Below are positions 1 through 64,000 of a stretch of DNA of 64,000 bases, one piece after another; the stretch's first letter is position 1; the number at the start of each line of letters is the position of its first letter. The notes under the pieces were generated by a model. That model was not told where the DNA came from and searched no databases. It was given only the letters and a program-made list of their open reading frames with translations. The DNA is from Asanoa hainanensis (GTDB lineage Bacteria; Actinomycetota; Actinomycetes; Mycobacteriales; Micromonosporaceae). The translations under genes and the position numbers were made by a program. The stretch is from positions 124,001-188,000 of the forward strand of contig NZ_FZPH01000008.1 in the NCBI RefSeq assembly GCF_900188485.1. Reading direction: 5' to 3'.

Positions 1-4
1 CACA

Positions 5-59
5 CCTCCTGACGAGGCCAGCACCCGCGAATCGTGCCTTCGCCCGGGAAATCGGGCGA
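5..59 (-). promoter_or_regulatory. Leader of a minus-strand gene beyond the left edge
   Basis: Read on the minus strand, positions 10 to 5 give AGGAGG, a full Shine-Dalgarno sequence pointing out of the left edge. Positions 40-46 and 53-59 form a perfect hairpin (TCGCCCG / CGGGCGA, 6-nt loop). This looks like the 5' untranslated region of a gene starting left of position 1. I see nothing else I can name in 1-150. Confidence 0.3.
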
Positions 60-150
60 GACAGTCACGAGTGCATTTCTCTACCAGACTAAGTCACGCA
101 CCGTAGTCCAAATGGTCAGTTGCTTCTGTGCGAACGGGTGAGTCTGCCGA

Positions 151-1893
151 TTAGGCCAGGGCTTCCGCCTTTCGGAGCAACTCCCGGTAGCGGCCTGCTC
201 CACGGACGGGCGACGCCCAGCCGGCGGACGCCTCCACCAGTCGGGTGTCGGGTTTCTCCAACCAGGACAAAATTCGCTCGGTCTCCTCGGCGGTCGCGCT
301 CGGAACCGGGCCGTGGCCGGGCAGCACCGTCTCGGCCGTCGCGCGGAGCATCTCGATCGTCGCGCGTGGATGCACCCGGGGTGGCGAGTTGCCGGCCGCG
401 GCCAGCCGCCCCTGCCGCACGATCGCGAGCTCCCACCCGCCGTCGCCGGCCCGCCGCGCCGCGACGAGCTCGGTGATCGAGGTGAGGCCGAAGAGCCGCT
501 GCATCCGGACGGCCGCCCGTAGCACCGCGGCCAGCCGGCCGCGGATCACCGCCGCGTCTTCGTAGCGGCGCGCGTCGGACAGCACCGAGATGCGGCTGAG
601 CAGCGCCTCGACCACCGCCCGCGGGTCGCCCGTGGTCGCCGAGCGAAAGGGTGCGGCGGCGGCCTCCTCGTACGCCTCCGGACTGATCTTGTGCTCGCAC
701 GGCGCCGCGCATTTGCCCAGCTCGGCCAGCGCGCACGCGGGCGTCGTGGTCTTGGCCGAGAGGCGCAGGGTGCACTGCCGGAGCGGGATCGCGTCGTGCA
801 CCGCCGCCGCGGCCAGGTCGGCGGCCCGCTTGGAGGTGAAGGGCCCGAGGTAGGCGGTGTCGCCCTCGGCCAGCGCGCGCACCACCGACAGCCGCGGGTA
901 GGGCTCGTCGGTGAGCTTGAGCCAGACCACCCGCTCCGGGAACTTCGAGCGCCGGTTGTAGGGCGGGGCATGCGCAGCGATCAGCCGGAGCTCACGGATC
1001 TCGGCCTCCAGCCCGTGCGCGCACTCGACGGCGTCGACCCGCTCCGCGGCGTTGAGCATCTCGGACATCCGGGCGCGCTTCTCGGCGGCGGTGAAGTAGC
1101 TGCGGACCCGGGTGGCGATGTCGACCGAGGTGCCGACGTAGAGCGGGCGGTCGTCGGCGGCCCGGAAGATGTAGACCCCGGGACCGTGCGGCAGTCCCTC
1201 GGCCAGGTGTCGCTTGCGCCGCTGGGTCGGGGTGACCGCCTTCTGGAACTCGATCGCGTCGCCGACCGTGGTCACGTTGTGGCTGCCCAGCCGGCCGATC
1301 ATGGCGTGCAGCACGTCGACCGTGGCCAGGGCGTCGTCGAGCGCCCGGTGGGTGGGCTGGCGGGCGGTGCGGAAGTGCGCGGCCAGCGTGCCCAGCTTGC
1401 GGTTGGGCACCTCGTCGCGGAGGAGCACCCGGCGGGCCAGCGCGGCGGTGTCGAGGACCCGCGGGTTGGGCCAGGTGTAGCCGAACTTGGCGCACGCCGC
1501 CTTGAGGAAGCCCACGTCGTAGGGCGCGTTGTGGGCCACCAACACGGCGCCCTGGATGAACTCGAGGAACGGCGGCAGCACCTCTTCGATCGGCGGCGCG
1601 GGCAGCACCATCGCCTCGGTGATGCCGGTCAGCACCGTGATGAACGGCGGGATCGGCTGGCCCGGGTTGACCAGCGTGGCCAGCACGCCCAGCTCGTCGC
1701 CGCCGCGCACCTTGACCGCACCGACCTCGGTGATGCCCCCGCCGTCGGGCGCGCCGCCGGTGGTCTCGAGGTCGACCACCACGAAGGTCGTGTCGCGCAG
1801 GCTGGTCGCGGCAGCGGTCAGCACGCCGTCGAGCGTGCCCTGGACGAAGAGCGGTTCCACCACGTGCAGGACGTTAGAACGCCGGTACGACAC
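151..1893 (-). CDS. DEDDh exonuclease with GIY-YIG (UvrC-like) domain
   Basis: The 580-residue protein joins two nuclease modules. The N-terminal part is a DnaQ/PolC-epsilon type 3'-5' exonuclease: VVVDLETTGG near residue 40 is ExoI, HNAPYDVGFL near 120 is ExoII, and HRALDDA near 185 supplies the DEDDh histidine and last aspartate. From about residue 235 a GIY-YIG core follows (GVYIFRAADDRPLYVGTS), then a UvrC-like C-terminal part with Cys residues. The architecture matches the Rv2191 / UvrC-family-exonuclease fusion of actinobacteria, probably acting in DNA repair. The GTG at 1893 gives the longest frame but has only a weak ribosome site. A GTG about ten codons in, just before VVEPLF, is an alternative start. 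It is transcribed away from the NYN gene on the other strand. Confidence 0.9.
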   Translation of the reverse strand: MSYRRSNVLHVVEPLFVQGTLDGVLTAAATSLRDTTFVVVDLETTGGAPDGGGITEVGAVKVRGGDELGVLATLVNPGQPIPPFITVLTGITEAMVLPAPPIEEVLPPFLEFIQGAVLVAHNAPYDVGFLKAACAKFGYTWPNPRVLDTAALARRVLLRDEVPNRKLGTLAAHFRTARQPTHRALDDALATVDVLHAMIGRLGSHNVTTVGDAIEFQKAVTPTQRRKRHLAEGLPHGPGVYIFRAADDRPLYVGTSVDIATRVRSYFTAAEKRARMSEMLNAAERVDAVECAHGLEAEIRELRLIAAHAPPYNRRSKFPERVVWLKLTDEPYPRLSVVRALAEGDTAYLGPFTSKRAADLAAAAVHDAIPLRQCTLRLSAKTTTPACALAELGKCAAPCEHKISPEAYEEAAAAPFRSATTGDPRAVVEALLSRISVLSDARRYEDAAVIRGRLAAVLRAAVRMQRLFGLTSITELVAARRAGDGGWELAIVRQGRLAAAGNSPPRVHPRATIEMLRATAETVLPGHGPVPSATAEETERILSWLEKPDTRLVEASAGWASPVRGAGRYRELLRKAEALA

Positions 1894-1991
1894 TTCTGTC
1901 GCACGGGCCCCAGGCGTTTCGCCGTACCCGGTGAGAAAAGATCGACTACATCGACGGGCGCCGGAGTGGCGGTCGGTGGGAGACTTGCTCC

Positions 1992-3368
1992 ATGTCCGAG
2001 CCCGAACCGCGCGACGGCCGCCTTCCCGAGGAAGCGGTCCCGCCGTCGTACGCCGGTCCGGAGCCGGAAGCCGAGCCTCTCCTGCCCGAGCCGGTCCGCC
2101 AGCGCGTCGTCGCGCTGGCCGCCTCCGCGCTGCCCGGCCTGCCCTTCGACGAGCAGCCCGTGCCGCTGCGCCGGGTGGCCAAGTTCGCGCCCAACCGGCG
2201 GGCCCGGCTGGGTGGCCCCGCCATCGCCGCGCAGCTCTCCGCCGACTCGCTGTTCCGCCAGCGGATCTCCACCCGGGTGATCGCCGAGGTCGGTGACCTG
2301 GGCGCCGCCGTCCTCGAGGGCATCTGCCCGGCCGCCGCCGACCCGGTCGAGGTCGCCGCGCTGGCCTATCTTGCCCGGCCGACCGGCTGGCGTGAGCTGG
2401 TCGAAGCGGCCGGCGACGCGGTCCGCGCGGAGGCCGACAGCGCCGCCGTAGCCGGCCTGGTCCGCGACGCCGAGCAGCGCACCGCGCGGGCCGAGCACGA
2501 CCGCGCCGTCGCCCGCAGCGAGGCCGACAAGCTCCGCGACGAGCTGGCCCGGGTCAGTGCCGAGCTCGGATCGCTCCGCGAGGAGCTGCGGGTGCAGGCC
2601 CGGTCGCTGCGCGAGCTGCAGACCCGCGAGCGCAAGGCGACCGAGATGCTCGCCACCGAGAAGGGCCGGGCCGCCCGCGCCGCCGCCGACCACGACGCCG
2701 AGCTGCGCCGGGTGCGCGCCCGGCTCGCGGAGGCGGAGACCGTGGCCGGCAGCGCGCGGCAGAGCGCCAAGGAGGCGCGCTCGGTCGACGACGCGCGGCT
2801 GTGGCTCCTGCTGGAGACGATCGGCCAGGCCGCCGTCGGGTTGCGCCGCGAGCTCGCCCTCGAACCCACCGACCGGCGCCCGGCCGACTACGTGGCCGAG
2901 GCGCACGGCGACCAGCCCGGCACCCCCGCCTCCGCCGCCCGCGCGCTCGACACCGACGACCCCGCCCGCCTCGACCAGCTGCTCGCCCTGCCGCGCGCCC
3001 ATCTGGTGGTCGACGGATACAACGTCACCAAACGGGGGTACGGCGAGATGTCGCTCGAACAGCAGCGCAAGCGGCTGATCACGGGCCTCGGCGGGATCGC
3101 GGCGCAGACCGGCGACGAGGTGACGGTGGTCTTCGACGGCGCCGAGCGGGTGCACGGCCTGCCACCGGCGCCGCGTGGTGTCCGGGTGCTGTTCTCCCGC
3201 AAGGGCGAGACCGCCGACGAGCTGATCCGGCGGTTGGTCCGCGCCGAGCCGGCCGGGCGGCCGGTGGTGGTGGTGAGTTCGGACCGTGAGGTCGCCGATG
3301 GTGTACGCCGGCACGGCGCCTACCCGCTGGGCGCGGATGCCCTGGTCAGGCGGTTGTCCCGGAGTTGA
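1992..3368 (+). CDS. NYN-domain (YacP-like) RNA-binding/nuclease protein
   Basis: This 458-residue protein has three parts. The N-terminal third is a helical region without a family I can name. Residues about 160-290 are rich in Ala, Arg, Glu and Leu with heptad-like spacing, so a long coiled coil is likely. The C-terminal 140 residues form a NYN/YacP domain with HLVVDGYNVTKRGYG, VTVVFDGAE, KGETADELIRRL and VVVSSDREVADG, which supply the acidic residues of a PIN-like active site. YacP (Rae1) cleaves mRNA on the ribosome in Bacillus; the role in actinobacteria is less clear. ATG 1992 follows a purine-rich GGTGGGAGA. It is divergent from the exonuclease gene, with about 100 bp between them. Confidence 0.85.
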   Translation: MSEPEPRDGRLPEEAVPPSYAGPEPEAEPLLPEPVRQRVVALAASALPGLPFDEQPVPLRRVAKFAPNRRARLGGPAIAAQLSADSLFRQRISTRVIAEVGDLGAAVLEGICPAAADPVEVAALAYLARPTGWRELVEAAGDAVRAEADSAAVAGLVRDAEQRTARAEHDRAVARSEADKLRDELARVSAELGSLREELRVQARSLRELQTRERKATEMLATEKGRAARAAADHDAELRRVRARLAEAETVAGSARQSAKEARSVDDARLWLLLETIGQAAVGLRRELALEPTDRRPADYVAEAHGDQPGTPASAARALDTDDPARLDQLLALPRAHLVVDGYNVTKRGYGEMSLEQQRKRLITGLGGIAAQTGDEVTVVFDGAERVHGLPPAPRGVRVLFSRKGETADELIRRLVRAEPAGRPVVVVSSDREVADGVRRHGAYPLGADALVRRLSRS

Positions 3369-3440
3369 CCCGGCATTTTTGTCGGACCCGCTCGCTAGCG
3401 TCTACGTCACAGACGGTGTCTTCCTAGACAGGAGCCTGTG

Positions 3441-3668
3441 ATGCTCATCGACTGCTCAAGCTGCGCGGTGCGCGGCGCGGCGTGCCGAGGGTGCTTCGTC
3501 AACGCGCTGCTCGACGCTCCGGCCGAGATCGAGGGCCTCGATGCCGACGAGCTACGCGCGATCGAGGTGTTCGCGCGGGCCGGCTTCGAGGTCGAGGTGG
3601 TCAGCGCGCAGCCGGCCGCGCTACGGATGGTGCGGCCCCGCTCGCGATCCGGGTTTCGGGTCGCCTGA
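3441..3668 (+). CDS. Small cysteine-rich conserved protein
   Basis: This 75-residue protein begins MLIDCSSCAVRGAACRGCFVNALLD and so carries four cysteines in the first 20 residues (CxxC...CxxC spacing), which suggests a metal or Fe-S site or a zinc knuckle. The rest is a short helical tail (DADELRAIEVFARAGFEVEVV). I do not recognise a named family with confidence, though short CSSCAVRGAACRGC-type proteins recur in actinobacteria. ATG 3441 is preferred over the GTG at 3438 because AGGAG at 3430-3434 then has normal spacing. It stands alone between the NYN gene and the M48 protease and ends in a hairpin. Confidence 0.7.
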   Translation: MLIDCSSCAVRGAACRGCFVNALLDAPAEIEGLDADELRAIEVFARAGFEVEVVSAQPAALRMVRPRSRSGFRVA

Positions 3669-3675
3669 TCGCTGA

Positions 3676-3694
3676 CGATCCGGAGCCCGGATCG
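3676..3694 (+). terminator. Hairpin after the Cys-rich gene
   Basis: A perfect 7-bp stem (CGATCCG / CGGATCG) with a 5-nt loop lies 8 nt after the stop codon at 3668. It is followed by CCTGACCTTTACT, which is only weakly T-rich. It is probably an intrinsic terminator of the GC-rich actinobacterial type. Confidence 0.45.
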
Positions 3695-3743
3695 CCTGAC
3701 CTTTACTATGATCCGATGCTCGCGGGAGTGACCGGAAGGCGCG

Positions 3744-3761
3744 TTGCCGCGTCAGCGGCAA
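3744..3761 (+). promoter_or_regulatory. Hairpin in the leader of the M48 protease gene
   Basis: TTGCCGC, GTCA loop and GCGGCAA form a perfect 7-bp stem. It sits 15 nt before the GGAGGAGG ribosome site (3776-3783) of the protease gene. Shorter complementary blocks (AGGC/GCCT, ACCGG/CCGG) flank it, so the whole 3720-3785 leader could fold. TACTAT at 3704-3709 would make a usable -10 box. I could not match the fold to a named riboswitch. Confidence 0.35.
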
Positions 3762-3792
3762 GGTGCCTGAGGACCGGAGGAGGCATTGCCTG

Positions 3793-5052
3793 GTGACGCC
3801 ACGGTGGTGGGCGGTGGTCGCCTTCTGCGTGCTCGCGGTCGCCCTGGCGGTGACCGTCGTCGTGCTGGTGCCCTGGCACCGGCCGCCCGCGCCGCGGGCC
3901 GACCAGGTCGCGGCGCTGCGGTCGCTGCCGGCCGAGCAGGTCGCCGCGGGCAAGGCCTTCCGCTCGGCATTGCGCCCCGCGGGCTACGGGAGCCTGCTGA
4001 TCGGGCTGGCGGTGGCGCTGGCGCTGGGGCTCAGCCCGCTCGGTGCCCGGCTGATCGAGGCCGTGGGTCGGCCGTTCGGTGATCACTGGGTGGCTCAGGC
4101 CATCCTCGGCGCGTTCGCCGTGCTGCTGGTCGCCGACCTGGTCACCCTGCCGTTCGCCGCCTGGCGGCACACGGTGATGACCCGCTACGGCTTGTCGACC
4201 CAGGGCTGGGGTGGCTGGACGGTCGACCTGCTCAAGGGCTACGCCGTGTCCGCCGTGATCGGTGTGGTGGCGCTGCTGGGCTTCTACGCGATCACCCATT
4301 TCGCGCCGCGCTGGTGGTGGGCCTGGGGCGCGGCCGGTGCCGCGACGCTGGCGGTGCTGCTCTCGTTCGTGCTGCCGGTGCTGGTCGAGCCGGTGTTCAA
4401 CAAGTTCACCCCGATGGCCGCCGGCCCACTGCGCACCGAGCTCATGCAGTTGGCCGAGACCGACGGCGTCCCGGTCCGCGACGTGCTCGTGGCCGACGCG
4501 TCCCGGCGCACCCGGGCGGTCAACGCCTACGTGTCCGGCCTCGGCCCGACCCGCCGCATCGTCGTCTACGACACCCTGCTGCGCGAGGCGCCACCGGCCG
4601 AGGTGGTCAGCGTCGTGGCACACGAGCTCGGGCACGCGAAAGACAACGACGTCCGCACCGGCACGCTGATCGGCGCGCTGGGCGCGGCGCTGGCGGTGGT
4701 CACCCTGTTCCTGCTGGGCGGCTGGACGGGCCTGCTGCGCACCGCCGGCGTCACCTCGATCGCCTCGCCCACGGCATTCGCGTTGCTGGTCGCCGTGGTC
4801 GCGGTCGCCGGCTTGGTCTCGTCACCGGCCCAGGCCCTGATCTCCCGGCGGGTCGAGATGCGGGCCGACGCGCACGCCCTGGCGTTGACGAACGACCCGA
4901 CCACCTTCGAGGCGATGCAGAGCCGGCTGTCGTCGGTCAACATCGGCGACCCCGACCCGCCGCGCTGGGAATACCTCTTCGGCGCGTCCCATCCGTCCAC
5001 CGTGGAGCGCATGGCCGCGGCCCGCGCCTACGCCCGCGGCGAAAGGCCCTAG
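3793..5052 (+). CDS. M48 family membrane metalloprotease (Ste24/CAAX-protease-like)
   Basis: This 419-residue integral membrane protease has a hydrophobic N-terminal segment (WWAVVAFCVLAVALAVTVVV) and further membrane spans. It carries the zinc motif HELGH in VVAHELGHAKDND. The C-terminal glutamate ligand probably lies in RRVEMRADAHALAL, the usual ExxxD of M48A enzymes. By family it cleaves membrane or prenylated substrates, but the bacterial targets are unknown. The GTG at 3793 is chosen because GGAGGAGG lies about 9 nt upstream. An in-frame GTG at 3763 would place that ribosome site inside the gene. It is followed after 4 nt by pimB, so the two are probably cotranscribed. Confidence 0.85.
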   Translation: MTPRWWAVVAFCVLAVALAVTVVVLVPWHRPPAPRADQVAALRSLPAEQVAAGKAFRSALRPAGYGSLLIGLAVALALGLSPLGARLIEAVGRPFGDHWVAQAILGAFAVLLVADLVTLPFAAWRHTVMTRYGLSTQGWGGWTVDLLKGYAVSAVIGVVALLGFYAITHFAPRWWWAWGAAGAATLAVLLSFVLPVLVEPVFNKFTPMAAGPLRTELMQLAETDGVPVRDVLVADASRRTRAVNAYVSGLGPTRRIVVYDTLLREAPPAEVVSVVAHELGHAKDNDVRTGTLIGALGAALAVVTLFLLGGWTGLLRTAGVTSIASPTAFALLVAVVAVAGLVSSPAQALISRRVEMRADAHALALTNDPTTFEAMQSRLSSVNIGDPDPPRWEYLFGASHPSTVERMAAARAYARGERP

Positions 5053-5056
5053 ACCG

Positions 5057-6181
5057 GTGAGTCGCACCCTGCTCGTCACCAACGACTTCCCGCCCCGCCC
5101 CGGCGGCATCCAGAAGTTCGTCCACCAGCTGGCGGTTCGGCAACCGGCCGGCTCGGTGGTGGTCTACTCGTCGACCTGGCGCGGCGCCGACAAGTTCGAC
5201 GCCGACCAGCCCTTCGAGGTGGTCCGCGAGTCCACGGGGGTGCTCCTACCGACCCCGGCGGTCGCCCGCCGCGCGGCGGAGCTGGCCCTGGCACACGAGT
5301 GCGACACGGTCTGGTTCGGCGCGGCCGCGCCGCTGGGCCTGCTGGCCGACGGCCTACGCCGCCGGGCGGGCATCTCCCGGGTGGTCGCCCTGACCCACGG
5401 CCACGAGATCGGCTGGGCGGCCCTGCCCGGCGCCCGGGGCCTGCTCCGCCGCATCGCTCGCGGCGCGGACGTGATCACCTACCTGACCGACTACCAGCGC
5501 ACCCGCCTGGAGCGCGCCCTGCACGGCCTGACCGACCTGCGCCGCCTGGCACCGGGCGTCGACGTCGACTTGTTCCACCCGGACGTCGACGGCAGCGCCG
5601 TCCGCGCCCGCCACGGCATCGAGAACCGCCCGGTCGTGGTCTGCGTCTCCCGGCTGGTGCCGCGCAAGGGCCAGGACGCCCTGATCCGGGCCATGCCCGC
5701 GATCATCAAGACGGTCCCGGAAGCCGTCCTCCTGCTGGTGGGCGGCGGCCCCAACCACGAACGCCTCCGCCGCCTGGCCACCTCGCTGGGCGTGACCGAC
5801 CACGTGGTCATCACCCGCGGCGTCCCATGGGAAGAGCTACCGGCCCACTACGCGGCGGGCGACGTCTTCGCGATGCCCTGCCGCACCCGCAACCGCGGCC
5901 TCGACGTGGAAGGCCTGGGCATCGTCTACCTGGAGGCCTCAGCCACCGGCCTCCCGGTAGTCGCGGGCGACTCAGGCGGCGCACCGGACGCGGTCCGCGA
6001 GGGCGAAACAGGCTACGTAGTCGACGGCCGCGACATCACCCAGATCGCCGACCGCGTCACCACCCTGCTGTCCGACCCGACCCTGGCCCGCCGCATGGGC
6101 CAGGCCGGCCGAGCCTGGGTCGAACGAGACTGGCGCTGGCAAACCCAGGCCACCCGCATGCGCGCCCTACTGACCCCCTAG
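5057..6181 (+). CDS. pimB: GDP-mannose-dependent alpha-mannosyltransferase PimB'
   Basis: The 374-residue GT-B (GT4) enzyme should add the second mannose to phosphatidylinositol mannoside from GDP-mannose at the inner face of the membrane. The match to M. tuberculosis Rv2188c is extensive: it opens MSRTLLVTNDFPPRPGGIQ, has VWFGAAAPLGLLA, a THGHEIGWAALPGAR segment, VVVCVSRLVPRKGQD, VFAMPCRTRNRGLDVEGLGIVYLEAS (the nucleotide-sugar EX7E region) and SGGAP. The GTG at 5057 is 4 nt after the protease stop. Together with the mannosyltransferase mptA near 58 kb it indicates PIM and lipomannan-type envelope lipids. Codon use toward the 3' end is slightly less GC-extreme but nothing suggests transfer. 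Confidence 0.93.
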   Translation: MSRTLLVTNDFPPRPGGIQKFVHQLAVRQPAGSVVVYSSTWRGADKFDADQPFEVVRESTGVLLPTPAVARRAAELALAHECDTVWFGAAAPLGLLADGLRRRAGISRVVALTHGHEIGWAALPGARGLLRRIARGADVITYLTDYQRTRLERALHGLTDLRRLAPGVDVDLFHPDVDGSAVRARHGIENRPVVVCVSRLVPRKGQDALIRAMPAIIKTVPEAVLLLVGGGPNHERLRRLATSLGVTDHVVITRGVPWEELPAHYAAGDVFAMPCRTRNRGLDVEGLGIVYLEASATGLPVVAGDSGGAPDAVREGETGYVVDGRDITQIADRVTTLLSDPTLARRMGQAGRAWVERDWRWQTQATRMRALLTP

Positions 6182-6241
6182 GACGCCATCCGGCGTCGAT
6201 GCGGCGATCAGGGTGTGGCGAACTTTGTTCGTGCCGGAGGG

Positions 6242-6628
6242 CTACTCGGCGCGGAACAGGAACCAGCGGATGTCATCGAGTCCGTCCAGCGCGCGGGTGT
6301 CCACGTCGGACGGGTTTGCCTGCGACCGGGCGGCGAGGCTCTCCGCGAGGGCGACGGCCTTGGGGCTGAGCTGACCGAAGCGCCGGGCCGTGTGGCCCAG
6401 GCACAGGCCGGCCAGTCCGAGCAACGGACTGCCGGCCTGCGCCCGGGTTCCCACCTCGACGCACCACCCTTCGACGAACTCGGGGTCGTCGTCGTACAGC
6501 GCGATTCCCACCAGTACGTCCGCGGCCTCGCCCGGGTCGGTGTCCTCGCGTAGCGCCCGATCGAGGACCTCCGCCACGACGTCGTGGGGGAGGGCCGGCG
6601 GGTTCTCGTAGACGTTGTGGGTGTGCAT
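6242..6628 (-). CDS. Hypothetical acidic protein
   Basis: This 128-residue acidic protein opens MHTHNVYENPPALPHDVV and includes DADVLVGIALYDDDPEFVEGWCVEVG and LLGLAGLCLGHTARRFG. It looks like a small helical-repeat protein, of the kind that often turns up as an immunity or adaptor protein (for example HEAT-like). I do not recognise a family and assign no function. ATG at 6626-6628. It lies 12 nt downstream of a methyltransferase on the same strand, so the two probably form an operon that converges on pimB. Confidence 0.65.
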   Translation of the reverse strand: MHTHNVYENPPALPHDVVAEVLDRALREDTDPGEAADVLVGIALYDDDPEFVEGWCVEVGTRAQAGSPLLGLAGLCLGHTARRFGQLSPKAVALAESLAARSQANPSDVDTRALDGLDDIRWFLFRAE

Positions 6629-6640
6629 CTGGCGGCCTGG

Positions 6641-7300
6641 TTAGAGGAGGTCGGAGTCGGGGCGCTTGCTGGCTACCAGGATGGCGTGCGGGGTCAGTTC
6701 GTCGTGGATCGGTTCACGGACCACGCGGACCTGCACGTCGAAGCCGGCCGCAGCCAGGAACGCGGCCACCTGGTCCGGTTGGCGGCGGCGGAAGACCAGG
6801 TCGATCTCGTGGCCCCAGGCCTCCGTGCGGTGCCGGGGCTCGTCGCCTACCTGGAAGGCCACCCACAGCAGGCCGCCGGAACGCAGCGCCCGGTGGAAAC
6901 GGGCCAGTACCTCCGGCAGGACCTCGTCCGGGAGGTGAATCAGGGAGTAGTTGGCCAGCAGGCCCGCGAGACTCCCCGGCGCCTGGTTCAGGTCGAGCAT
7001 CGAGCCCTCGGTGAAGGTGATGTCGGGGTTCTCCGCCCGCGCGATCGCGAGGAAGCCGGGGGTGAGGTCCAGGCCCGCGATATCGACACCGAGCCCGTGC
7101 AAGAAGCCGGTGGTCCGGCCGGGGCCACAGCCCACGTCGAGCACCGGGCCGTCACCGACGATCTCGGCGAACCAGGTCAGCAGCGCCCGGTGCAGCGGCC
7201 AACGCTCGAGCTCGTCGGCGAAGAGGTCGGCATAGCCGACGGCGATCGTGTTGTAGGACGTCCGGGTCTTGGTCACGAAGTCGGGTTCCAGCACGATCAT
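6641..7300 (-). CDS. Class I SAM-dependent methyltransferase
   Basis: This 219-residue protein has a standard Rossmann methyltransferase core: VLDVGCGPGRTTGFL is motif I, VDIAGLDLTPGFLAIAR is motif II, TFTEGSMLDL follows, and GGLLWVAFQVGD is the post-motif III strand. The substrate cannot be told from sequence; relatives of this size (Methyltransf_11/25) act on small molecules or lipids. ATG 7300 gives the N-terminus MIVLEPDFVTKTRTSYNTIA. It is upstream of the hypothetical gene at 6242 and divergent from the thioredoxin gene, with about 70 bp between the two starts. Confidence 0.85.
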   Translation of the reverse strand: MIVLEPDFVTKTRTSYNTIAVGYADLFADELERWPLHRALLTWFAEIVGDGPVLDVGCGPGRTTGFLHGLGVDIAGLDLTPGFLAIARAENPDITFTEGSMLDLNQAPGSLAGLLANYSLIHLPDEVLPEVLARFHRALRSGGLLWVAFQVGDEPRHRTEAWGHEIDLVFRRRQPDQVAAFLAAAGFDVQVRVVREPIHDELTPHAILVASKRPDSDLL

Positions 7301-7369
7301 GGACCTTACTCATGTGAGACGTGGGCCACGTCATGGCGCCGGGGTGGGTGATCGTGGCAACTTAGGTCC

Positions 7370-8209
7370 GTGGGCTCCTCCGCCGTCACCGGCCTCGTGG
7401 TGGCCGCCGCCGTGCTGGTGGTGGCGACCGTCTTCGGTGTGTGGCGCAACCGGCACGACGGCCGCCTGCGGCCCGTGGCCGCGGGAGCAGTCGCGCGCGA
7501 CACCGACACACGCGCCTCGGGCGGAAGGGAACACCTGACCGCCACCAGCCACGACCGATCAGCCGCCGTCGGCAGCAACGCACCGGCCTCCGGGCACAAC
7601 GGCGGCCCCGGATCGGCCGATGGCCGCGAAGCGGGTTTGGCCGGCGGCAGCGCGGCGGGTTTGGCCGATGGCCACGACGCGGGTTTGGCCGGCGGCAGCG
7701 GGGTGGGCTTCGCGGGCGGCAGCCGGGTGGGTTCGGTCGACGGCCTTGGGGCGGGTTCGGTCGATGGCCACGACGCGGGCTTGGCTGGCGTTGGCGGGAG
7801 CGTCCCGGCCGAGAGCGTGACATCAGGAGCGCTGGCACTGCCCAGCGACGACCGTCCCGCGACCCTGGCCACCGACAGCACCCACCCGGCGGTTGACCGG
7901 ACGCTCCTGGACCTCGGCGTCGATCCGGCGACGCCGGTCACCCTGTTGCAGTTCTCGTCTGCCTTCTGCGCGCCCTGCCGGGTCACGCGGCGCGTTCTCG
8001 CGGACGTGGCCGCGATGGTCGACGGGGTCACCCACCTCGAGGTCGACGCCGAGAGTCACCTCGACGCCGTGCGCGCGCTGGACATCTGGCGTACGCCTAC
8101 CACGTTGATCGTGGCCGGTGGGCGGGTCGTGCAGCGCGCCTCCGGCGTGCCGGCGAAGGCCCAGGTGGTCGCCGCCGTCGCGCCGATGATCGATCAGGCC
8201 GAGCGATGA
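7370..8209 (+). CDS. Thioredoxin-family protein with an eight-repeat linker
   Basis: The 279-residue protein starts with one membrane segment (VTGLVVAAAVLVVATVFGVW), so the rest is likely tethered outside or at the membrane. Residues 81-144 are eight 8-residue Gly/Ala/Asp-rich repeats. The C-terminal 110 residues are a thioredoxin fold with SSAFCAPCRVTRRVL, an intact CxxC redox pair, and the cis-proline strand IWRTPTTLIV. It is probably a thiol-disulfide reductase or a thiol transfer protein. The start is the GTG at 7370. Its stop codon overlaps the start of the Cys leader peptide at 8206 (ATGA), and DUF4395 follows, a neighbourhood linked to sulfur metabolism in actinobacteria. Confidence 0.85.
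   Translation: MGSSAVTGLVVAAAVLVVATVFGVWRNRHDGRLRPVAAGAVARDTDTRASGGREHLTATSHDRSAAVGSNAPASGHNGGPGSADGREAGLAGGSAAGLADGHDAGLAGGSGVGFAGGSRVGSVDGLGAGSVDGHDAGLAGVGGSVPAESVTSGALALPSDDRPATLATDSTHPAVDRTLLDLGVDPATPVTLLQFSSAFCAPCRVTRRVLADVAAMVDGVTHLEVDAESHLDAVRALDIWRTPTTLIVAGGRVVQRASGVPAKAQVVAAVAPMIDQAER
7610..7801 (+). repeat. Eight tandem 24-bp units inside the thioredoxin gene
   Basis: Eight in-frame 24-bp units encode the 8-residue pattern G-[LSF]-[AV]-[DG]-G-x-x-[AV], for example GLADGHDA and GLAGGSGV. Two DNA variants alternate, one with GATGGCCACGAC and one with GGCGGCAGC, as expected from unequal crossing over. The array forms the linker between membrane anchor and redox domain. Confidence 0.85.
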
Positions 8210-8274
8210 ACGACAAGCTCACCCGCCGTCGCACCGTCGACCTTGGACGTCTTGCCGCGAGTCTCTGTCGCTGA
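8206..8274 (+). CDS. Cysteine-containing leader peptide upstream of DUF4395
   Basis: A 22-codon ORF begins at the ATG that overlaps the thioredoxin stop (ATGA). It ends with the codons for VDLGRLAASLCR followed by TGA. The ending V-D-L-x-R-x-A-S-x-x-C-R matches the short leader peptides found before sulfur-assimilation and sulfurtransferase genes in Streptomyces and mycobacteria (LHVDLCRLASAICR-like), where a near-terminal Cys codon is read as a cysteine sensor. Here the single Cys codon is next to last. The stop codon lies in the loop of a hairpin. Family membership is by pattern memory; the cysteine-sensing role is inference. Confidence 0.65.
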   Translation: MNDKLTRRRTVDLGRLAASLCR

Positions 8275-8305
8275 GCGACGAGACCAGCCCTGGCCCGACG
8301 AGACC
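8261..8305 (+). promoter_or_regulatory. Attenuator-like alternative hairpins at the leader stop codon
   Basis: The block GTCTC-T-GTCGC (8261-8271), covering the leader Cys codon, pairs with GCGAC-GAGAC (8275-8284) around the stop codon. The sequence CGACGAGACC occurs twice, at 8276-8285 and 8296-8305, so the same 5' arm could pair with either copy. A ribosome stalled at the Cys codon would hide the 5' arm. This fits translational or transcriptional attenuation of DUF4395. Confidence 0.5.
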
Positions 8306-8321
8306 CAACCCGAGGCATCCG

Positions 8322-8768
8322 ATGCTGCTCGACCCCCGTGGCCCGCGCTTCGCCGCCGGCCTTACCGCGATCGTTTTCGTGCTTGTCCTGATTACCGGCG
8401 CGTGGTGGCTCGCGCTCGCGCAGGCCGTCGTCTTCGCCGTCACCGCGATCGACCCCCGCAAGGGTCCCTACTCGCTGCTCTTCCGCACGCTGGTGGCACC
8501 CAGGCTCAAGAAAGCCACCGAGCGCGAGCCCGCCGAGCCCGTGCGGTTCGCGCAGGCGCTCGGCGGGGTGTTCGCGATCGTGGCGGCCATCGGCTTCGGT
8601 GCCGGCGGCACTGCCGGCACGGCCGTCGGGATCACGGCGGCCGGGTTCGGGTTGGCCGCCGCGTTCCTCAACAGCGCCTTCGGGCTGTGCCTCGGGTGCG
8701 AGCTCTACCTGGCCACGCGCCGGATGACCGGGAGGCCGATGGCCGCCCGGGTCAGCACCGACGACTAG
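8322..8768 (+). CDS. DUF4395 family membrane protein
   Basis: This 148-residue protein opens MLLDPRGPRFAAGLTAIVF and contains FAVTAIDPRKGPYSLLFRTLVAPRL and SAFGLCLGCELYL, the features of DUF4395 (four membrane spans and a conserved C-terminal CxxC). The family commonly sits beside thioredoxins and sulfurtransferases and is thought to be involved in thiol or sulfur handling at the membrane, but no reaction is established. ATG 8322 is 47 nt after the Cys leader stop, with a weak GAGG ribosome site. The stop overlaps that of the convergent response regulator by 4 bp. Expression is probably controlled by the leader and hairpins just upstream. Confidence 0.85.
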   Translation: MLLDPRGPRFAAGLTAIVFVLVLITGAWWLALAQAVVFAVTAIDPRKGPYSLLFRTLVAPRLKKATEREPAEPVRFAQALGGVFAIVAAIGFGAGGTAGTAVGITAAGFGLAAAFLNSAFGLCLGCELYLATRRMTGRPMAARVSTDD

Positions 8769-9433
8769 AACTTGGGCGCGTCCGGGGCCTCGAGCAGGCC
8801 CAGTCGCAGCGCGGTCATCAGGGCCTGGGCCCGGTTGGCGGCGCCGAGCTTCTCGTAGAGCTTCGAGATGTGCGTCTTGGCCGTCGACTCGCTGACGAAG
8901 AGCTGCTTGGCGATGCCGGCCACCGACATGCCGTCGGCGAGCAGGCGGAGCACCTGGCCCTCGCGCGGGGAGAGCTGCGGGCCCGACGGGGCCAGCCGGC
9001 GCTTCATCGCCTCCGCCAGGTCGGCCGCGGTGAACGCCGACGGCGACGACGCGGCGTGCCGGGCGGCGGCGACGACCTCGTCGGCCGGGGCGGTCTTCGG
9101 GACGAACGCGCTGGCGCCCGCCTCGAGCGCGCCGAACAGCTGGTCGTCGCCCGCGTACATGGTCAGCACGACGATGCCCATCGTCGCGCTCGACTTGCGC
9201 AGGGCGCGGGTCGCCTCGAGGCCGCTGCCGTCGGGGAGGCGCAGGTCCATGATCACGACATCGGGCTGCAGAGCGCCGGCCTGGCGTACGCCCTCGGCGG
9301 CGGTGGCGGCCTCGCCCACGACCTCGAACTGGCGGTCGCGCTCGAAGGCGTGCCGCAGGCCCTTGCGGATCAGGTCGTGATCGTCGACCAGGAGGACCTT
9401 GGTGCGAGTGGCCGGCGATGGGCTGGTCGTCAT
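8765..9433 (-). CDS. NarL/LuxR-family response regulator
   Basis: This 222-residue two-domain regulator has a receiver domain with DD near the N-terminus (VLLVDDHD), the phospho-acceptor aspartate in VVIMDLRLPDGSG, Thr in VVLTMYAG and Lys in FVPKTAP. A LuxR-type helix-turn-helix follows (LSPREGQVLRLLADGMSVAGIAKQLFVSESTAKTHISKLYEKLG). It should bind DNA as a phosphorylated dimer. The gene lies 7 nt downstream of its histidine kinase in a minus-strand operon that starts with fadD, so its target may include fatty-acid genes (inference). ATG 9433. Confidence 0.92.
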   Translation of the reverse strand: MTTSPSPATRTKVLLVDDHDLIRKGLRHAFERDRQFEVVGEAATAAEGVRQAGALQPDVVIMDLRLPDGSGLEATRALRKSSATMGIVVLTMYAGDDQLFGALEAGASAFVPKTAPADEVVAAARHAASSPSAFTAADLAEAMKRRLAPSGPQLSPREGQVLRLLADGMSVAGIAKQLFVSESTAKTHISKLYEKLGAANRAQALMTALRLGLLEAPDAPKF

Positions 9434-9440
9434 GCTCGGG

Positions 9441-11144
9441 TTACTCCCCTTCTGATGCGGTGACGCTATCGCGCACGCTACCGCGCCGCGGTGGTGTGCC
9501 GACTACCACCGCCACGGTCGTGCCGGACGGGCTTCGCGGACTGATCTCCAACCGGCCTCGGATACGTTCCGCTCTCTCCGCCATGATCGCAAGACCGTAA
9601 CGGCCGTCTGGGCGCTGGTCGGCGATGCCCTGACCGTCATCCGACACTTCGATCTGTGCGTACGGCGGATCGATGGAACACGAGACCCACAGGTTAGTGG
9701 CTCCGGCGTGTTTTCGGGCGTTCGTGATCGCTTCCTGTGCGATCCGCAGGAGTTCGGCCTCCGTGGCCGCGGGGAGCCGGGCGGTCGACTCGTCGAGCGT
9801 GACGTGCACCCGCAGCCCACCCGAGGCACCGACCGTCCGCGCGTACTCGGAGATCGCCGCAGCCAGACCCCCCTGCCGGTCGACCTCGGACCGCAGCTCG
9901 AACAGTGACAACCGCAACTCGGTGATCACGCGTGTCACCTCGCCGCGCAACGTCCGGAGCTCCTCGGCGGTCTCCTTGGCGTCGTCGGGGAGCGTCGCGA
10001 GCGCGTTGTCAATCCCATATCCGACCATCACGAGCTCCTGCGCGACCCCGTCGTGGATCTCGCGGGCCAGCCGCTGCCGCTCCTCGTTGGTCGCCAGCGA
10101 GCGGACCTCGTCGAACAGCAGCGCCGCCTCCAGGCGCAGCGCGGCCGGACCGGTCAGCCCGGTCACCCGCTGCACCACGACCGGCGGGTAGGCGCCGGAC
10201 ACGTCGGCCTCGATGATCACCAATCCGACGGTACGCACGCCGGCCACCAGGGGCACCACCAGCGCGGACACGTCACCCCGACGGTGGGAGCGGGCCTGCG
10301 ACCGGCTGGCCGTGTACGGCTGCTGGCTGGCCCACGCCTCGGCGATCGCGGAGTCCGCGTCGAGGCTGGTCTCCCAGTCGACCCGGTCGACGCCCGCCTG
10401 GGCGAGCACCACCAACCGCCCGCCGCCGCTGGCCGAGAGCACCGCCGCGCGGTCGGCCCGGGCCACCCCGCGCAGCTCCTCGACCAAGTGCTCGGAGATG
10501 CCACCGGGGTCGAGCGTGGCGCCGGGCAGCTGCCGGGCGACGCTGCGGAGCTGGGTCAACAGCCGGGTCGCCTCCGCGTACGGCTGGGGCCGTCCCGCCT
10601 TCTCCCGTTGCTGCATGATCCGCTGCAGGGTGGACGCCGCCAGCGTGCCGAGCGACGCCAGGATCAGCCATTGGGCCGCGACGACCAGGTAGCCGGGCTT
10701 GGCGATCAGCGGATCGTCGCCGGTCGAGCTGATCGCGCCGCCGACGACGAGCGCCAGCGTGGCCGTGCCGAGCAGCGCGGCGCTCTCCCGGGACCGCCGG
10801 CGCAGCGCCGTCACGGTCAGCGGGACCGACAGGTACGGCAGCAGCGCGGCCGCGCCGATGCCCTGGCCGAGCGCGTTGCTCGCGGTGTGCTCGGCGACCT
10901 GGCTGGCCCCGATGCCGACCACGATCACCTCGGCGAACCGCCCGAGCGGGGCGAGCACCGGGTGCCGGGGCGCGATCACGGCGGGCAGCCCGGCGACGAT
11001 CAGCAGCGCGACCCACCACAGCTGTTCCAGCTGTTGCGTGGTGAGCAGCACGAGGACAGCGACGAGCGCGAGCATCACGATCCGCGCGGCCACGGCGAGC
11101 GGGTGGGCGCGGATCGGCGTCGGTGCGGGCGCCTCAGGGGTCAT
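9441..11144 (-). CDS. Membrane sensor histidine kinase (HisKA_3, GAF)
   Basis: This 567-residue sensor kinase has five or six N-terminal membrane segments (residues about 15-165). A GAF-like cytoplasmic domain follows at about 210-345 (DRAAVLSASGGGRLVVLA...VSALVVPLVAGVRTVGLVII). The HisKA_3 phospho-acceptor helix is LAREIHDGVAQELVMVGYGI, with His in REIHDG. The ATPase domain has ITNARKHA (N box) and VSDDGQGI (G1). The ATG at 11144 overlaps the fadD stop (11141), so the two are translationally coupled, and the response regulator is 7 nt downstream. The signal is unknown; the coupling suggests a link to acyl-CoA or membrane lipid state. Confidence 0.92.
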   Translation of the reverse strand: MTPEAPAPTPIRAHPLAVAARIVMLALVAVLVLLTTQQLEQLWWVALLIVAGLPAVIAPRHPVLAPLGRFAEVIVVGIGASQVAEHTASNALGQGIGAAALLPYLSVPLTVTALRRRSRESAALLGTATLALVVGGAISSTGDDPLIAKPGYLVVAAQWLILASLGTLAASTLQRIMQQREKAGRPQPYAEATRLLTQLRSVARQLPGATLDPGGISEHLVEELRGVARADRAAVLSASGGGRLVVLAQAGVDRVDWETSLDADSAIAEAWASQQPYTASRSQARSHRRGDVSALVVPLVAGVRTVGLVIIEADVSGAYPPVVVQRVTGLTGPAALRLEAALLFDEVRSLATNEERQRLAREIHDGVAQELVMVGYGIDNALATLPDDAKETAEELRTLRGEVTRVITELRLSLFELRSEVDRQGGLAAAISEYARTVGASGGLRVHVTLDESTARLPAATEAELLRIAQEAITNARKHAGATNLWVSCSIDPPYAQIEVSDDGQGIADQRPDGRYGLAIMAERAERIRGRLEISPRSPSGTTVAVVVGTPPRRGSVRDSVTASEGE

Positions 11145-12934
11145 CGGCGATAGATCTCGTCAATCTCGGCCTGGTGCGTCTTGATCACGACGCTCCGCTT
11201 GACCTTGAGCGACGGCGTCAGCTCGCCGGTCGCCTCGGTGAAGTCCGCCGGCAGGATGCGGAACTCCTTGATCGCCTCGGCGTGCGAGACCGCCTTGTTG
11301 GCGTCGTCGACCGCGCTCTGCACCTCGGCCCGCAGCTTCTCGTCGGTGCGCAGGTCGGCCACCGAGGTGTCGGCCGGCAGCCCCATCGACTCCAGCCAGC
11401 GGGGCAGCGACTCCGGGTCGATCGTCACCAGCGCGGCGATGAACGGCTGCCGGTCGCCGACCACCATCGCCTGGCTGACCAGGTAGTGGGCCCGGATCCG
11501 GTCCTCCAGCACCGCCGGCGCGACGTTCTTGCCGGCCGCGGTGACGATGATCTCCTTCTTCCGGCCGGTGATGCTCAGGAAGCCGTCGTCGTCGAGCTCG
11601 CCCAGGTCACCGGTGGCGAACCAGCCGTCGTCGCCCCGCACCTCGGCGGTCGCGGTCGGGTTCCGCCAGTACTCCTTGAACACCAGCGGGCCCTTGACCA
11701 GGATCTCGCCGTCGTCGGCGACCCGGACGGTGACGCCGGGCAGCGGGCGGCCGACGGTGCCGATGCGGGTGGCGCTCTCCAGGTTGGCGGCGATCGCCGG
11801 GGAGGTCTCGGTGAGGCCGTAGCCCTCGTACACGGTGACGCCGATGCCGCGGAAGAAGTGCGCCAGGCGGGCGCCGAGCGGGGCGCCGCCCGAGATCGCC
11901 CGGGTGCACTTGCCACCCATCGCGGCGCGCAGCTTGCCGTACACCAGCTTGTCGTAGAGGGCGTGCTGCATGCGCAGCGCCAGCCCGGGACCGGAGCCTT
12001 CCATCGCGGTCGAGTACGCGATCGCGACCTGCTCGGCCTTGTCGAAGATGGCGCCCTTGCCCGAGGCCGCCGCGCGCTGCTTGGCCCCGGTGTGCACCTT
12101 CTCGAACACCCGCGGCACGGAGAGCAGGAACGTCGGCTGGAAGTCCTGGAGGTCCGCGACCAGCGTCTTGGTGTCGGGCAGGTGGCCCATCGTGGCGCGG
12201 GCGTGCACCATGCCGATCTGGATCAGCCGGGCGAAGGAGTGCGCGAGGGGCAGGAAGAGCAGTGTCGAGCCGCCCTGGTGGAACAGGTCCGGCAGCACCG
12301 GCACCGCGTTGGCGATGTCGGACAGCAGGTTGCGGTGGGTGAGCACGCAGCCCTTGGGCCGGCCGGTCGTACCGCTGGTGTAGATGATGGTGGCGATGTC
12401 GTCGGCGGTGGACGTGCGCCGCTGCTCCTCGATGACGGCGGCGTCGACGGTCGCGCCGCGCTCGCGGAGCTGGTCGAGGTCGTCGGACTCGATCCGCCAC
12501 ACCTCGGCCAGGTCGGGCAGGTCGGCGCGGATGCCGGCCACGAGAAGAGCGTGGGCGTCGGTCTCGACGAACAGCGCGACCGCGCCGGAGTCCTCGAGCA
12601 TCCAGCGGACCTGCTCGGCGCTCGACGTCTCGTAGACCGGGACGGTGACCGCGCCGACCGACCAGATCGCGTAGTCGACCAGCGTCCACTCGTACCGCGT
12701 GCGGCTCATCAGCCCCACGCGTTGACCAGGCTGGATGCCCGCGGCGACCAGGCCGCGGGCGAGCGCGACGACCTCGTCCCGGAACTGCCCACAGGTGACG
12801 TCGAGCCATTCGCCACCGCGGCGGCGCCGGAACTGCACCGCGTCGGGTGCCTCGACGGCGTTGTCCCAGACCGGATCGGTCAGGTTCGCCGCGTCCCCGA
12901 TCGTCACGACGGGGGGAACGGAGAATTCGCGCAC
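11141..12934 (-). CDS. fadD15: Long-chain fatty-acid-CoA ligase (FadD15-like)
   Basis: This 597-residue AMP-forming acyl-CoA synthetase activates long-chain fatty acids to acyl-CoA via an acyl-adenylate. Motifs are TIIYTSGTTGRPKGC (P-loop-like AMP motif), YEGYGLTETSPA, WFATGDLGELDDDGFLSITGRKKEII and the C-terminal lysine region TPSLKVKRS. The length and the place next to pimB and the SRPBCC gene match Rv2187 (fadD15). The start is the GTG at 12934 behind AGGAGG with 4-5 nt spacing. It is first in an operon with the two-component system at 11144-8765. It is divergent from the SRPBCC gene, with about 120 bp between starts. Confidence 0.92.
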   Translation of the reverse strand: MREFSVPPVVTIGDAANLTDPVWDNAVEAPDAVQFRRRRGGEWLDVTCGQFRDEVVALARGLVAAGIQPGQRVGLMSRTRYEWTLVDYAIWSVGAVTVPVYETSSAEQVRWMLEDSGAVALFVETDAHALLVAGIRADLPDLAEVWRIESDDLDQLRERGATVDAAVIEEQRRTSTADDIATIIYTSGTTGRPKGCVLTHRNLLSDIANAVPVLPDLFHQGGSTLLFLPLAHSFARLIQIGMVHARATMGHLPDTKTLVADLQDFQPTFLLSVPRVFEKVHTGAKQRAAASGKGAIFDKAEQVAIAYSTAMEGSGPGLALRMQHALYDKLVYGKLRAAMGGKCTRAISGGAPLGARLAHFFRGIGVTVYEGYGLTETSPAIAANLESATRIGTVGRPLPGVTVRVADDGEILVKGPLVFKEYWRNPTATAEVRGDDGWFATGDLGELDDDGFLSITGRKKEIIVTAAGKNVAPAVLEDRIRAHYLVSQAMVVGDRQPFIAALVTIDPESLPRWLESMGLPADTSVADLRTDEKLRAEVQSAVDDANKAVSHAEAIKEFRILPADFTEATGELTPSLKVKRSVVIKTHQAEIDEIYRR

Positions 12935-13042
12935 CTGGCCTCCTACAGAACGCGATCAGCTAAATGCAACCTACCCGTATCGACATCGAGTCCGACCCGG
13001 GGGACCAGCGAGCCGTCAGCCGGTCGGCGGCGCACAAAGAGG

Positions 13043-13048
13043 TAGCCT
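13043..13048 (+). promoter_or_regulatory. -10 box of a leaderless transcript
   Basis: TAGCCT lies 7 nt before the ATG at 13056, the spacing seen in actinobacterial leaderless mRNAs where transcription starts at the start codon. No ribosome site is present before the ATG, which supports this. No convincing -35 box is visible. Confidence 0.45.
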
Positions 13049-13055
13049 GCCCCAC

Positions 13056-13511
13056 ATGGCGGACTCCTCCACCCAGTCGATTGAGATCGACGCCACCCCG
13101 GCCCAGGTCGCGGCGGTGATTTGCGACTTCGCGCGCTACCCGGAGTGGACCACGGCGATGAAGTCGGTCGAGGTGGTCGAGGAATACGAAGACGGCTATG
13201 CGAGCCAGGTGCGGTTCGTGATCGACGCCGGCGTGCTGGTGGACGAATACACCCTCCAATATGAGTACGCCGAGGACATCTCGCGCATCGAATGGCATCT
13301 GGTCGCGCCGTCGAAGATGCAGAAGACGCAGAACGGTTCCTACGACATCGAACCGGTCGGCGAGCGTGGGAGCGAGGTCACGTACACGCTCGAAGTCGAC
13401 CTGGCGGTGGGCATGCTTGGCATGTTCCGCAAGAAAGCCGAGAAGATGATCATGGATGCCGCCCTGAAACAGCTCAAGGGCCGGGTGGAGACCCTCTACC
13501 CGCGCGCCTGA
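13056..13511 (+). CDS. SRPBCC (polyketide cyclase/START-like) protein, Rv2185c type
   Basis: This 151-residue single-domain protein of the START/Bet v1 superfamily opens MADSSTQSIEIDATPAQVAAVICDFARYPEWTTAMKSVEVV, the typical first strand and helix. IEWHLVAPSKMQKTQNGSYDI and VTYTLEVDLAVGMLGMFRKKAEKMIMDAALKQLKGRVE follow. The fold binds hydrophobic ligands in a deep cavity; the ligand is unknown. The close resemblance in length and position to Rv2185c (TB16.3) supports synteny. It is transcribed divergently from fadD15 and followed by the DUF5304-like gene 29 nt downstream, probably in one operon. Confidence 0.88.
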   Translation: MADSSTQSIEIDATPAQVAAVICDFARYPEWTTAMKSVEVVEEYEDGYASQVRFVIDAGVLVDEYTLQYEYAEDISRIEWHLVAPSKMQKTQNGSYDIEPVGERGSEVTYTLEVDLAVGMLGMFRKKAEKMIMDAALKQLKGRVETLYPRA

Positions 13512-13540
13512 CCGGGCCCGCACCTACCTGAGGAACGACG

Positions 13541-14161
13541 ATGGCACCGCAACCAGACCCATCCTCCGCCCGCGGCGAGGCCGAGCGCCTGGTCGCCGCC
13601 GCGCTGGCCATGGCGCGCCGCGCCGGCGACGGCCCGGGCCTCGCGGCCGGCATGAGCGCGCTCGGCTCGCTGACCGACGTGCTCGGCAGCGCCTTCGGCG
13701 GCGACCATCACCCATCCGGAGGTACGCAGACCGGAGCGGGGCCGAAGATCGCCACCGGCGACGCGGAGTGCTGCGTCTGCCCGATCTGCCGCGTGATCGT
13801 CGCGTTGCGCGACCCGAGCCCCGAGTTCGCCGAGCGGCTCGCGACCGGCGCCGGCGACTTCGCGGCCGGCGTGGCCAGCCTGCTCCGGGCGGTCAACAGC
13901 TCCACGGCCGTGCGGGATCCGCAGCCGCCGCCCCCGCCCGCTCCCCGGTTCTCCGACGACGAGATCTGGCGCGCGGCCACCCGTACCCGCGATGATGTTG
14001 GACCGGGCCCCGCGGCCGGTGACGTCTGGGCGGAGGCCACCGCGGCTGGGCGCGCGGCCGACGACGAGGTCGAGCCGCAGCGCAAGCCCGCGAAACCGAT
14101 GGCCCGCAAGGCCGTCAAGCGGACGGCGCCACCGGCGCCACGGTCGGACGACGACGCCTGA
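13541..14161 (+). CDS. Hypothetical protein with CxxC-type cysteine cluster (DUF5304-like)
   Basis: This 206-residue protein has an N-terminal helical part and then a conserved ECCVCPICRVIVALRDPSPEF segment, where four cysteines in nine residues could bind zinc or an iron-sulfur centre. A Pro-rich linker and a basic Lys/Arg/Pro tail follow. The Cys segment resembles the actinobacterial DUF5304 group (CPVCRxIAxxR); no function is known to me. ATG 13541 sits behind GAGGAACGACG. It is placed between the SRPBCC gene and the ROK kinase on the same strand with short gaps, so cotranscription is likely. Confidence 0.65.
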   Translation: MAPQPDPSSARGEAERLVAAALAMARRAGDGPGLAAGMSALGSLTDVLGSAFGGDHHPSGGTQTGAGPKIATGDAECCVCPICRVIVALRDPSPEFAERLATGAGDFAAGVASLLRAVNSSTAVRDPQPPPPPAPRFSDDEIWRAATRTRDDVGPGPAAGDVWAEATAAGRAADDEVEPQRKPAKPMARKAVKRTAPPAPRSDDDA

Positions 14162-14207
14162 GCGCGTTGCCCGGAAGACCACAGCACAGCAGAGGGGAGC
14201 GGCAGCG

Positions 14208-15155
14208 GTGACGCTGACCATCGGAGTCGACGTGGGTGGCACCAAGGTCGCCGGTGGGGTGGTCGACGAGAACGGGACGGTCGTCACGACCGTCCGGCGG
14301 GACACCCCCGCCGACGACGTCGCCCGCACCCGGGACACCATCGTCGAGGTCGCCGCCGAGCTGGCCGCAGCCCACCCGGCCACCGCCGTCGGCATCGGCG
14401 CGGCCGGCTGGATCGACGCCTCCCGCTCCACCGTGCTGTTCGCACCCAACATCGCGTGGCGCGACGAGCCGCTCCGCGACTACGTCAGCGACAAGGTCGG
14501 CCTGCCGGTCATCGTGGAGAACGACGGCAACGCGGCGGCCTGGGCGGAGTTCCGCTACGGCGCCGCGCACGACGCCGAGGACTCGATGGTGATGTTCACC
14601 ATCGGCACCGGGGTCGGCGGCGCCATCGTGCTCGGCGGTGAGCTGGTCCGCGGCACCAACGGCATCGCGGCGGAGCTCGGCCACATGGGCCTCGTGCCCG
14701 GCGGGCACAAGTGCGGCTGCGGCCGGCTCGGCTGTATCGAGCAGTACGCGAGCGGCAACGCCCTGGTCCGGTTCGCCCGGGCCGGCGCCCGGCAGGAGCC
14801 GCACCGCGCGGAGCGGCTGCTCGCCCTGGCCGGCGGCGACCCCGACCGGGTCACCGGCCCGATGGTGACCGCCGCCGCCCAAGACGGCGACGAGGTGTCC
14901 CGCGAGGCGTTCGCCCAGATCGGCACCTGGCTCGGCATGGGCCTGGCCGACATGGTCCAGGTGCTCGACCCGCAGGTGCTCGTGGTCGGCGGCGGCGTGG
15001 TCGACGCCGGCGAGCTGCTGATGGGCCCGGCCCGAGCGTCCTACCAGGAGTCGCTGGCCCAGCGCGGCCGCTGGCCGGTCGCGGACCTGCGGGTCGCGAA
15101 ACTGGGCAACGGCGCGGGACTGGTTGGTGCGGCCGACCTGGCCCGGCGTCGATGA
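14208..15155 (+). CDS. glkA: ROK-family glucokinase
   Basis: This 315-residue kinase should phosphorylate glucose to glucose-6-phosphate. It shows the phosphate-1 motif IGVDVGGTKVAGG, the catalytic ENDGNAAAWAEF, the phosphate-2 motif FTIGTGVGGAIVLGGEL and the ROK zinc motif GHKCGCGRLGCIEQYASG with its CxCGxxGCxE cysteines. The start is the GTG at 14208 behind AGAGGGGAGC. Its stop overlaps the next start (ATGA at 15152), so the EEP-family gene is translationally coupled. It could serve glucose released by the beta-glucosidase island at 18-24 kb (inference). ROK sugar specificity cannot be settled by sequence. Confidence 0.85.
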   Translation: MTLTIGVDVGGTKVAGGVVDENGTVVTTVRRDTPADDVARTRDTIVEVAAELAAAHPATAVGIGAAGWIDASRSTVLFAPNIAWRDEPLRDYVSDKVGLPVIVENDGNAAAWAEFRYGAAHDAEDSMVMFTIGTGVGGAIVLGGELVRGTNGIAAELGHMGLVPGGHKCGCGRLGCIEQYASGNALVRFARAGARQEPHRAERLLALAGGDPDRVTGPMVTAAAQDGDEVSREAFAQIGTWLGMGLADMVQVLDPQVLVVGGGVVDAGELLMGPARASYQESLAQRGRWPVADLRVAKLGNGAGLVGAADLARRR

Positions 15156-15820
15156 CAGCGCGCGTGCGGGTCGTCTCGTACAACATCCATAGCTTCAAAG
15201 ACGACCTGCACGCGCTCGCCGGCGTGGTCGCCGACCTCGCGCCCGACGTGCTGATCGTGCAGGAGGGCGCCCGCCGGTTCCGCTGGCGGCAGAAGAACGC
15301 GGCCCTCGCCGACCAGTTGCGGATGGTGGTCGGCGGTGGCGGGCTCTGGTCGCTCGGCAACCTGGTGCTGACCACACTGCGGGTACGCGTGCTGGAGACC
15401 CGTGACGTCCGTTACCCCCTGGTCCCCGGGCACCACCTGCGCGGAGCGGTGTTCGCCACCTGCGCGGTGCCGGGCGCCCGGTTTGTGGTGACCGGCTCCC
15501 ACCTGTCGACCGACCCGGCGGTACGCCCGGCGCAGGCGGCGGCGTGGCGGGCCGAGATGCGCCGCGGCGACCTGCCCGTCGTGGCGGCCGGCGACCTCAA
15601 CGCGGAGCCCGGCGACCCGACCTGGGCCGCGGTCGCCGACGGGCTGCACATCGCGGGCACGGCACCGACCCACCCGTCCTCCGGACCGCGCCGCGCGATC
15701 GACGGCGTCTTCGTCGACAAGCGCATCGAGGTGGCCGGCTTCCGGGTGGTGGATTCCGCGCAGGCCCGCCGCGCCAGCGACCATCTACCGATCGCCGTAG
15801 ATCTGGTGATACCCGACTAG
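15152..15820 (+). CDS. Endonuclease/exonuclease/phosphatase family protein
   Basis: This 222-residue EEP-fold phosphodiesterase has VVSYNIHSFKDDL (Asn metal ligand), VLIVQEGARRF (Glu ligand), FVVTGSHLSTDPA (His), VVAAGDLNAEPGDP (Asp/Asn) and RASDHLPIAVDL (terminal SDH catalytic triad). Such proteins cleave phosphodiester or phosphomonoester bonds in nucleic acids or lipids; the substrate is unknown. The ATG at 15152 overlaps the glucokinase stop. There is no signal peptide, so it is probably cytoplasmic. Confidence 0.82.
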   Translation: MTARVRVVSYNIHSFKDDLHALAGVVADLAPDVLIVQEGARRFRWRQKNAALADQLRMVVGGGGLWSLGNLVLTTLRVRVLETRDVRYPLVPGHHLRGAVFATCAVPGARFVVTGSHLSTDPAVRPAQAAAWRAEMRRGDLPVVAAGDLNAEPGDPTWAAVADGLHIAGTAPTHPSSGPRRAIDGVFVDKRIEVAGFRVVDSAQARRASDHLPIAVDLVIPD

Positions 15821-15852
15821 ACAAGACAAGGGTCAGTCGGAAGGATCGGGCG

Positions 15853-17271
15853 GTGTCCACCGCCAACGACAGCTTCGACCCCTCCACCACCCTCTGGCGC
15901 GACGGCCGCCCGGTCTACGACCGGCGTGACACGGTCTGCGTGGTCGGTGCCGGCGCCAGCGGCCTCGCCGCGGTCAAGAACCTGCGCGAGCACGGCTTCG
16001 GCGTCGACTGCTACGAGCGCGAGACCAGCGTCGGCGGCGCCTGGAACTGGCGGCACGACCGCAGCCCGATCTACGCCAACACCCACCTGATCTCGTCGAA
16101 GCCGTTCACCCAGTTCCCGGACTTCCCGATGCCGGACACCTGGCCGGACTACCCGCACCACAGCCAGTTGCTGTCCTACCTGGAGCGCTACGCCGAGCAC
16201 TTCGACCTCAATCCGCACGTCTGGTTCGGCACCGAGGTGGTCAAGGTCGAGCCGGCCGACGACACGAGCTGGGACGTGACCACCCGCAGCGCCGGCGGAG
16301 CCGGTTCCGAGCGGACCCACCGCTACCTGGCCGTCGTGCTGGCCAACGGGCACAACTGGGCGCCGAAGCAGCCCGCCTACGAGGGGCTCGACGAGTTCCG
16401 GGGGCAGACGATGCACGCGTCCGCCTACAAGGACCCCAAGGAGCTGCGCGGCCGCCGGGTGCTGGTGGTCGGCGGCGGCAACACCGGGTGCGACATCGCG
16501 GTCGAGGCGGCCACGTCGGCGAGCCAGACCTGGCACTCCACCCGGCGCGGCTACTGGTACCTGCCGAAGTATCTGCTGGGCCGCCCGGCCGACCAGGTCA
16601 ACGACCAGATGCAGGCGGCCCGGCTGCCGCTGGGCGTGCGACAGTGGCTGGCCGCCCGCACGCTGCGGCTCACCGTCGGCGACCAGGGCCGGTTCGGCCT
16701 GCCGAAGCCCGACCACAAGGTCTTCGAGACCCACCCGATCTCCAACAGCCAGCTGATGTACCACCTCGGCCACGGCACGATCACGCCCGTGCCCGACGTG
16801 CGGCGCTTCCATCGCTCCGCGGTCGAGCTGACCGACGGCCGGCAGGTCGAGCCCGACCTGGTCGTCTTCGCCACCGGCTACCTGCCCCGGTTCGAGTTCC
16901 TCGCGCCCGAGATCCTCGGCGCCGACGAGCACGGCCGACCCACGCTCTACCTGCACGCGTTCCCGCGCACGTACCCGACGCTCGCCGTGGCCGGCCTGCT
17001 GCAACCCGACTCCGGGCTGTTCCCGCTGGTGCACTGGCAGACCGTGCTGATCGCCCGCTGGCTGCGGCTGCGCGACCGCGACCTGGCCCGGGCGGCCGCG
17101 TTCTGGTCGCGTGCCTCGGCCGACGTGGGCAAGCGCTGGAACCGGGCCCGGGTCAAGGACTCGACGCGGCACTGGTTCGAGGTCAACCACATCGACTACC
17201 TGCGGGCCCTCCAGAGCGCCCTGGACGAGCTCTCCCCGGCCACTGCGACGGCAGCAAGGAGCACGCGATGA
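15853..17271 (+). CDS. Flavin-containing monooxygenase
   Basis: This 472-residue flavoprotein monooxygenase inserts one oxygen using NADPH and FAD. It has the FAD site VCVVGAGASGLAAVKNL, the FMO signature-like FRGQTMHASAYKDP, a second Rossmann motif VLVVGGGNTGCDIAVEA for NADPH, and the C-terminal VVFATGYLP. This class includes Baeyer-Villiger enzymes and N- or S-oxygenases, and its substrate cannot be predicted. The start is the GTG at 15853 behind GGAAGGA. Its stop overlaps the start of the hydrolase-fold protein at 17268 (ATGA), a tight coupling that suggests the two act on the same compound. Confidence 0.87.
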   Translation: MSTANDSFDPSTTLWRDGRPVYDRRDTVCVVGAGASGLAAVKNLREHGFGVDCYERETSVGGAWNWRHDRSPIYANTHLISSKPFTQFPDFPMPDTWPDYPHHSQLLSYLERYAEHFDLNPHVWFGTEVVKVEPADDTSWDVTTRSAGGAGSERTHRYLAVVLANGHNWAPKQPAYEGLDEFRGQTMHASAYKDPKELRGRRVLVVGGGNTGCDIAVEAATSASQTWHSTRRGYWYLPKYLLGRPADQVNDQMQAARLPLGVRQWLAARTLRLTVGDQGRFGLPKPDHKVFETHPISNSQLMYHLGHGTITPVPDVRRFHRSAVELTDGRQVEPDLVVFATGYLPRFEFLAPEILGADEHGRPTLYLHAFPRTYPTLAVAGLLQPDSGLFPLVHWQTVLIARWLRLRDRDLARAAAFWSRASADVGKRWNRARVKDSTRHWFEVNHIDYLRALQSALDELSPATATAARSTR

Positions 17272-18077
17272 CCTCCGTGCGGATCATGCGTAACCGCGAC
17301 TGGGCCAACCCGGTGCCGCCGGCCCGCCGCGAGGTGCTCACCGCGACCCCCGAGCTGCCCGACGACAGCAAGCCGCCGGTGCTGTTCGTGCCGGGTTTCG
17401 GGCACGGCGCCTGGGCGTACGCGGAGCACTGGCTGGAGCACGCCGCCGGCCGCGGCTTCGCGGCCCACGCGGTCAGCCCGCGCGGCCACGGCAACAGCGA
17501 GCCGGCGCCGAAAGCCGAGCTCCGGGCGTACGCGCACGACGTCGTGCAGGTCGCCGCCGGCCTGCCGCGCCAGGCGGTCCTGGTCGGCCACGGCGCAGGG
17601 GCCCTCGTGGTGGCGCACGCGCTGGCCCGCTATCCCGCCCGCGCCGGCGTGCTGGCCGCGCCGGTGTTCGGCGGCTGGGCGACGCTGGGTCTGGCGCTGC
17701 GGCACAACCTGTTCGGCACGCTGCCGGGCGCGTTCGGCGGCAAGGTGCGGGTTGGCCGGCGGCAGTTGTTCAGCCGCGACCTGCCGGAGCCGGTCGCGCG
17801 CGACTACCTGAAGCGGATCGGCCACGCCTCGCGGCGCGCCCAGTGGGAGCTGCTGCGGTCGCGGGCGCCGGAGGAGCCGGTCGGCGCCCCGCCGGTGCTG
17901 GTGGTCGGCACGCCCGACGACCGGGTGGTGCCGCGGTCGGCGCTCGACCGGGTGGCCGCGCGCTACGGCGGTGCGCCGCTGCTGTTCCCGGGCATGGGCC
18001 ACGACCTGATGCTCGACGCCCGCTGGCCGGAGCCCCTGGACGCGATCCTGGACTGGCTGGAGAAGGGCGACCACTAA
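17268..18077 (+). CDS. Alpha/beta-hydrolase-fold protein lacking the nucleophile Ser
   Basis: This 269-residue protein has the whole alpha/beta-hydrolase frame: VLFVPGFGHGAWAYAEHW (oxyanion loop), AVSPRGHGNSEP, VLVVGTPDDRVVP with the acidic residue, and LLFPGMGHDLML with the catalytic His. The nucleophile elbow, however, reads LVGHGAGALVV, so the usual Gly-His-Ser-x-Gly serine is a glycine. The protein is therefore probably not an ordinary esterase; it may bind a ligand, catalyse a non-hydrolytic step, or be degenerate. It is translationally coupled to the flavin monooxygenase upstream. Its stop overlaps the convergent LacI regulator by 4 bp. Confidence 0.8.
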   Translation: MTSVRIMRNRDWANPVPPARREVLTATPELPDDSKPPVLFVPGFGHGAWAYAEHWLEHAAGRGFAAHAVSPRGHGNSEPAPKAELRAYAHDVVQVAAGLPRQAVLVGHGAGALVVAHALARYPARAGVLAAPVFGGWATLGLALRHNLFGTLPGAFGGKVRVGRRQLFSRDLPEPVARDYLKRIGHASRRAQWELLRSRAPEEPVGAPPVLVVGTPDDRVVPRSALDRVAARYGGAPLLFPGMGHDLMLDARWPEPLDAILDWLEKGDH

Positions 18078-19114
18078 GAGGAGGCGCGGACCACCAGCGT
18101 CGGCTCGAAGACCACCGCGGCCGTCTCGCGCCCGGGGTTGTCGATGTGCGCCATCAGCAGGCGGGCCGCCTCGGCCGCCATGTCCTCCAGCGGCTGGCGC
18201 ACCGTCGTGAGCTGCGGGCGGGCGGCCAGCGCGGCGCTGCTGTCGTCGAAGCCGACGACCGCGATCTCGTCGGGCACCCGGCGGCCGAGCTCGTGCAGCG
18301 CGGCCAGACCGCCCTGGGCCATCAGGTCGTTGGCCACGAAGACGCCGTCGAGGTCCGGGTTGTCGGCGAGCAGCTCGCGCATCCCGCGTTCGCCGCTCTC
18401 GTGCGTGAAGTTGCCGATGACGGACGGCACGAAGGACTGACCGAGCCGGGCCATCGCCGCGCGGAAGCCCGCGCTGCGGTCGACGCTGGCCGGCACGTCG
18501 ATCGGACCCGTGATCATGCCGACCCGGCGCCGGCCCCGGGACACCAGGTGCTCCGCGGCGAGCGCGGCGCCCCGGTCGTTGGCCACGTCGACGTGGCTGA
18601 TCGGCACGGGCCGGGCCGGGCGACCGATCACCACGCCGGCCAGCCCGGCGTCGGCGAGGAGCTGGGGGAGCGTGTCACCGGGGTGCAGCGACAGCACCAC
18701 CGAGCCGTCGGCCTGGCCCTGGCGCAGGTCGCCGACGAGCTGGCCGCGGGCCTGGTCGGCGCCCACGAGCTGGAGCGCGAGCTGGATGCCGGCCGGGCGC
18801 AGCGCGCTCATCAGGCCGCCGACGACCCGGCCGAAGAACGGGTCGCTGAAGAAGCGGCTCATGAACGGGTCGTCGTCGTGGCTCTCCGAGTCCGAGACGA
18901 CCAGGGCGATCGTGCCGGTGCGCCGGGTGACCAGCGAGCGGGCGGCGCGGTTGGCCACGTAGCCGGTGGCGTTCACCGCGTTCCACACGACCTCGTGCAG
19001 CTCGGGGTTGACGTTGCGGATGCCGTTGATGACGCGGGAGACCGTGGCCCGGGAGACCCCCGCGAGCCGGGCCACGTCCTCCAGGGTCGGCAGGCGTGCG
19101 TTGTCGGTGGTCAC
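18074..19114 (-). CDS. LacI-family transcriptional regulator of the beta-glucan island
   Basis: This 346-residue LacI/GalR repressor has the DNA-binding head LPTLEDVARLAGVSRATVSRVINGIRNVNPEL with hinge helix, then a periplasmic-binding-protein-like ligand domain (IALVVSDSESHDDD..., GVVIGRPA, RRVGMITGP, GVFVANDLMAQGGLAAL, VVGFDDSSAALAARPQLTTV). By relation to CelR-type regulators the effector may be a beta-glucan disaccharide such as cellobiose or laminaribiose. The GTG at 19114 is chosen because the helix-turn-helix starts 8 residues later. A 28-bp perfect palindrome 30 nt upstream is the likely self-operator. The same core palindrome precedes both glycosidase genes. Confidence 0.9.
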   Translation of the reverse strand: MTTDNARLPTLEDVARLAGVSRATVSRVINGIRNVNPELHEVVWNAVNATGYVANRAARSLVTRRTGTIALVVSDSESHDDDPFMSRFFSDPFFGRVVGGLMSALRPAGIQLALQLVGADQARGQLVGDLRQGQADGSVVLSLHPGDTLPQLLADAGLAGVVIGRPARPVPISHVDVANDRGAALAAEHLVSRGRRRVGMITGPIDVPASVDRSAGFRAAMARLGQSFVPSVIGNFTHESGERGMRELLADNPDLDGVFVANDLMAQGGLAALHELGRRVPDEIAVVGFDDSSAALAARPQLTTVRQPLEDMAAEAARLLMAHIDNPGRETAAVVFEPTLVVRASS

Positions 19115-19143
19115 GTCGCGCGTCGGCCCTCTCGTGTCGAACC

Positions 19144-19171
19144 GGCGGGCGGAGAGCGCTCTCCGCCCGCC
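19144..19171. promoter_or_regulatory. LacI operator 1 (28-bp perfect palindrome)
   Basis: A perfect 28-bp palindrome is centred on GGAGAGCGCTCTCC (19151-19164) and lies 30 nt upstream of the lacI start. The 14-bp core recurs at 22646-22659 and 22751-22764. It resembles the CelR/LacI consensus TGGGAGCGCTCCCA of actinobacterial cellulase genes. It implies autoregulation of the repressor. Confidence 0.8.
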
Positions 19172-19218
19172 TGGTGAAGCCAACGCTAGCAGGGAGGCGG
19201 TCCGCCACCCATCCGAGA

Positions 19219-22200
19219 TCACCGATACACGCCGAACTCCCACAGCGAATACCCGTACGCGGTGGCCCGGGTCTGTCCGTTCATCCGGACGTAGCGGCCC
19301 GTGCCGGTGATCGCGAGGCTGTCGAAGCCCCCGTTGCCGCTCGTCGTCGCGTACACCGTGGTCCAGGTGTTGCCGTCGTTCGAGGTCTGCACCTGGTAAC
19401 CGGTTGCGTAGGCGGCCTCCCACGCGAGCTGCACGTGGTTGAAGGACTGCACCGAGCCGAGGTCCACCCGCACCCACGCCGTCGGCACCCACTCACTGGC
19501 CCAGCGGGTGGCGTAGTCGCCGTCGACGGCGTACGCAGGAAGCTGCGGGCCGTTGGTGCCGGTCGGCTGGTACGTCGACGCGGTCACCGGCCGCCCCCGG
19601 GCGATGTTGGTGCCCGCGACCGTCGGCGGCACGACCCTGAACGACCGCTGCTCGATGCCGACGTTGCCCTGGCCGTCGAACGCGTAGACGTAGACCTTCC
19701 ACACGCCGAGCTGCTCGGGCGCCCGCACCGAGAACGTGCCGTTGCCGGTCTCGGTGAACGTGACGTTCGAGAAGCCCGTACCGCCGGTGATGTGCTTGTT
19801 GCTGAACATCAGGTTGTAGCGGACCAGGTCGCCCTGCGGGTCGGTGGCCGCGACCGACACCGGGAACGTGCCGCCCGCTGGCACGGCCGTCTGTGAGCCG
19901 ACCGTCATCGTGGTGATCTCGGGCGGGGTGTTCGGAGCGGGTTGGCCGGAGTACGCCTGCCGCAGCGCGTGGTAGCCCAGCCGGCGCCAGCCGCCCGTGG
20001 TCACGTTGAGCCAGACGCCGCCGAAGTCGTTCTCGAGGCCGTAGTGGAACTCGGTGGCACCGAGCGCGACGCCCGGGTGCGACTTGATCGCCGCCCAGCT
20101 CGCCGCGTAGCCGGCCCGCTTCTCGAGGTCCGACGGCTCGTCCGGCACGCCGTTGACGTCGTTCGGGACCTCCCACTCGCCGTCGGGTCCGGCCTCGGTC
20201 ACGATGTACGGCTTGGTGTAGCCGCCCGCGATCCAGTCGTTCTTCACCCCGCCGATGGCGCCGTACGAGTTGACCGCCAGCAGGTCGAGCGCCGGCGAGT
20301 ACGGCTTGTAGTAGGTCCACGCGTGGGTGTACGCGTCGGTCGAGGTGACCGGGTGGTTGGGGTCGGCGGCATGGATCGCCACCGCGACCTCGTTGACGAA
20401 CCGGGCGTACGCCACCCGCCGCGCCTCGACCACGTCCGGTGCGAGCCCGTGGTCCTGCATGGTCAAGATGACCTCGTTGCCGACGTCCCACATGAGCACG
20501 CCCTGGCGGCCCTTGAGCGCGTTGACCCGGGCGACGATCTCGGCCTTCACGGTGTTCTTGTACGCGGTGTCGTTGACATAGTCGGCACCCTGGTTCAGCC
20601 AGTGCCCGACGATCACCTTGATGCCCTGGCGGGCGGCGGCGTCCAGCAGCACCGGGGTCTGCGCGTCGTCGACGCCCCAGGTGCGGATGGTGTTGACGCC
20701 CATGTTCTTCAGATCGCGCAGATAGCCGTCGGCGGCACCCTGCGGCGGGCCGTAGGTGAGCCCGCGGACCTCCCACGGCGCCCCGTTGACCTGGAGCTGC
20801 CAGTTGCCCTGGGTCCCCGTGACCCGCACGACGCTGGGACCGGCCGGCACCGCCGGGTCGGTCATCGCCGCCGGCGTGGTGCCGGTGGCCCGGGCGACCG
20901 AGACCGAGTCGACGCTGAGCACGCCGCCCGAGGTGGTGTCCGGCGTCGGGACGGTGAAGCCGGCGATGCCGCTCGGGTAGAGGCCACCGATGGCCAGGTC
21001 GAAGCGCAGGTAGAAGCCGTGGTGCACGGCCGCCTGCCAGGCGGTGACGCCGACCTGGCTCTCGCGGACCACCCAGGTCTGCCGGCCGTCGAGGTAGAAC
21101 CGGATCTCCTCGTCGGTCTTCGTGCGGTCGATCACCTGGCTGTACTCGTGGTAGCCGCTCTGGCAGCCGGTGCAGGACGCGAGCCCGCTGGTGCGGCCGT
21201 TGTACTCGCCGCACGGGCCGTCGGGCGCGGTGCCGCAGTGCAGCGTCTGGGAGAGCTGGTTGCGCCCGTTGACGCCGCTCATGATGTCGGTCTCGCCGAT
21301 GCCCGGCCAGTTGGTGAAGTTGCCCCGGAACGCGGCGCCGGTGGCCCGGAACGCCGGCCAGTAGCCGAGGCCGTTGGCGACGTCCGGCTGCTTCAGCACC
21401 GCGCTGAACCGGGTGAGCTGGCCGGGCTGCGGCGCGAAGTCGGTGCGCTGGGTCTCGATGCGACCCGAGGTCCAGTTGCCGGCGCCGTCCCGCGTCGCGC
21501 GGATCGCGAGCCGGCCGGCGCCGTCGAGGGTGGCATTCGCCGCGCTGGCGGTCTCGACCGAGCCGGTGCCCCAGTTCGCCGCGCCGCCCGGGTACTGCGT
21601 GCCCGTGCGGACCAGCCAGTTGGCGGCGTTGGGCGCGGCGTTGGCGGCGCCGGTGAAGTCGTCGCTCCAGATCGTCTGCCAGGTGCCGGGGTCGGGATCG
21701 GGGTCCGGGTTCGTGGTGCCGCCGGTCGTGAAGACCTGGAGCTCCCACAGCGAGTAGCCGTAGCCGGAGCCGCGGGCCGTCCCGTACATCCTTATGTACC
21801 GCCCGGTGCCGCTGACGTTCAGCGTCTGCGTGCCGCCCGTGCCGGTCGTCGTCGCGTACACGTCGGTCCAGGTGGTGCCGTTGGTCGAGGTCTGGATCTG
21901 GAACGCGCGCCCGTAGGCGCCCTCCCACTGCAGGACGACCCGGCAGACGGCCTGGCTGGAGCCGAGGTCGACCTGGATCCACTGTGGATCGGCGAAGACG
22001 CTCGACCAGCGGGTGCCGGGGTTGCCGTCGACGGCCATGGTCGCCTCGACGCCGGCGCCCTCGGTGGTCGACGCGGTGGCCGGTCGGCCCTGCGCGGCGT
22101 TGGTGGTGCCACAGGTGCCCGGGTTCGGGTTGGTGCCGCCGATCGTGCCGTGCACCTGGAACTCCCACAGCGAATAGCCGTAGCCGCTGTTGCGGACCGT

Positions 22201-22608
22201 GCCGTACATCCGGACGTAGCGCCCGGTGCCGGTGACGTTCAGCGTCTGCGTGCCGCCCGGGCCGGTCGTCGTCGAGTAGATGTCGGTCCAGGTCGTGCCG
22301 TTCGGCGAGGTCTGGATCTGGAAGGCCCGGGCGGACGCGCCCTCCCAGTTCAGCGTGATCTGGGTGATCGAGGCGGTGGCACCGAGGTCGACCTGGATCC
22401 ACTGCGGATCCGACCAGGCCGAGCCCCAGCGCGTGGCCGGGTTGCCGTCGACGGCGGCGGAGGCGGGCAGGTCGGCGCCCTGCGCGGAGGACGCGGTCGC
22501 CGGTTTGCCCTGCGAGATGACGGCGTCGGCCGCGCTGGCCGGGGTAGGTGCGGCCACGGTGAGTCCGGTGACGAGGAGAAGGACGGCCGTGAGCAGGCGA
22601 GGTTTCAC
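19219..22608 (-). CDS. Secreted multidomain beta-glucanase-like protein with three discoidin domains
   Basis: The 1129-residue protein begins with a signal peptide (VKPRLLTAVLLLVTGLTV...PASAADA). Two F5/8 type C (discoidin) domains at about 28-155 and 165-295 bind sugars. A GH16-like domain follows (about 310-565), where the active-site motif reads GETDIMS instead of GExDxxE, so the acid/base Glu is a Ser. A TIM-barrel glycosidase (about 575-905) has WDVGNEV (acid/base) and YIVTEAGPDGEW (nucleophile), as in GH2/GH5/GH72-like enzymes. An Ig-like domain and a third discoidin domain end the protein. The GTG at 22608 is chosen because GGAAAGG precedes it; a longer frame to 22698 would contain the operator. 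It is probably a secreted beta-1,3-glucan-acting enzyme. Confidence 0.82.
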   Translation of the reverse strand: MKPRLLTAVLLLVTGLTVAAPTPASAADAVISQGKPATASSAQGADLPASAAVDGNPATRWGSAWSDPQWIQVDLGATASITQITLNWEGASARAFQIQTSPNGTTWTDIYSTTTGPGGTQTLNVTGTGRYVRMYGTVRNSGYGYSLWEFQVHGTIGGTNPNPGTCGTTNAAQGRPATASTTEGAGVEATMAVDGNPGTRWSSVFADPQWIQVDLGSSQAVCRVVLQWEGAYGRAFQIQTSTNGTTWTDVYATTTGTGGTQTLNVSGTGRYIRMYGTARGSGYGYSLWELQVFTTGGTTNPDPDPDPGTWQTIWSDDFTGAANAAPNAANWLVRTGTQYPGGAANWGTGSVETASAANATLDGAGRLAIRATRDGAGNWTSGRIETQRTDFAPQPGQLTRFSAVLKQPDVANGLGYWPAFRATGAAFRGNFTNWPGIGETDIMSGVNGRNQLSQTLHCGTAPDGPCGEYNGRTSGLASCTGCQSGYHEYSQVIDRTKTDEEIRFYLDGRQTWVVRESQVGVTAWQAAVHHGFYLRFDLAIGGLYPSGIAGFTVPTPDTTSGGVLSVDSVSVARATGTTPAAMTDPAVPAGPSVVRVTGTQGNWQLQVNGAPWEVRGLTYGPPQGAADGYLRDLKNMGVNTIRTWGVDDAQTPVLLDAAARQGIKVIVGHWLNQGADYVNDTAYKNTVKAEIVARVNALKGRQGVLMWDVGNEVILTMQDHGLAPDVVEARRVAYARFVNEVAVAIHAADPNHPVTSTDAYTHAWTYYKPYSPALDLLAVNSYGAIGGVKNDWIAGGYTKPYIVTEAGPDGEWEVPNDVNGVPDEPSDLEKRAGYAASWAAIKSHPGVALGATEFHYGLENDFGGVWLNVTTGGWRRLGYHALRQAYSGQPAPNTPPEITTMTVGSQTAVPAGGTFPVSVAATDPQGDLVRYNLMFSNKHITGGTGFSNVTFTETGNGTFSVRAPEQLGVWKVYVYAFDGQGNVGIEQRSFRVVPPTVAGTNIARGRPVTASTYQPTGTNGPQLPAYAVDGDYATRWASEWVPTAWVRVDLGSVQSFNHVQLAWEAAYATGYQVQTSNDGNTWTTVYATTSGNGGFDSLAITGTGRYVRMNGQTRATAYGYSLWEFGVYR
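21727..22524 (-). repeat. Duplicated discoidin-domain coding segment
   Basis: Two approximately 380-bp segments (about 21727-22107 and 22144-22524) are near-identical in long stretches. Both encode TWTD[IV]Y[AS]TTTG-like, GTQTLNV and RYIRMYGT-type blocks. They are tandem copies of one F5/8 type C domain, and the high DNA identity points to recent duplication or ongoing gene conversion. The third copy at 19219-19600 has diverged more. Confidence 0.75.
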
Positions 22609-22644
22609 GGGGGACTGCCTTTCCGGAGAGGGGACGGAGCTCTT

Positions 22645-22660
22645 TGGAGAGCGCTCTCCA
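22645..22660. promoter_or_regulatory. LacI operator 2, glucanase side
   Basis: The 16-bp perfect palindrome TGGAGAGCGCTCTCCA lies 37 nt upstream of the glucanase start (22608, minus strand), just downstream of the proposed -10 box, so bound repressor would block the start of transcription. Confidence 0.8.
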
Positions 22661-22668
22661 GTGCTGGC

Positions 22669-22698
22669 AGTGTTGCGCTCGACATTCATCGATGTCAA
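22669..22698 (-). promoter_or_regulatory. Promoter of the secreted glucanase gene
   Basis: On the minus strand TTGACA (22698-22693), an 18-bp spacer and AACACT (22674-22669) form a sigma-70-like promoter with a perfect -35 box and a weak -10 box. Operator 2 lies about 9 nt downstream. The promoter is divergent from that of the beta-glucosidase gene, with the two -35 boxes 11 bp apart. Confidence 0.55.
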
Positions 22699-22709
22699 GG
22701 CATGCGGGG

Positions 22710-22739
22710 TTGACAGGAGATCGGTCGGTACCGGACGCT
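22710..22739 (+). promoter_or_regulatory. Promoter of the GH1 beta-glucosidase gene
   Basis: TTGACA (22710-22715), an 18-bp spacer and GACGCT (22734-22739) make a plausible promoter with a perfect -35 box. Operator 3 starts 12 nt downstream of the -10 box. Confidence 0.5.
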
Positions 22740-22750
22740 GGTCTCGATTC

Positions 22751-22764
22751 GGAGAGCGCTCTCC
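22751..22764. promoter_or_regulatory. LacI operator 3, beta-glucosidase side
   Basis: The 14-bp perfect palindrome GGAGAGCGCTCTCC lies between the proposed -10 box and the ribosome site AAGGGA (22765-22770) of the beta-glucosidase gene. Confidence 0.8.
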
Positions 22765-22778
22765 AAGGGAGTGATCAG

Positions 22779-24095
22779 ATGGCTTTCCCGTCCACCTTCT
22801 GGTGGGGCGCGGCCACCGCCGCGTACCAGGTCGAGGGCGCCGTGGCGGAGAACGGCCGGGTGCCGTCCATCTGGGACACGTTCGCGGCGCGGCCGGGTGC
22901 CGTAGTCAACGGCGACACGGGTGCCGGCGCGGCCGACCACTATCACCGGATGGCTGACGACGTCGAGCTGATGGCGTCGCTGGGCCTGACCGCCTACCGG
23001 TTCTCGGTGTCCTGGCCCCGCGCGGCCGACCTCGGCTTCTACGACCGGCTGTGCGACGCGCTGCTCGCCCGCGGGATCCGGCCGGTCGCGACGCTCTACC
23101 ACTTCGACCTGCCGCAGTGGGTCGAGGACGAGGGCGGGTGGACCAGCCGCGACACGGCGTACCGGTTCGCCGAGCACGCGGCGGCGGTGGGGAAGCGGAT
23201 CGGCGACCGGGTCGCGATGTGGAACACCCTCAACGAGCCGTGGTGCTCGGCCTTCCTGGGTTACGGCACCGGCGTGCACGCGCCAGGGCGGCGGGCCGAC
23301 CCGTTCGCGGCCGTGCACCACCTGCTGCTGGCGCACGGGCTGGCGGTGCCGGAGCTCCGGTCGGCGTCGCCCGACTCGATCGTCGGCATCGCGCTCAACG
23401 CGGGGACGGTGCGGGCGGTCACTGACTCACCGGCCGACGTGGACGCCGCGCGCCGGATCGACGGCCTGCTCAACCGGATCTTCTTCGACCCGGTGCTGCG
23501 GGGTTCCTACCCGGCCGACGTGCTCGCCGACACCGAGGGGGTGACCGACTGGGCGTTCGTGCGCGACGGCGACCTCGCGACGATCGGGGCGCCGCTGGAC
23601 GCCCTGGGGGTCAACTACTACCAGCCAGACCTCGTCGGTGCCGCGGTTTCCCCTGTCGACGACGGCAGCCCCTACCCGACCGGCGGCCGCGTCGTGCACC
23701 ACCAGGCGCCCGGCCCGGTGACCGAGATGGGCTGGCCGATCGACCCGACCGGGCTGCGCGACATGCTGCTGCGGGTCACCGCCGACTACGGGCCGCTGCC
23801 GTTGTACGTCACCGAGAACGGCGCCGCCTTCGCGGACACCGTCGTCGACGGTCGGGTGCCCGACGTCGACCGGATCGACTACCTGCGGACCCACCTGGAG
23901 GCGGCGGAGGAGGCGATGGCGGCGGGCGTCGACCTGCGGGGCTACTTCGCCTGGTCGCTGCTCGACAACTTCGAGTGGGCGCTCGGCTACGGCAAGCGGT
24001 TCGGGCTGGTGCACGTCGACTACGAGACGTTCACGCGTACGCCCAAAGACAGCGCTTTCTGGTATCGCGACCTGATCCGCGCTAGTCGATCGTGA
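22779..24095 (+). CDS. bglB: GH1 family beta-glucosidase
   Basis: This 438-residue cytoplasmic enzyme hydrolyses beta-glucosides such as cellobiose or laminaribiose by a retaining mechanism. It opens MAFPSTFWWGAATAAYQVEGA, has the acid/base motif WNTLNEPWC and the nucleophile motif LYVTENGAAF, and ends with the usual GH1 block (GYFAWSLLDNFEWALGYGKRFGLVHVDYET). There is no signal peptide, so oligosaccharides must be imported; no transporter is present in this window. ATG 22779 has AAGGGA 8 nt upstream and operator 3 just before that. It ends by overlapping the convergent otsA gene by 14 bp. Confidence 0.93.
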   Translation: MAFPSTFWWGAATAAYQVEGAVAENGRVPSIWDTFAARPGAVVNGDTGAGAADHYHRMADDVELMASLGLTAYRFSVSWPRAADLGFYDRLCDALLARGIRPVATLYHFDLPQWVEDEGGWTSRDTAYRFAEHAAAVGKRIGDRVAMWNTLNEPWCSAFLGYGTGVHAPGRRADPFAAVHHLLLAHGLAVPELRSASPDSIVGIALNAGTVRAVTDSPADVDAARRIDGLLNRIFFDPVLRGSYPADVLADTEGVTDWAFVRDGDLATIGAPLDALGVNYYQPDLVGAAVSPVDDGSPYPTGGRVVHHQAPGPVTEMGWPIDPTGLRDMLLRVTADYGPLPLYVTENGAAFADTVVDGRVPDVDRIDYLRTHLEAAEEAMAAGVDLRGYFAWSLLDNFEWALGYGKRFGLVHVDYETFTRTPKDSAFWYRDLIRASRS

Positions 24096-25497
24096 GTCGG
24101 GCGGCCAGGCTGCCGGTGCGGTCGAGCGCGAGGAGGTAGGCGCGCGCCCAGGCCCGGATGTCGTGCACGCGCAGGTGGCCGCGCATCGCCCGCATCCGGT
24201 CCTCGACGTCGTCCGGGCCGGCCCGCATCGCGTGCATCAGCACCGCCTTGAGGCCGTCGAGGTCGTGCGGGTTGCACAGGTAGGCCTGGGTGAACTCGGC
24301 GGCCGCGCCCGCGAACTCGCTCAGCACCAGCGCGCCGCTGTCGTCCACCCTGGACGCGACGTACTCCTTGGCGACCAGGTTCATCCCGTCGCGTAGCGGG
24401 GTGACCGCCATGATGTCGGCGACCCGGTAGAGCGCCGCGAGCTCCGCCCGGTCGAACGGCTGGTTCAGGTAGTGGATCGCCGGCTCGCCGACCCGCCCGT
24501 ACTCACCGTTGATCCGCCCGACCTCCCGCTCGACCCGCTCCCGCAGCGCCCGGTTGTGCTCGACCCGCTCGCGGTTGGGCACCACGACCTGCACCATCAC
24601 GGTGTCGCGGACCTTGACCTGGCCGCTGTCGAGCAGCTCGCTGTAGGCCTTGAGCCGCTGCTCGATGCCCTTCGTGTAGTCCATCCGGTCGACGGACAGG
24701 ATCACGTGCCGGGGGTCGCCGAGGTCGGAGCGCAGCTGCCGGGCCCGGGCGACCACGGGGCCGCTGGTGGCCAGCGAGCACATGTCGGCGGTGTCGATCG
24801 AGACGGGGAAGGCACCGACGCGCACGATCCGGTCGCCGACGGCGATGCGCCGGTCGCTGGCCTGCAACCCGAGCACCTTGACGGCGAGCTGGGCGAAGTT
24901 GTGCGCGGCCTGGGCGCGCTGGAACCCGACCAGGTCGGCGCCGAGGATCCCGCGGAGGAGCTCGGCCCGGCGGGGCAGCTGCATGAACAGCTCCGGCGGC
25001 GGGAACGGCACGTGCATGAAGAACCCGATGGTCAGGTCGGGCCGCAGCGCACGCAGAATCCCGGGCACCAGCTGCAGGTGGTAGTCCTGCACCCAGACGA
25101 CGGCACCGGGCTCGGCCATCGCGGCGGCGGCCTCCGCGTAGCGCTGGTTGATCCGCTGATAGGCCTCCCACCAGCGGCGGTGATAGACGGGCTGCTCGAC
25201 GGCGTCGTGGTAGAGCGGCCACAACGTGGAGTTGGCGAACCCCTCGTAGTGCTCGGCGATGTCGTCGGCGTCGAGCGGCAGGGAGTGCATGTGCACCCCG
25301 TCGAGGTCGGGCACCTGCCGCGCGGCCCCGGCCTGCCCGGCCCACCCGACCCAGGTGGCGGGACTCTTGCGCAGAATGGGATGCAGCGCACTGACCAGCC
25401 CACCGGGCGACCGCCGCCACTCACAGGCGCCGTCGGGCGCGACACTGTCATCGACGGGCAAACGATGTGCGACGACCACGAGGGCGCTTCTACGCAT
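24082..25497 (-). CDS. otsA: Alpha,alpha-trehalose-phosphate synthase (GT20)
   Basis: The 471-residue GT-B enzyme transfers glucose from UDP-glucose to glucose-6-phosphate, giving trehalose-6-phosphate. Family marks are [11 protein letters not shown], a Trp-rich acceptor loop (WVGWAGQ), [46 protein letters not shown] and [20 protein letters not shown] 25497 ([14 protein letters not shown]) is chosen; a TTG seven codons upstream is possible. A phosphatase partner (otsB) is not in the window. The 5' side holds an AT-rich promoter-like block and a long inverted repeat. Confidence 0.93.
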
Positions 25498-25606
25498 GGG
25501 GCAGCAGGCTCCGCTCAAGCGCTGACGACGGGGACAATCGTCATTCCTACTGACGCCACGTTACGCGACGATTACCACCCGGCGTGCCGGGGAGTAACTC
25601 AGTGTC

Positions 25607-25630
25607 CTATTTATACATAATAGAAATATT
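25607..25630 (-). promoter_or_regulatory. AT-rich block upstream of otsA
   Basis: About 24 bp here are almost wholly A and T (TCCTATTTATACATAATAGA and on), in striking contrast to the GC-rich surroundings. They form an imperfect palindrome (TATTT / AAATA ends). On the minus strand it contains TATAAATA-like -10 matches about 110 nt before the otsA start. It may be the otsA promoter, a regulator site, or an unwinding element. Confidence 0.4.
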
Positions 25631-25841
25631 TACTCGGGCCCGCCTGGGTCACGACCGCCGCTCCCGCCAGACACCGCTCCGCTCCGCTCCGCTGCCAGGC
25701 CCGCAGCTGGTCACCCGATAGGAAGCGCCCGAGCGGCTCCGGATCGTCTCGTTCTTGCCAACCGCGGAGGTGGCAGCGTAGCGAAGCGGAGCGTTCTCTG
25801 GCGCCGGGAGCAGCGGTCGCGCCCCAGACGAACCCGAGTAA
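25630..25841. repeat. Long imperfect inverted repeat between otsA and the next gene
   Basis: Arms of 68 nt (25630-25697) and 71 nt (25771-25841) are complementary at roughly 80-85% of positions, starting with TTACTCGGG and ending at CGCTGCCA in each arm. The loop is 73 nt. The left arm includes the microrepeat CGCTC CGCTC CGCTC. With 25498-25629 this fills the 378-bp gap between otsA and the membrane protein gene. I see no ORF in it. It could be a structured RNA, a terminator-attenuator for read-through into otsA, or a small palindromic element. Confidence 0.7.
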
Positions 25842-25875
25842 GAACGATCTGGCTCCAGACCTTTGTGATCCGGTT

Positions 25876-26724
25876 TTAGACCTTGGCGCCCTGGTCTGGG
25901 TCGTAGTCGTCTTCTTCGCCTCCGTGGCGGAGGCGGGAGACCAGGGTGACGAAGCCCGCGAGGATGGCCAGGAAGGCGATGACCGTCACGATCGAGCGGT
26001 CGATCGGGACCACGCCCGGGAACATGAAGAGCAGGAAGCCCAGGACGATGCCCAGGACGCCGGCCACCGCGTACTTCGAGATGCGGGGCAGGGGTGGTGG
26101 GGGCGGCGGGGTGTAGCCCTCGTCGTCGGTCGGCTCGCCCGGTAGGTCGTTGCCGAACGTGTCGAGGCCGTCGAGCAGGCTCGGGCCGTCGTCGGTGCGC
26201 GGGCCTACCGCGACGCCCGAGAAGTCGGTGGCCGACGGGCGGCGGGCGGGGGAGGAGCTCGGGGGCGGGTCGACCGGGCGGGTCGGGTCGGTCGGCGCCG
26301 AGAGGGTGCCGGCGGTCGAGTCGGGCGCCGGGAGGTTTTCCGAGGCCGGCCAGGTCGCGGCGGCGGGTTCCTTGTCCCAGCCTTCGACGATCTTCGCCCA
26401 GGCGGCTTCGACGTCCGGATCGTGCCCGTTCGTGCGGGCCGGCGCCGGCTCCTCGTCGGAGCCCAGCTTGGCCAGGTAGCCGCGGGCGGTCTCGAGGTGG
26501 GCGCTGTCGACGTAGAGCCGGTCGACGGGCCGCGCCGGCACCGTGGTGGTGCGGGTCACCGGGTTGAGGTCGGACGAGGGCTGGAGATAGGCGGCGATGC
26601 CGCCCGCACCGAGCACGTCCAGAATGTGCTCGCCGACCCGTGGGTCGACGTCGCCGGCCACAGCGAAGTCGGCCGCGTCGAGACCGTTGTCCCGCCGGCC
26701 ACGGCGGGCACCACCCGCAGACAC
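25876..26724 (-). CDS. Hypothetical two-domain membrane protein
   Basis: This 282-residue protein has an N-terminal soluble part (VDPRVGEHILDVLGAGGIAAYLQPSSDLNPV...VDRLYVDSAHLETARGYLAKL) that reads like a small ligand- or PII-like domain (DUF2007-type putative signal transducer). A long Pro/Asp/Ser linker follows, and then two C-terminal membrane segments (YAVAGVLGIVLGFLLFMFPGVV and VTVIAFLAILAGFVTLV) with an acidic tail. I assign no function. The GTG at 26724 is chosen because GGAGGA precedes it at 6 nt; the frame extends upstream to 26748. It is divergent from the acyltransferase gene. Confidence 0.7.
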   Translation of the reverse strand: MSAGGARRGRRDNGLDAADFAVAGDVDPRVGEHILDVLGAGGIAAYLQPSSDLNPVTRTTTVPARPVDRLYVDSAHLETARGYLAKLGSDEEPAPARTNGHDPDVEAAWAKIVEGWDKEPAAATWPASENLPAPDSTAGTLSAPTDPTRPVDPPPSSSPARRPSATDFSGVAVGPRTDDGPSLLDGLDTFGNDLPGEPTDDEGYTPPPPPPLPRISKYAVAGVLGIVLGFLLFMFPGVVPIDRSIVTVIAFLAILAGFVTLVSRLRHGGEEDDYDPDQGAKV

Positions 26725-26898
26725 CTCATGTCCTCCTGCCTGGCGCATGGGGTCGCCCGCGCCGTGCCGCCAATCGTGACACGTGCGCAGCCCCTTCCAG
26801 TAGTCCGTTGTGGCATGGCGTACGCGCTTCGTAGGCTCGATGTCGTAGCGTCAGCTCCCAGGACGTGAGGCCGGGCCGGGTTGGCGGAAGGACATCGG

Positions 26899-27627
26899 TT
26901 GCTGTACTGGCTGCTGAAGTACGTGATCCTCGGTCCGTGGGTGCGCCTCGTCTTCTGGCCCATCGTCGAGGGGCGCGAGAACGTGCCGGCCGAGGGCGCG
27001 GCGATCATCGCGAGCAACCACCTGTCGTTCTCCGATTCGATCTTCATGCCGTTGGAAGTACGGCGAAAAGTCACCTTCGTGGCGAAAGCCGAGTACTTCA
27101 CCGGTAAGGGGATCAAGGGCTGGTTGGTGAAGATGTTCTTCATCGGCACGGGCACGATCCCCGTCGACCGGTCCGGTGGGCGGGCCGCGCAGGCCGCGCT
27201 CGACACCCAGCTGCGGGTCCTGCGCGCCGGCAACCTGGCCGGCATCTACCCCGAGGGCACGCGGTCACCAGACGGTCGGCTCTACCGGGGCAAGACCGGT
27301 GTGGCGCGGCTCGCACTGCTCAGCGGCGCCCCGGTGGTGCCGGTGGTGATGCTCAACGCCGACGAGATCCAGCCGCCGGGCAAGGTCATCCCGAAGATCA
27401 AGCGGGTCCGGATCCGGTTCGGCGAGCCGATCGACTTCGCCCGGTACGCGGGGATGTCCGGCGACCGGTTCGTCGAGCGGGCCGTCACCGACGAGATCAT
27501 GTACGAGCTGATGGAGCTCTCCGGCCGCGAGTACGTCGACATCTACGCGCAGAAGGCCAAGAACGCCGCCGCGCGGGTGCCGGCCCCGGCGCCGGCCAGC
27601 GACCCACCGACGGCCGTAGCCGCCTAG
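26899..27627 (+). CDS. plsC: 1-acyl-glycerol-3-phosphate acyltransferase (PlsC-like)
   Basis: This 242-residue acyltransferase should acylate lysophosphatidic acid or a related lysophospholipid at the membrane. It has the HX4D catalytic motif in SNHLSFSDSIF, the glycerophosphate-binding FIGTGTIPVDRSGGRA and YPEGTRSPDGRLYRGKTGVAR, and VVPVVMLNA. The N-terminal LLKYVILGPWVRLVFWPIV helix is a membrane anchor. The TTG at 26899 follows GGAAGGA at 6-7 nt and is preferred to the TTG at 26881. It corresponds in place and length to Rv2182c. It ends by overlapping the stop of the convergent cyclase gene. Confidence 0.88.
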   Translation: MLYWLLKYVILGPWVRLVFWPIVEGRENVPAEGAAIIASNHLSFSDSIFMPLEVRRKVTFVAKAEYFTGKGIKGWLVKMFFIGTGTIPVDRSGGRAAQAALDTQLRVLRAGNLAGIYPEGTRSPDGRLYRGKTGVARLALLSGAPVVPVVMLNADEIQPPGKVIPKIKRVRIRFGEPIDFARYAGMSGDRFVERAVTDEIMYELMELSGREYVDIYAQKAKNAAARVPAPAPASDPPTAVAA

Positions 27628-30600
27628 CTCGCCAGCGTGGCTTCGGGGGCTGTGGTGCCGGTGAGGCGCAGCAGGCCCGGCGCCCGGTTGCGGGTCGCGA
27701 ACGCCCGCACCTCGGTCAGGGCCACCTCGGCCGCCGCCGCCTCCTCGGCCCGGGTGAAGCTGCCCGCGGCCAGGGCGAGCGCCATCATCCGGTCGGTGAC
27801 CGCGGGGATCTGCCCGTAGATGCCGGCCGCCGCCGCGTAGAGCTGGCCCGCCCGGGCCTCGTCGCCGGCGGTCGCGGCCAGCGCCGCGCTCACGGTCCGC
27901 AGCGCCGCCTCCGCCCACGGGGTGCGGTGGCTGACCCGGTCGAGCATGCCGCGCACCCGCACCGCCGCGTCGCGGCCGGCCAGCGCCGCCGCGAAGGCCG
28001 CCGCCGACACCCACTCGCCGCTGGCCAGCGCCGGCACCGCCGACCACGACTCGGCCAGCTCGTCGAGCAGGGCCGCCGCCTCGGGGAGCTCGCCCTGCAG
28101 CGCGCGGACCTGGGCGGCGAGGCCGAGCGTCGTCCAGCGCGGCCGGTAGAAGCCGCTGTCGCGGGCGAACTCCAGCGCGTCGGCGACGTCGTCGGCGTCG
28201 CCGACGGTCGGCACCGGCTGGTCGCGCAGCACCCGCAGGCAGGCCCGCAGCCCGCGGACCTGCATGTCCCAGCGCCCGTCGGGGGTGTCGACGAACGCGT
28301 CGGCGGCGCTGAGCAGGCGGTCGAACTCGCCCGCGAAGTACGCCCGCATCACGTCGCCGGAGTAGTTGGTGTTCAGCGAGTGCCCGTCCTGCAGGGCGGA
28401 GTCGGCCTGGGAGACCAGCTCCTTGGAGCCGACCCAGTCGCCTTCCTCGCTGAGCGCGTACGCCAGGTTCTGGATCGCCCGCGTCAGCGCCAGCAGCCCG
28501 TGGGTCCGGCAGAAGTCGGTGACCGCGTGCAGCTCGGCCAGCGCACCGCGGTCGCCGGCCTGGTAGCGGGCCATCGCGACGGTGATCCGGGCGTTGGTCT
28601 GGGTCTCCACGTTGCCGAGCCGCTCGGCGATGTCGCCGGCCGCCTCGGCCGCCGCGATCGCCGGCTCGCGCTCGTAGTTGAGCATGTGCAGCCGGCCCAG
28701 CTCGGCGTAGGCGTCGGCCTTCTCGCTCGAGTCCGGCACGCCGTCGAACAGCTCGACCGCGCGGTCCAGGCAGGACAGTGCGGCCCGCCGGTCGGCGCGC
28801 AGCCAGGCGGCCTGGCCGAGCAGGGTCCAAGCGCGGGCCGCGCTGGCCGCGTCGTCGTGTGCGGTGAGCCGGTCGGCGAGCGCGACGAGCTGGTCGGGGC
28901 CGCCGCCGCTGAGGAACTCGGCGCGGTCGCGGTAGAACGAGATCTCGGTGCGCAGCAGCTCGAGCTGGAGGCGGCCGGCCGGGTCGGACTGGTCGGCCAG
29001 GGCGATCGCCCGCTCGACGTGGTTGGCCGCCGCGTCCAGGGCGTGCAGGGCGTACGCCCGCCGCGCCGCCCGGTGCAGCGCCCCGCGGGCCGCCGGTGCG
29101 AACGGGGCCGGGTCGACGCCGAGCGTACGGGCGATCTCGTGGGCGGCCCAGCGGTGGTGGGCGAGCACCTCGGCGAGGTCGGTGTCGCGCCCCCGGGACA
29201 GCGCGTCGAGCCACTCGGCCGTGCGCTCGTGCCGGGCCACCCGCTCGGTGCGCGGCAGCCGCTGGTAGCAGACGTCGCGCACCAGCACGTGCCCGAAGCG
29301 ATATTCGGGCTGGCCGGCCATCGTGGACGTGACCTGCTCGTGCACGAAGTCGCGCTGCTCCAGCCGGCGCAGCGAGCGCTCGACGGACTCGACGTTGCGG
29401 CCGAGTGCCGCGGCGACCGCGCCCGGCCAGAACACCATGCCGACGACCGACGCGGCGAACAGCACCGTGCGGTCCTTGGGGTCGAGCAGGTCGACGCGGT
29501 TGGCGATGACCGCGTGCACGCTGTCGGGCATCGGCAGGTCGAGCCGCTTCTCCAGGGACCAGCCCCGGCCCGACTGGCGCAGGGCGCCCTGCTCGATCAG
29601 CATCCGCACGTATTCGTGCGCGTAGAGCGGGTTGCCGTCGGCGAGCTCGACCAGCGGGCTGAGCATGTCGGCGGAGAACGCGGCCTGCCCGAACATGTGC
29701 GCGTAGAGGGTGGCGATGCCGGTGGCCCGCAGCGGCGGGAGGGTGATGGTCAGCGAGCCGGTCAGCGAGCCCGCCCAGCCCGGGTCGCGGTCGATCAGCT
29801 CCGGCCGGGCGGTGCACAGCAACAGCAGCGGCACGTCGCGGGCGGACGCGCCGAGCAGCTCGACGAAGCGCAGCATGCTCTCGTCGGCCCAGTGCAGGTC
29901 TTCGAAGACCAGCACGGTCGGCCGGCGCGCGGCCAGCGCCACCAGGAAGCGGCGCCAGGCGGACTCGGCGTCCTCTGCGGCGAGCCGGCTGGCGGGCAGG
30001 CCGACCAGCGGGCGCAGCGCGTCGATCAGCCGGTCGGCCTCGCCGGGACCGACCAGGTCGGTCACGGCCGTGGTGAGCCGTTGCGCGGCGGCCGCGGCGG
30101 GGTCGGTGTCGAGGATGCCGGCCTCGGCCTTGACGATGTCGGCGAGCGCGGCGAACGCCACGTTCTCGCCGAACGGCGGGCACCGGCCGGTGCGCCAGGT
30201 GACCGGCTCGTCGAGCAGCCGCTCGGCGTGCTTGAGCAGCTCGCGCACCAGCCGGCTCTTGCCGATGCCGGCCCGGCCGAAGACCGTGACCACCTGCGGC
30301 ACCCGGTCGTGCGTGGACCGGTGCAGCGCGTTGACCAGCAGGCCGAGCTCGTGCTCGCGGTCGACCAGCGGGGTGCTGTCGGGCTCCTTCTCGACGTGCG
30401 GGCGGCGCCGGGGCGCGACCGCGAGCCAGACCTCGGTCGGCGTCGAGCGGCCGCGCAGGGTGACCGACGGCTGGTCCTGGTAGCGGACGGTGTCCTTGGT
30501 CAGCGCGTAGGTGTTGCCGCAGACCAGCACGCCGCCGGGCGGGGCCGACGACTGGAGGCGGGACGCGGTGTTGACCACGTCGCCGGCCACGATCGCCTGC

Positions 30601-31154
30601 CCGCCGTCGCGGGCCGCGGCCACGTCGACCAGCGCCTCGCCCGTGGCCACGCCGACCCGGAACCGCATGCCGGCGGCGTCCGCGCCGTCGGGCGCGAAGC
30701 GGGAGAGCACCCGCTGCAGCTCGAGGCCGGCGCGCACGCAGCGCAGCGGGTCGGTCTCGGTGGCGACGGGGGCGCCGAACAGCGCCATCACCGCGTCGCC
30801 GATGTATTTCTCGACGACGCCGCCGTATTGCCCGACCACCCGGCGGGCGGCCGAGAAGAAGCCGTTCTGCATGGCCCGGACCTGCTCCGGGTCGGCCCGC
30901 TCGGCGTACGGCGTGAAGTCGATGAGGTCGACGAACAGCACGCTGACCCGGCGCCGGTCCTCGCTGTTGTCGCTGCTCACCTCGCTGCGGGCGCCGCCTT
31001 CGCGGGGCGTACCGCAGCTCGTGCAGAACGCGGCGTCGCCGGGGATCGGCCGACCGCACTGACGGCAGGGTGGAGCCAGCTCGGCACCGCAGCCGCCACA
31101 GAACCTGTCGTTCTCGGCGGGGGTCCGGCCGCACCGTGCGCAGGCAGCGGGAAT
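27624..31154 (-). CDS. Class III adenylate/guanylate cyclase fused to an AAA/TPR regulator, ATT start
   Basis: This 1176-residue protein has an N-terminal double zinc ribbon (CARCGRT...FCGGCGAEL, CRQCGRP...FCTSCGTP). A class III cyclase domain follows (VSVLFVDLIDFTPYAERAD, VVEKYIGDAVMALFGAP, VATGEALVDVAA, GDVVNTASRLQ), then an AAA-type ATPase with P-loop TVFGRAGIGKSRLVREL and Walker B VLVFEDLHWADES, and about 550 residues of TPR-like helices. The zinc ribbon is in frame upstream of the first ordinary start (GTG 30980). Its frame has no ATG, GTG or TTG before the upstream TAG, but an ATT at 31154 follows AGGAG at 7 nt. It probably signals through nucleotide-dependent assembly; the ligand is unknown. 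Confidence 0.85.
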   Translation of the reverse strand: MPAACARCGRTPAENDRFCGGCGAELAPPCRQCGRPIPGDAAFCTSCGTPREGGARSEVSSDNSEDRRRVSVLFVDLIDFTPYAERADPEQVRAMQNGFFSAARRVVGQYGGVVEKYIGDAVMALFGAPVATETDPLRCVRAGLELQRVLSRFAPDGADAAGMRFRVGVATGEALVDVAAARDGGQAIVAGDVVNTASRLQSSAPPGGVLVCGNTYALTKDTVRYQDQPSVTLRGRSTPTEVWLAVAPRRRPHVEKEPDSTPLVDREHELGLLVNALHRSTHDRVPQVVTVFGRAGIGKSRLVRELLKHAERLLDEPVTWRTGRCPPFGENVAFAALADIVKAEAGILDTDPAAAAAQRLTTAVTDLVGPGEADRLIDALRPLVGLPASRLAAEDAESAWRRFLVALAARRPTVLVFEDLHWADESMLRFVELLGASARDVPLLLLCTARPELIDRDPGWAGSLTGSLTITLPPLRATGIATLYAHMFGQAAFSADMLSPLVELADGNPLYAHEYVRMLIEQGALRQSGRGWSLEKRLDLPMPDSVHAVIANRVDLLDPKDRTVLFAASVVGMVFWPGAVAAALGRNVESVERSLRRLEQRDFVHEQVTSTMAGQPEYRFGHVLVRDVCYQRLPRTERVARHERTAEWLDALSRGRDTDLAEVLAHHRWAAHEIARTLGVDPAPFAPAARGALHRAARRAYALHALDAAANHVERAIALADQSDPAGRLQLELLRTEISFYRDRAEFLSGGGPDQLVALADRLTAHDDAASAARAWTLLGQAAWLRADRRAALSCLDRAVELFDGVPDSSEKADAYAELGRLHMLNYEREPAIAAAEAAGDIAERLGNVETQTNARITVAMARYQAGDRGALAELHAVTDFCRTHGLLALTRAIQNLAYALSEEGDWVGSKELVSQADSALQDGHSLNTNYSGDVMRAYFAGEFDRLLSAADAFVDTPDGRWDMQVRGLRACLRVLRDQPVPTVGDADDVADALEFARDSGFYRPRWTTLGLAAQVRALQGELPEAAALLDELAESWSAVPALASGEWVSAAAFAAALAGRDAAVRVRGMLDRVSHRTPWAEAALRTVSAALAATAGDEARAGQLYAAAAGIYGQIPAVTDRMMALALAAGSFTRAEEAAAAEVALTEVRAFATRNRAPGLLRLTGTTAPEATLAS

Positions 31155-31223
31155 GGCGCACTCCTAGCGACGTATCACCTTGTCAAGGGCTCGCAGCCTA
31201 CCCACGTCCACCTCCTGTCAGGA

Positions 31224-31248
31224 ACTGTCCTGTTGGTTAGTGGACAGT
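31224..31248. promoter_or_regulatory. Inverted repeat in a divergent promoter region
   Basis: ACTGTCC (31224-31230) and GGACAGT (31242-31248) are perfect complements separated by 11 nt (18-bp centre-to-centre). The site lies between the divergent cyclase (31154) and GWIGPT (31314) genes, so it may be a dimeric repressor site for either gene. No matching repeat was noticed elsewhere in the window. Confidence 0.4.
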
Positions 31249-31313
31249 CCATATCGGCTGGCGATCGGTAGAGTCGGCCGCGGCCGAGATCCACTCATGA
31301 CAGGAGAGCATCG

Positions 31314-31580
31314 ATGGTTCACGCACGTCTGGAGAAGGACTGGACCGACCCGGCCGGCGTCGCGCACGCCGCGGGGGCGAGCGTCGACGTGGACGCCGCG
31401 ACCCTCGCCGACCTGCAGGCCAAGGGCATCGTGGCCGGTGACGTCGAGGCACAGGGTTGGATCGGCCCCACCTCGACCGGTGGCGACGTCAAGGCGCAGG
31501 GTTGGATCGGCCCGACGTCTCCGCCGAAGAAGACCGAGGCCGAGGGCTGGATCGGGCCGACGGCTCCGCCGGCGAACTGA
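31314..31580 (+). CDS. Small protein with three GWIGPT repeats
   Basis: The 88-residue protein has two parts. Residues 1-43 (MVHARLEKDWTDPAGVAHAAG, then VDVDAATLADLQAKGIV) resemble small beta-strand domains of phage-like or injection-system proteins of the DUF7210 kind (weak, from memory). Residues 45-88 are three 15-residue units, each with GWIGPT at its core (48-53, 63-68, 78-83) and each led by [EK]A[QE]. The ribosome site CAGGAGAG is strong and the ATG at 31314 clear. A terminator follows at once, so the gene is monocistronic. Function is unknown: a multi-core peptide precursor, a structural tail protein, or a peptide-binding scaffold are possible. Confidence 0.8.
   Translation: MVHARLEKDWTDPAGVAHAAGASVDVDAATLADLQAKGIVAGDVEAQGWIGPTSTGGDVKAQGWIGPTSPPKKTEAEGWIGPTAPPAN
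31446..31577 (+). repeat. Three tandem 45-bp units in the GWIGPT gene
   Basis: Period 45 bp (15 residues), last unit 42 bp. The conserved part is GAGGC(A/G)CAGGG(T/C)TGGATCGG and the codons for GPT. Units 1 and 2 are nearly identical over 27 bp; the third has changed Gln to Glu and Ser to Ala. Confidence 0.85.
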
Positions 31581-31595
31581 CCGCTGCTGTGTGAC

Positions 31596-31623
31596 AAGGC
31601 CCTCGGCGTCAGCCGGGGGCCTT
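31596..31623 (+). terminator. Intrinsic terminator after the GWIGPT gene
   Basis: A 12-bp stem (AAGGCCCTCGGC / GCCGGGGGCCTT, one G-T pair) with a GTCA loop lies 15 nt after the stop codon and ends in TTTC. It also faces the convergent Crp gene (stop at 31628) and so can serve both strands. Confidence 0.8.
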
Positions 31624-31627
31624 TCGC

Positions 31628-32320
31628 TCATCGGTCGGGCATCCCCGCGCGGCGGCGCAGGGCGGCGACGTCGGTGACGACAATCCGCCGGCCCTCGGTG
31701 CGCAGCCAGCCCCGGCTGGCGAACGAGCCGATCGCCTGGTTGACGCTCTGCCGCGAGCCACCGGCCATCTCCGCGAGCTGGCTCTGGTTGAGCTCGATCG
31801 TGATCATCGGGGCCTGGCTTTCGCCGGCGAGCCGGACCAGCGTCTTGGCCACCCGACCGGGCAGGTCGAGGAAGACGTGGTCGGCGTTCTGCTCGGTGAG
31901 CCGGCGGATCAGCGCGCCCAGCGAGCGCATCACGGCGTCGAGGATCCGCGGGTTGGAGTGCACGAGCTCCATGAACGCCGAACGGGACAGCGCGAGGGCG
32001 GTGCAGTCCTCGATGGCCTCGGCCGAGGTCGACCGGGTCGACGCGTCGAGCAGCGACACCTCGCCGAGTGTGCCGGGTGGACGGACGACGGAGAGCACGG
32101 CGCGCTCGCCGGTCGGCGCGGTGACGAACACGGCGACGGCGCCCCGGCGCAGCACGATCAGCGACTCGCCCGGGTCGTTCTCGACGAAGAGCAGCTGGCC
32201 CTTGCGATAGGTGCGGGGCACCGCGGCGGCGATCACGCGCTGGCGGACTTCGGGCTCCAGCCCGGCGAACAACTCGACACCGGTCAGAGCGTCGCCAGGA
32301 TCTGGCAGGCGACCCTCCAC
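31628..32320 (-). CDS. Crp/Fnr-family transcriptional regulator
   Basis: This 230-residue regulator has a cyclic-nucleotide-binding fold (LFAGLEPEVRQRVIAAAVPRTYRKGQLLFVENDPGESLIVLRRGAVAVF, then PGTLGEVSLLD...STSAEAIEDC) and a C-terminal winged helix-turn-helix (ELNQSQLAEMAGGSRQSVNQAIGSFASRGWLRTEGRRIVV). Residues in the phosphate-binding cassette (GEVSLLD...RSTSA) suggest cAMP binding as in GlxR/Crp of actinobacteria. The GTG at 32320 follows AGGGAGGGG at 8 nt. The frame extends to 32578 but the added part is low-complexity and unlike Crp. It lies downstream of the cyclase-ATPase gene but on the same strand with an opposite gene between. Confidence 0.88.
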   Translation of the reverse strand: MEGRLPDPGDALTGVELFAGLEPEVRQRVIAAAVPRTYRKGQLLFVENDPGESLIVLRRGAVAVFVTAPTGERAVLSVVRPPGTLGEVSLLDASTRSTSAEAIEDCTALALSRSAFMELVHSNPRILDAVMRSLGALIRRLTEQNADHVFLDLPGRVAKTLVRLAGESQAPMITIELNQSQLAEMAGGSRQSVNQAIGSFASRGWLRTEGRRIVVTDVAALRRRAGMPDR

Positions 32321-32606
32321 AGCCCGACCCCTCCCTAGGACACATCCCACTGACCGACCCTTTGGCCGGCAACACATCAGATCATGTCGTTCCTGTCGCG
32401 TGCTGTACACCCCTGAAATCGCTTCCGTGACAGTCCCGTGTTGTCCATTCGGGCAATCTGACTGCCAGACCCGCTGCTGGTGGGGGCCATACGGGGGACG
32501 GCGGGCCCTCCAGGGGGGCGCGGGGCGGACCGGTCGGGAGAGATCACTGGGGGGTGTCTCTTCCGGCCGTTCGCCCATTCACCGACCCGAGCACCCACCG
32601 GCGGCG

Positions 32607-32612
32607 GATAAT
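32607..32612 (+). promoter_or_regulatory. -10 box of a leaderless transcript
   Basis: GATAAT lies 7 nt before the GTG at 32620 and there is no ribosome site. The remainder of 32321-32606, between this gene and the divergent crp gene, shows no further structure I can name. Confidence 0.5.
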
Positions 32613-32619
32613 CCCCGCC

Positions 32620-33492
32620 GTGGCAGACGACGAGGCCGCACTCGCGGCCCTGCGCGGCGGTTGGCAGCACGTGCCCGGCCGTCTCGACCCGGTGTCGATC
32701 CCCGGCACCGCGGCCACCACCTGGGTGGCCAGCATCGCGGGCACGTGTCACCTGGTCACCCGGGTGGCGCTCGGCAAACGGCAGCGACTGGAGGCAGGCC
32801 TGACCGCGGCCTGCCATCTCGCGGAGCGCGGCGTGGCCGCGGGCGAGCCGGTGCGTGCCCTGTCCGGCGCGCTGGTCGCCGAGCACGACGGCTGGGCGTA
32901 CGCCCTGGTCCGTTGCCCACCCGGCCGGCCGCTGTCCGCCGGCGACCCGCTCGACCAGCAGTGGTGGGGCGACGCGCTCGGCCGGCTCCACTCCGGAATG
33001 GACGGTTTCGCGCACTCCGGTCTTGCGCCGTGGCACCGCGTCCGGCCCGACGCCCCGCACCTCGGCGCGCGACCGTGGCTGCGCGCCGCGGTCGCGTCCG
33101 CCTGCGCCGCGCTCACCCGGCTGACGGTCACCGACCGGCTCACCTACGGCGTGCTGCACGGCCAACCGATCGCGACCGCGTTCCGGCTCGACCCGGCGAC
33201 CGGCCGCACCGCGGTGGTCTGCTGGGGCCCGGCGGCCACCGGCCCGCTGGTCGCGGACCTCGCCGCGGCCGTCACGCACGCCGCCGGCGTGGGCACCGAG
33301 GAACTGGTCGACGGGTACGCCGCCGCCGGTCCGGTGCACCGCGACGAGATCGACGCTGCGCTGCCGGTGCTGCTCCGCTTCCACTGGGCGGCCCGGGCCG
33401 ACGCGGCCGCCCGCCGCCTGGTGTCCACCCCGGACGACGACGCGGCGGGGGCGACGCTGTCCGCCGCCCACGCCGCGCTGTCCTCGGCCTAG
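32620..33492 (+). CDS. Aminoglycoside-phosphotransferase-like (APH/kinase-fold) protein
   Basis: This 290-residue protein resembles the APH/choline-kinase fold: an N-lobe with Gly/Trp-rich strands (CHLVTRVALGKRQRLEAGL, VRALSGALV, WAYALVRCPPGRPLS), then ALGRLHSGM and LTYGVLHGQPIATAFRLDPATGRTAVVCWGPAATGPLVADLAAAV. The catalytic loop LHGQPIATAFRLD replaces the usual HxDxxxxN Asp with Gln, and the DFG-like WGPAATG is also altered, so true kinase activity is doubtful. The GTG at 32620, preceded by a -10 box, marks the start; an in-frame GTG at 32554 is an alternative. Stops overlap with the DUF1028 gene. Confidence 0.65.
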   Translation: MADDEAALAALRGGWQHVPGRLDPVSIPGTAATTWVASIAGTCHLVTRVALGKRQRLEAGLTAACHLAERGVAAGEPVRALSGALVAEHDGWAYALVRCPPGRPLSAGDPLDQQWWGDALGRLHSGMDGFAHSGLAPWHRVRPDAPHLGARPWLRAAVASACAALTRLTVTDRLTYGVLHGQPIATAFRLDPATGRTAVVCWGPAATGPLVADLAAAVTHAAGVGTEELVDGYAAAGPVHRDEIDAALPVLLRFHWAARADAAARRLVSTPDDDAAGATLSAAHAALSSA

Positions 33493-34319
33493 GAGGCGCC
33501 GCGCAGGTGTGCCAGCACCAACGGGTCGATCTTGCCCGGCACGATCCGCTCCTCGAGGTTCTCGACGCCGGCCCAGCTCGCCAGGGCGTCGTCCAGCGAG
33601 GCGCCCTCGTGGCCGGCGGCGACCAACCGGCCGCGCACCTCGGCCGCCAGCGCGCCGTCGAGGGCCAGCAGGGTGGCCGGGTCGGGCTTGCCGAACAGCA
33701 GCTCGTGCATGTCGAGCAGGCGGGCCAGCTCGGGCACCGGCTCGGTGTGGTCGTCGACCCGCAGGTCGGCCACCACGTCGCTGGTGCCGCCGTAGCCCTG
33801 GCCGCGGGCGACCACGAGCAGCGCGGCGCTCTGCCGGCCGCGCTTGTCGCCACCCGCCTCGTCGCCGGCGCGCAGCGCGGCCAGCAGCCGGCGGGCCAGC
33901 GGGGCGTCCGGGTCCGATGCCAGCCAGGCGGTCCGCATGTCCTCCACCACCTGGGGACCGACCAGGATGTTGCCCTGGATCGCGAACCCGTCGCCGGCGA
34001 CGCCGCCGGCCCAGTCGTGGCAGTCGGCGCCGGTGTAGGTGGCTCCGTCGCCGGCCACACCGACCACGCCGACCTGGCGCTGCGCCCGCCCGTCGTCGGC
34101 GGCGGTCAGGCCGGCGACCACGCCCGCCGCGTCCACGCCGGTGCGCAGCAGGGCCAACCCTTGCGGCCGGTAGGCCAGGTTGGCGTAGGACTGCGTCGCG
34201 ACGGCGCCGGTCAGCGCCTCGGCGGCCGGCACGGCGGCCCCGACCGCGAGGAACTTGCTGGCGACGGCGATGCCGTGGGAGTGCCCGTCGGCCGACCGTG
34301 CCACGATCGAAAACGTCAT
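33489..34319 (-). CDS. DUF1028 family protein
   Basis: This 276-residue protein opens MTFSIVARSADGHSHGIAVASKFLAVGAAVPAAEALTGAVATQSYAN, then has GAVATQSYANLAYRPQGLALL, DCHDWAGGVAGDGFAIQGNILVG and GLAALRAGDEAGGDKRGRQSAALLVV. That is the full DUF1028 pattern, with an Ntn-hydrolase-like fold and an extra C-terminal putative peptidoglycan-binding part in some relatives. The biochemical role is unknown, but a hydrolase is suspected from the fold. ATG 34319. It overlaps by stop codons with the APH-like gene and is divergent from the exoribonuclease gene, with about 50 bp between starts. Confidence 0.85.
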   Translation of the reverse strand: MTFSIVARSADGHSHGIAVASKFLAVGAAVPAAEALTGAVATQSYANLAYRPQGLALLRTGVDAAGVVAGLTAADDGRAQRQVGVVGVAGDGATYTGADCHDWAGGVAGDGFAIQGNILVGPQVVEDMRTAWLASDPDAPLARRLLAALRAGDEAGGDKRGRQSAALLVVARGQGYGGTSDVVADLRVDDHTEPVPELARLLDMHELLFGKPDPATLLALDGALAAEVRGRLVAAGHEGASLDDALASWAGVENLEERIVPGKIDPLVLAHLRGAS

Positions 34320-34369
34320 GACCGGGCACGGTAACGAATCTTCGTGCCGATGGGCCAGGATGGAACTCG

Positions 34370-34888
34370 ATGACCTACCGCTACTTCTACGACTGTGAGT
34401 TCATCGAGGACGGCCGCACGGTCGACCTCGTCTCGATCGGCGTGGTCGACGAGCACGGCAGAGAGTTCTACGCCGTGTCGACCGAGTTCGACGACTCACG
34501 GGCCGTGCCCTGGGTGCGCCGCAACGTGCTCGACAAGCTTCCGTCGCCCAGCGACAAGGCCTGGCGATCACGCGAGCGGATCCGTGACGACCTCTACGAG
34601 TTCCTGGTCGCGCCCCTGCGCGGCAACGGCACCAACGACAGCCTGGAGCTGTGGGCCTGGTTCGCCGCGTACGACCACGTGGTGCTCGCCCAGCTCTGGG
34701 GCGCGATGCCGGCGTTGCCGCGGGTGATTCCCCGGTACACCAAGGAGCTTCGGCAGCTTTGGGACGATCTGGGCAAACCGCCGCTGCCAGCGGCCGGGGC
34801 CGACCAGCACGACGCGCTGGCCGACGCCCGGCACAACCTGGCCAGGTGGAACGCCATGCGGAGCACCGGAGAGTTCACCGGCCGGTAG
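34370..34888 (+). CDS. Polyadenylate-specific 3'-exoribonuclease AS
   Basis: This 172-residue DEDD exoribonuclease degrades poly(A) tails 3' to 5', as shown for M. tuberculosis Rv2179c, which it matches in length and motifs. MTYRYFYDCEFIEDGRTVDLVSIGVV gives the first Asp and Glu, the ELWAWFAAYDHVVLAQL block the second Asp, and AGADQHDALADARHNLARW the last His and Asp. Start ATG 34370. It is a synteny anchor between plsC and aroG. It lies 157 nt before the phosphofructokinase gene. Confidence 0.9.
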   Translation: MTYRYFYDCEFIEDGRTVDLVSIGVVDEHGREFYAVSTEFDDSRAVPWVRRNVLDKLPSPSDKAWRSRERIRDDLYEFLVAPLRGNGTNDSLELWAWFAAYDHVVLAQLWGAMPALPRVIPRYTKELRQLWDDLGKPPLPAAGADQHDALADARHNLARWNAMRSTGEFTGR

Positions 34889-35044
34889 GTGGGTCGCGCT
34901 GGTCGCCGTTTTCACCGGCGACTACAGTGCGCAGTTGTGTGCGGCCCGCCCCGGGCCGGCAACGACGCCGATTATCGATCCTGGGGCTTTCTGGCCATGT
35001 GTGCCCTTTGGGGCGAGGATCGCAATCAGGAGGATGAGCAGATC

Positions 35045-36073
35045 ATGCGAATCGGCGTGCTTACCGGCGGCGGAGACTGTCCCGGTCTGAACGCGGTGAT
35101 CCGGGCGGTCGTCCGCAAGGGCGTCTCCACCTACGGGCACGACTTCGTGGGCTTCCGTGACGGCTGGCGTGGTCCCCTCGAGGGCCTGACCATGCCGCTG
35201 GGCATCCCCGAGGTCCGCGGCATCCTGCCGCGCGGTGGCACCATCCTCGGCTCCTCCCGCACCAACCCGTTCAAGATCGAGAACGGCGTCGAGCAGATCA
35301 AGAGCAACCTGGGTGCGATGGGCGTCGACGCGCTGGTCGCGATCGGCGGCGAGGACACCCTCGGCGTCGCCACCAAGCTCTTCGACCTCGGCGTCCAGGT
35401 CGTCGGTGTGCCGAAGACGATCGACAACGACCTGAACGCCACGGACTACACGTTCGGCTTCGACACCGCGGTCAACATCGCGATGGAGGCGATCGACCGC
35501 CTGCACACCACTGCGGAGAGTCACCACCGCACGCTGGTCGTCGAGGTCATGGGCCGGCACGCCGGCTGGATCGCCCTGCACGCCGGCCTGGCCGGTGGCG
35601 CCAACGTGATCCTGCTCCCGGAGCGCAACTTCGACGTCGAGCAGGTCGCTGGGTACGTCGAGAAGCGCTTCCAGCACCAGTACGCGCCGATCGTCGTCGT
35701 CGCCGAGGGCGCGCAGCCGCTCGACGGCCAGATGGTGCTGCACAACCAGGAGCTCGACTCGTTCGGCCACGTCCGGCTCGGTGGCATCGGCCAGTGGCTG
35801 GCCGAGCAGCTCGAGGCGAAGACCGGCAAGGAGGCCCGCACGGTCGTCCTCGGTCACATCCAGCGTGGTGGCACGCCGACCGCGTTCGACCGGGTCCTCG
35901 CCACCCGCCTGGGCCTGCACGCGATCGACGCGGTCAACGACGGCGACTGGGGCAAGATGGTCGCCCTCCAGGGCACCGACGTGGTCCGCGTCCCGCTGGT
36001 CGAGGCGACCCGCGAGCTGAAGACCGTGCCGCTGGAGCGCTACACCGAGGCCGAGGTGTTCTTCGGTTCTTGA
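35045..36073 (+). CDS. pfkA: Phosphofructokinase with PPi-type active-site residues
   Basis: The 342-residue enzyme phosphorylates fructose-6-phosphate to fructose-1,6-bisphosphate. The frame MRIGVLTGGGDCPGLNAVIR aligns with E. coli PfkA without an offset, so residues can be compared: position 103-104 is Glu-Asp (GGEDT) and position 124 is Lys (PKTIDND). Asp104 with Lys124 is the signature of pyrophosphate-dependent enzymes such as that of Amycolatopsis methanolica, while ATP enzymes usually have Gly104. ATG 35045 has AGGAGGA 11 nt upstream. Followed after 26 nt by proC. The 5' leader (34889-35044) shows no clear ORF. Confidence 0.87.
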   Translation: MRIGVLTGGGDCPGLNAVIRAVVRKGVSTYGHDFVGFRDGWRGPLEGLTMPLGIPEVRGILPRGGTILGSSRTNPFKIENGVEQIKSNLGAMGVDALVAIGGEDTLGVATKLFDLGVQVVGVPKTIDNDLNATDYTFGFDTAVNIAMEAIDRLHTTAESHHRTLVVEVMGRHAGWIALHAGLAGGANVILLPERNFDVEQVAGYVEKRFQHQYAPIVVVAEGAQPLDGQMVLHNQELDSFGHVRLGGIGQWLAEQLEAKTGKEARTVVLGHIQRGGTPTAFDRVLATRLGLHAIDAVNDGDWGKMVALQGTDVVRVPLVEATRELKTVPLERYTEAEVFFGS

Positions 36074-36099
36074 TCCACAAGCGTGAGGGGCGAGCAGCC

Positions 36100-36912
36100 A
36101 TGACGAACAAGACGGTCGCCGTGATCGGCGCGGGCAAGATCGGTGAGCTGATGCTCTCCGGGCTGCTGCGCGCGGGCTGGCCCGTCGACCGGCTGCTCGC
36201 CACCTCGCGCCGCACCGAACGAGCCGAAGAGCTCCGCCAGCGGTACGGCGTGCGCGTCGTCGACAACCTCACCGCGGTGGCCGAGGCCGACGTGCTGGCG
36301 ATCTCGGTCAAGCCGCAGGACGCGGCCACCCTGCTCGCCGACATCGGCCCGAAGGTCCCCGGCGACAAGCTGGTCATCTCGCTCTGCGCCGGCCTGCCGA
36401 CCAGCTTCTTCGCCAAGCGGCTGCAGGACGGCGTGCCGATCGTCCGGGTGATGACCAACACCCCGGCGCTGGTCGACGAGGCGATGACGGCGATCTCCGC
36501 CGGCCCGCACGTGACCGCCGCGCACCTGGCCCTCGCCGAGGAGATGTTCAAGCCGCTCGGCGCGACCATCCGGGTGCCCGAGTCGCAGCAGGACGCGGTC
36601 ACGGCCCTGTCCGGCTCCGGCCCGGCCTACTTCTACCTGCTGGTCGAGGCGATGGTCGACGCCGGCATTCTGCTCGGCCTGCCCCGGCAGGTGGCGCACG
36701 ACCTGATCGTGCAGACCGCGATCGGCTCGGCGGTGATGCTCCGCGACTCCGGCGAGCACCCCGTCAAGCTGCGCGAGGCGGTCACGTCGCCGGCCGGCAC
36801 GACGATCTCCGCGATCCGCGAGCTCGAGAACCACGGCGTCCGCGCGGCGCTGCTCGCGGCCCTCGAGGCGGCCCGCGACCGGGCCCGTGAACTGGCTGAA
36901 CAGAACTCCTGA
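36100..36912 (+). CDS. proC: Pyrroline-5-carboxylate reductase
   Basis: This 270-residue enzyme reduces 1-pyrroline-5-carboxylate to proline with NAD(P)H. It has the N-terminal Rossmann motif VAVIGAGKIGELMLSGLL, the SVKPQDAATLL segment and the P5CR signature ITRVPESQQDAVTALSGSGPAYFYLLVEAM with LREAVTSPAGTTISAI, typical of ProC. ATG 36100 has GAGGGG 10 nt upstream. It directly follows pfkA, probably in the same transcript. The downstream 36913-37020 has no ORF. Confidence 0.93.
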   Translation: MTNKTVAVIGAGKIGELMLSGLLRAGWPVDRLLATSRRTERAEELRQRYGVRVVDNLTAVAEADVLAISVKPQDAATLLADIGPKVPGDKLVISLCAGLPTSFFAKRLQDGVPIVRVMTNTPALVDEAMTAISAGPHVTAAHLALAEEMFKPLGATIRVPESQQDAVTALSGSGPAYFYLLVEAMVDAGILLGLPRQVAHDLIVQTAIGSAVMLRDSGEHPVKLREAVTSPAGTTISAIRELENHGVRAALLAALEAARDRARELAEQNS

Positions 36913-37020
36913 ACACCCATTCGTGGTGATTCACTCACGCTGCCGAGACTTTCGCGCCGCCGGGCCGGGGCCTTACCTTCATTACAGATGGTGAAGCCCC
37001 GATTGCACGGAGGTACGACC

Positions 37021-37404
37021 ATGCGACGTCTCGTCACAGTTGTCGCCGCTGTCGCAGCGGCCCTCTTCATCGCCGCGCCGGCCTCCGCCTTCGCGCACGC
37101 CAATGTCGTCAACCCGTACCTGCACGCCGCGCTCGACGTGCTGACCCTCAGCGTGGTGACGGCTCCGCTGTGGACCGCCTACCTCTGGACCGGCCGCCGG
37201 CTCGCGCTGCTGGCGCTGGTCGCGATCGTCCAGCTCCCGGTCGCCGTGCTCGGGTTCACGCAGATCCTGAACCCGTACTGGCACGCCGCCGCCCTGGTCA
37301 CCGCGCTCACCCTGACCTTGTTCTCGCTCGTCACCGTGCGGCGGCTCGCCACCGCCCACGCGGGCTCGGCCGTCGCGGTACCCGCCACCGCGCCGTCCGA
37401 CTAG
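37021..37404 (+). CDS. Small membrane protein with signal peptide
   Basis: This 127-residue protein starts with a signal-peptide-like segment (MRRLVTVVAAVAAALFIAAPASAFAHA) and then has about three hydrophobic segments (LDVLTLSVVTAPLWTAYLW, LALLALVAIVQLPVAVLGF, AALVTALTLTLFSLVTV). Histidines recur (NPYLHAALD, NPYWHAAAL), so the two NPY[LW]HAA motifs look like an internal repeat. I know no family. ATG 37021 has GGAGG at 9 nt; the frame could extend to 36988 but without a ribosome site. It converges on the hypothetical gene at 37488. Confidence 0.7.
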   Translation: MRRLVTVVAAVAAALFIAAPASAFAHANVVNPYLHAALDVLTLSVVTAPLWTAYLWTGRRLALLALVAIVQLPVAVLGFTQILNPYWHAAALVTALTLTLFSLVTVRRLATAHAGSAVAVPATAPSD

Positions 37405-37487
37405 CCCGGGCCCGGGACCGGTGCCCCGCCCGGGGAACGCTGGAACCACGACCGGGGATTCGCGGTCCCTGGTGCCGACACGTGGTC

Positions 37488-37799
37488 TCAGTGGGGAGTG
37501 GGCACCGGCCCCAGGGTGGCCAACAGGTCGCGCACCGCGTCGACGGAGGGGCAGCCCCGGCGCGGTGCGCCCCACCCGTGTGGGCCGGCGTACGCGGTGA
37601 ACCGGCAGTGCGGTTCGTCCACGTACCCCCAGGCCATGAAGACCTCGACACCGGCGTAGCGGTAGACGCCGACGGACTCGGTCCGGGAGCCGGCCGCTCG
37701 CCGGTGGAACGTCGCGGAGAGTCCGGGCAGCACGGTCCCGTCGAGGTCGACGTCCGCCGCCTCCCGGTGCCGCTCGAAATGCGTGAGGTCGGGTAGCAC
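37488..37799 (-). CDS. Hypothetical protein
   Basis: This 103-residue protein (MLPDLTHFERHREAADVDLDGTVLPGLSATFHRRAAG...VYRYAGVEVFMAWGYVDEPHCRFTAYAGPHGWGAP) looks like a compact soluble domain with several beta strands. I do not recognise the family. It lies 24 nt after the sortase gene on the same strand and may be part of that operon. ATG 37799. The start codon of a TG-rich ribosome site is not obvious. Confidence 0.5.
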   Translation of the reverse strand: MLPDLTHFERHREAADVDLDGTVLPGLSATFHRRAAGSRTESVGVYRYAGVEVFMAWGYVDEPHCRFTAYAGPHGWGAPRRGCPSVDAVRDLLATLGPVPTPH

Positions 37800-37823
37800 G
37801 TCATGGTCAACGAGCCGGCGGCC

Positions 37824-38555
37824 TCACTGCCACTCGGTCGGCCCGTGGCCCTTGGTCCGGGGCAGCTCGGGCACCCGGGCGTCGACCGCGTAGACCACCA
37901 CGTTGTCGCGGTAGGAGCGCTTGGACCGGTCGAACTCGCCGCCGCAGGTGATCAGCCGGAGCTCGGCGCCGGGCGTGGCCCCGTACACGCGTGCGGTCGG
38001 GAACTTGTCCTTCGGGTAGTGGCCCGTGGCGACCACCCGGAACGGCAGCCACCGCTCACCCCGCCGCACCTCGACGGTGTCGCCGGGGCGCAGCTCGCGG
38101 AGCCGGAAGAAGACCGCCGGGCCACGGTACGAGTCGACGTGGCCGGCGATCACCGCCGGTCCGGCCTCGCCGGGCCGCGTGCCCTGCTCGTACCAGCCGG
38201 CCTTGGCGAAGTCGACCGGCGCTTCGAGCTCGCCCTTGCTGTCGAGGTCGAGGCCGACCAGCGCGGACCGGATGTCGACGCGCGGGATGCGCACCTCGGA
38301 CGGCGGCGGCAGGGCGGCCAGCGGGTCGGCGACCACGGCCGCCTCGACGGGCCGGACGCAGCAGCCGACGTGCCAGCGCGCGGCGGCCGGCGGCGGGGTC
38401 GAGTCGCCGACGGCCAGGCCGAGCGAGGCGCCGGCCGCGGCGCAGAGCGCGAGCGCCGTGGCTGTGAGGCCGACGACGCCGGTCCGGCCGGCCGGCACCA
38501 GCCAACCCCCGCGGTGCCTGATCACCGCGGGGGTCGACCGGTCCACTGTGCTCAT
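37824..38555 (-). CDS. srtF: Class F sortase
   Basis: This 243-residue membrane-anchored transpeptidase has an N-terminal membrane segment (GVVGLTATALALCAAAGASLGLAV) and the sortase fold. The catalytic His lies in AGHVDSYRG, Cys in LRLITCGGEFD, and Arg in the following KRSYRDNVVVYA. Class F sortases of actinobacteria join surface proteins to the cell wall. The DUF4397 protein 7 nt upstream has a sorting-signal-like tail and is the likely substrate. The ATG at 38555 (MSTVDRS) is preferred over the longer frame to 38621, which has no ribosome site. Confidence 0.88.
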   Translation of the reverse strand: MSTVDRSTPAVIRHRGGWLVPAGRTGVVGLTATALALCAAAGASLGLAVGDSTPPPAAARWHVGCCVRPVEAAVVADPLAALPPPSEVRIPRVDIRSALVGLDLDSKGELEAPVDFAKAGWYEQGTRPGEAGPAVIAGHVDSYRGPAVFFRLRELRPGDTVEVRRGERWLPFRVVATGHYPKDKFPTARVYGATPGAELRLITCGGEFDRSKRSYRDNVVVYAVDARVPELPRTKGHGPTEWQ

Positions 38556-38562
38556 ATGGCTC

Positions 38563-39435
38563 TTACCAGGTGCGGCGGGCGGCCCTGCGCCGGAGCCCGA
38601 CCGCGGCCACGCCGACGACACCGGCGAGCGCGACCAGGCTCAGACCGCTGACCAGCGCGATCGTCCCGGCGCCGCTGGTGCCACCGGCACCGGTCTCGAC
38701 ACCGCCGACCGGGGTGATCTGGCCGGCCTTGGCGTCGACCTTGAGGTCGGTGGTCAGCCCGTTCTTGCCGTCGAGGACCAGCAGCGAGTACGTGGTGCCG
38801 CCGGCGAGGGTGCAGGTCGCCTTGGCGGCCGAACCGCCCTGCGGCTGGAGGTCGAGCGTCCAGTTGCCGGGCTTGACGTCGCGGTAGTCGCTCGTCGTGG
38901 CGAACTGGAGCCCGGAGCCGACCTGCTGGCCGCCGGTGGTCTTGATGTCCAGCACCGGCGCCTTGACCGAGGCCTGGAGCACCCGGATCTTGGCCTGGTC
39001 CGTCGGCGGCGCGCTGATGTCGTCGTCGATGACCGTCAGGCCGAGCTCGGCGAAGCGGCCGGTGCCGGCGACGGTGTGCGCGCTGCCCTCGGTGACCTTC
39101 ACGTCCCGGGTCAGCACCGGAGGCGACTTCGGGTCGGCGGCCACCTTGCGCATGGACACCGCGTAGGTGCCGGGCGGCACGGACAGGTAGTCGGACATCA
39201 CGCCGTACGCGACGGCGTCGAACTTGAGGCCCTTCACCTTGCCGGAGAGGTCGTCGACGTAGACGTCGACCGGCGGGGTGTCGGGGGAGAGGTGGGCGAG
39301 GCGCACGTAGCCCACGCCGGCCTCGGCCGACGCGGGTGCGGCGATCGCGGCGGACAGGCCGGCACCGAGTAGGACGGCGCCGGTGGCCGCGGCCAGCCGG
39401 CGCAGCGCGCGGGGGGCGGGACGCGCAGAGGTCAT
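38563..39435 (-). CDS. DUF4397 surface protein with a sorting-signal-like C-terminus
   Basis: This 290-residue secreted protein has a signal peptide (LRRLAAATGAVLLGAGLSAAIAAPASA), then two DUF4397 immunoglobulin-like domains (VGYVRLAHLSPDTPPVDVYVD... and AKIRVLQASVKAPVLDIKTT...). The tail reads GGVETGAGG, a hydrophobic segment (TIALVSGLSLVALAGVVGVAAVGL) and RRRAARR, the three-part layout of a cell-wall sorting signal, although the motif is xETG and not LPxTG. ATG 39435 has AGGAGGAG at 5-6 nt. The sortase gene is 7 nt downstream, a pairing seen repeatedly in actinobacteria. Confidence 0.85.
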   Translation of the reverse strand: MTSARPAPRALRRLAAATGAVLLGAGLSAAIAAPASAEAGVGYVRLAHLSPDTPPVDVYVDDLSGKVKGLKFDAVAYGVMSDYLSVPPGTYAVSMRKVAADPKSPPVLTRDVKVTEGSAHTVAGTGRFAELGLTVIDDDISAPPTDQAKIRVLQASVKAPVLDIKTTGGQQVGSGLQFATTSDYRDVKPGNWTLDLQPQGGSAAKATCTLAGGTTYSLLVLDGKNGLTTDLKVDAKAGQITPVGGVETGAGGTSGAGTIALVSGLSLVALAGVVGVAAVGLRRRAARRTW

Positions 39436-39635
39436 GACATCTCCTCCTGCTGACGAGAATCGCAGCACGCGAAACAGAGTCCCGTCAGTCGGACCGGACC
39501 GCAAGTCCTGAAAGGTGGAAAAATCTGACAATGCACGGATCATGTCCGGTCGGTCGACGGGGTGGGCCGAACGGGCTCCCCCGAGCGGATCTCGTGACTT
39601 GATCTCGCGAACGGGACTCCGCCCCCCGCGATGCG

Positions 39636-40121
39636 TCAGGGGAGCTGGCGCTCGATGGCCTCGACGAGCTCCGGCGCCTCCGGCATGACCTGCGGGCCGA
39701 ACCGCGCGGCGACCGTGCCGTCCGGTGCGACGAGGAACTTCTCGAAGTTCCACCGGACGTCGCCGCTGTGCCCGTCGGCGTCCGCGGTGTCCACCATGGC
39801 CGCGTAGAGGGGGTGGCGGTCGGCGCCGTTCACGTCGACCTTGGCGGTCAGCGGGAAGGTGACGCCGTAGTTGACCGAGCAGAACTCGGCGATCTCCTCC
39901 GAGGTGCCGGGCTCCTGGCCGTTGAACTGGTTGCACGGCACGCCGAGCACGACCAGCCCGCGCTGCGCGTAGCTGTCGTAGAGCCGCTGCAGGCCCTCGT
40001 ACTGGGGGGTGAGGCCGCACTTCGAGGCGACGTTGACGACGAGCACGGCCTTGCCCGCGTACTGCTTGAGGTCCGCCGGGCCGCCGGAGAGGGCGGCGAT
40101 ATCGGTGTCGAGCACTGTCAT
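39636..40121 (-). CDS. Glutathione peroxidase-family thiol peroxidase
   Basis: This 161-residue protein is of the GPx family, with Cys instead of Sec in VNVASKCGLTPQYEGL, the Gln/Trp partners in CNQFNGQEPGT and VRWNFEKFLVAPDG. In bacteria without glutathione these enzymes use thioredoxin or mycothiol-linked reductants to detoxify peroxides. ATG 40121. The 39436-39635 gap upstream of the DUF4397 gene holds no ORF. It is divergent from the chitinase gene with about 120 bp between starts. Confidence 0.9.
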   Translation of the reverse strand: MTVLDTDIAALSGGPADLKQYAGKAVLVVNVASKCGLTPQYEGLQRLYDSYAQRGLVVLGVPCNQFNGQEPGTSEEIAEFCSVNYGVTFPLTAKVDVNGADRHPLYAAMVDTADADGHSGDVRWNFEKFLVAPDGTVAARFGPQVMPEAPELVEAIERQLP

Positions 40122-40166
40122 GGGCTGAGGCTACTAGATCAATTGGAACATCGATGTATGCACATC

Positions 40167-40195
40167 TTGACGAGGTCTCTGGCGGTGGGTAGCTT
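40167..40195 (+). promoter_or_regulatory. Promoter of the chitinase gene
   Basis: TTGACG (40167-40172), a 17-bp spacer and TAGCTT (40190-40195) make a good sigma-70-like promoter, with a start expected near 40202, about 40 nt before the ATG. Confidence 0.6.
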
Positions 40196-40212
40196 CTCAT
40201 CATTATCTATTT

Positions 40213-40223
40213 GGAAACTTTCC
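40213..40223. promoter_or_regulatory. Palindrome just downstream of the chitinase promoter
   Basis: GGAAACTTTCC is a perfect 11-bp palindrome in the first transcribed bases, in the place of an operator. It may bind a repressor of chitin genes; it is unlike the LacI operator of the glucan island. Confidence 0.5.
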
Positions 40224-40242
40224 TAACTAAAGGAGACCTCCT

Positions 40243-41859
<1,617 letters not shown>

Positions 41860-41889
41860 TCCCCTAGGTCAACGCAACACCCCACGGGG

Positions 41890-41918
41890 AGCGGAGGGTC
41901 GGTCGACGGCCCTCCGCT
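41890..41918 (+). terminator. Terminator after the chitinase gene
   Basis: A 9-bp perfect stem (AGCGGAGGG / CCCTCCGCT) with an 11-nt loop, 30 nt after the stop, followed by CTCTTTGG. Confidence 0.75.
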
Positions 41919-41938
41919 CTCTTTGGTTCGGGGGAGGA

Positions 41939-41968
41939 TGTCCGGAGCGGGTGGTCGGCGCCGACGTC
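41939..41968 (+). promoter_or_regulatory. Possible ECF42 promoter of the DGPF operon
   Basis: TGTCCG (41939-41944), a 17-bp spacer and CGACGTC (41962-41968) fit loosely the TGTCGA-type -35 and C/G-rich -10 boxes recalled for ECF42 sigma factors. It lies 50 nt before the DGPF gene. The -35 box has one mismatch, so this is tentative. Confidence 0.35.
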
Positions 41969-42018
41969 TCGGTTGGCAGGCGCCACCACGGGCGCCGCTT
42001 CGAACCGAGGAGACGACG

Positions 42019-42435
42019 ATGAAATACATGATCATGCTGACCGGCTCGCAGCGCGACTTCGACATGATCACCGGGTCGGGCTCCGGCACCGCCTGGACGC
42101 CCGACGACCTGGCGGCGTTGCACGAGTTCATGACCAAGTGGAACAACGAGCTCGTCGAGTCCGGTGAGTTCGTCGACGGCCAGGGCCTGGCCGCGCCGGT
42201 GCACACCCGCCGGGTCTCGCTCCGCGACGGCGTGCCGGTGGTCACCGACGGCCCGTACGCGGAGACCCAGGAGGTCCTCGCCGGCTACACGATCGTCGAG
42301 TGCGCGAGCTTCGACCGGGCCACGGAGATCGCCGCGAAGCTGGCCGACACCCCGCACCCGGCGGGCGCGCAGCTGGCCAACGAGTGGTACGTCGACGTGC
42401 GGCCGATCGCCGGGGCGCCCGAGTTCGACGAGTGA
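42019..42435 (+). CDS. DGPF/YCII-related protein
   Basis: This 138-residue protein of the DGPF (YCII-like) family opens MKYMIMLTGSQRDFDM and ends with VTDGPYAETQEVLAGYTIVECASFDRATEIA, containing the DGPY signature of the family. Members usually sit next to ECF42 sigma factors and may be their targets or regulators. The ATG at 42019 has GAGGAG at 7-8 nt. Its stop overlaps the sigma gene start (TGATG at 42433-42437). Confidence 0.88.
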   Translation: MKYMIMLTGSQRDFDMITGSGSGTAWTPDDLAALHEFMTKWNNELVESGEFVDGQGLAAPVHTRRVSLRDGVPVVTDGPYAETQEVLAGYTIVECASFDRATEIAAKLADTPHPAGAQLANEWYVDVRPIAGAPEFDE

Positions 42436-43655
42436 TGCTCGAGCCGTCGGGGGAGGACCTGCTGCGCACGCTCGCGCCGCAGGTCCTCGGCGCGGTCGTC
42501 CGGCGCTACGGCCACTTCGACACGGCCGAGGACGCGGTGCAGGAGGCGCTGCTCGCCGCCGCCCGCCAGTGGCCGGTGGACGGCGTTCCCGACAACCCGC
42601 GCGCCTGGCTGGTCCGGGTCGCGGCCCGCCGCCTCACCGACCTGCTCCGGGCCGACCAGGCCCGCCGGGGCCGCGAGGAGACGGTCGCGGCCTGGCCGGT
42701 CCCGGCACCCGGTCCGGCCACGGACGACTCGCTCGTGCTGCTGTTCATGTGCTGCCATCCGTCGCTGTCACCGGCGTCGCAGATCGCGCTGACCCTGCGC
42801 GCGGTCGGCGGCCTGACCACGGGGGAGGTGGCCCGGGCCTTCCTGGTGCCCGAGGACACGATGACCCGCCGGATCACCCGGGCCAAGAAGTCCATCAAGG
42901 ACAGCGGCGTGCCGTTCGGACTCCCGCCGGCGGACGAGCGGTCGGCCCGGCTGGCGGCCGTGTTGCGCGTGCTCTACCTGATCTTCAACGAGGGCTACGT
43001 CGGCACGACCGGCCCCACCCTGCAGCGGGTGGAGCTGTCCACGGAGGCGATCCGGCTGGCCCGGCTCGTGCACCGGCTGCTGCCGGACGACGCGGAGGCC
43101 ACCGGACTGCTGGCGCTCATGCTGCTGACCGACGCCCGCCGGGCCGCCCGCACGGCGCCGGACGGCACGCCGGTGCCCATGGACGAGCAGGACCGGTCGC
43201 GCTGGGACCGCACTCAGATCGCCGAGGGGGTCGCGCTCGTCTCCGCGGCACTGCCCAGCGGCGACCCCGGGCCATACCAGATCCAGGCCGCGATCGCGGC
43301 GCTGCACGACGAGGCAGCGCGGGCCGAGGACACCGACTGGCCGCAGATCATGCTGCTGTACGAGGTGCTGCTCGACCACTCCGACAACCCGGTGGTGGCG
43401 CTCAACCACGCGGTGGCGGTCGCCATGGTCCGCGGCCCGGCCGCCGGGCTGGCGCTGCTCGACCCGCTGGGCAAGGACGAGCGCCTCGCCGCCGACCACC
43501 GCTGGCACGCCGCCCGTGCCCACCTGCTGGAGCGCTCCGGCGACCTCGATGCGGCGCGGGCCGCCTACCTGGCCGCCGCCGCGAAGACCATGAGCCAGCC
43601 GCAACAGCGCTACCTCCACACCCGGGCGGAATACGTTCGACGGGCGCGCGGTTGA
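42435..43655 (+). CDS. ECF42-group sigma factor with TPR-like extension
   Basis: This 406-residue protein has sigma region 2 (VVRRYGHFDTAEDAVQEALLAAARQWP...NPRAWLVRVAARRLTDLLR) and region 4 (LSPASQIALTLRAVGGLTTGEVARAFLVPEDTMTRRITRAKKSI). A long C-terminal helical domain (about 190-400, with FNEGYVGTTGPTLQRVELSTEAIRLARLVHRLLPDDAEATGLLALML) follows. That extension is typical of ECF42 and is needed for activity in Streptomyces. There is no anti-sigma gene nearby, as usual for the group. It overlaps the DGPF gene, so the two are coupled. Confidence 0.9.
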   Translation: MLEPSGEDLLRTLAPQVLGAVVRRYGHFDTAEDAVQEALLAAARQWPVDGVPDNPRAWLVRVAARRLTDLLRADQARRGREETVAAWPVPAPGPATDDSLVLLFMCCHPSLSPASQIALTLRAVGGLTTGEVARAFLVPEDTMTRRITRAKKSIKDSGVPFGLPPADERSARLAAVLRVLYLIFNEGYVGTTGPTLQRVELSTEAIRLARLVHRLLPDDAEATGLLALMLLTDARRAARTAPDGTPVPMDEQDRSRWDRTQIAEGVALVSAALPSGDPGPYQIQAAIAALHDEAARAEDTDWPQIMLLYEVLLDHSDNPVVALNHAVAVAMVRGPAAGLALLDPLGKDERLAADHRWHAARAHLLERSGDLDAARAAYLAAAAKTMSQPQQRYLHTRAEYVRRARG

Positions 43656-43666
43656 TCCGTACCGTG

Positions 43667-43744
43667 ATGGTCATGTTCTTCAGCAGCCCCGCGCGGCCCG
43701 CAGGTTTCTTCCTGCGGTGTGCCGCCGACGGCGCTGATCTCTGA
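43667..43744 (+). CDS. Leader ORF ahead of the extra tuf gene
   Basis: A 25-codon ORF ([18 protein letters not shown]...) runs from ATG 43667 (or the in-frame ATG 43673) to TGA at 43742. It ends 172 nt before tuf, sits in an otherwise non-coding leader, and its codons 11-17 lie in a perfect hairpin. Such an arrangement is typical of antibiotic-inducible attenuators. No ribosome site is obvious, and the ORF could be fortuitous. Confidence 0.45.
43698..43717 (+). promoter_or_regulatory. Hairpin inside the tuf leader ORF
   Basis: CCGCAGG / CCTGCGG with a TTTCTT loop forms a perfect 7-bp stem. A ribosome translating the leader ORF would melt it; a stalled ribosome would hold it open. Confidence 0.5.
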
Positions 43745-43880
43745 CCCTTCCTCGCAGCAGCAGAACCCGCGGGGAGGGGTTGGTCCCGGCCCGGTTCTGG
43801 CGCGGAGTTCTCTGTCATCACGGCCCGCTCGATCGGCGGCCCCGACGCGGGGTGGCGCCCGCCCGCGCACCTTCAAATGC

Positions 43881-43911
43881 CCTCCTTTCATCCAGTTCAG
43901 GAGGACTGAAC
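43881..43911 (+). promoter_or_regulatory. Shine-Dalgarno switch of the extra tuf gene
   Basis: The ribosome site AGGAGG (43899-43904) is exactly complementary to CCTCCT at 43881-43886, so it could be sequestered. In an alternative fold GTTCAG / CTGAAC (43895-43900 and 43906-43911) places GAGGA in a 5-nt loop. The two folds exclude each other. Confidence 0.45.
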
Positions 43912-43916
43912 CCACC

Positions 43917-45104
43917 ATGGCGAAGAGCCAGTACCTAAGGACAAAGCCACATCTGAACATCGGCACCATGGGTCATGTCGACCACGGCAAGACGACCCTG
44001 ACCGCCGCGATCACCAAGGTTCTGGCGGAGGCCGACCCGGCAACCAACCGGTTCGTGGCCTTCGACGGGATCGACCGGGCTCCGGAGGAGACGGCGCGGG
44101 GCATCACCATCAACATCGCCCACGTCGAGTACGAGACCGCGACGCGGCACTACGCGCACGTGGACATGCCCGGCCACGCCGACTACGTGAAGAACATGAT
44201 CACGGGTGCGGCGCAGGTGGACGGCGCGATCCTCGTCGTGTCCGCGCTCGACGGTGCGATGCCGCAGACCCGGGAGCACGTGCTGCTCGCCCGCCGGGTC
44301 GGGGTGCCGCACCTCGTGGTGGCGCTCAACAAGTCCGACGCCGTCGAGGACGCCGAACTGCTCGACCTGGTCGAGCTCGAGGTCCGGGACCTGCTCTCCG
44401 AGTACGGCTTCCCGGGCGACGAGGTGCCGGTCGTGCGGGTGTCCGCGCTGCGGGCGCTGGAGGGCGACCCGGTGTGGACGCGGTCCGTCGTGGACCTGCT
44501 CGACGCGGTCGACCGGTACGTGCCGGTGCCGCCGCGGGCCGTCGACGAGCCGTTCCTCATGCCGATCGAGAACACGCTGACGATCTCCGGTCGCGGCACC
44601 GTCGTGACCGGCGCGATCGAGCGCGGCACCCTGCGCGTCGGCGACCAGGTCGAGGTGGTCGGGCTCGGCGACACGCTGACGACGGTGGCGACCGGGCTGG
44701 AGACGTTCGGCAAGTCGCTGGCCACGGCCGAGGCCGGTGACAACGCGGCGATCCTGCTGCGCGGGGTCAAGCGCGACCAGGTGCAGCGCGGCCAGGTCGT
44801 GGCGGCGCCCGGCTCCGTCACGCCGCACCGCCGGTTCGCCGCGCGGCTGCACGCGTTGACCGCGGCCGAGGGTGGCCGGCACACGCCGTTCCTCGCCAAC
44901 TACCGGCCCCAGTTCTACTTCCGGACCACCGACGTGGCCGGGGCGATCGAGCTGGGGGAGGGGATCACCATGGTCCTGCCCGGTGACACGGTCGACCTGA
45001 CCGTCGAGCTGAGCCGGCCGGTGGCCATGCACGTCGGGCTCGGCTTCGCGGTCCGCGAGGGCGGCCGAACGGTCGCGGCGGGCACGGTCACCGAGATCCT
45101 CTAG
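43917..45104 (+). CDS. tuf: Extra elongation factor Tu (Tuf3-like)
   Basis: The 395-residue translation GTPase delivers aminoacyl-tRNA to the ribosome. GHVDHGKTT (G1), [12 protein letters not shown] (switch I), [10 protein letters not shown] (G3) and ALNKSD (G4) are all present. It is not in a ribosomal-protein operon and differs from usual actinobacterial EF-Tu at many places. The stretch normally LLARQVGVP reads LLARRVGVP, so the residue matching E. coli Gln124, a kirromycin-resistance site, is Arg127. It is probably a Streptomyces Tuf3-like paralog for stress or elfamycin conditions. ATG 43917 has AGGAGG at 12 nt and a structured leader. Confidence 0.9.
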
Positions 45105-45111
45105 CGACCCA

Positions 45112-45145
45112 CGTTCCGCCTGGTCCTACGGGGCCAGGCGGAACG
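45112..45145. terminator. Bidirectional terminator between tuf and DUF4389
   Basis: A perfect 12-bp stem (CGTTCCGCCTGG / CCAGGCGGAACG) with a 10-nt loop lies 7 nt after the tuf stop. It overlaps the last codons of the convergent DUF4389 gene (stop at 45126). Confidence 0.75.
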
Positions 45146-45773
45146 GCGGGTAGCGGTCCGTGGCCAGGGTGAACGCGTACGCCGTGACCCGGTTCTGCCA
45201 GCGCAGCAGACCCTCGACATAGGTGAAGAGCCCCCGCGGGTAGCGCCCCGTGAACAGGATCGCGAACCAGGCGATGATCACCGCGGCCACGCCGCCGATG
45301 TGCAGGAAGAACAGCACCACGTAGTGCGGGATCGCGAGGAGCCACTTGACGATCGGCAGGAACCGGTTCAGCGTCCCGCCCGGGTAGTCGTAGTCCAGCC
45401 GCACCGACTGGTGGTCGTCCGTGGCCGGGTAGCGATCGTCCATCAGCGCGAAGTAGACGGTCACCCGGTTGGCGAAGCGCTGGAGCTCCAGGTTCCAGTC
45501 GAACCACCAGCGCGGGTACTTCTTGCGGAACAGGATCATCAGCAGCGGCCCGAAGAACAGCACACCACCGAAGCCGTACGCGACCGTCTCGGCGCTGTTG
45601 CCGTCGTCGCCGCCCCACTGGCCCCACTCGGCGCCGCCGCTGTAGACGGTGCCGAGCAGGATCACGATCGGGATGACCATGAACAGCCGGAAGAAGCTCG
45701 TGAGCCGGTTCAGCGGCCGGTCCGGATAGGCGACGGAGAAGTTCACCGGGTACGCCTGAGCGGTCGGTTCCAT
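45126..45773 (-). CDS. DUF4389 membrane protein
   Basis: This 215-residue integral membrane protein has about four hydrophobic segments (TSFFRLFMVIPIVILLGTVY, TVAYGFGGVLFFGPLLMILF, FLPIVKWLLAIPHYVVLFFLHIGGVAAVIIAWFAILF) and the family blocks YPDRPLNRLTSFFR and RYPRGLFTYVEGLLRWQNRVTAYAFTLATDRYPPF. DUF4389 proteins are thought to be involved in surface or pilus-like functions in actinobacteria, but evidence is thin. The ATG at 45773 (MEPTAQAYPVNFSVAYPDRP) is the family start; the frame is open to 45941 but without a ribosome site. It is divergent from the lipoprotein gene. Confidence 0.83.
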   Translation of the reverse strand: MEPTAQAYPVNFSVAYPDRPLNRLTSFFRLFMVIPIVILLGTVYSGGAEWGQWGGDDGNSAETVAYGFGGVLFFGPLLMILFRKKYPRWWFDWNLELQRFANRVTVYFALMDDRYPATDDHQSVRLDYDYPGGTLNRFLPIVKWLLAIPHYVVLFFLHIGGVAAVIIAWFAILFTGRYPRGLFTYVEGLLRWQNRVTAYAFTLATDRYPPFRLAP

Positions 45774-45858
45774 ATGTGCATCTTGCGGGGTTTGGCCCGA
45801 TTTAGGGCCGGAATCCCGTACCGCTACGCCACAGGAATATGTGCCAGACTCACGAACC

Positions 45859-46350
45859 GTGCTGTCCCCACGTCGTGCCCTGGCCGTGGCGAGCCTGGCT
45901 GTAGCCCTCGCCGCACCGCTCAGCGGCTGCTCGGTCGCCAAACAGATCGTCGGCGCTGATCCGAAGCCGATCGACGAGAGCCCGCAGAAGGCCCGCGAGA
46001 AGGTCGAGGCCTACCTGCTCGCGATGGGCAAGCGGGACCTGGCCGCCGGCCGCAAGCAGCTCTGCCCGACCCTGGCCGGCACGTTCGACAAGACCGCCCA
46101 GGGCGAGGGCGGCGACTTCAGCAAGAAGGTCAAGGTCTCCGGCGGGTTCGTGACCGACGTGCGGGCCGAGGGCAACGGGCAGCAGGTGACGACCGCGATG
46201 CTCGTCACCCCGGCCGGCGGCAAGGCCACCCCGGTCGGGGTCGTCTTCCTCGTGACCAACATCGATACGGGCTGGTGCATCGCGCGCGAGGACCCGGCCG
46301 TAGTGCTTCCGTCGATGCCCTCGCCGCCCGGCCCAACGCCTTCCCAGTGA
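45859..46350 (+). CDS. Putative lipoprotein
   Basis: This 163-residue protein has a lipoprotein signal peptide (RRALAVASLAVALAAPLSGCS, lipobox LSGC) so the Cys should be lipidated and the protein tethered outside the membrane. The mature part (KAREKVEAYLLAMGKRDLAAGRKQLCPTLAGTF, then VSGGFVTDVRAEGNGQQVTTAMLVTPAGGKATPVGVVFLVT) resembles small DUF4878/NTF2-like domains with a CxnC pair. The GTG at 45859 gives a good signal sequence; an upstream in-frame GTG at 45841 is also possible. It precedes aroG by 24 nt. Confidence 0.75.
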   Translation: MLSPRRALAVASLAVALAAPLSGCSVAKQIVGADPKPIDESPQKAREKVEAYLLAMGKRDLAAGRKQLCPTLAGTFDKTAQGEGGDFSKKVKVSGGFVTDVRAEGNGQQVTTAMLVTPAGGKATPVGVVFLVTNIDTGWCIAREDPAVVLPSMPSPPGPTPSQ

Positions 46351-48802
<2,452 letters not shown>

Positions 48803-48871
48803 CAGGTTCGCGTGCTTTGCTGAGTAGTTGACCGGTCCGCACCGGGCCGGCTCGGCTGCGCGGGGGTTGGC

Positions 48872-50399
48872 ATGGCCAACGCGGGCCTGTGGCGGTGGTC
48901 CGCCTGGGCCTTTCTGGCGGTCGCGGGCGCTTTGGTGCTCGCGACGCTGGCGGGCGCTGCGCCGGTGCTGAGCGCGGTCGCCGCCGCGGCGGCGTTCCTG
49001 GTGGCCGGAGTGACCCTGGTCGTCCGCCGACCGCCCCGCGTGGCGGCCTGGGGCTCGCTGACGGTGGCGTCGGGATCGGTGGTGTTCCGGATCTACGCCG
49101 CGGTGACCGGTCCGGTGATGGTGGGCGGCCGCAGCGGCGGGCTGGCCGGTGGGGACATCCGGGCCCTGGTGCTCTATCCGGCGCTCGCGGTCGGACTGGT
49201 CCTGCTGGGTGGCACCGGAGCCGCCGCCGACCTGACGGACAGCCTCGACGCCTCGGTCGTCACCCTCGGGGTGTTCGTGCTGCTGTGGCTGTTCCTGCTG
49301 CACGGCCAGATCGTTCCGACCGGCGCCCGGCTGGTGGTGTCCGGGCTGCGGCCCGTCGGGATCTCGGTCGTCCTCGGCGCGCTGGTCCGGCTGTTGTTCG
49401 TCGTGCGTCCCCGCGCTCCGACCATCAGGTTCGTGGCGGTCGGGGTCGTCCTGGCCCTGGTCGGCGCGATCGGGCTGGTGGCCCGGCAGGCCGGCTACGA
49501 CGTCGACGGCCGGCTCTTCGGCGGTGGGATCTTCGCCGTCGGGTTCGCCGTCCTGATCGCCGTCGCGCTGCTGCGTCCCTCCTCGGCCGAGGTGCCGGCG
49601 CGCCGGGGCGAGGGCCTCCCGGCCGCCCGGCTCAGCCGCGGGCGGCCGCGCTGTTCGTCGCGCTGACGCTGCTCGGCCCGCTGGCCTGGGTGACCGCAGT
49701 GGCCTTCGGGCAGTTCAACCCCGGTTCTCCGGAAGACTTCGGGCCGCCGGTGCTGGCCGCCGCGTTGATCGCGCTGCTGCTCCTGTGGCGGCTGTCGCTG
49801 CTGGCCCGCGTGGCGGACGCGCCGAGGAGCTCGGGGTGGTGGTCGGTGAGCTGCGCGGGCTCCAGGCGGAGCTCGCCTACCGCGCGTCGCACGACCCGCT
49901 GACCGGCCTGTCCAACCGGTCGGTGCTCATGGAACGGCTGACCGCCCTCCCGCCCCGGCGGTCACACGCGTTGCTGCTGGTCGACCTCGACGGGTTCAAG
50001 GAGATCAACGACTCGCTCGGCCATCCCACCGGCGACGAGCTGCTGGTCTCCCTCGGCCGCCGGCTGACCTCGCTGGCGCCGCCGGGCAGCACGCTCGTCC
50101 GGCTGGGCGGCGACGAGTTCGCCCTGCTGCTGCCGAGCACGGCGGAGGCCGGCGGGCTGGCCGTCGGCGGGACGATCTGCGCCCGGCTGCGGGTGCCGTA
50201 CCCGTCCACCCACGGCGAGCTGGCCGTCAGCGCCAGCGTCGGGGTGACGGCCGGGCCGCTGGCCGCGCGCTCCCCGGCCGACCTGCTGCGCGAGGCCGAC
50301 CTGGCGCTGTACGCGGCCAAGGCGGCGGGCAAGGACCGAGCCGCGGCGTACCGGCCTGACCTGGCCCCACCGGGTCTAGGTGTCCAAGGTCGACAGTAG
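48872..50399 (+). pseudogene. Diguanylate cyclase with two frameshifts
   Basis: One protein is spread over three reading frames. Positions 48872-49640 encode an N-terminal membrane part (MANAGLWRWSAWAFLAVAGALVL...). About 49640-49820 continue, one frame earlier, as two further membrane segments (AALFVALTLLGPLAWVTAVAF and LIALLLLWRLSLLARVADA). From about 49821 a third frame gives RAEELGVVVGELRGLQ and a GGDEF domain with HDPLTGLSNRSVLMERL, LLLVDLDGFKEINDSLGH, VRLGGDEFALLL and ADLALYAAKAAGKDR. Both shifts fit loss of single bases. The GGDEF motif is intact, so either the gene has decayed recently or the sequence has errors. A shorter GGDEF protein could start at GTG 49785. Confidence 0.7.
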
Positions 50400-51350
50400 G
50401 TCTGTGCCGCGCTCGGTGAGGCGGTAGACGACCGCGCGGCCGACTCGGGCGCCGGCCACCACGCCCGCGTCGCGGAGCACGGCCAGGTGCGTGCTCACCG
50501 TGCCCAACGAGACGTCCAGGGTGTACGCGAGCTGCGTGCTGGTCGCCGCCCGGCGCAGCTCGCGGACCACCCGCGCCCGGCCCGGTCCCAGCAGCGAGCC
50601 GAGCGGGTCCCCGGCCGGGCCGGCCACCTCCGCCGCCGGGCCGCGGGCCGGGTAGACCAGCGCGTAGAGCGGCGGGCGCTCGCAGGTCCACGAGCCGACG
50701 CCGGCCGTCTTCGGCACGAACACCAGACCCTCGTCGGTGATCCAGCGGTCGGGGTAGTCCTGCTCGCTGAACCGGATCGCGTCGTCGCCGACCCAGACGG
50801 AGTGCCGGGTCATGTTCTTGACCGCTTCCTTCCAGCCGTACGCGGCGAGCAGGCCCGCGCGGTGCATGATGTCGCGTTCGAGCAGCGCCCGGCGGCGCGG
50901 CCAGTCCTTGGCGACGTGCCGCCGCCAGCCCTCGGCCAGCACTTCTGCCGTCCTGGGCCCGAGGTCCGCTCCGCTCAGCCAGCGGGTGTCCTGTGGCTCC
51001 CAGCTCTTTGTGACCGCGGTGGCAACGGTCGCGCGGATCTCGTCGTCGGTGAAGGTCGCTACTTCTTTGAGCTCGTCGCGTAGCCGGGTCCTGGTGCCGC
51101 CGGTGGGTGGGACGGCGACCATGTCCGGCAGCCACTTGGTGGCCGAGACCAGCGCGAGCAGGCCGGCCGCGAACGGGTCGCCGGCCAGCCATTTCTGGAA
51201 GCCGGGCTGGTTCGCGGTGTGCCAGCTTTTCAGCCATGGCTCCGGCGCCGGTCGGTGCAACGCGATCAGCGAGCCCAGCGTCTCGGCGAGCGGGGACAGC
51301 GCGAAGCGGCAACGGGCCAGCGCGGTGGGGGAGAGCCTCAGGAGGGTCAT
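50376..51350 (-). CDS. ArsR-family regulator (DUF5937)
   Basis: This 324-residue protein has a long N-terminal domain of the DUF5937 type (MTLLRLSPTALARCRFALSPLAETLGSLIALHRPAPEPWLKSWH) and a C-terminal winged helix with LARVVRELRRAATSTQLAYTLDVSLGTVSTHLAVLRDAGVVAGARVGRAVVYRLTERG, the ArsR pattern. It probably represses the divergent MFS transporter gene, whose start is 56 nt away. Effector unknown. ATG 51350. Its 3' end overlaps the diguanylate cyclase remnant. Confidence 0.87.
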   Translation of the reverse strand: MTLLRLSPTALARCRFALSPLAETLGSLIALHRPAPEPWLKSWHTANQPGFQKWLAGDPFAAGLLALVSATKWLPDMVAVPPTGGTRTRLRDELKEVATFTDDEIRATVATAVTKSWEPQDTRWLSGADLGPRTAEVLAEGWRRHVAKDWPRRRALLERDIMHRAGLLAAYGWKEAVKNMTRHSVWVGDDAIRFSEQDYPDRWITDEGLVFVPKTAGVGSWTCERPPLYALVYPARGPAAEVAGPAGDPLGSLLGPGRARVVRELRRAATSTQLAYTLDVSLGTVSTHLAVLRDAGVVAGARVGRAVVYRLTERGTDLLSTLDT

Positions 51351-51406
51351 GTTTACGCCTTTCGCCGCAAGGTTAGCGGCCGGGCGGGCGTGGCCGGAAT
51401 GCTCCC

Positions 51407-52591
51407 GTGGTGCTGTTCACCCCTGGATTCCGCGCCTTCTATCTCGGTCGGCTGGTGTCGCTCGCCGGCAGCGCGATGACCCCGATCGCGCTCGCCTTCG
51501 CCGTGCTCGACGCCAGCGGCCGGCCCTCCGACCTCGGCATCGTGCTGGCCTGCCAAATCGTGCCGCACCTGGCCCTGCTGCTGGTCGGAGGCGTCGTCGC
51601 GGACCGGCTCCCGCGCCTCGCGGTGCTGGTCGCGGCCAACCTGGGCGCGGGCCTGACCCAGGGCGGGATCGCGCTGGTGCTGATCAGCGGCGCGTATCGC
51701 CTGTGGCTGGTGACCGGGCTCGCGCTGCTGGCCGGGGCCTGGGAGGCGTTCACCTCGCCCGCGCTGCGCGGCATCGTGCCGGAGATCGTCTCGACGGACC
51801 ACCTGCAGCGGGCCAACTCGTTGCTGTCGGCGACCCGCAGCGCGGTGCTGATCGTCGGACCGACCGTGTCCGGGCTGGTCGTGGTCGCCGCCGGGGGCGG
51901 CTGGGCGATCGCCGTCGACGCGGTCAGCTTCGTCGCGGCGGCGGCCTTCCTGTCGCGGCTGCCCCGGGTCGCTCCGGCTCCGGCCGCCGGGGCGCGTCTG
52001 CTGCACGACATCCGGGACGGCTGGCGGGTGTTCGTCGCGATCCCGTGGGTGTGGCCGGTCGCGGTCGCGTACGCGGTGATCAATCTCGTGAACGTCGGTC
52101 CCTGGCAGATCCTCGGGCCCGCCCTGACCCAGCAGCGCTCGGGCGAGGCCGCCTGGGGCATGGTGCTCAGCGTGCGGGCCGTCGGGCTGCTGGCGATGAG
52201 CGCCGTGATGTACAAGCTGACGCTGCGCCGCCCGCTGCGCTTCGGCCGGCTGGCCGGCGCGCTCGGCGCCTGCTCACTGCTGGCGCTCGGGCTCGGCCTG
52301 CACCCGGTCGCGCTGGCGGCGTGCGCGTTCCTCGGCGGGGTGGGCTTCGCGGCGTCGGGGATCACCTGGGAGAGCGCGGTGCAGCAGCACGTCCCGTCGG
52401 CCCACCTCGGCCGCGTCTCGTCGATCGACGACCTGCTGTCGTTCGCGGCGATCCCGGCCGGCCAGCTCCTGGTCGGCCCGGCCGCGGCCGCCTGGGGCGG
52501 CGCGCGGGTGGCGCTGGCCTGCGGGGTCGTATTCGCGGTGGCGGCGCTGGCCCCGCTCGGCGTGCGGGCGGTCCGTGGCCTAGGCCAGTAA
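51407..52591 (+). CDS. MFS transporter
   Basis: This 394-residue transporter has about twelve membrane segments (for example FYLGRLVSLAGSAMTPIALAFAVL, LWLVTGLALLAGAWEAF, WAIAVDAVSFVAAAAFL, ALGACSLLALGLGL) with an MFS_3-type signature (ADRLPRLAVLVAANLGAGL). Such proteins export drugs or enterobactin-like compounds; the substrate here is unknown. The start is the GTG at 51407 or the next at 51410. It is divergent from the ArsR-like regulator, which probably controls it. It overlaps the convergent endonuclease IV gene at its 3' end by 12 bp. Confidence 0.87.
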   Translation: MVLFTPGFRAFYLGRLVSLAGSAMTPIALAFAVLDASGRPSDLGIVLACQIVPHLALLLVGGVVADRLPRLAVLVAANLGAGLTQGGIALVLISGAYRLWLVTGLALLAGAWEAFTSPALRGIVPEIVSTDHLQRANSLLSATRSAVLIVGPTVSGLVVVAAGGGWAIAVDAVSFVAAAAFLSRLPRVAPAPAAGARLLHDIRDGWRVFVAIPWVWPVAVAYAVINLVNVGPWQILGPALTQQRSGEAAWGMVLSVRAVGLLAMSAVMYKLTLRRPLRFGRLAGALGACSLLALGLGLHPVALAACAFLGGVGFAASGITWESAVQQHVPSAHLGRVSSIDDLLSFAAIPAGQLLVGPAAAAWGGARVALACGVVFAVAALAPLGVRAVRGLGQ

Positions 52592-53422
52592 CCCGCGTAG
52601 CGTCGCGATGTCCGCGGCGTGGCCTTCGTGGGCCTTGCCGGACGGGGTCTCGACGATGATCGGCAGGCCCTGGGTCGACGGGTGCCGGAGCAGCTCGGCG
52701 AAGGCGGCCGTGCCGATCGTGCCCTTGCCGATCGTCTCGTGCCGGTCCCGCAGCGAGCCGCAGGTGTCCTTCGAGTCGTTGGCGTGCACCAGCTTGAGCC
52801 GGCCCGCACCGACCGTCGCGGTCAGCAGGTCCAGGGTCGCCGTCATCCCGCCGGGCCCCGCCAGGTCGTGGCCCGCGGCCCAGGCGTGGCAGGTGTCGAA
52901 GCACACCCCGAGGCGGGGGTGGTGGTCGACGGCGTCGAAGTACTCCGTCAGGTGCTCGACCCGCGACGCCAGCGACCGGCCTCCGCCCGCGCTCGGCTCG
53001 ACGAGCAGCAGCGGCCCGTCCTGGTCGAGCAGCGGCAGCAACGCCTCGCGGACCTGCTTGAGCGCGGCGTCGTAGTGCTCCGGGTCGACCGAGCTGCCGG
53101 CGTGGAAGACCACCGCGCGGGCTCCGATCGCCGTGCCCCGGGTCAGCGCGTGCGCCAGCGTCGCCGTGGACCGCTCGACCGTCTCCGGCGTCGGCGAGCC
53201 GAGGTTGACCAGCAGCGACGCGTGCACGTAGACCGGCACGTCCCGCTCTTCACACCCGGCGCGGAACAGCGCGTCCTGGTCCGGGTTGCCGGGCGGCAGC
53301 GCCCAGCCGCGCGAGTTGGACACGTAGACCTGCGCGGCCCGGGAGCCGGCCGCGTCGAGGTAGGGCAGCGCGGTCTTCGCGATGCCCCCACCCGACGGTG
53401 TGTGCGAGCCGATCAGTTGCAA
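52580..53422 (-). CDS. nfo: Endonuclease IV (deoxyribonuclease IV)
   Basis: This 280-residue AP endonuclease cleaves abasic DNA and some oxidised bases. It opens LQLIGSHTPSGGGIAK, has VYVHASLLVNLGSP, AVVFHAGSSVD, LLVEPSAGG, GVCFDTCHAWAAGHD, KLVHANDSKD and RDRHETIGKGTIG, which give the zinc-binding His/Glu/Asp ligands of the AP endo 2 fold. The only reasonable start is the TTG at 53422, 10 nt inside the end of the PASTA kinase gene, so it is coupled to that gene. Confidence 0.9.
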   Translation of the reverse strand: MQLIGSHTPSGGGIAKTALPYLDAAGSRAAQVYVSNSRGWALPPGNPDQDALFRAGCEERDVPVYVHASLLVNLGSPTPETVERSTATLAHALTRGTAIGARAVVFHAGSSVDPEHYDAALKQVREALLPLLDQDGPLLLVEPSAGGGRSLASRVEHLTEYFDAVDHHPRLGVCFDTCHAWAAGHDLAGPGGMTATLDLLTATVGAGRLKLVHANDSKDTCGSLRDRHETIGKGTIGTAAFAELLRHPSTQGLPIIVETPSGKAHEGHAADIATLRGLLA

Positions 53423-55398
53423 AACAGGACGACCTGGCTCTGCGGCTCGACCGGCGTGTTCTCGTTGGGCTGCTGCGCGAACACCGTGCCGTTCGGGTTG
53501 AGCTGCGGGTTGGGCGTCAGGCCCATCCCCTGCACCTGCTGCACCGCCTGCTGGCAGGGCAGGCCGATCAGCCGGGGCACGACCACCTGCGGCGGGCCCT
53601 CGCTGACCTCGAGCTCGATCTTCGCGCCCGGCTCGACCCCGGCCCCGTCGCTCGGCGTCTGCTTGGTGACGGTGTCGCGGGGCTGGTCGGACTTCTTGTA
53701 CGAGATCAGCGGCTCCAGCCCGAGCGCGATCAGCTCGTTGCGGGCCTCGTTGACGTTCTTGCCGACCACGCGCGGCACCGACAGCGGCGCCTTGCCCTTG
53801 CTGACGAACACGGTGACCTTGTCGCCGGGCTTGGTCTCGGTGTCCACCGGCGGGTCGGTCGCGACCACGGTGCCCTTGGGCAGGTTGTCGTCGTAGCGGT
53901 CGGCGCCCTTGACGATCTGGAGCTTGCGCTCCTGGAGCTCGGTGGTGGCCAGCTGGAGCGTCATGCCGGCCACGTCCGGGACGGTGTAGCGCTCGGCGCC
54001 CAGCGAGAGCACCAGCGTGATCGTGCCGCCCTTGAGGATCCGGCCGGCCGCCGCGGGCTGCTGGCTGAGCACGACGTCCTTCTCGACCGTCTCGTCGAAC
54101 TGGGGCTCGCCGTAGGCGATCGTGAAGCCGCCCCGCGTCGCCTGCTGCTCGGCGGCGGCCTTGGTCATCGCGGCGAGCTGCGGGGCGACCGTGTAGCGGC
54201 CCATGCCCCACCACCAGCCGCTGATCGCGAAGATCAGGCCGACCAGCACGATCGAGGCGGCCACCGCCATCCGGCCACGCGGGTTCGCCATGACCATGCG
54301 GTAGCGCTCGGCGAGCTTGCCCTTCCCGCCCGGGTCGTCGTCATAGTCGTCGTACGCGGGCTCCGGCGCCCGGCGCCGGCCGCTGGGCGGCGGCTCGGCC
54401 TGGCCGGGCAGGCGCGCCCAGGTCGGCCGGGCGGGCTCCGCGGTGGGTCCGGTGACCCGGGGGATCGTCACGGTGCGGTCGGAGACCTGCCGCAGCAGGG
54501 CGGTGTTGGCGTTGGCCGCACCGAGGTCGTCGCGGGCGACCTGGACCGCGGAGAGGAACGCGCCGGCGTCGGTCGGCCGGGCCTGCGGGTCGCGCCGAGT
54601 GGCGCGGGAGACCAGCTCGTCGACGACCGGCGGGATGCCGGGCACCAGCGTCGAGGGCGCCGGGACGTCCCGGTCAACGTGCTGCCAGGCGACCTCGACC
54701 GGCTGGGCGCCGTCGTAGGGGACCCGGCCGGTGAGCATCTCGAACAGCACGATGCCGGCGGAGTAGACGTCGCTGCGCGGGTCGGCGCGGCCGTCGGTGA
54801 CGAGCTCCGGCGCGACGTAGGCGACCGTGGCCATCAGCTGGCCACCGTCGCCGTCGGTGGCGCTGGCCTCGACGGCGCGAGCCAGACCGAAGTCGGCCAC
54901 CTTGACCACGCTGTCGACCAGGTTGCCCGGCCCGCCGCTGGGCGCCTCGGCGACGAGCACGTTCTCCGGCTTGACGTCGCGGTGCACGAGGCCGGCGCGG
55001 TGGGCGGCGGAGATCGCCGCGAGCATCTGCTCGAGGATCGCCAGCGCCTCGCCCGGGTTGAGCCGGCGCCGCTGGGCCAGCACGTCACGCAGGGTGTGGC
55101 CGCGCACGTACTCCATGACCAGGTAGGGCAGCCCGGCGTGGCGGCCCTGGTCGTAGACGGCGACCACGTTCGGGTGAGTCAGTCGCGCGATCGTCTTGGC
55201 CTCGTCGGTGAACCGTTCGAGGAACTCCGGATCGCGCGCCTGCGCCGGATGAATGATCTTCAGGGCGACCGTGCGCTCGAGGCGCTCGTCGGTCGCGGTG
55301 TAGACGGTCGCCATGCCGCCACGGGCCACCCGGCCACGGATGCGGTAACGCCCGTCGACCAGTGTGCCCAGCAGCGAGTCAGCGACCTGGATGTCCAT
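53413..55398 (-). CDS. pknL: PASTA Ser/Thr protein kinase (PknL locus)
   Basis: This 661-residue membrane kinase has a kinase domain (about 17-280) with VALKIIHP (Lys), HRDVKPENVLV and DFGLARA (DFG), and APELVTDGRADPRSDVYS. One transmembrane segment lies near residue 380 (VAASIVLVGLIFAISGWWWG). Four extracellular PASTA domains follow; these bind peptidoglycan or lipid II. It lies in the same place as Rv2176 (pknL) next to the Rv2175c homolog, although mycobacterial PknL lacks PASTA domains. The ATG at 55398 (MDIQVADS) is the natural start; the frame is open to 55800 but low-complexity. Confidence 0.9.
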   Translation of the reverse strand: MDIQVADSLLGTLVDGRYRIRGRVARGGMATVYTATDERLERTVALKIIHPAQARDPEFLERFTDEAKTIARLTHPNVVAVYDQGRHAGLPYLVMEYVRGHTLRDVLAQRRRLNPGEALAILEQMLAAISAAHRAGLVHRDVKPENVLVAEAPSGGPGNLVDSVVKVADFGLARAVEASATDGDGGQLMATVAYVAPELVTDGRADPRSDVYSAGIVLFEMLTGRVPYDGAQPVEVAWQHVDRDVPAPSTLVPGIPPVVDELVSRATRRDPQARPTDAGAFLSAVQVARDDLGAANANTALLRQVSDRTVTIPRVTGPTAEPARPTWARLPGQAEPPPSGRRRAPEPAYDDYDDDPGGKGKLAERYRMVMANPRGRMAVAASIVLVGLIFAISGWWWGMGRYTVAPQLAAMTKAAAEQQATRGGFTIAYGEPQFDETVEKDVVLSQQPAAAGRILKGGTITLVLSLGAERYTVPDVAGMTLQLATTELQERKLQIVKGADRYDDNLPKGTVVATDPPVDTETKPGDKVTVFVSKGKAPLSVPRVVGKNVNEARNELIALGLEPLISYKKSDQPRDTVTKQTPSDGAGVEPGAKIELEVSEGPPQVVVPRLIGLPCQQAVQQVQGMGLTPNPQLNPNGTVFAQQPNENTPVEPQSQVVLFCN

Positions 55399-55471
55399 CG
55401 GCAGGCAGTCTATGTGCCCGCCCGGGCGGCGCGACACAGCCGTGCCGGCAAAGTCACCGCTAACCCCGCAA

Positions 55472-56158
55472 TCAGGGGTTTTCGTCCTGGTCATGGCGGT
55501 GGTGCCGGTGCCGTTTCCGCCCCTCGTCGGTGGGTTCGTCGCCCGGTTCGGAGGCGCTGGGCGTCGGGCTGGGGGTCGCGGACGGCTCGTCGGTCGCGGC
55601 GGGGGTCGGCGTCGGGCTGGGGGTCGGCGTCGGCGTTTCTGTCTGTGGTGGGGCGTCGTCGGAGTCTTCCGGCACCGGGGCTCCGCGCGGCAGCTCCGGT
55701 TTCGGGGCGGGTCCTGCGCCGCCCGGGACACCGTCGTGCGTATCCGATGAACCGGCGCCACCGGCCGAGGCCTGGCGGCCGGCGACGGTGAGCGGGCCAC
55801 CCTGCCGGGCGATCCGCACGCTCTGGTCCGGCCTCGCGTCCGCGTCCGTGCGTTGGCCGGTGCCGGCGGCGCCGGCGACGACGGACGCCGGCTTCTCGCC
55901 CTCGGCCTTCTGGCCTGGCTCCAGCAGCGCGCCGAGGCCGTTGACGACCGCGAAGTACGTGCCGATCGCGCCGACCAGGCTGACGAGGACGAACCCGCCG
56001 GTGGCCCGCAGCCTTCTCGGCGGCCGGTTCTGTTCAGGGAAGATCAGCTCGGTGGTCTCCTCGCCGTCGGTGCGGCGCGTCTTCGCCCTGCTGAGGTCGT
56101 ACTGGATCGACCGCCACGCGCCCTCGAGCTCCTTGCGCACGCCCCGCCAGGTCGTCAC
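55472..56158 (-). CDS. Membrane-anchored protein with a Pro/Thr-rich tail
   Basis: This 228-residue protein has a cytoplasmic N-terminus (MTTWRGVRKELEGAWRSIQYDLSRAK), one membrane segment (ATGGFVLVSLVGAIGTYFAVVNGL), and then an extracellular Gly/Ala/Pro-rich part ending in PTPTPSPTPTP repeats and a His/Arg tail (GRKRHRHHRHDQDENP). I do not recognise the family. The tail suggests a cell-wall spacer. It lies just upstream of the PASTA kinase on the same strand, so it is a candidate partner or substrate. ATG 56158. Confidence 0.7.
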   Translation of the reverse strand: MTTWRGVRKELEGAWRSIQYDLSRAKTRRTDGEETTELIFPEQNRPPRRLRATGGFVLVSLVGAIGTYFAVVNGLGALLEPGQKAEGEKPASVVAGAAGTGQRTDADARPDQSVRIARQGGPLTVAGRQASAGGAGSSDTHDGVPGGAGPAPKPELPRGAPVPEDSDDAPPQTETPTPTPSPTPTPAATDEPSATPSPTPSASEPGDEPTDEGRKRHRHHRHDQDENP

Positions 56159-56252
56159 GGGAGTTCCCTCCGAGATGTTCGGCCGGTACGGCGATACCCC
56201 GTACCGGGTGGTTCGGTGGTGTCACGCCCTGTCGGCGTGGCAATGTGAGCGG

Positions 56253-56594
56253 GTGACCGAAACCGTTCCCGCTCAGTGGCTGCCTTTGCCCGACGTGGCG
56301 GAGCGCCTCGACGTGTCGATCAGCAAGGTGCACCAGATGGTCCGCGACGGCTCGCTGCTCGCGGTCCGGCGCGACGGCGTCCTGCGGGTGCCGGCCGAGC
56401 TGGTGGCCAACCGCACCGTGCTCAAGCACCTGCCAGGCGTCATCACGTTGCTGCACGACGCTGGGTACAACGACGAAGAGTGCCTGCGGTGGCTCTACGC
56501 GACCGACGAGACGTTGCCGGGCTACCCCGCGGCCGCTCTCGGCGGTGACAAGGCGACCGAGGTGAAGCGCCGAGCCCAGGCGTTGGGCTTCTAG
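56253..56594 (+). CDS. Rv2175c-family DNA-binding protein
   Basis: This 113-residue protein has an N-terminal winged/excisionase-like helix-turn-helix (WLPLPDVAERLDVSISKVHQMVRDGSLLAVRRDGVLRVPAELV) and the C-terminal block GVITLLHDAGYNDEECLRWLYATDETLPGYPAAAL of the Rv2175c family. In M. tuberculosis Rv2175c is phosphorylated by PknL, which reduces DNA binding. The likely kinase lies 0.8 kb away on the other strand here, so the same circuit is probable. The GTG at 56253 starts the gene. Confidence 0.88.
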   Translation: MTETVPAQWLPLPDVAERLDVSISKVHQMVRDGSLLAVRRDGVLRVPAELVANRTVLKHLPGVITLLHDAGYNDEECLRWLYATDETLPGYPAAALGGDKATEVKRRAQALGF

Positions 56595-56597
56595 GAG

Positions 56598-56927
56598 TTG
56601 CGCTTCGTCTACCTGGCGGTCCTGGTGGGCTGCCTGGCCGGTGCACTCTGGCTGGAACCGGCCCTGCGGGTCAACGTCCTGCGCCGCTGGCGCCGCCTGC
56701 TGTTGACCCTGGTGCCGGTGATGGCGGTGTTCGCGGCCTGGGACATCTTGGCGATCGCGGCCGGCCACTGGTCGTTCGACCCGCGCCAGACGACGGGCGT
56801 GGTGCTGCCCGGTGGGCTGCCGCTCGACGAGCTGCTGTTCTTCCTGGTGGTGCCGCTGTGCAGCATCCTGGGGTTCGAGGCCGTCCGAGCGGTGCTGCGG
56901 CTGCCGGCGGGCGACGAGCGCCCGTGA
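56598..56927 (+). CDS. crtYc: Lycopene cyclase subunit (CrtYc-like)
   Basis: This 109-residue membrane protein has three segments (VYLAVLVGCLAGALWLEPAL, LLTLVPVMAVFAAWDILAIAAGHWSF, LPLDELLFFLVVPLCSILGFEAV) and the lycopene-cyclase-domain motifs WDILAIAxGHWSFD and PLDELLFFLVVP. Such subunits act as heterodimers to cyclise lycopene or longer carotenoids. The TTG at 56598 is three nt after the Rv2175c-like stop and has GGAG just before it. It overlaps the second subunit. Confidence 0.87.
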   Translation: MRFVYLAVLVGCLAGALWLEPALRVNVLRRWRRLLLTLVPVMAVFAAWDILAIAAGHWSFDPRQTTGVVLPGGLPLDELLFFLVVPLCSILGFEAVRAVLRLPAGDERP

Positions 56928-57283
56928 CCTACACGACGGCGGCCCTGGTCGGAGCCCTCCTGGCGCTGGTCCTCGACCTGGCGGTGCTGCGGACGGGGTT
57001 GGTACGGCGGCGGGTGTTCTGGGCCACGTACCCGATCATCGTGTTCTTCCAGCTCTTGTCCAACGGGGTGCTGACGGGCCGCGACATCGTCCGCTACGAC
57101 CCGTCGGCGATCGTCGGGGTGCGGCTCGTGTACGCGCCCGTCGAGGATCTGGTCTTCGGCTTCGCGCTGGTGTTGTCGACGTTGTCGCTGTGGGTGTGGT
57201 GGGGGCGGCAGGGAGTTCAGCGGGAGCCGGCGGCGGGGACGGGGTCGTCCTGGTTGCTCCGGCGGTTGCGGAAGCGGAAGTAG
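56924..57283 (+). CDS. crtYd: Lycopene cyclase subunit (CrtYd-like)
   Basis: This 119-residue membrane protein has segments TYTTAALVGALLALVLDLAVL, FWATYPIIVFFQLLSNGVL and VEDLVFGFALVLSTLSLWVWW. It has PVEDLVFGFALVL in the place of the PxEE/D motif of the second lycopene-cyclase-domain subunit. The GTG at 56924 overlaps the CrtYc stop (GTGA), so the two subunits are made together. Its 3' end overlaps the mptA gene on the other strand by 67 bp. No phytoene synthase or desaturase is in the window. Confidence 0.87.
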   Translation: MTYTTAALVGALLALVLDLAVLRTGLVRRRVFWATYPIIVFFQLLSNGVLTGRDIVRYDPSAIVGVRLVYAPVEDLVFGFALVLSTLSLWVWWGRQGVQREPAAGTGSSWLLRRLRKRK

Positions 57284-59664
57284 GCCAGGGCGCCACCGAC
57301 GAGGATCGCCACGTCGACGATGGCTCCGGGGAGTTTGGTCAGCACCGGCAGCCCGAGGCCGTTGGGAAGGGCCAACGCCGTGACCACGATCGCGGCGGTC
57401 GCGAGGGCGGTTCTGGTCTTTCCTGGTGGGGTGGCGCAGGCGAGGACGGCCAGCGGAACGAGGGCATACCAGGGGTAGAAAACCGGCAGCAGGACAGCGG
57501 CGGCGACGAGCGCCCACCCACAAGCCGCGACAACCTCCCGACGGGTCGCAGTTCCTGCTCGACCTCGCGTGGCGGCGTCATTGGGTTCGAGTTCGGCGTC
57601 CCTGGGGTCGCGCCCGGTCGGTGGTCCGGAGTGCGCGGCGACACGGCTGGTGTGTGGCTCGGAGTCCGGGGTGACACGGCTGGTTTCTTGTTGGGCCTGC
57701 GCGGCGGCGCCGCTGGGTTCGTGTTCGGTGTGTGAGGTGAGCCGGTTGGTTGCTGGCTGGGCTTCAGCGCTGGTGGCGTTGGGTTGGTGTTCTGTGTGTG
57801 AGGCGACGCGGTTGGTTGCTGGCTGGGCGTCGGCGCTGGCGGTGTTGGGTTGGTGTTCTGTGTGTGAGGTGACGCGGCTGGTTGCTGGCTGGACGTCGGA
57901 GGTGGCGGCGCTGGGTCGGCCCGGTTGCCTGGGCGCAGGGCTCGCGTCGGCTTCCGTGCTGGCGCGGCGCGGGGCCGGGAGTGCGTAGGCCGGGTGGAGG
58001 GCGAGCGTGGCGCGCAGCGCGCGCCAGCAGAGGCCGAGCCCGATGACGGCGAGCGCAGCGATGCCGCAGGCGCGGGCGACGTCGACCGTCGCGTCGACGG
58101 CGCCGGGGTGGCCGGCCGCGCGGAACACGTAGCCGATCGCCATTCCGATGCCGGTCGGCAGCGACGTCCACTGCACGAGGCTGCCGGTGTCGGAGAGGGC
58201 GCCGACCCAGCCGAGGTCGAGCCCGGTGGCCAGACCGGCGGCGGCGAACACCAGCGCACCGGTCCCGGTCACGGTGAGCCCGGCGAGCGCGATGGTGACC
58301 CACGGTGGTGTGCCGCGGCGCAGCCGCCAACCAGCGACCAGCAGGACAACGAACGGGAGGGCCAGGATCGCGGTCACCTTGACCCCGACCGCGAGCCCAA
58401 GGAAGGCCCCGGCACCTACCGCGGATCCCCACGACATGCCCCGGTAGGCCTGAGATGGGGCCCGCACCGGCTTGCCGTTCCAGGTCGCGTCGCTGGTCTC
58501 GGTCGGGTTGCTGGTCCAGGTGGCGTTGCTGGTCCCGGTCGGCTCGCCGTTCCAGGTCGCGTGGCTGGTCTCGGTCGGGTTGCTGGTCCAGGTGGCGTTG
58601 CTGGTCCCGGTCGGCTCGCCGCTCCAGGTCGCGTTGCTGGTCCCGGCCGGGTACCCGGTCTCGGTCTCGATGTCGGTCGGGCTTCCGGCCTCGATTGCCG
58701 GTCCGAACCTGCTCCTCGTTTCAGCCGCGAGGGCGCCGTGCCTGGAGACAGAGCCGGGCGTGACCGCATCCCCTGTCGACACGCGCGCCGCGTGTGGGGA
58801 CTGTTCTCCGGTTTCCCTACCGGGATCGTTCGACCTGGTGGTCGCGGGTCCGGAGACCGCCGCGGGCACATCGCGCGCGGGTGTGGCGAGGACCACCGTG
58901 GCCGGACCGCGAGACGCGACGGCCGGTACGGCGACCGCCAGGGCGGCGACGAGCAGGCCGGCCGTGAGGGCGTCGTTGTGGGCGCCGGAGACGAGGTGGA
59001 CCGCGACGAGCGGCGAGAGCAGCCCGAGCCACCGCGCGGATTCCGGGCGGACGCCCACGGCGTTGGCCAGCCGACCCGCGTACACGGCGATCAACACACC
59101 ACCGACCAGCGCGACGAGCCGGAGCACGGTGACCGCCACCAGCAGTCGGTGGTCGGCGGGCCCGCCAACCGCGCGGGCGACGGCGGCGGCCGCACCGGAC
59201 AGGGCGATGCCAACCGGGCCGTAAGGCGCCGGCGTGTGCTGCCAGAGGTCCGGCACCGCGTTCGACCAGAGGCATCCGCCGTCGGCCGCACCGATCGCGT
59301 ACGGGTCCAGCCCGGATCGCCAGATCTCGCCCTGGCAGGCATAGGAGTAGACGTCGCGGCTGGCCAGCGGCGGTGCGAGCAGCAGCGGCAGGGCCCAGAG
59401 CGCGCCCGTGGTGATCAACCAGCGGCTGCCGAGGCCGCCCAACCGCGAACCGATCCGCCACCACGCACCGGACACGATCGCCAGCCCGACCACCCACGCG
59501 GCGAGGCCCCACCAGAAGCCGGCGCCGGGCGTGCCGGGGCCACGCAGGCCGAGTCCGGGGTCCCGCCCCGGCAAGGCCCCCGCTTCATATGCCCCGGCGG
59601 CGACAACGGCGACCCCGACAAGCCCGGTGACGCGCAGACCCCACGGGCTGTCCAGGCCACGCAC
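57217..59664 (-). CDS. mptA: Alpha-(1->6)-mannopyranosyltransferase A (MptA-like) with long inserts
   Basis: This GT87-like/GT-C polytopic enzyme extends the alpha-(1->6)-mannan of lipomannan from polyprenyl-phosphate mannose. The family core is clear: GLDSPWGLRVTGLVGV, VASRDVYSYACQGEIWRSGLDPYAIG, LWQHTPAPYGPVGIALS, VSGAHNDALTAGLLVAAL, GLAVGVKVTAILALPFVV and PVFYPWYALVPLAVL. It has about 815 residues against about 500 for relatives because of two inserts of roughly 150 and 120 residues, each built on tandem repeats. The GTG at 59664 is chosen since the family core begins there; the frame is open to GTG 59967 over a repeat array. Confidence 0.85.
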   Translation of the reverse strand: MRGLDSPWGLRVTGLVGVAVVAAGAYEAGALPGRDPGLGLRGPGTPGAGFWWGLAAWVVGLAIVSGAWWRIGSRLGGLGSRWLITTGALWALPLLLAPPLASRDVYSYACQGEIWRSGLDPYAIGAADGGCLWSNAVPDLWQHTPAPYGPVGIALSGAAAAVARAVGGPADHRLLVAVTVLRLVALVGGVLIAVYAGRLANAVGVRPESARWLGLLSPLVAVHLVSGAHNDALTAGLLVAALAVAVPAVASRGPATVVLATPARDVPAAVSGPATTRSNDPGRETGEQSPHAARVSTGDAVTPGSVSRHGALAAETRSRFGPAIEAGSPTDIETETGYPAGTSNATWSGEPTGTSNATWTSNPTETSHATWNGEPTGTSNATWTSNPTETSDATWNGKPVRAPSQAYRGMSWGSAVGAGAFLGLAVGVKVTAILALPFVVLLVAGWRLRRGTPPWVTIALAGLTVTGTGALVFAAAGLATGLDLGWVGALSDTGSLVQWTSLPTGIGMAIGYVFRAAGHPGAVDATVDVARACGIAALAVIGLGLCWRALRATLALHPAYALPAPRRASTEADASPAPRQPGRPSAATSDVQPATSRVTSHTEHQPNTASADAQPATNRVASHTEHQPNATSAEAQPATNRLTSHTEHEPSGAAAQAQQETSRVTPDSEPHTSRVAAHSGPPTGRDPRDAELEPNDAATRGRAGTATRREVVAACGWALVAAAVLLPVFYPWYALVPLAVLACATPPGKTRTALATAAIVVTALALPNGLGLPVLTKLPGAIVDVAILVGGALAYFRFRNRRSNQDDPVPAAGSR
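57714..57911 (-). repeat. Three tandem 66-bp units in the mptA C-terminal insert
   Basis: Units start at 57714, 57780 and 57846 with an exact 66-bp period (22 residues, core QPATNR[VL]xSHTEHxP). A fourth, degenerate unit precedes them at about 57650-57713. The array lies between two membrane helices, so the encoded loop would be in a cytoplasmic or extracytoplasmic loop. Confidence 0.8.
58468..58647 (-). repeat. Five tandem 36-bp units in the mptA central insert
   Basis: Five 12-residue units of the pattern [ATG]-[GE]-T-S-[NHD]-A-T-W-[STN]-[GS]-[EN]-P sit in frame. Units 2 and 4, and units 3 and 5, are nearly identical, so the array has grown by a 72-bp double unit. NAT and NxT triplets are frequent, which would be glycosylation sites if a suitable enzyme existed. 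Confidence 0.85.
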
Positions 59665-59730
59665 GCCATCGATGATCCCACGCCGGTCGCGGACCGCAAC
59701 GACGCTGGCCTCCCCGGGCGCCGGGCCGCC

Positions 59731-60012
59731 GGGGCGGTTGGCCTCCCCGGACGGGCCGGGCGGGACGGCTGGCGTCCCAGACCTGGGACCGATGCGGCGG
59801 TTGGCCTCTCGGACGGGGCCCGGCTGGGTGGTTGGCCTCTCGGACGGGGCCGGCTGGGCGGCTGGCGTCGGACCTGGGGCCGGTGGGGCGGTTGGCCCTC
59901 GGACGGGGCCGGCTGGGCGGCTGGCGTCACGGACCCGGCGCCGGTGGGGCGGTTGACCTTCCCGCACGACGGGCGGCTGGCGTCCTGGGCCTGGGGCCGG
60001 CGGGGCGGCCGG
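59731..60012. repeat. Four to five tandem 56-63-bp units upstream of mptA
   Basis: Units beginning (G/C)GGGCGGTTGGCC start at about 59731, 59794, 59827 (a half unit), 59885 and 59946, with a last fragment at 60002. Shared blocks are GGACGGGGCCGG and GGCGGCTGGCGTC. The array fills most of the 349-bp gap between the proposed mptA start (59664) and the polyprenyl synthase stop (60014). It stays open in the mptA frame, so it might encode a Pro-rich N-terminal extension. I see no other gene in 59665-60013. Confidence 0.8.
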
Positions 60013-60013
60013 G

Positions 60014-61156
60014 TCAGTCGGTGCGGGTGGTGGCGGCGTGGGCGAGGTCGATCAAGGCCGCCCGGGCCTCGCCGTCGATCGGTGCCGACTCGATCGCGGC
60101 CAGCGCCGCGTCCAGCAACACGCCGATCCGGCGTTCCGTCCGTTCGGCGGCGCCGCTGGCCACGATGACCTCGCGGAGGTGGGCGATGCCGGCCGCGTCG
60201 AGGTCGGGCGAGCCGAGCAGGCGCTGCAGGTCGCGGCGACCGGACTCGTCGGCCGCCTCGAGGGTGGCCGCCACCAGAAAGGTGCGCTTGCCCTCGCGGA
60301 GGTCGTCGCCGGCCGGTTTGCCGGTCTGCGCCGGGTCGCCGAACACGCCCAGGAGGTCGTCGCGCAGCTGGAAGGCCTCGCCGAGCGGCAACCCGTAGCC
60401 CGAGTACGCGGCCTCGACCTCAGCCGGTGCGGCGGCCAGTGCGGCGCCGAGCAGCAGCGGGCGCTCGACCGTGTACTTCGCCGACTTCAGGCGTGCGACC
60501 TTGCCGGCGCGCTCGACGGATGTGTCGCCGGTCGCCTGGGTCAGGACGTCCAGGTACTGGCCGATCGTCACCTCCGTGCGCATCGCGTCGAAGACCGGGC
60601 GGGCGCGGGAGAGCGCCGCCGGGTCAAGGCCGCCCGCGTGCAACAGCTCGTCGGACCAGACCAGGCAGAGGTCACCGAGCAGCACGGCAGCGGAGTCGCC
60701 GAAGCCGTCGGCGTCGCCTGTCCAGCCGTGGGCCCGGTGCCGGGTCGCGAACCTGCGGTGCACCGCGGGCTCGCCCCGCCGGGTGTCGGAGCGGTCGATC
60801 AGGTCGTCGTGGATCAACGCGCTGGCCTGGACCAGCTCCAACGCGGCGAGGGCTTTCACGACCTGGTCGGAGTCGTTGCCGCCGGCACCGCGGAACCCCC
60901 AGTAGCCGAAGGCCGGCCGCAGCCGCTTGCCACCCCGCAGCACGAAACCCTCGATCGCGTCGGCGACGGGCGCCAGGGCGCTGTCGACCTCGGCCATCCA
61001 CGCCCGCCGGTCGGCCAGGAACCACGCCAACGATTTGTCGACCCGCTGCCGCAGGCCGGTCCGGTCGGTCGCGGGCAGGTTCGGGGCGGCAATCGGCCAG
61101 CCTGGATCGGCGGGAACCGCGCCGGCGGCGTCGGAAGGGCTCGTCGGCTCGGTCAC
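60014..61156 (-). CDS. idsA2: Polyprenyl diphosphate synthase (GGPP synthase type, IdsA2-like)
   Basis: This 380-residue trans-prenyltransferase builds geranylgeranyl-type diphosphates from IPP. It has the first Asp-rich motif ALIHDDLIDRSDTRRG (DDxxD), the second one FQLRDDLLGVFGDP (DDxxD) and GGKRLRPAF, with an N-terminal region typical of bacterial GGPP synthases. The two small residues before the first motif, Ser-Ala-Leu-Ile-His, fit a C20 product, but chain length is not certain. GGPP could feed the carotenoid cyclases nearby and polyprenyl lipids used by MptA. GTG 61156. It sits between the mptA repeat array and a second array. Confidence 0.9.
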   Translation of the reverse strand: MTEPTSPSDAAGAVPADPGWPIAAPNLPATDRTGLRQRVDKSLAWFLADRRAWMAEVDSALAPVADAIEGFVLRGGKRLRPAFGYWGFRGAGGNDSDQVVKALAALELVQASALIHDDLIDRSDTRRGEPAVHRRFATRHRAHGWTGDADGFGDSAAVLLGDLCLVWSDELLHAGGLDPAALSRARPVFDAMRTEVTIGQYLDVLTQATGDTSVERAGKVARLKSAKYTVERPLLLGAALAAAPAEVEAAYSGYGLPLGEAFQLRDDLLGVFGDPAQTGKPAGDDLREGKRTFLVAATLEAADESGRRDLQRLLGSPDLDAAGIAHLREVIVASGAAERTERRIGVLLDAALAAIESAPIDGEARAALIDLAHAATTRTD

Positions 61157-61263
61157 GCCACGACGCTAGGGTCAATCCGCCGGAACGACAACCGGAGCGC
61201 TCACCGCCGGGCTGCGGATCACCGTCGTGGCCCGCCGGCGGACCGCGACCGGGCCCCCACCCA

Positions 61264-61340
61264 GCGCCCACCCGAGCCGGGCCAGGCCTCGCGCCAGCGC
61301 CCACCCAAGCCAGGCGCGGTGCGACGCCCACCCGAGCCCG
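61264..61340. repeat. Short degenerate array upstream of the polyprenyl synthase
   Basis: Three copies of GCGCCCACCC(G/A)AGCC, at about 61264, 61297 and 61324, give periods of 33 and 27 bp. They lie in the 61157-61398 gap between the polyprenyl synthase start and the XRE regulator stop. Confidence 0.55.
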
Positions 61341-61398
61341 GCCCGGCCCCGGGCCGGAGCCCAGGTCACGCCGCGCCGAGGCCGGACCCCAGGACCCG

Positions 61399-62784
61399 TC
61401 AGTCATCGCCGGCCACCCGATGACCTCCGACCGGCTCGTCACGCAGCGGCCGTGGCAGGTAGGGCCGCGCCGCCACCAACAGGTCGGCGTAGTCACGTGC
61501 GGCGGGCAGCCGGGCATGCGGGGCGATTCGGTCGCCGAAGGCGGTGAGCAGGTCGAGCGCCCGCGTCGAACCCGAGCGGATCGTGTCGAGCACCGCCGCG
61601 CCGGCGACCAGCAACGCGCCCTCGGCCTCGCCGGTGTCGAGCCGGGCCCGGGCCAGCCAGGCCTTGTCGAGCGCGCCGGTGCGCGGCTGACCGGAGCGGG
61701 CCGCGGCCCGCGTCAGCAGCGGGAGCGCGCGGTTGGGTCGGCCGAGCACGACCAGGCAGCGACCGGCCAGCGCGTCGAGCTCACCCTCGTCGAGCCAGTA
61801 GAGCCAGGGCGGATCGTGCTCCGCGGCCCGTCGCTCGGTGGCCCGCTGCGCGGCGACCAGCGCCGCCTCGGCGGCACCGCGTAACCCGGCCGCCGCCGCC
61901 GCGAACGCGATCCGGTGCAGCAGCAGCGCCCGCCCCGACGCCGACAGGGCCCGGCGTGACCCCGCGTAGGCGGTGCGGGCCAACAACAACGCCGGCGCCG
62001 GGTCGCCCGAACCGGCCAACAGGTGACTGGCCGAGCCTAGTACGTGGCCGGCGAGCGGCCGGTCACCCGCGGCCGCCGCCGCGCCCAGCGCCGCCCGATA
62101 AGCGGACAGCGCGCCGAGCGGATCGCCCGCGTCGGCCAGCGTCCAGCCGCGGAGCTGGGCGACCTCGGCCCGCAGCCGGGCCGCTCTGCGGGTCAGGGTG
62201 GCGCCGGCCGGCGGCGTCGTCGCCTGGGCGGTGGCTGCCCCGAGCCGCTGCACCGCGCTGGCCAGGTCGGCCCCGCCGAGCACGTCGTCGAGGCGGCGGG
62301 CCGCGACCAACCGGGCGGTCACCTCGGCGACGGTCGGCCGTTCGCACCAGGCGGTCGCCGGAGGAGCGGCTCGCGGCGGCCCGATCAGCGGCGGTGGGTC
62401 GCCGGCGAGCCACGTGTGCGCGAGCCCGAGCAGGTCGAGCCCGACCCGGTCACGGCTCTCCGGCCGCCCGGGGCCGGCCTGCCCGGGCGCGGCCAGGCGG
62501 TGGCGCAACCGGCTGCGCTCGGCCGCGGCCGCGAGGCCGTCGACCGGCGTGTCGAGCACAGCGGCGAGCCAACCGAGCCAGAAGTCGGCCGGCAGTCGAT
62601 CCTCGCGCTCCCAGCGGCTGACCTCGTGGCGGGTCACGGTCGGGCTGCCGGAGGCGGCGCAGAGCTGCTCGGCCAGCCGGAGCTGGCTCCAGCCCCGGCG
62701 TAACCGCAGCTGAGCCAGGTAGGGACCGAACGGCGGACGCGGACCGGCCGCGTCGAACGGGTGCGGTGGCGACGCGGACATCAT
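61399..62784 (-). CDS. XRE-family regulator with a TPR-like domain
   Basis: This 461-residue regulator has an N-terminal helix-turn-helix (YLAQLRLRRGWSQLRLAEQLCAASGSPTVTRHEVSRWEREDRLP) and then about 330 residues of helical repeat (GALSAYRAALGAAAAAGDRPLAGHVLGSASHLLAGSGD, GAAEAALVAAQRATERRAAEHDPPWLYWLDEGELDALAG). This layout is common in Streptomyces-type regulators that sense peptides or link to development. The ATG at 62784 (MMSASPPHP) follows GGGGAGG; the frame is open to 63204 but overlaps the metF start. It is divergent from metF. Confidence 0.82.
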   Translation of the reverse strand: MMSASPPHPFDAAGPRPPFGPYLAQLRLRRGWSQLRLAEQLCAASGSPTVTRHEVSRWEREDRLPADFWLGWLAAVLDTPVDGLAAAAERSRLRHRLAAPGQAGPGRPESRDRVGLDLLGLAHTWLAGDPPPLIGPPRAAPPATAWCERPTVAEVTARLVAARRLDDVLGGADLASAVQRLGAATAQATTPPAGATLTRRAARLRAEVAQLRGWTLADAGDPLGALSAYRAALGAAAAAGDRPLAGHVLGSASHLLAGSGDPAPALLLARTAYAGSRRALSASGRALLLHRIAFAAAAAGLRGAAEAALVAAQRATERRAAEHDPPWLYWLDEGELDALAGRCLVVLGRPNRALPLLTRAAARSGQPRTGALDKAWLARARLDTGEAEGALLVAGAAVLDTIRSGSTRALDLLTAFGDRIAPHARLPAARDYADLLVAARPYLPRPLRDEPVGGHRVAGDD

Positions 62785-63010
62785 GGACCCTCCCCGAAGC
62801 AGCGGTGCACGCCTGTGGCCCCCGGATGCCGCGAACGGCACCCCACGCGCCGACCAACGGACCGTGGTGTCGGCCCGCGGCGCGTAGAACATATGTACCC
62901 CTCGGGTGCGACGTTTTCCCGTCCCCATCCCGTCGGCAACGCCGTCACCAGCGCGAACGCGCGTTATCCACAGGCGCCCGGTGCGGCGACCAGCAAGACC
63001 ACCCAGCCGG

Positions 63011-63016
63011 TACGCT
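63011..63016 (+). promoter_or_regulatory. -10 box of a leaderless metF transcript
   Basis: TACGCT lies 7 nt before the GTG at 63023, with no ribosome site between them. The rest of 62785-63010 shows only an AT-poor leader. Confidence 0.5.
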
Positions 63017-63022
63017 CGACCC

Positions 63023-63940
63023 GTGGCGCTCGGACTCCCCTCGATCCTTCCGGGATCGCAACCATCGATCGGTGACCTGATCCGCGAGGCAGGCCCGACG
63101 TTCTCGTTCGAGTTCTTCCCGCCCAAGACACCCGAAGGCGAGGTGCAGCTGTGGCGGGCGATCCGCGAGCTCGAGCCGCTACACCCGTCCTTCGTCTCGA
63201 TCACCTACGGCGCGGGCGGCACCACCCGCGACACCACGGTGTCGGTCACCGAGCGGGTCGCGACCGAGACGACGCTGCTTCCGATGGCCCACCTGACCGC
63301 CGTCAACCACTCGGTCGCCGAGCTACGCAACGTGATCGGCCGGCTGGCCGCGGCCGGCATCCGCAACATCCTCGCGGTGCGCGGCGACCCGCCCGGCAAC
63401 CCCAACGGCGAGTGGGTGCGCCACCCGGAGGGCGTCGACTACGCCGAAGACCTGGTCAAGATCATTCGCGAGTCGGGTGACTTCTGCGTAGGCGTCGCGG
63501 CGTTCCCGTACAAGCACCCGCGCTCGGCTGACATCGCCAGCGACACCGACTTCTTCATCCAGAAGTGCCGCGCCGGCGCCGACTTCGCGATCACCCAGAT
63601 GTTCTTCGACGGAGACGACTACCTACGCCTGCGCGACCGCGTGGCCGCCGCAGGCTGCGACACCCCGATCCTGCCCGGCGTGATGCCGGTGACCCGGATG
63701 AGCACCATCGCCCGCTCCGAGCAGCTGTCCGGTGCGCCGTTCCCGCCCGCGCTGGCCGAGCAGTTCGCCCGGGTCGCCGACGACGCCGACGCGGTGCGCA
63801 AGCTCGGCATCGAGCAGGCCAGCGAGATGTGCGCCCGCCTGCTCGCCGAGGGCGTGCCGGGCATCCACTTCATCACCCTCAACCGGTCAACGGCGACCCG
63901 CGAGGTATGGCAGCACCTACGGGTCGACGCCGGCGTGTGA
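63023..63940 (+). CDS. metF: Methylenetetrahydrofolate reductase
   Basis: This 305-residue TIM-barrel flavoprotein reduces 5,10-methylene-THF to 5-methyl-THF for methionine synthesis. It has [14 protein letters not shown] with the catalytic Glu, [65 protein letters not shown] and GVMPVTRMS, typical of MetF. The GTG at 63023 is 7 nt after a -10 box, so the mRNA is probably leaderless. It occupies the place of Rv2172c in the conserved gene order. Confidence 0.93.
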
Positions 63941-63970
63941 CCTCGACCGCCGATGGACGGTTGAGCTGAC

Positions 63971-64000
63971 GTGGGCACACGGCTGGGTTGGCACGACTAC
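63971..64000 (+). CDS. Possible start of a gene cut by the right edge
   Basis: A GTG at 63971, 30 nt after metF, opens a frame (VGTRLGWHDY) that runs off the window. GAGC lies 6-9 nt upstream. Too short to identify. Confidence 0.2.
   Translation, partial: MGTRLGWHDY

Follow-up and report, generated by a model that had tools for sequence, protein, structure and literature searches.

Between a thioredoxin-like gene (trx) and a DUF4395 gene of Asanoa hainanensis lies a 22-codon open reading frame (ORF). It is conserved, it encodes a leader peptide, and cysteine supply is probably what it senses. On balance, it is best read as a leader of the Ms5788A kind placed in mid-operon, where the time that ribosomes dwell at its UGU codon would control DUF4395 separately from trx. 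The strongest new point, which lay outside the argument of a preliminary description of the locus, is a lock on that codon: all 53 DUF4395-linked leaders have TGT as the final Cys codon of the core. Positions below and in Table 1 are those of the window, meaning the whole 64-kb stretch of DNA that was analysed.

Table 1. Features of the trx–leader–DUF4395 unit and its downstream neighbour
Feature	Position	Strand	Basis or remark
Thioredoxin-like gene (trx)	7370-8209	+	ORF list; first gene of presumed transcript
Leader ORF, MNDKLTRRRTVDLGRLAASLCR*	8206-8274	+	22 codons; ORF list, NCBIfam match
Presumed sensing Cys codon, TGT	8266-8268	+	in leader ORF
Leader stop codon	8272-8274	+	sequence
Spacer, leader stop to DUF4395	47 nt	+	sequence
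Hairpin, Cys and Arg codons in 5' arm, UGA in loop	8261-8284	+	folding
CGACGAGACC, copy 1	8276-8285	+	exact match
CGACGAGACC, copy 2	8296-8305	+	exact match
CCTTGG inside leader, partner of DUF4395 SD region	8241-8246	+	minimum-energy fold
CCGAGG, DUF4395 SD region	8310-8315	+	minimum-energy fold
GAGG, presumed Shine-Dalgarno (SD) of DUF4395	8312-8315	+	sequence
DUF4395 gene	8322-8768	+	Pfam PF14340; last gene of unit
Response regulator gene	8765-9433	-	convergent; overlaps DUF4395 stop by 4 bp

The trx product matches Pfam PF00085 over residues 189–270 (E 5e-7) and has a CAPC motif, and its N-terminus, read by eye, is a probable membrane anchor. The linker from this presumed anchor to the thioredoxin domain is Gly/Ala-rich and is encoded by a degenerate 24/48/72-bp tandem repeat (7613–7790). 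The DUF4395 protein matches its Pfam family at E 4e-38 and belongs to what we take to be a family of membrane proteins with no assigned function. Orthologues in three Asanoa records, the nearest named genomes, share 80–92% protein identity with it; its predicted structure is helical (mean pLDDT 94.9), and its CLGC motif is near-invariant, with C123, G125 and C126 each kept in 90% or more of 42 sequences. A fold search with the DUF4395 model returned no match that stands out. Beyond the unit, the response regulator has the MadR family as its best NCBIfam match, at a sub-threshold score, and is followed by a histidine kinase-like frame (9441–11144) whose kinase label was given by eye. On the other side of trx, an Rfam match to the Pseudomonas sRNA P10 (7224–7295, minus strand; 26.2 bits where 37 are needed, E 0.0011) is likewise sub-threshold, lies inside a methyltransferase-like ORF and is probably due to chance.

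The preliminary description had joined the ORF to trx by an ATGA and likened it to actinobacterial cysteine leader peptides. The ORF is indeed present, with its start overlapping the trx stop, and the kinship is borne out by a conserved core and by two NCBIfam matches, both sub-threshold: 29.5 bits (E 4.3e-7; curated cut-off 45) for NF042933, the Ms5788A family of Cys-rich leader peptides, and 23.7 bits (E 2.6e-5; cut-off 27) for NF042934, named 'putative leader peptide'. With its single Cys codon, the leader is not Cys-rich as NF042933 members are; it is related to both families, but diverged and sub-threshold. Its codons behave as coding sequence. They are under protein-level constraint: over 35 Micromonosporaceae leader cores, pN/pS is 0.21, against 2.1 and 3.4 in the two wrong frames and 0.23 for DUF4395 codons 2–18 at the same loci; in Asanoa alone, leader codons 1–22 give 0.10. 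The core Cys is kept in all 35 cores, and the residues C-terminal of it differ between loci in number and kind. The leader thus has the arrangement expected of a cysteine-responsive ribosome-stalling attenuator, a short conserved ORF with a Cys codon near its stop, upstream of the gene presumed to be controlled.

At E ≤ 1e-10, 149 of 300 family genomes contained relatives of DUF4395, and 71 named loci were added. After weaker matches were left out, this gave 212 DUF4395 loci (30 + 111 from the family search and the 71 named), of which 196 are distinct. Leaders were called above 15 bits with an HMM of the core, whose seeds were members of the same locus set plus the three-Cys leader L004 of A. 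hainanensis itself. By this measure, which counts the seeds, a leader precedes DUF4395 at 53 of the 196 distinct loci and is absent at 143. It occurs in five of six Asanoa genomes, namely the five that carry this DUF4395 gene (genus label g1, 5/5), in Micromonospora (g4, 23/23, plus locus L067), in Phytohabitans (g31, 3/4) and in the genera labelled g11 (3/3) and g13 (4/4). None was found in g29 (45 loci), g17 (11), g32 (6), g44 (6), g7 (5), g39 (4), g22 (4) or some smaller genera, nor at the Micromonospora pattaloongensis locus (L030), and several of the genera without a leader have trx running directly into DUF4395, by overlap or abutment. Conservation in relatives, on which the preliminary description had made its case depend, was thus found on comparing orthologous trx–DUF4395 loci, and Asanoa, Micromonospora, Phytohabitans and further genera share the placement between the two genes.

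The coupling to trx is as regular as the placement. The trx gene lies upstream of the leader in 41 of 42 loci tested, and in 38 of those 41 an in-frame leader start (21 ATG, 17 GTG) overlaps the trx stop or lies directly against it, most often in the form ATGA or GTGA; many loci hold other in-frame starts too. The gap from leader stop to DUF4395 is 30–120 nt in most leader loci and about 30 nt in many from Micromonospora. This tight junction would also suit a relay ORF, a relic of the cysA-operon leader that passes ribosomes from trx to DUF4395 and senses nothing, and so would the single Cys that remains where L004 has three, as well as the many relatives that do without a leader. A relay, of course, could have any sequence, whereas the core and the UGU codon are strongly constrained, and the distance from leader stop to DUF4395 speaks against it as well, which makes this reading improbable.

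A cysteine-sensing leader is also in keeping with the company that DUF4395 keeps. The order leader–DUF4395–rhodanese–DUF1416, which is that of the cysteine-leader sulfur operon, was found at 10 of the 53 leader loci, one of which (Mycolicibacterium L071) has a polycysteine leader. By neighbourhood, this order ties DUF4395 to sulfur metabolism, as had been suggested from the Asanoa locus, where the gene after the leader is DUF4395 only, and it places a family of unassigned function beside cysteine and sulfur genes. Judged from gene order in the sequences compared, the four-part arrangement may represent an older sulfur operon, with the trx–leader–DUF4395 unit of Micromonosporaceae split off from it.

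When the genome of A. hainanensis was scanned with NF042934 at E ≤ 10, three of 17 matches looked credible: one before rhodanese–DUF1416 (39.4 bits), the ORF in the window (21.5 bits, E 0.0031, the second-best place) and one ahead of a nitrite/sulfite reductase gene (17.9 bits). Among the other 14, 13 fall inside open frames longer than 250 codons. The first of the credible three is the leader MGTFLTKRRAVDLCRVATCLCRPVS (L004:1492-1569), which has three Cys, precedes rhodanese and DUF1416, and reaches 61 bits against NF042933, above the Ms5788A cut-off of 45. The leader before the reductase (L006:1489-1599, minus strand) ends in HVDYGRVRSAMCPAH and weakly matches the Ms4527A leader family; it overlaps the open frame of the reductase, if not necessarily the gene as counted from its true start. 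Two further DUF4395 matches occur in the same genome, L002 (minus strand) and L003, and inspection by eye showed no leader ahead of the L003 copy.

The lock on UGU sets the presumed sensing codon apart from the other Cys codons compared. The other Cys codons of the same 53 leaders are TGC 31 times and TGT six times, those of the adjacent DUF4395 genes 103 and three times, and those of 35 CDS-like ORFs in the window 80 and 10 times; five of the 53 loci have a GC content of only 46–48%. Fisher tests, uncorrected for shared ancestry, give p 5e-39 when the comparison is with the DUF4395 codons and 2e-18 when it is with the remaining Cys codons of the leaders. The lock extends to the wider NF042934 family, of which 116 leader places were surveyed (54 loci given by searches, 60 hand-picked from lists, plus L004 and L006). 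Since NF042934 at E ≤ 0.001 occurred in 17 of 246 genomes of the phylum, largely from a single class, and in 92 of 101 order genomes, the survey samples Actinomycetota unevenly. A Cys stands nine residues past the conserved Asp (Asp+9) in 104 of the 106 places scored and is lacking there in two; its codon is TGT in 99 and TGC in five, two of the latter belonging to one polycysteine form. Of the ten places outside this count, six read TGT. Other Cys codons in the surveyed leaders are TGC 94 and TGT 28, and the genomes are mostly GC-rich, with UGC prevailing and UGU otherwise little used. Flanking codons vary across the family, so the lock is on the codon and not on a longer motif; within Micromonosporaceae, the AGC CTC before the Cys is well kept (31 and 33 of 35). 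No report of a UGU lock in these leaders was found in the open-licence PMC literature searched, where DUF4395 came up in just two papers; Canestrari 2020 may report the lock.

A synonymous lock of this kind is unexpected of a working peptide, and it argues for a decoding sensor over a functional micropeptide, for instance a thiol peptide linked to thioredoxin. Such a peptide would account for the strong conservation of amino acids, including the invariant core Cys, and for the near-constant trx upstream. Protein function, however, has no need of UGU in particular; the residues after the Cys vary, and the same core stands before other genes, such as those for rhodanese and nitrite/sulfite reductase. 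A micropeptide is therefore a very improbable reading, even more so than a relay.

The sensor would operate as follows. The ATGA overlap would let ribosomes that leave trx begin again on the leader. With ample Cys-tRNA, they would read the lone UGU and finish, and DUF4395 would be poorly expressed; with Cys-tRNA scarce, they would dwell at UGU, altering the fold or the occupancy of the spacer, and DUF4395 would be expressed. As trx lies upstream of the leader, it would be unaffected, and DUF4395 would be controlled apart from it. We infer that ribosomes would stall, that cysteine would be the signal, that control would run in this direction and that the readout would be translational, by unmasking of the SD; so too a response to cysteine and an uncoupling of trx from DUF4395, as first proposed for the locus. 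Translational attenuation by dwell at UGU is the likeliest readout.

What the RNA itself contributes is less uniform. The preliminary description had proposed a two-way hairpin, in which the Cys arm pairs with either of two copies of CGACGAGACC. The first half of this proposal stands in the window: the arm GUCUC(U)GUCGC (8261–8271) forms ten pairs with GCGACGAGAC (8275–8284), leaving the stop codon UGA as the loop, and the 33-nt stretch 8258–8290, picked after the fold had been seen, has a folding energy of -13.7 kcal/mol (z -2.83, matched by 1 of 200 shuffles). Folding of the wider region is less striking, with z -1.36 for 8255–8321 and -1.22 for the whole 140 nt. On paper, the arm could pair with copy 2 too. 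The second half fares poorly. CGACGAGACC has two exact matches only in the window, where chance gives a mean of 0.73 and at least two copies in 18 of 100 shuffles, so its count alone is not significant; neither full copy was found in four congeners, and the GACGA core of copy 2 is kept in all five Asanoa. A hairpin at the same place appears in four of the five Asanoa folds (the window, L026, L028 and L029, not L027). Against shuffled spacers, the Cys-arm fold has a mean z of -1.28 in the five Asanoa, -0.17 in 22 Micromonospora and -0.67 over the 40 usable of 42 loci, with p < 0.05 in eight of the 40. Uninterrupted pairing of arm and spacer fell short of significance in every one of the five Asanoa species (lowest p 0.079). 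RNA structure is, in short, weakly conserved, and the two-way hairpin is no conserved trait of the locus.

A second structural route to control would run through the SD of DUF4395, for which the best anti-SD match is CCGAGGC (-5.9 kcal/mol). In the window, the minimum-energy fold closes the SD by pairing CCUUGG with CCGAGG; the CTT Leu codon that takes part is found only in the window among the five Asanoa, the other four having CAC. The cost of opening the SD was modelled in 42 loci, once with the full RNA and once without the part that ends at a ribosome placed on UGU, 11 of the 53 leader loci having been dropped for want of an ATG or GTG at the inferred start. In favour of stalling, leaders of g11, g27 and g31 close the SD, and opening is eased with a ribosome at UGU: the mean cost falls from 10.9 to 4.6 kcal/mol in g11 (three loci), from 14.3 to 6.7 in g27 (one locus) and from 8.2 to 5.0 in g31 (three loci). 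The drop is small in the window (4.5 to 3.3 kcal/mol), and in 23 Micromonospora loci the mean rises slightly, from 3.2 to 3.7. Overall, the cost falls by more than 1 kcal/mol in 16 of the 42 loci and rises in 18, including Asanoa L026. Counting against the model at the Asanoa locus, the SD partner lies upstream of a UGU-stalled ribosome, so simple masking does not free the SD. Also counting against a stalling leader are the one Cys codon, the two NCBIfam scores below cut-off and the 143 of 196 loci without a leader, some with trx directly overlapping DUF4395.

The main rival readout is Rho-dependent attenuation, in which ribosomes would release at the leader stop and a C-rich spacer would recruit Rho unless shielded by a ribosome stalled at UGU. 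In favour of Rho, leader spacers taken together are rich in C and poor in G (C 0.52, G 0.25) next to 35 leader-less trx–DUF4395 spacers (C 0.36, G 0.33), a comparison that excludes very short spacers and the last 14 nt of the others. Neither an intrinsic terminator nor a σ70-like promoter was found at 8150–8900, which also counts for the mid-operon leader; the lack of a terminator suits Rho as well. In the accessible portion of one study, mycobacterial Cys leaders are likewise predicted without terminators, and Rho is put forward for them (PMC1262725). The bias in C may, however, merely reflect low structure; it is less pronounced in Asanoa (C 0.44, G 0.28), and the spacers are short: this one has just 47 nt, and many at Micromonospora loci have about 30. 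Rho is accordingly an unlikely readout, if a better one than relay or micropeptide, and dwell at UGU is preferred.

A broader proposal, which we put forward tentatively and with more doubt than the reading of this one locus, is that actinobacterial cysteine leaders form a single class of decoding sensors. Their locked UGU, nine residues past the conserved Asp, would be read by wobble by tRNA-Cys(GCA), the R-R-x-V-D-x-x-R nascent chain would aid the stall, and extra Cys codons would be optional; between trx and DUF4395 in part of the Micromonosporaceae, the sensor would be reduced to one codon, controlling one operon gene by cysteine. Bacteria generally have one tRNA-Cys for both Cys codons, and tRNA-Cys(GCA) reads UGU through a G-U wobble. 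Because the same tRNA serves both, a simple tRNA-charging model does not explain the lock, which bears on whether decoding kinetics, beyond amino-acid supply, set the sensor.

Among known systems, TnaC-type leaders are short peptides with conserved residues that are linked to Rho. The Asanoa leader shares the conserved short peptide and may share a Rho readout; signal and sequence differ. The Rhodobacterales cysS attenuator uORFC-8-2, as described in the accessible part of its report (PMC8632094), similarly holds the Cys codons of its upstream ORF in a stem. It differs in having tandem Cys codons and an intrinsic terminator and in belonging to another bacterial class, and UGC dominates there, so the UGU lock is no rule of all Cys leaders. 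A reannotation of S. lividans covers eight leaders, none of them described as cysteine-dependent in the portion available (PMC8079986). Members of NF042934, annotated as cis_reg_atten, share the RRxVDxxRxxxxxC core, and single-Cys forms are widespread among the places surveyed; the leader in the window differs in its score (23.7 bits vs 27) and in having DUF4395 as its target.

The closest comparison is with Ms5788A itself, the NF042933 leader upstream of Msmeg_5788/cysA2 in M. smegmatis. Ribosome occupancy of this Cys leader is described in the accessible part of one paper (PMC4633059), and three others, likewise seen in part, describe cysteine-responsive control in this species as translation attenuation, credited at second hand to Canestrari 2020 (PMC13236596, PMC9031893, PMC13091356). 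Both leaders carry the core L-T-[KR]-R-R-x-V-D-x-x-R-[VL]-A-x-x-L-C near the stop, and a link to sulfur operons joins them through relatives of the Asanoa locus, the polycysteine form standing before DUF4395–rhodanese–DUF1416 in Mycolicibacterium L071. Ms5788A has a cluster of Cys codons where the Asanoa leader has one, and mycobacterial leaders, as far as the available descriptions go, head a leaderless mRNA, whereas the leader studied here sits behind trx inside an operon. This difference suggests that a known type of leader would also work within an operon, beyond the operon's head.
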